Assembly (NCBI GenBank): GCA_016209865.1
Contig: JACQVL010000030.1
Coordinates: 1-5,893 of the forward strand
Length of the DNA: 5,893 nucleotides
Direction of reading: 5' to 3'
Origin: Candidatus Latescibacterota bacterium
Lineage (GTDB): Bacteria; JAAXHH01; JACQVL01
Both the position numbers and the translations under genes were made by a program. The first letter of the stretch is position 1. Each line of letters opens with the position of its first letter. Below, piece by piece: positions 1 to 5,893 of this stretch. The notes under the pieces are model-generated. The model saw nothing but the letters and a program-made list of their open reading frames with translations. It was not told where the DNA came from and searched no databases.

Positions 1-1
1 C

Positions 2-325
2 ACGACGGTGACGCTCGAGATCAGCCCGACCGACCCCGCGTACTGCCATCTGACGATCACCCCGGCCGGGGTGTCGAAGGGAAGCGGGCTGCGCGAGTTG
101 GCCGGACTGTTAGGGATCGGCCTGGCTGAGACGATGGCGGTCGGGGATAACCTGAACGACCTCGACATGTTCGCCACCGCCGGCCTGAGCGTGGCGATGG
201 GGAATGCCACCCCTGAAGTCAAAGCTCGCGCCCGGTACGTGACCGCCTCCAACAACGAGGACGGGGTCGCGGCGGTGATCGAGCGGTTCGTGTTAGATGG
301 ACAGAAACCATGCATTACAAGCTGA
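2..325 (+). CDS. HAD-IIB (Cof-type) hydrolase, C-terminal fragment (5' end outside window)
   Basis: This is the 3' end of a gene that enters from the left edge; about 107 residues remain. HAD-IIB (Cof subfamily) proteins are cytoplasmic Mg-dependent phosphatases acting on sugar phosphates and other phosphorylated metabolites. The fragment keeps motif III (Lys in GVSKGSGL) and motif IV GDNLNDLDM with its two metal-binding aspartates, followed by the family's usual AGLSVAMGNA and NNEDGVA stretches. The nucleophile motif and cap domain lie outside the window. A GTG at 8 could be read as a start, but it would leave only the end of the fold, so the frame is taken as open to the left. The stop at 323-325 overlaps the next gene by 16 nt, so the two are probably co-transcribed. 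It is a diverged tandem copy of that gene. The substrate cannot be told from sequence. Confidence 0.9.
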   Translation, partial: TTVTLEISPTDPAYCHLTITPAGVSKGSGLRELAGLLGIGLAETMAVGDNLNDLDMFATAGLSVAMGNATPEVKARARYVTASNNEDGVAAVIERFVLDGQKPCITS

Positions 326-1149
326 TCGCCATCGACATCGACGGGACGCTCCTGAACAACCACCGTCTCGTCACGCCCCGCACCGGGCGCGCCATCCAGT
401 CCGCTGTGGCGGCGGGAGTGCACGTCGTTCTCTGCACCGGACGGAGCCTGCACTCGGCCCGCCACATCGCGGCGCAGGTCGACCCGGCGGTGCACCTCAT
501 CTTCCACAGCGGGGCGCTCATCCTCGACCGGCTGGACGGGACGGTGCTGCGGGCGACGAACCTGCCCAGGGACGTGGCGGTCGCCCTCATCGCGTTCCTC
601 AAGGCGGAGGGGTACGACCCGCTCGTCTACGACCCGGTCCCGGAGAGCCGCTCGTTTCTGCACGAGCCGCAGCGGACGCCCAACGAGTGGCTCCGCCGGT
701 ACATCGAGGCGAACGGGGACCGTGCCCGGCTGGTGTCCGACCTGCTGAGCGTGGTGACGTATGACCCGGCGCAACTGGCGGCGGCTGGCCGGCGTGAGGA
801 TATCGACCGACTCCGGGCGCGGCTGGTCGAGCGCTGGCCGAACCTCGGCCTGATCCTCTCCCGGAGCACCCTGGTCAGCGACTACTGGTTCATCGAGATC
901 GTCCCGCCGGAGGTGTCGAAATCGACCGCCTTAGCGTTCTTGGGGGAGAGGTACGGCATCCGTCCGTCCGAGATGGTCGCGGTCGGGGATAACTTTAACG
1001 ACCTGGACATGATTGAGTTCGCCGGCCTGGGGGTGGCGATGGAGAACGCGCCGGATGAGGTCAAGGCCGCGGCGGACTTCGTCGCCCGGTCGAACCACGA
1101 CGACGGGGTCGCCCAGGTGATCGAGGAGTTCATCCTCCCGGCGGTCTAA
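310..1149 (+). CDS. Cof-type HAD-IIB family hydrolase (phosphatase)
   Basis: A complete 279-residue protein, a normal length for the Cof-type HAD family of cytoplasmic phosphatases. Motif I is DIDGTLLN, with nucleophile Asp9 and general acid Asp11. Motif II is LCTGRS with Thr43. Motif III is Lys204 in EVSKSTAL. Motif IV is GDNFNDLDM with Asp227 and Asp231. The segment from about residue 80 to 190 between motifs II and III is the C2-type cap that sets substrate choice. All catalytic residues are present, so it should be active. The ATG at 310 lies inside the end of the upstream paralogue and places motif I at residue 9, as is usual. The Shine-Dalgarno match is weak, so translational coupling to the upstream gene is likely. 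The C-terminal 77 residues match the upstream fragment at about 43 positions by hand alignment. No neighbour indicates the substrate. Confidence 0.93.
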   Translation: MHYKLIAIDIDGTLLNNHRLVTPRTGRAIQSAVAAGVHVVLCTGRSLHSARHIAAQVDPAVHLIFHSGALILDRLDGTVLRATNLPRDVAVALIAFLKAEGYDPLVYDPVPESRSFLHEPQRTPNEWLRRYIEANGDRARLVSDLLSVVTYDPAQLAAAGRREDIDRLRARLVERWPNLGLILSRSTLVSDYWFIEIVPPEVSKSTALAFLGERYGIRPSEMVAVGDNFNDLDMIEFAGLGVAMENAPDEVKAAADFVARSNHDDGVAQVIEEFILPAV

Positions 1150-1205
1150 ATCCAGGATGTGAACATTTGCGTATATCAAGAGTACGGGAACTCTCCGGGG
1201 CGGTT

Positions 1206-1243
1206 GCCGGTTTGATCAATAGATGTTGATCCGGCCATTTTTT
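1206..1243 (+). terminator. Possible intrinsic terminator after the HAD gene pair
   Basis: GATCAA (1214-1219) pairs with TTGATC (1226-1231) around a 6-nt loop. The stem resumes with GCCG (1206-1209) against CGGC (1232-1235) after a 4-nt bulge on the left side. A run of six T follows at 1238-1243. Position 57 nt after the HAD stop codon suits a transcription end. The bulge weakens the stem, so confidence is moderate. Confidence 0.45.
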
Positions 1244-1279
1244 CCCTTGACGATGTGGAGAAATGACCTTTTTTAAGAT

Positions 1280-1304
1280 GGTGGTCGGTGGTCGGTGATC
1301 GGTC
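1280..1304 (+). repeat. Short heptanucleotide tandem repeat (GGTGGTC type)
   Basis: Three consecutive 7-nt units, GGTGGTC, GGTGGTC and GGTGATC, plus a partial GGTC, lie between the HAD genes and the haemoglobin gene, about 34 nt before its start codon. The remainder of the 188-nt gap holds only the possible terminator. Two further period-7 tracts with other unit sequences occur in this window. Confidence 0.7.
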
Positions 1305-1337
1305 AATCCTACAACTCTTCCTTGAGGAGGATCATGT

Positions 1338-1853
1338 ATGAAGCGAATGTTGACCTGGACGGGAGTGTTGACAGCAGTGTTCCTGTTCACCGGGGCGTAT
1401 GCGGCGTTTGCCCAGCACGACGACCCGGACATGGAGCTCGAAGAGGTGACGGCAGCCGACCAGGCCAAAACACAACCGGCTGCGAAGATGGGGGCCAAGT
1501 CCCTCTACGACCGCTTAGGCGGTCAGAAGGCGATCGTGGCGGTCGTCGATGAGTTTGTGGCGAACGTCGCAGCGGACAAGCGGATCAATTCGTTCTTCGC
1601 CAAGACGGACATCCCTCCGTTTAAGGCCAAGCTCGTCGACCAGATCTGCGAAGCCTCGGGCGGGCCGTGCAAGTACAAGGGCAAGGACATGAAGACCGCC
1701 CACAAGGGAATGGGCGTCTCGACGGCTGATTTCACCGCGCTCGTCGAGGATCTCGTCAAGGCGCTCGATAAGTTTAAGGTGCCCAAGGCTGAGAAGGATG
1801 AACTCTTGGGCGTCCTGGGGCCGATGCAGAAGGATATCGTCGAGAAGAAGTAA
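1338..1853 (+). CDS. Exported group 1 truncated haemoglobin
   Basis: A 171-residue protein with an N-terminal signal peptide: MKRM, a hydrophobic core about residues 5-20, and a likely cut after AFA at 25. A charged linker (26-53) and a group 1 truncated globin domain (about 54-168) follow. Globin landmarks are YDRLGG near the start, Phe86/Phe87 in the CD region, the GGP turn at 108-110, and proximal haem ligand His122 in MKTAHKGMGV. Alignment with mycobacterial trHbN puts Val74 at B10 and Leu99 at E11, where trHbN has Tyr and Gln, so the usual polar oxygen-stabilising pair is missing. Cys104 and Cys111 could form a disulfide outside the cytoplasm. GGAGG at 1326-1330, 7 nt before ATG, supports the start. 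The export signal implies haem binding in the periplasm, and a redox, NO or sensing role is possible. The family assignment is firm; the function is inferred. Confidence 0.93.
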   Translation: MKRMLTWTGVLTAVFLFTGAYAAFAQHDDPDMELEEVTAADQAKTQPAAKMGAKSLYDRLGGQKAIVAVVDEFVANVAADKRINSFFAKTDIPPFKAKLVDQICEASGGPCKYKGKDMKTAHKGMGVSTADFTALVEDLVKALDKFKVPKAEKDELLGVLGPMQKDIVEKK

Positions 1854-1870
1854 CGGGACGCGCGTCACCC

Positions 1871-1928
1871 ATCGGGTCGTGGCCGGAGGGGGAGTGTACA
1901 CCGACCGGCTATGACCCGATTTTTTTTT
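1871..1928 (+). terminator. Strong intrinsic terminator of the haemoglobin gene
   Basis: ATCGGGTC (1871-1878) pairs perfectly with GACCCGAT (1913-1920). The stem continues to 1886/1905 through two G-U pairs, giving 16 bp around an 18-nt loop, and a run of nine T (1920-1928) follows directly. It starts 17 nt after the haemoglobin stop codon, so this gene is transcribed separately from the dismutase gene. Confidence 0.92.
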
Positions 1929-1931
1929 GCG

Positions 1932-1956
1932 ACGGAAAGCACTTGTGCGAATCCGT
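1932..1956. promoter_or_regulatory. Nested inverted repeat upstream of the dismutase gene, possible operator
   Basis: The palindrome GCACTTGTGC (1939-1948) lies inside a wider inverted repeat, ACGGA (1932-1936) with TCCGT (1952-1956). It sits between the haemoglobin terminator and the A/T-rich stretch at 1964-1975, where the dismutase promoter should be. Dyad symmetry in this position is typical of a repressor or activator site, but it matches no operator I can name. Confidence 0.3.
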
Positions 1957-1975
1957 TCCGGCCATTAAGTTAATA

Positions 1976-1997
1976 GGGACGCAACAGACTGCGTCCC
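1976..1997 (+). promoter_or_regulatory. Perfect 8-bp hairpin in the dismutase leader
   Basis: GGGACGCA (1976-1983) and TGCGTCCC (1990-1997) form a perfect stem with a 6-nt loop. No T run follows, so it does not look like a terminator. It lies about 90 nt before the dismutase start and could stabilise the mRNA or be an operator in DNA. Confidence 0.45.
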
Positions 1998-2012
1998 CAC
2001 AACTCATACATC

Positions 2013-2077
2013 ACGGCATTTTCTCGTATATGCCGTCCTCCGGACGGTGTCACCAGTAACTTCTTTTCATGAGGAGG
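2013..2077 (+). promoter_or_regulatory. Dismutase leader with two mutually exclusive hairpins near the ribosome binding site
   Basis: Hairpin A pairs ACGGCAT (2013-2019) with ATGCCGT (2030-2036). Hairpin B pairs CCGTCC (2033-2038) with GGACGG (2042-2047). They share 2033-2036 and cannot both form. CCTCC at 2037-2041 is the exact complement of GGAGG at 2073-2077, the core of the dismutase Shine-Dalgarno sequence. In principle hairpin A leaves CCTCC free to mask the ribosome site, and hairpin B occupies it. This is a sequence-based model only. Confidence 0.35.
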
Positions 2078-2086
2078 GTTGCTTTT

Positions 2087-2701
2087 ATGCCATTCACACT
2101 GCCTGCACTGCCGTATGCCCATGATGCTCTGGAGGCTTCCATCGATAAGATGACGATGGAGATCCATCATGGCAAGCACCATAACGCGTACGTGACGAAC
2201 CTGAACAAGGCGTTAGAGTCGGCGCCCAACCTGGCCAACAAGAGCCTGGAAGAGCTCTTAGCCAGCGGCTGCGGGATCGTGCCGGAGAACATCCGGACGG
2301 CGGTGCGGAACAACGGTGGCGGCCATTACAACCACTCGATGTTCTGGCAGGTCATGGGTCCCAACGCCGGGGGCCAGCCGGTCGGCAACTTAGCGGCGGC
2401 GATCACCAGCACGTTCGGCGGGTTCGATCAATTCAAGGAGAAGCTCGCGGCGGCGGGGACCGGACGGTTCGGCTCCGGCTGGGCCTGGCTGGTGAAAGAC
2501 GCGTCGGGCAAGCTCGATATCCTCTCGACGGCCAACCAGGACTGCCCGGTCATGGACGGGAAGTTCCCGGTCATCGGCCTGGACGTGTGGGAGCACGCCT
2601 ACTACCTCAAGTACCAGAACCGCCGGCCGGATTACATCGCCGCGTGGTGGAATGTGGTGAACTGGCAGGAGGCGGAACGGCGGTTTAACGCGGGGAAATA
2701 A
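2087..2701 (+). CDS. sodA: Superoxide dismutase, Mn/Fe family (Mn-type signatures)
   Basis: A 204-residue enzyme converting superoxide to hydrogen peroxide and oxygen, most likely cytoplasmic because no signal peptide is seen. The four metal ligands are His27 (MEIHHGKHH), His83 (HYNHSMFW), Asp166 and His170 (DVWEHAYY). Gly at 77-79 before the HYNHS motif and Gln151 in ANQDCP give the Mn-type arrangement of the outer-sphere glutamine; Fe enzymes usually have it near the second histidine. Cambialistic metal use cannot be excluded. The ATG at 2087 is chosen over an in-frame ATG at 2069: GAGGAGG (2071-2077) is correctly spaced for 2087 but would lie inside a gene starting at 2069, and the family begins at about PFTLPALPY. 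The gene appears to be a single transcription unit with a structured leader. Confidence 0.96.
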
Positions 2702-2709
2702 GGCCCTTC

Positions 2710-2733
2710 CCTGCCCGCTCCCCGCCGGGCAGG
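2710..2733 (+). terminator. GC-rich hairpin directly after the dismutase gene
   Basis: CCTGCCCG (2710-2717) pairs with CGGGCAGG (2726-2733) around an 8-nt loop, starting 9 nt after the dismutase stop codon. No T run follows, so it may protect the mRNA end or be a weak or factor-assisted terminator. Its right arm runs into the heptamer array and may simply be part of it. Confidence 0.35.
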
Positions 2734-2865
2734 TGGGCAGTAGGCAGATGGGCAGTAGACGGGGGAACGGTTTCTATTTTCTCATTTCCCGTTTTCTATT
2801 TCCTATTGCCCATTGCCCATCTGCCTGGCGGGGGAGGGTGGCTGTGCGGGGACTGCCCACTGCCC
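2727..2865. repeat. Degenerate heptanucleotide array in inverted arrangement
   Basis: The gap between the dismutase and larC genes is built of 7-nt units. On the left they are purine-rich: GGGCAGG, TGGGCAG, TAGGCAG, one 8-nt ATGGGCAG, then TAGACGG. From 2771 eight pyrimidine-rich units run without a break to 2826: TTTCTAT, TTTCTCA, TTTCCCG, TTTTCTA, TTTCCTA, TTGCCCA, TTGCCCA, TCTGCCT. Two ACTGCCC units follow at 2852-2865. The two sides are reverse complements, giving a perfect 13-bp inverted repeat (2742-2754 with 2814-2826) and a 9-bp one outside it (2733-2741 with 2852-2860). The pattern resembles the short tandemly repeated repetitive sequences known from cyanobacteria. No coding sense is seen here. 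Confidence 0.8.
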
Positions 2866-2893
2866 AGGTTGGGCCGGGGGTGAGGGGAACACG

Positions 2894-3715
2894 ATGACGA
2901 TCGCCTACTTCGATTGCTTTTCGGGCATCAGCGGGGACATGATCTTAGGCGCCTTAGTCGATGCCGGCCTCGACTTCGACCGGCTGCGGGAGGAGCTGGC
3001 GAAGCTCCCGGTCGCCGGCTACCGGGTCGAGCGGCGACGGGTCAAGAAGCACGAGATCGCCGCGACGAAGGTCGACGTCCTGGTCGAGACGCCCGACGGC
3101 TACGCCCTGGCCGACGTGATCGAGCATGAGCATCCGCATCATCATCACGATCATGACCACGCGCACGACCATCCTCACCCGCACGCGCATGCCCACGGGC
3201 CGGCCCGTCGATTGGGAGAGATTCTTGAGGTGATCGAACGGAGCGGACTCGACCCGGCGGTGCGACAGCGGGCGGCCGCCATCTTCGACCGGCTCGCCGC
3301 GGCGGAGGCGGCGATGCACGGCACGACGAAAGACACGGTGCTTCTGCACGAGGTCAGCGGCTTAGACGCGCTCATCGACATCGTCGGCGCGTGCATCGGA
3401 CTGCATCTGCTCAGCATCGAGGAAGTGTACGCGTCCGCCCTCCCCGTCGGCAGCGGGTTCGTGCGTTGTGCCCACGGCCGGATGCCGGTCCCGGCCCCGG
3501 GCGCGCTCGAACTCCTCCGTGGGACGCCGGTCTACCAGACGCAGACGCGAGGGGAGGTCGTCACGCCGACCGGCGCGGCCATCATCACAACCGTGGCGAA
3601 CGAGTTCGGGCCGATGCCCCGGATGGTGCTCGACCGCGTCGGCTACGGGGCGGGGACGAAAGATTTCGCGGAGCACCCAAACCTGCTGCGTGTCTGCATC
3701 GGGCAGAAGGGCTGA
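2894..3715 (+). CDS. larC: LarC-family nickel insertion protein, LarC1 half only
   Basis: A 273-residue protein of the LarC (formerly DUF111) family. LarC inserts nickel, in a CTP-dependent step, into pyridinium-3,5-bisthiocarboxylic acid mononucleotide to make the nickel-pincer cofactor of lactate racemase LarA and relatives. Seen here are the N-terminal signature AYFDCFSGISGDM, a His-rich stretch at 78-101 with 14 histidines for metal binding, LLHEVSGLDALIDIVG (150-165), GSGFVRCAHGRMPVPAP (187-202), VVTPTGAAI and the GYGAGTKD...PNLLRV ending. Usual full-length LarC has about 400 residues; the LarC2 domain, expected to begin with an ETNIDD-like motif, is absent from all three forward frames downstream. 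The ATG at 2894 has GAGGGG (2882-2887) before it and begins exactly at the family motif; an in-frame ATG at 2813 would translate repeats. No larA, larB or larE is in the window. Activity without LarC2 is uncertain. Confidence 0.9.
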   Translation: MTIAYFDCFSGISGDMILGALVDAGLDFDRLREELAKLPVAGYRVERRRVKKHEIAATKVDVLVETPDGYALADVIEHEHPHHHHDHDHAHDHPHPHAHAHGPARRLGEILEVIERSGLDPAVRQRAAAIFDRLAAAEAAMHGTTKDTVLLHEVSGLDALIDIVGACIGLHLLSIEEVYASALPVGSGFVRCAHGRMPVPAPGALELLRGTPVYQTQTRGEVVTPTGAAIITTVANEFGPMPRMVLDRVGYGAGTKDFAEHPNLLRVCIGQKG

Positions 3716-3794
3716 GCGGAAGCCATCCCTTCCCTCATCATTCCTTCCTGAACCACGAACCCCTCCAGGCACCCACCATCCTGCACGCTTCCTC

Positions 3795-3822
3795 TTGACC
3801 CGACAAGATAAATGTATATACT
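3795..3822 (+). promoter_or_regulatory. Sigma70-type promoter for the pqqD-like/kinase/glycosyltransferase operon
   Basis: TTGACC (3795-3800) and TATACT (3817-3822) each match the consensus at five of six bases and are 16 bp apart. Transcription would start near 3829, leaving a leader of about 65 nt before the ATG at 3896. It is the best promoter match in the window. The stretch from the larC stop to 3794 is pyrimidine-rich, and I see no gene or clear terminator in it. Confidence 0.7.
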
Positions 3823-3895
3823 TTCTTGAACGACAGGCGCAGATGGGACGGCGGGCTGGCGTTAACCTGACATCGACTGTGAGGGAGAGCACACC

Positions 3896-4369
3896 ATGAA
3901 TGACTCCGAGGAGTTTATCATTAATAAGCCACAGGTGATCCATGAGGTCTTCGATGAGGAAGTGGTCGTCGTCAACTTAGGGAACGGCAACTACTACAGC
4001 CTGGAGCACGCTGGCGCGGCGATCTGGGGGTTGATCGAGCAGGGGACGTGTGTGGGAGACATCGTCGAAGGTCTCGTCCGCCAGTACGAGGGGGACCGTG
4101 GGGTGATCCAACAGGCGGTCCAGGCCTTCGTCAGTGAACTGCAGCAGGAAGCCCTCATCGTTCCGGCGCCTGCCCACGAGTCCACCCGCGTGCATGGGCA
4201 ACCGGCTCCGGCCGACAGCGGGTCGAGTCCAGACAAGCGTCCGTTCGAAGTCCCCCGGCTCCAGACATACACGGACATGCAGGAATTGATGCTGCTCGAC
4301 CCGATCCATGAGGTCGACGAAACCGGCTGGCCTCGCGCGAAACCAGAGGACACCGACGAGCAGCGATGA
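3896..4369 (+). CDS. PqqD-like RiPP recognition element protein with a conserved-looking C-terminal tail
   Basis: A 157-residue protein. Residues about 8-92 form a PqqD-like fold, seen in the VVVVNLGNGNYYSLEHAGAA pattern followed by IWGLIEQG and a helical region to about 88. PqqD-type domains (RREs) bind the leader of a ribosomally made peptide and present it to modifying enzymes in the cytoplasm. A Pro/Ser-rich linker (about 90-116) follows. Then comes a tail: Phe117-x2-Pro120-x-Leu122, Tyr125, DMQEL (127-131), LLDPIHEVDE (133-142), GWP (144-146), and an acidic end. The F-x2-P-x-L pattern is like the Y-x2-P-x-L leader motif of lasso peptide precursors. GAGGGAG at 3881-3887 supports the start. 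It is the first gene after the promoter, and its stop overlaps the kinase start. The RRE call is firm; the tail's role as substrate or docking segment is inferred. Confidence 0.85.
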   Translation: MNDSEEFIINKPQVIHEVFDEEVVVVNLGNGNYYSLEHAGAAIWGLIEQGTCVGDIVEGLVRQYEGDRGVIQQAVQAFVSELQQEALIVPAPAHESTRVHGQPAPADSGSSPDKRPFEVPRLQTYTDMQELMLLDPIHEVDETGWPRAKPEDTDEQR

Positions 4370-5442
4370 CGATGTCTCAACACGATCCGTTGAATCCGCC
4401 GGATGCGGTCGCTTTTTTTCGAGCCGCCTGCCAGGCCTTTCGACAGGCTGAACAGGCGGCGGGCGGCACGATCGACCGGGTGTACCGGATCGGGGGCTAT
4501 CCGGTCCGGCTGCGTTTTGCGGGCGCGGCCTTGATCCCGCGTCTCGTCCCGGCTCTGGCGCACCATGAGGCACTGTCCGACGGGCCCCCCCCGGCCCTGT
4601 CGATCTGTCTCTGGGACAGCGCCTCGCTCGGCACGCGGATGCCGCCGCCGCCCTGGTCGTGGGATGACTACCGTGCGCGAGGAGAGGTGCGCGGGTACAA
4701 CGACGGCCACATCTCCACCGCGTTCGCGATGGGGTCCGGAGTGTTGAGTCTGTTGGACGCCAGCCAGAACTTAGCGCTGTACTGGGTTCACGATGCCCGG
4801 CAGCTTCCCGCTTACGAGAGCGGCGCCCCGTTGCTCACGATCTTCTCCTGGTGGATGGGCCGCCACGATCGCCAGTTGGTGCACGCCGGGGCGGTCGGCC
4901 TGCCAGCCGGAGGGGTGCTGCTGGCGGGCCGGGGCGGGACGGGTAAGTCCACCACCGCCCTGTCCTGTCTCCATTCCCCGTTATCCTACGTCAGCGACGA
5001 CTATTGCCTGCTGGCGACGAAGCCCGGTCCTTACGCGTACAGCCTGTACAACTCCGCCAAGCTGGACGCGGAGAGTCTCAGAAGGCTGCCACATCTGGCG
5101 CCAGCGCTCGCGCAGGCCGACCAACTCGACGGGGGAAAAACCCTCCTGTTTCTTCGTGAACGGTACCCGGACAGCATAACGACCGGGTTTCCTGTACGCG
5201 CCATCCTGTTGTCCCGCGTGACGGGCCGGGTCGAGACGACGGTCAGACCGGCATCCCCGACGGAGGGCCTCAAGGCCCTGGCGCCGAGCACGATCTTCCA
5301 GTTGTCCGGCGCGCACCATGCGGCGTTGCAGACGATGGCGCAGGTGGTGAAGCAGGTGCCGTGCTATCACCTGGAACTGGGGACGGAGGTGTCCCGTATT
5401 CCGGAGGTGATCGCGGGGGTCTTATCCGCGTGTAACCCATGA
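4366..5442 (+). CDS. HprK-like P-loop serine kinase, RiPP-cluster type
   Basis: A 358-residue protein. Residues 1 to about 165 are not a recognised catalytic domain. The C-terminal half resembles the HPr kinase/phosphorylase core: His173 in LVHAGAV, Walker A GRGGTGKST (188-196) with Lys194 and Ser195, and Asp211-Asp212 in YVSDDYCLL, the position of the catalytic and metal-binding acids in HprK. SLYNSAKLD (226-234) is typical of HprK-like kinases found beside PqqD-like genes. It lacks the DRTGase-type N-terminal domain of true HprK, and no HPr gene is near. Homologues such as the paeninodin kinase phosphorylate lasso precursors, so a peptide substrate is plausible. The start codon overlaps the previous stop as ATGA, so translation is probably coupled; an in-frame ATG at 4372 is an alternative. 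No transmembrane segment is evident. Substrate is inferred only. Confidence 0.82.
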   Translation: MTMSQHDPLNPPDAVAFFRAACQAFRQAEQAAGGTIDRVYRIGGYPVRLRFAGAALIPRLVPALAHHEALSDGPPPALSICLWDSASLGTRMPPPPWSWDDYRARGEVRGYNDGHISTAFAMGSGVLSLLDASQNLALYWVHDARQLPAYESGAPLLTIFSWWMGRHDRQLVHAGAVGLPAGGVLLAGRGGTGKSTTALSCLHSPLSYVSDDYCLLATKPGPYAYSLYNSAKLDAESLRRLPHLAPALAQADQLDGGKTLLFLRERYPDSITTGFPVRAILLSRVTGRVETTVRPASPTEGLKALAPSTIFQLSGAHHAALQTMAQVVKQVPCYHLELGTEVSRIPEVIAGVLSACNP

Positions 5443-5893
5443 ACCCCGACTTCTTCATCAGCGTCATCGTCCCGGTGCACAACGGCGCCGCGTTCCTGGC
5501 CGACGCGGTTGAGAGCATCCAGCGGCAGGGGGACGCCCCCCTGGAGATCATCATCGTCGATGACGGGTCGACGGACGGGACGGCACAGCTCATCCCACGG
5601 CTTACCGGCAACATCCGGGCGGCGGCTCAGTCCAACCGCGGGCCGGCGGCGGCCCGGAACACCGGACTACGGATGGCGCGCGGGAACGTGATCGGGTTCT
5701 TAGACGCGGACGACCTGTGGCCGGCCAACAAGCTGGCGCTCCAGCTTGCCTGTCTCGCGGATCATCCCGACATCGGCATCGTCCATGGAAGCATTCAGTG
5801 TATAAGGACGAAGGATGAAGGACGAAGGACGAAAAACGAAACATTCTCGGACCCGTACCTCGGCCTGCAATTAGGGAGCGCCCTGTGCAGGGC
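5439..5893 (+). CDS. Family 2 glycosyltransferase, N-terminal part (3' end outside window)
   Basis: The frame is open to the window edge, 151 complete codons. The first 120 residues show a GT-A fold of family 2: SVIVPVHNGAAFLADAVESI (8-27), IIVDDGSTDGT (38-48) with nucleotide-sugar-binding Asp41/Asp42, NRGPAAARNTGL (66-77), and the metal-binding DXD-type motif FLDADDLW (87-94). Such enzymes transfer a sugar from a nucleotide donor at the cytoplasmic side. ATG overlaps the kinase stop as ATGA and I see no Shine-Dalgarno sequence at the right distance, so coupled translation is likely. Residues 122-134 (IRTKDEGRRTKNE) come from an in-frame 7-nt repeat tract, in a loop that follows the strand IGIVHG. 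The acceptor could be the operon's peptide or an unrelated glycan; the missing 3' end and downstream genes would help to decide. Confidence 0.9.
   Translation, partial: MNPDFFISVIVPVHNGAAFLADAVESIQRQGDAPLEIIIVDDGSTDGTAQLIPRLTGNIRAAAQSNRGPAAARNTGLRMARGNVIGFLDADDLWPANKLALQLACLADHPDIGIVHGSIQCIRTKDEGRRTKNETFSDPYLGLQLGSALCR
5804..5838 (+). repeat. Heptanucleotide tandem repeat inside the glycosyltransferase gene
   Basis: Five 7-nt units follow without gaps: AAGGACG, AAGGATG, AAGGACG, AAGGACG, AAAAACG. They are read in frame as part of the glycosyltransferase and encode a charged segment with seven-residue periodicity (RTKDEGR then RTKNE). Because the unit is not a multiple of three, losing or gaining one or two units would shift the frame. 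Confidence 0.9.

Follow-up and report, generated by a model that had tools for sequence, protein, structure and literature searches.

Known RREs are either free-standing domains or parts of enzyme fusions. The window analyzed here, a stretch of 5,893 nucleotides comprising an entire contig (C229) of the 3.75 Mb draft genome of a Candidatus Latescibacterota bacterium, raises the question of whether such a domain may also carry its own precursor-like peptide, since its PqqD-like protein ends with F117-x2-P-x-L, Y125 and DMQEL followed by DPIHEVDETGWP. The original prediction, made from this DNA alone, regarded the protein as a fusion of recognition domain and precursor (or a self-docking or regulatory tail) and its tail as a possible substrate of the adjacent kinase and glycosyltransferase. 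All tail residues it listed are in place (F117, P120, L122, Y125, D127MQEL131, L133LDPIHEVDE142 and G144WP146), and the following features are distinguished:

3896-4369, + strand: open reading frame of the RRE-tail protein (157 aa)
3911-4165, + strand: RRE/PqqD-like domain of the lasso-B1 type (TbiB1 fold), aa 6-90, from PF05402 and structure match
4115-4117, + strand: Ala74, equivalent of Asp70 in LppB (an acidic residue, Asp or Glu, in 38 of the 40 tailless RREs)
4166-4234, + strand: variable linker, aa 91-113 (pLDDT about 41-57)
4235-4294, + strand: leader-like segment, aa 114-133 (K..F117-x2-P-x-L-x2-Y125-x-D-M-x2-L), matching lasso precursors gap-free, with a predicted strand at 123-125
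4295-4333, + strand: putative core-equivalent, invariant end, aa 134-146 (LDPIHEVDETGWP), of top conservation (pLDDT about 50, placement not confident)
4334-4369, + strand: variable C-terminal residues 147-157 and stop codon
4366-5442, + strand: HprK-like kinase gene
5439-5891, + strand: family 2 glycosyltransferase (GT2) gene, truncated by the contig end (PF00535, E 2.5e-31)

As read from the sequence, the RRE-tail gene overlaps the kinase gene, and the kinase gene the start of the GT2 gene, each by ATGA. The predicted adjacency of kinase and glycosyltransferase genes holds, with the correction that the GT2 gene runs off the contig; a repetitive stretch within it (AAGGATGAAGGACGAAGGACGAAAAACGAA at 5806-5845, in frame, TKDEGRRTKNE) resembles a small repeat that has been inserted. 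The kinase scores only 27.1 and 25.9 bits with the models of HprK-related kinases A and B (TIGR04352 and TIGR04355; cut-off 200). Upon inspection of its sequence, the His-Lys-Asp-Asp residues (HAGAVG..GKST..SDDY) that are reportedly essential in lasso-tailoring kinases (PMC9266682) are intact. The sole PF14907 nucleotidyltransferase-like gene of the genome and an ABC exporter gene are located at the end of contig C204, for which we infer a join to C229, this end being probably the opposite side of the assembly gap. Elsewhere in the window, an open reading frame for LarC (nickel pincer cofactor; 2894-3715) contains a His-rich stretch and ends at the LarC1 part (profile positions 1-235 of 375).

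The N-terminal domain belongs to the RRE/PqqD family, as indicated by its PF05402 match at aa 22-88 (E 1.7e-16; 60.7 bits, cut-off 23.4). The best NCBIfam model is NF033536 (lasso_PqqD_Bac) with 59 bits, which is under its 80-bit cut-off, and the equivalog for PqqD of PQQ synthesis (TIGR03859) yields 22.9 bits (cut-off 46). The predicted RRE model matches the TbiB1-leader complex 5v1v (Foldseek E 6e-6), with a VIA Z of 14.2 across 88 residues for the comparison with TbiB1. For the tail, NCBIfam holds no known family, and its motif was not found in the literature searched.

Taken alone, the motif in the window protein is weak and proves little, since 8.1 % of shuffled versions of residues 91-157 contain [YFW]xxPx[LVIFA] (5.5 % the canonical [YW] form); the case rests on the relatives. 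The first homologue search, the seed patterns of which included the tail, retrieved eight relatives from Deltaproteobacteria, Oscillatoria, Nitrospirae, Bipolaricaulota and Chloroflexota, each of which contains DPIHEVDETGWP. Searches of about 1,180 genomes with tail profiles added further divergent members, some of them from Cyanobacteriota genomes of 1.7-2.1 Mb. Every strong match in these genomes is located C-terminal to an RRE, in agreement with the predicted fusion. Neither the stand-alone short peptide that had also been envisaged nor a tail on other proteins was found among the strong matches of the tail profiles (A2 and A3). An acyl-CoA dehydrogenase-like protein with HEVDETGWP (L090) was discarded as a tail carrier, the weak match looking like chance.

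A profile from which the tails had been removed (A4) was searched against 244 Cyanobacteriota and 251 Chloroflexota genomes. The eight top matches in Cyanobacteriota (95-121 bits) are all tailed, while the next-best RREs (at most 66 bits) have no more than about 20 residues following the domain, with the exception of a distant tailed group from small genomes. The same split was observed in Chloroflexota, one match there carrying a second tail type. Since these RRE-only searches reproduce the result, the possibility that the conserved tail is an ascertainment artefact of the tail-containing seeds was rejected. Random tails on RRE homologues, the outcome the original prediction had named as speaking against it, were not seen in the RRE-only searches and are rejected, the matches being either tailed or ending within about 20 residues.

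In a tree calculated from the RRE columns with the tail excluded, 43 tailed sequences are placed on one side of a branch and 40 tailless ones on the other (SH-aLRT 99); the tree is based on few columns, many of its forks are unresolved, and its alignment profile was built from tailed sequences. Because the tailed RREs form one side of this branch, their sequences are consistent with a single origin of the fusion. The tailed family spans at least five phyla. The second tail type is present in two loci, L089 (G851:C723) and L104 (G952:C38), where a leader part with Tyr (YATPELQKYSDMADLLALDP and YQPPVLNVYRDMAEVLALDP, respectively) is followed by the end DPPxPGVxD; both genes adjoin a kinase gene and a PF14907 gene. 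No additional type of tail end was found in the order of G851, for which only 16 genomes were covered.

The tail is the most conserved region of the protein, because the mean frequency of the top residue in 35 non-redundant sequences is 0.84 at positions 135-146 versus 0.47 in the RRE; it amounts to 0.17 in the linker, 0.50 at positions 114-126 and 0.74 at 127-134. D127, D135 and P136 are found in all 35 sequences, H138 and G144 in 94 % and W145 in 97 % of them. The motif [YFW]xxPx[LVIFA] is present in 32 of 42 related proteins, five of which have the Y/W form. The proposed likeness to the Y-x2-P-x-L of lasso leaders thus stands for the motif positions, but has to be amended for the first residue, which is Phe in the window protein (and in 35 of 42 tails) rather than the Tyr/Trp of lasso leaders.

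The likeness extends beyond the motif. Oscillatoria sp. PCC 10802 possesses a lasso cluster about 9 kb from its tailed-RRE cassette (L190) and on the opposite strand, with genes for a cyclase-like protein, a B2-like protein and a tailless RRE as well as two near-identical small open reading frames (KLPYKKPTLTPYGSIQNITQ followed by GISG), called precursors by sequence and context. The tail of the same organism (ending with KLSFEPPKLDKYTDMEDLLLLDPIHEVDETGWP) aligns with these precursors without a gap. Likewise, residues 114-133 of the window protein match three lasso precursors, two of which are near-identical, gap-free and also outside the motif. For residues 123-133, which lie outside the motif, the observed score was reached by 9-13 of 2000 leader shuffles, and the likeness appears only at offset 0, i.e., in the register set by the motif. 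In this register, the penultimate Thr position of the leaders corresponds to residue 132, which is Leu/Met in the tails. Since the lasso register puts the core start at residue 134, DPIHEV..GWP would be the core-equivalent. With a whole RRE clade tailed and its tail in register with lasso leaders, the predicted fusion of a recognition domain with a precursor-like segment is borne out.

Docking of such a segment can be judged from crystal structures of LppB and PbaB1, in which the Y/WxxP of the leader lies between β4 and the helices and the residues after Leu extend the sheet, Asp70 of LppB (PDB 9x8z) forming a hydrogen bond to the leader Tyr (PMC13381572). The column equivalent to Asp70, occupied by Asp/Glu in nearly all tailless RREs, is mostly Ala, Ser or Gly (also Val etc.) in the tailed clade. 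In the five tailed proteins with a Tyr in the tail, the residue is D, D, E, H and H. This column, named from PMC13381572 before the test, ranks first of 85 RRE columns for association with Tyr versus Phe (Fisher p 0.0017, non-redundant set). Because the co-variation comprises only 2-3 independent switches on the tree, co-adaptation of the first motif residue with the groove is suggestive rather than proven. AlphaFold2 modelled the window protein with pLDDT values of 83-95 for the RRE, about 80 for residues 111-130 and about 50 for 131-157, and predicted a strand at 123-125 in leader register; a relative with 38 % identity shows this strand as well, in identical register. The position of this strand corresponds to residues -9 to -7 of the PbaA leader. 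For the strand, two models thus agree with the self-docking tail considered in the original prediction, which had proposed to check by modelling whether F117-L122 lies in the groove; that F117 touches the pocket is inferred from predicted secondary structure and confidence. The tail probably docks in the groove of its own RRE; docking between two molecules could occur instead.

The anticipated role of the tail as kinase substrate is not supported by the sequences, because characterized kinases modify Ser and the tail contains no conserved hydroxyl residue. LppK phosphorylates Ser, and the exchanges S3T and S3Y abolish phosphorylation (PMC13381572), while PadeK modifies a C-terminal Ser (PMC9266682). 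Among the aligned homologues, no Ser, Thr or Tyr is conserved in the tail: position 125 is Y/F/H, position 126 is T/S/E/N/D/R, and position 143 varies between T/A/M/K/E and others, for which reason T143 was rejected as a phosphorylation site. Of 42 tails, twelve are devoid of any Ser, and in 17 no Ser occurs between D135 and the end of the protein. In one member (L047), whose locus nevertheless encodes a kinase, neither Ser nor Thr follows tail residue 121.

Three complete operons (L034, L036 and L038) encode the RRE-tail protein, the kinase, GT2s and a PF14907 transferase, with an ABC exporter in L034 and L036. No peptidase is encoded among the genes of these operons or of an annotated plasmid cassette of Crinalium, no cyclase is listed in the three operons as checked with a single-sequence profile, and a C39 peptidase domain is absent from the L034 exporter. 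PF14907 was detected in all 20 tailed genomes tested, in 19 of them over the cut-off, versus 2 of 14 controls. Of 31 tailed genomes, 21, including the window genome, lack PF13471 (lasso B2), and in the other ten it is located outside the cassette. A separate precursor was not found in the loci, which contain no conserved small or leader-bearing open reading frame but only antisense copies and noise. The kinase and the PF14907 protein have no significant sequence match among proteins of solved structure.

The cassette occurs in a cultured cyanobacterium, Crinalium epipsammum PCC 9333, where it is located as a whole on the mobilizable plasmid pCRI9333.04 (L191; NC_019735.1, 5896-17248) together with FkbM methyltransferase, TPR, SMP-30 and ABC genes; its RRE-tail protein (WP_232229449.1) is annotated as "PqqD family protein" beside a "nucleotidyltransferase family protein" and an "HPr kinase". 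In L121 (6527-8311, - strand) and L123 (156-1949, + strand), the kinase continues into a C-terminal GT2-like sequence within one polypeptide, an arrangement suggesting that the pathway couples phosphorylation to glycosylation. In the Cyanobacteriota genomes of 1.7-2.1 Mb (L070-L072 and L074-L077), kinase open reading frames of about 500 aa precede the RRE-tail gene; their C-terminal part consists of an RRE-like domain and a subsequent leader-like segment (EDNYKLSxIEY..), which is devoid of the DPIHEV end.

The best reading, to which we assign an even chance, is that of a self-loaded RRE adaptor presenting an invariant hook. A precursor of the lasso/LPP type (linear polyphosphorylated peptides) would have been captured, as a C-terminal extension, by the protein that recognizes it, with residues 114-133 as leader and 134-146 as core-equivalent. 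The leader part would occupy the groove of the same polypeptide, its first pocket taken by F117 and its second by L122, with residues 123-125 adding a strand. Since another residue stands in place of the cleavage-site Thr and the cassette genes include no peptidase, the tail would stay uncut, so that the end DMxxLxxxDPxHEVxxxGWP would be held out permanently at a fixed place. It would most likely serve as a hook to which the HprK-like kinase, the PF14907 transferase and GT2s dock and are thereby recruited or activated, enzymes that would make an exported phospho-glycosylated product. This putative binding of partners is suggested by the invariant end and the absence of a conserved acceptor; that the tail end is itself the modified product is less likely.

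A possible, though less probable, alternative is a fused RiPP precursor, with residues 134-146 as genuine core that is modified while the leader is docked, by glycosylation or phosphorylation at Thr126/Thr143 or on Asp, His or Trp, and is perhaps released by an unlinked protease prior to export. The leader-plus-core anatomy is in exact register with lasso precursors, the clusters contain tailoring enzymes and often an exporter with no other precursor, the same set of enzymes acts on a peptide in LPP, and the kinase-GT2 fusions suggest coupled modifications. One leader part combined with two core-like ends (DPIHEV..GWP and DPPxPGVxD) has the appearance of a leader followed by a variable core, which speaks against the hook; by itself, the second end fits either the adaptor or the fused precursor. 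On the other hand, the first end is nearly invariant and devoid of a conserved acceptor, frequently even of any Ser, which the characterized kinases of this type need, and the complete operons provide neither a peptidase nor, in L034, an exporter with a C39 domain. Going further, one may tentatively speculate, with expectations slightly lower still, that RRE, leader and core constitute a one-polypeptide RiPP class in at least five phyla, DPIHEV..GWP being either modified on Asp/His/Trp or a fixed cofactor-like or carrier peptide for an exported phospho-glycan.

It is improbable that the tail acts as a regulatory gate, i.e., as a pseudo-leader closing the RRE until displaced by a separate substrate such as a peptide or surface protein encoded elsewhere. 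According to the two AlphaFold models the leader-like segment can occupy the groove, and the kinases of some small genomes end with an RRE and a leader-like segment lacking DPIHEV. However, most of the clade has lost the groove residue that binds a leader Tyr, rendering competition by ordinary leaders unlikely; moreover, the loci provide no candidate leader-bearing open reading frame, and gating does not need an invariant end. Least credible, with only a slim chance, is a plain structural extension resembling leaders by convergence, the end of which binds a non-RiPP ligand, e.g., a metal or glycan. Invariant Asp, His and Trp and the lack of a literature match for the motif would suit such a function, but what argues against it is that the tail resembles lasso leaders in register and without gaps outside the motif, too, to a degree rarely attained by shuffles, and that an HprK-like kinase and a PF14907 transferase constantly accompany it.

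If the tail docked in cis, genome-mining tools expecting a precursor beside the RRE would report such clusters as orphan. The nearly invariant end represents one short sequence to examine in cultured cyanobacteria, and the tail system could show the roles of HprK-like kinases and PF14907 transferases without a lasso peptide. In the literature searched, as far as its accessible parts extend, no RRE fused to its own leader and a core-like peptide, nearly invariant across phyla, was found; the accessible parts of two RRE surveys (PMC7470986, PMC12710340) describe enzyme fusions, and an RRE-leader fusion was not found there. Borosins (PMC8429565, PMC7878506) provide an earlier example of a core joined C-terminally to the RiPP protein acting on it; their fusion partner is an N-methyltransferase, whereas that of the tailed family is a non-catalytic recognition domain.

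Among known systems, PqqD and stand-alone peptide chaperones share PF05402, but the window cassette has no radical SAM partner. Lasso B1 proteins (TbiB1, PbaB1) and precursors (paeninodin, pseudomycoidin) share the RRE fold and the leader sequence in register, and the paeninodin and pseudomycoidin clusters (PMC9266682) have kinase and nucleotidyltransferase-like tailoring as do the tailed cassettes. Lasso B1, however, is tailless and binds a separate precursor, while the B2 peptidase (PF13471) and asparagine-synthetase-like cyclase that together with an RRE define lasso systems were not found in the tailed cassettes (cyclase searched with a single-sequence profile). The closest system is that of LPP, encoded by the lpp cluster of Paenibacillus alginolyticus (Nat Commun 2026; PMC13381572). 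Common to both are an RRE, an HprK-like kinase, an NTP transferase (LppN type) and an MsbA-like ABC exporter among glycosyltransferases, and no lasso cyclase; the LPP leader is bound through [Y/W]xxPx[L/V] (PMC13381572). The four components occur together in L034 and L036, while in the window genome kinase and GT2 are on C229 and exporter and PF14907 on C204, their linkage being presumptive. Carriers of LPP are Bacillota, those of the tailed family were found in other phyla. The LPP precursor is encoded by a separate gene (leader YxxPxVLxHQxIxFETxxS), has variable C-termini and is phosphorylated at Ser3 of a polyphosphorylated core, whereas the tailed family has a fused segment (FxxPxLxKYTDMQELL in the window), a nearly invariant end and no conserved Ser. 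Furthermore, the LPP leader is cut by the SipW-like peptidase LppS, of which no counterpart is present among the cassette genes of L034, L036, L038 and Crinalium. Because these three defining features differ, the tailed system is not filed as LPP; by analogy, it may work like LPP with a captured precursor.
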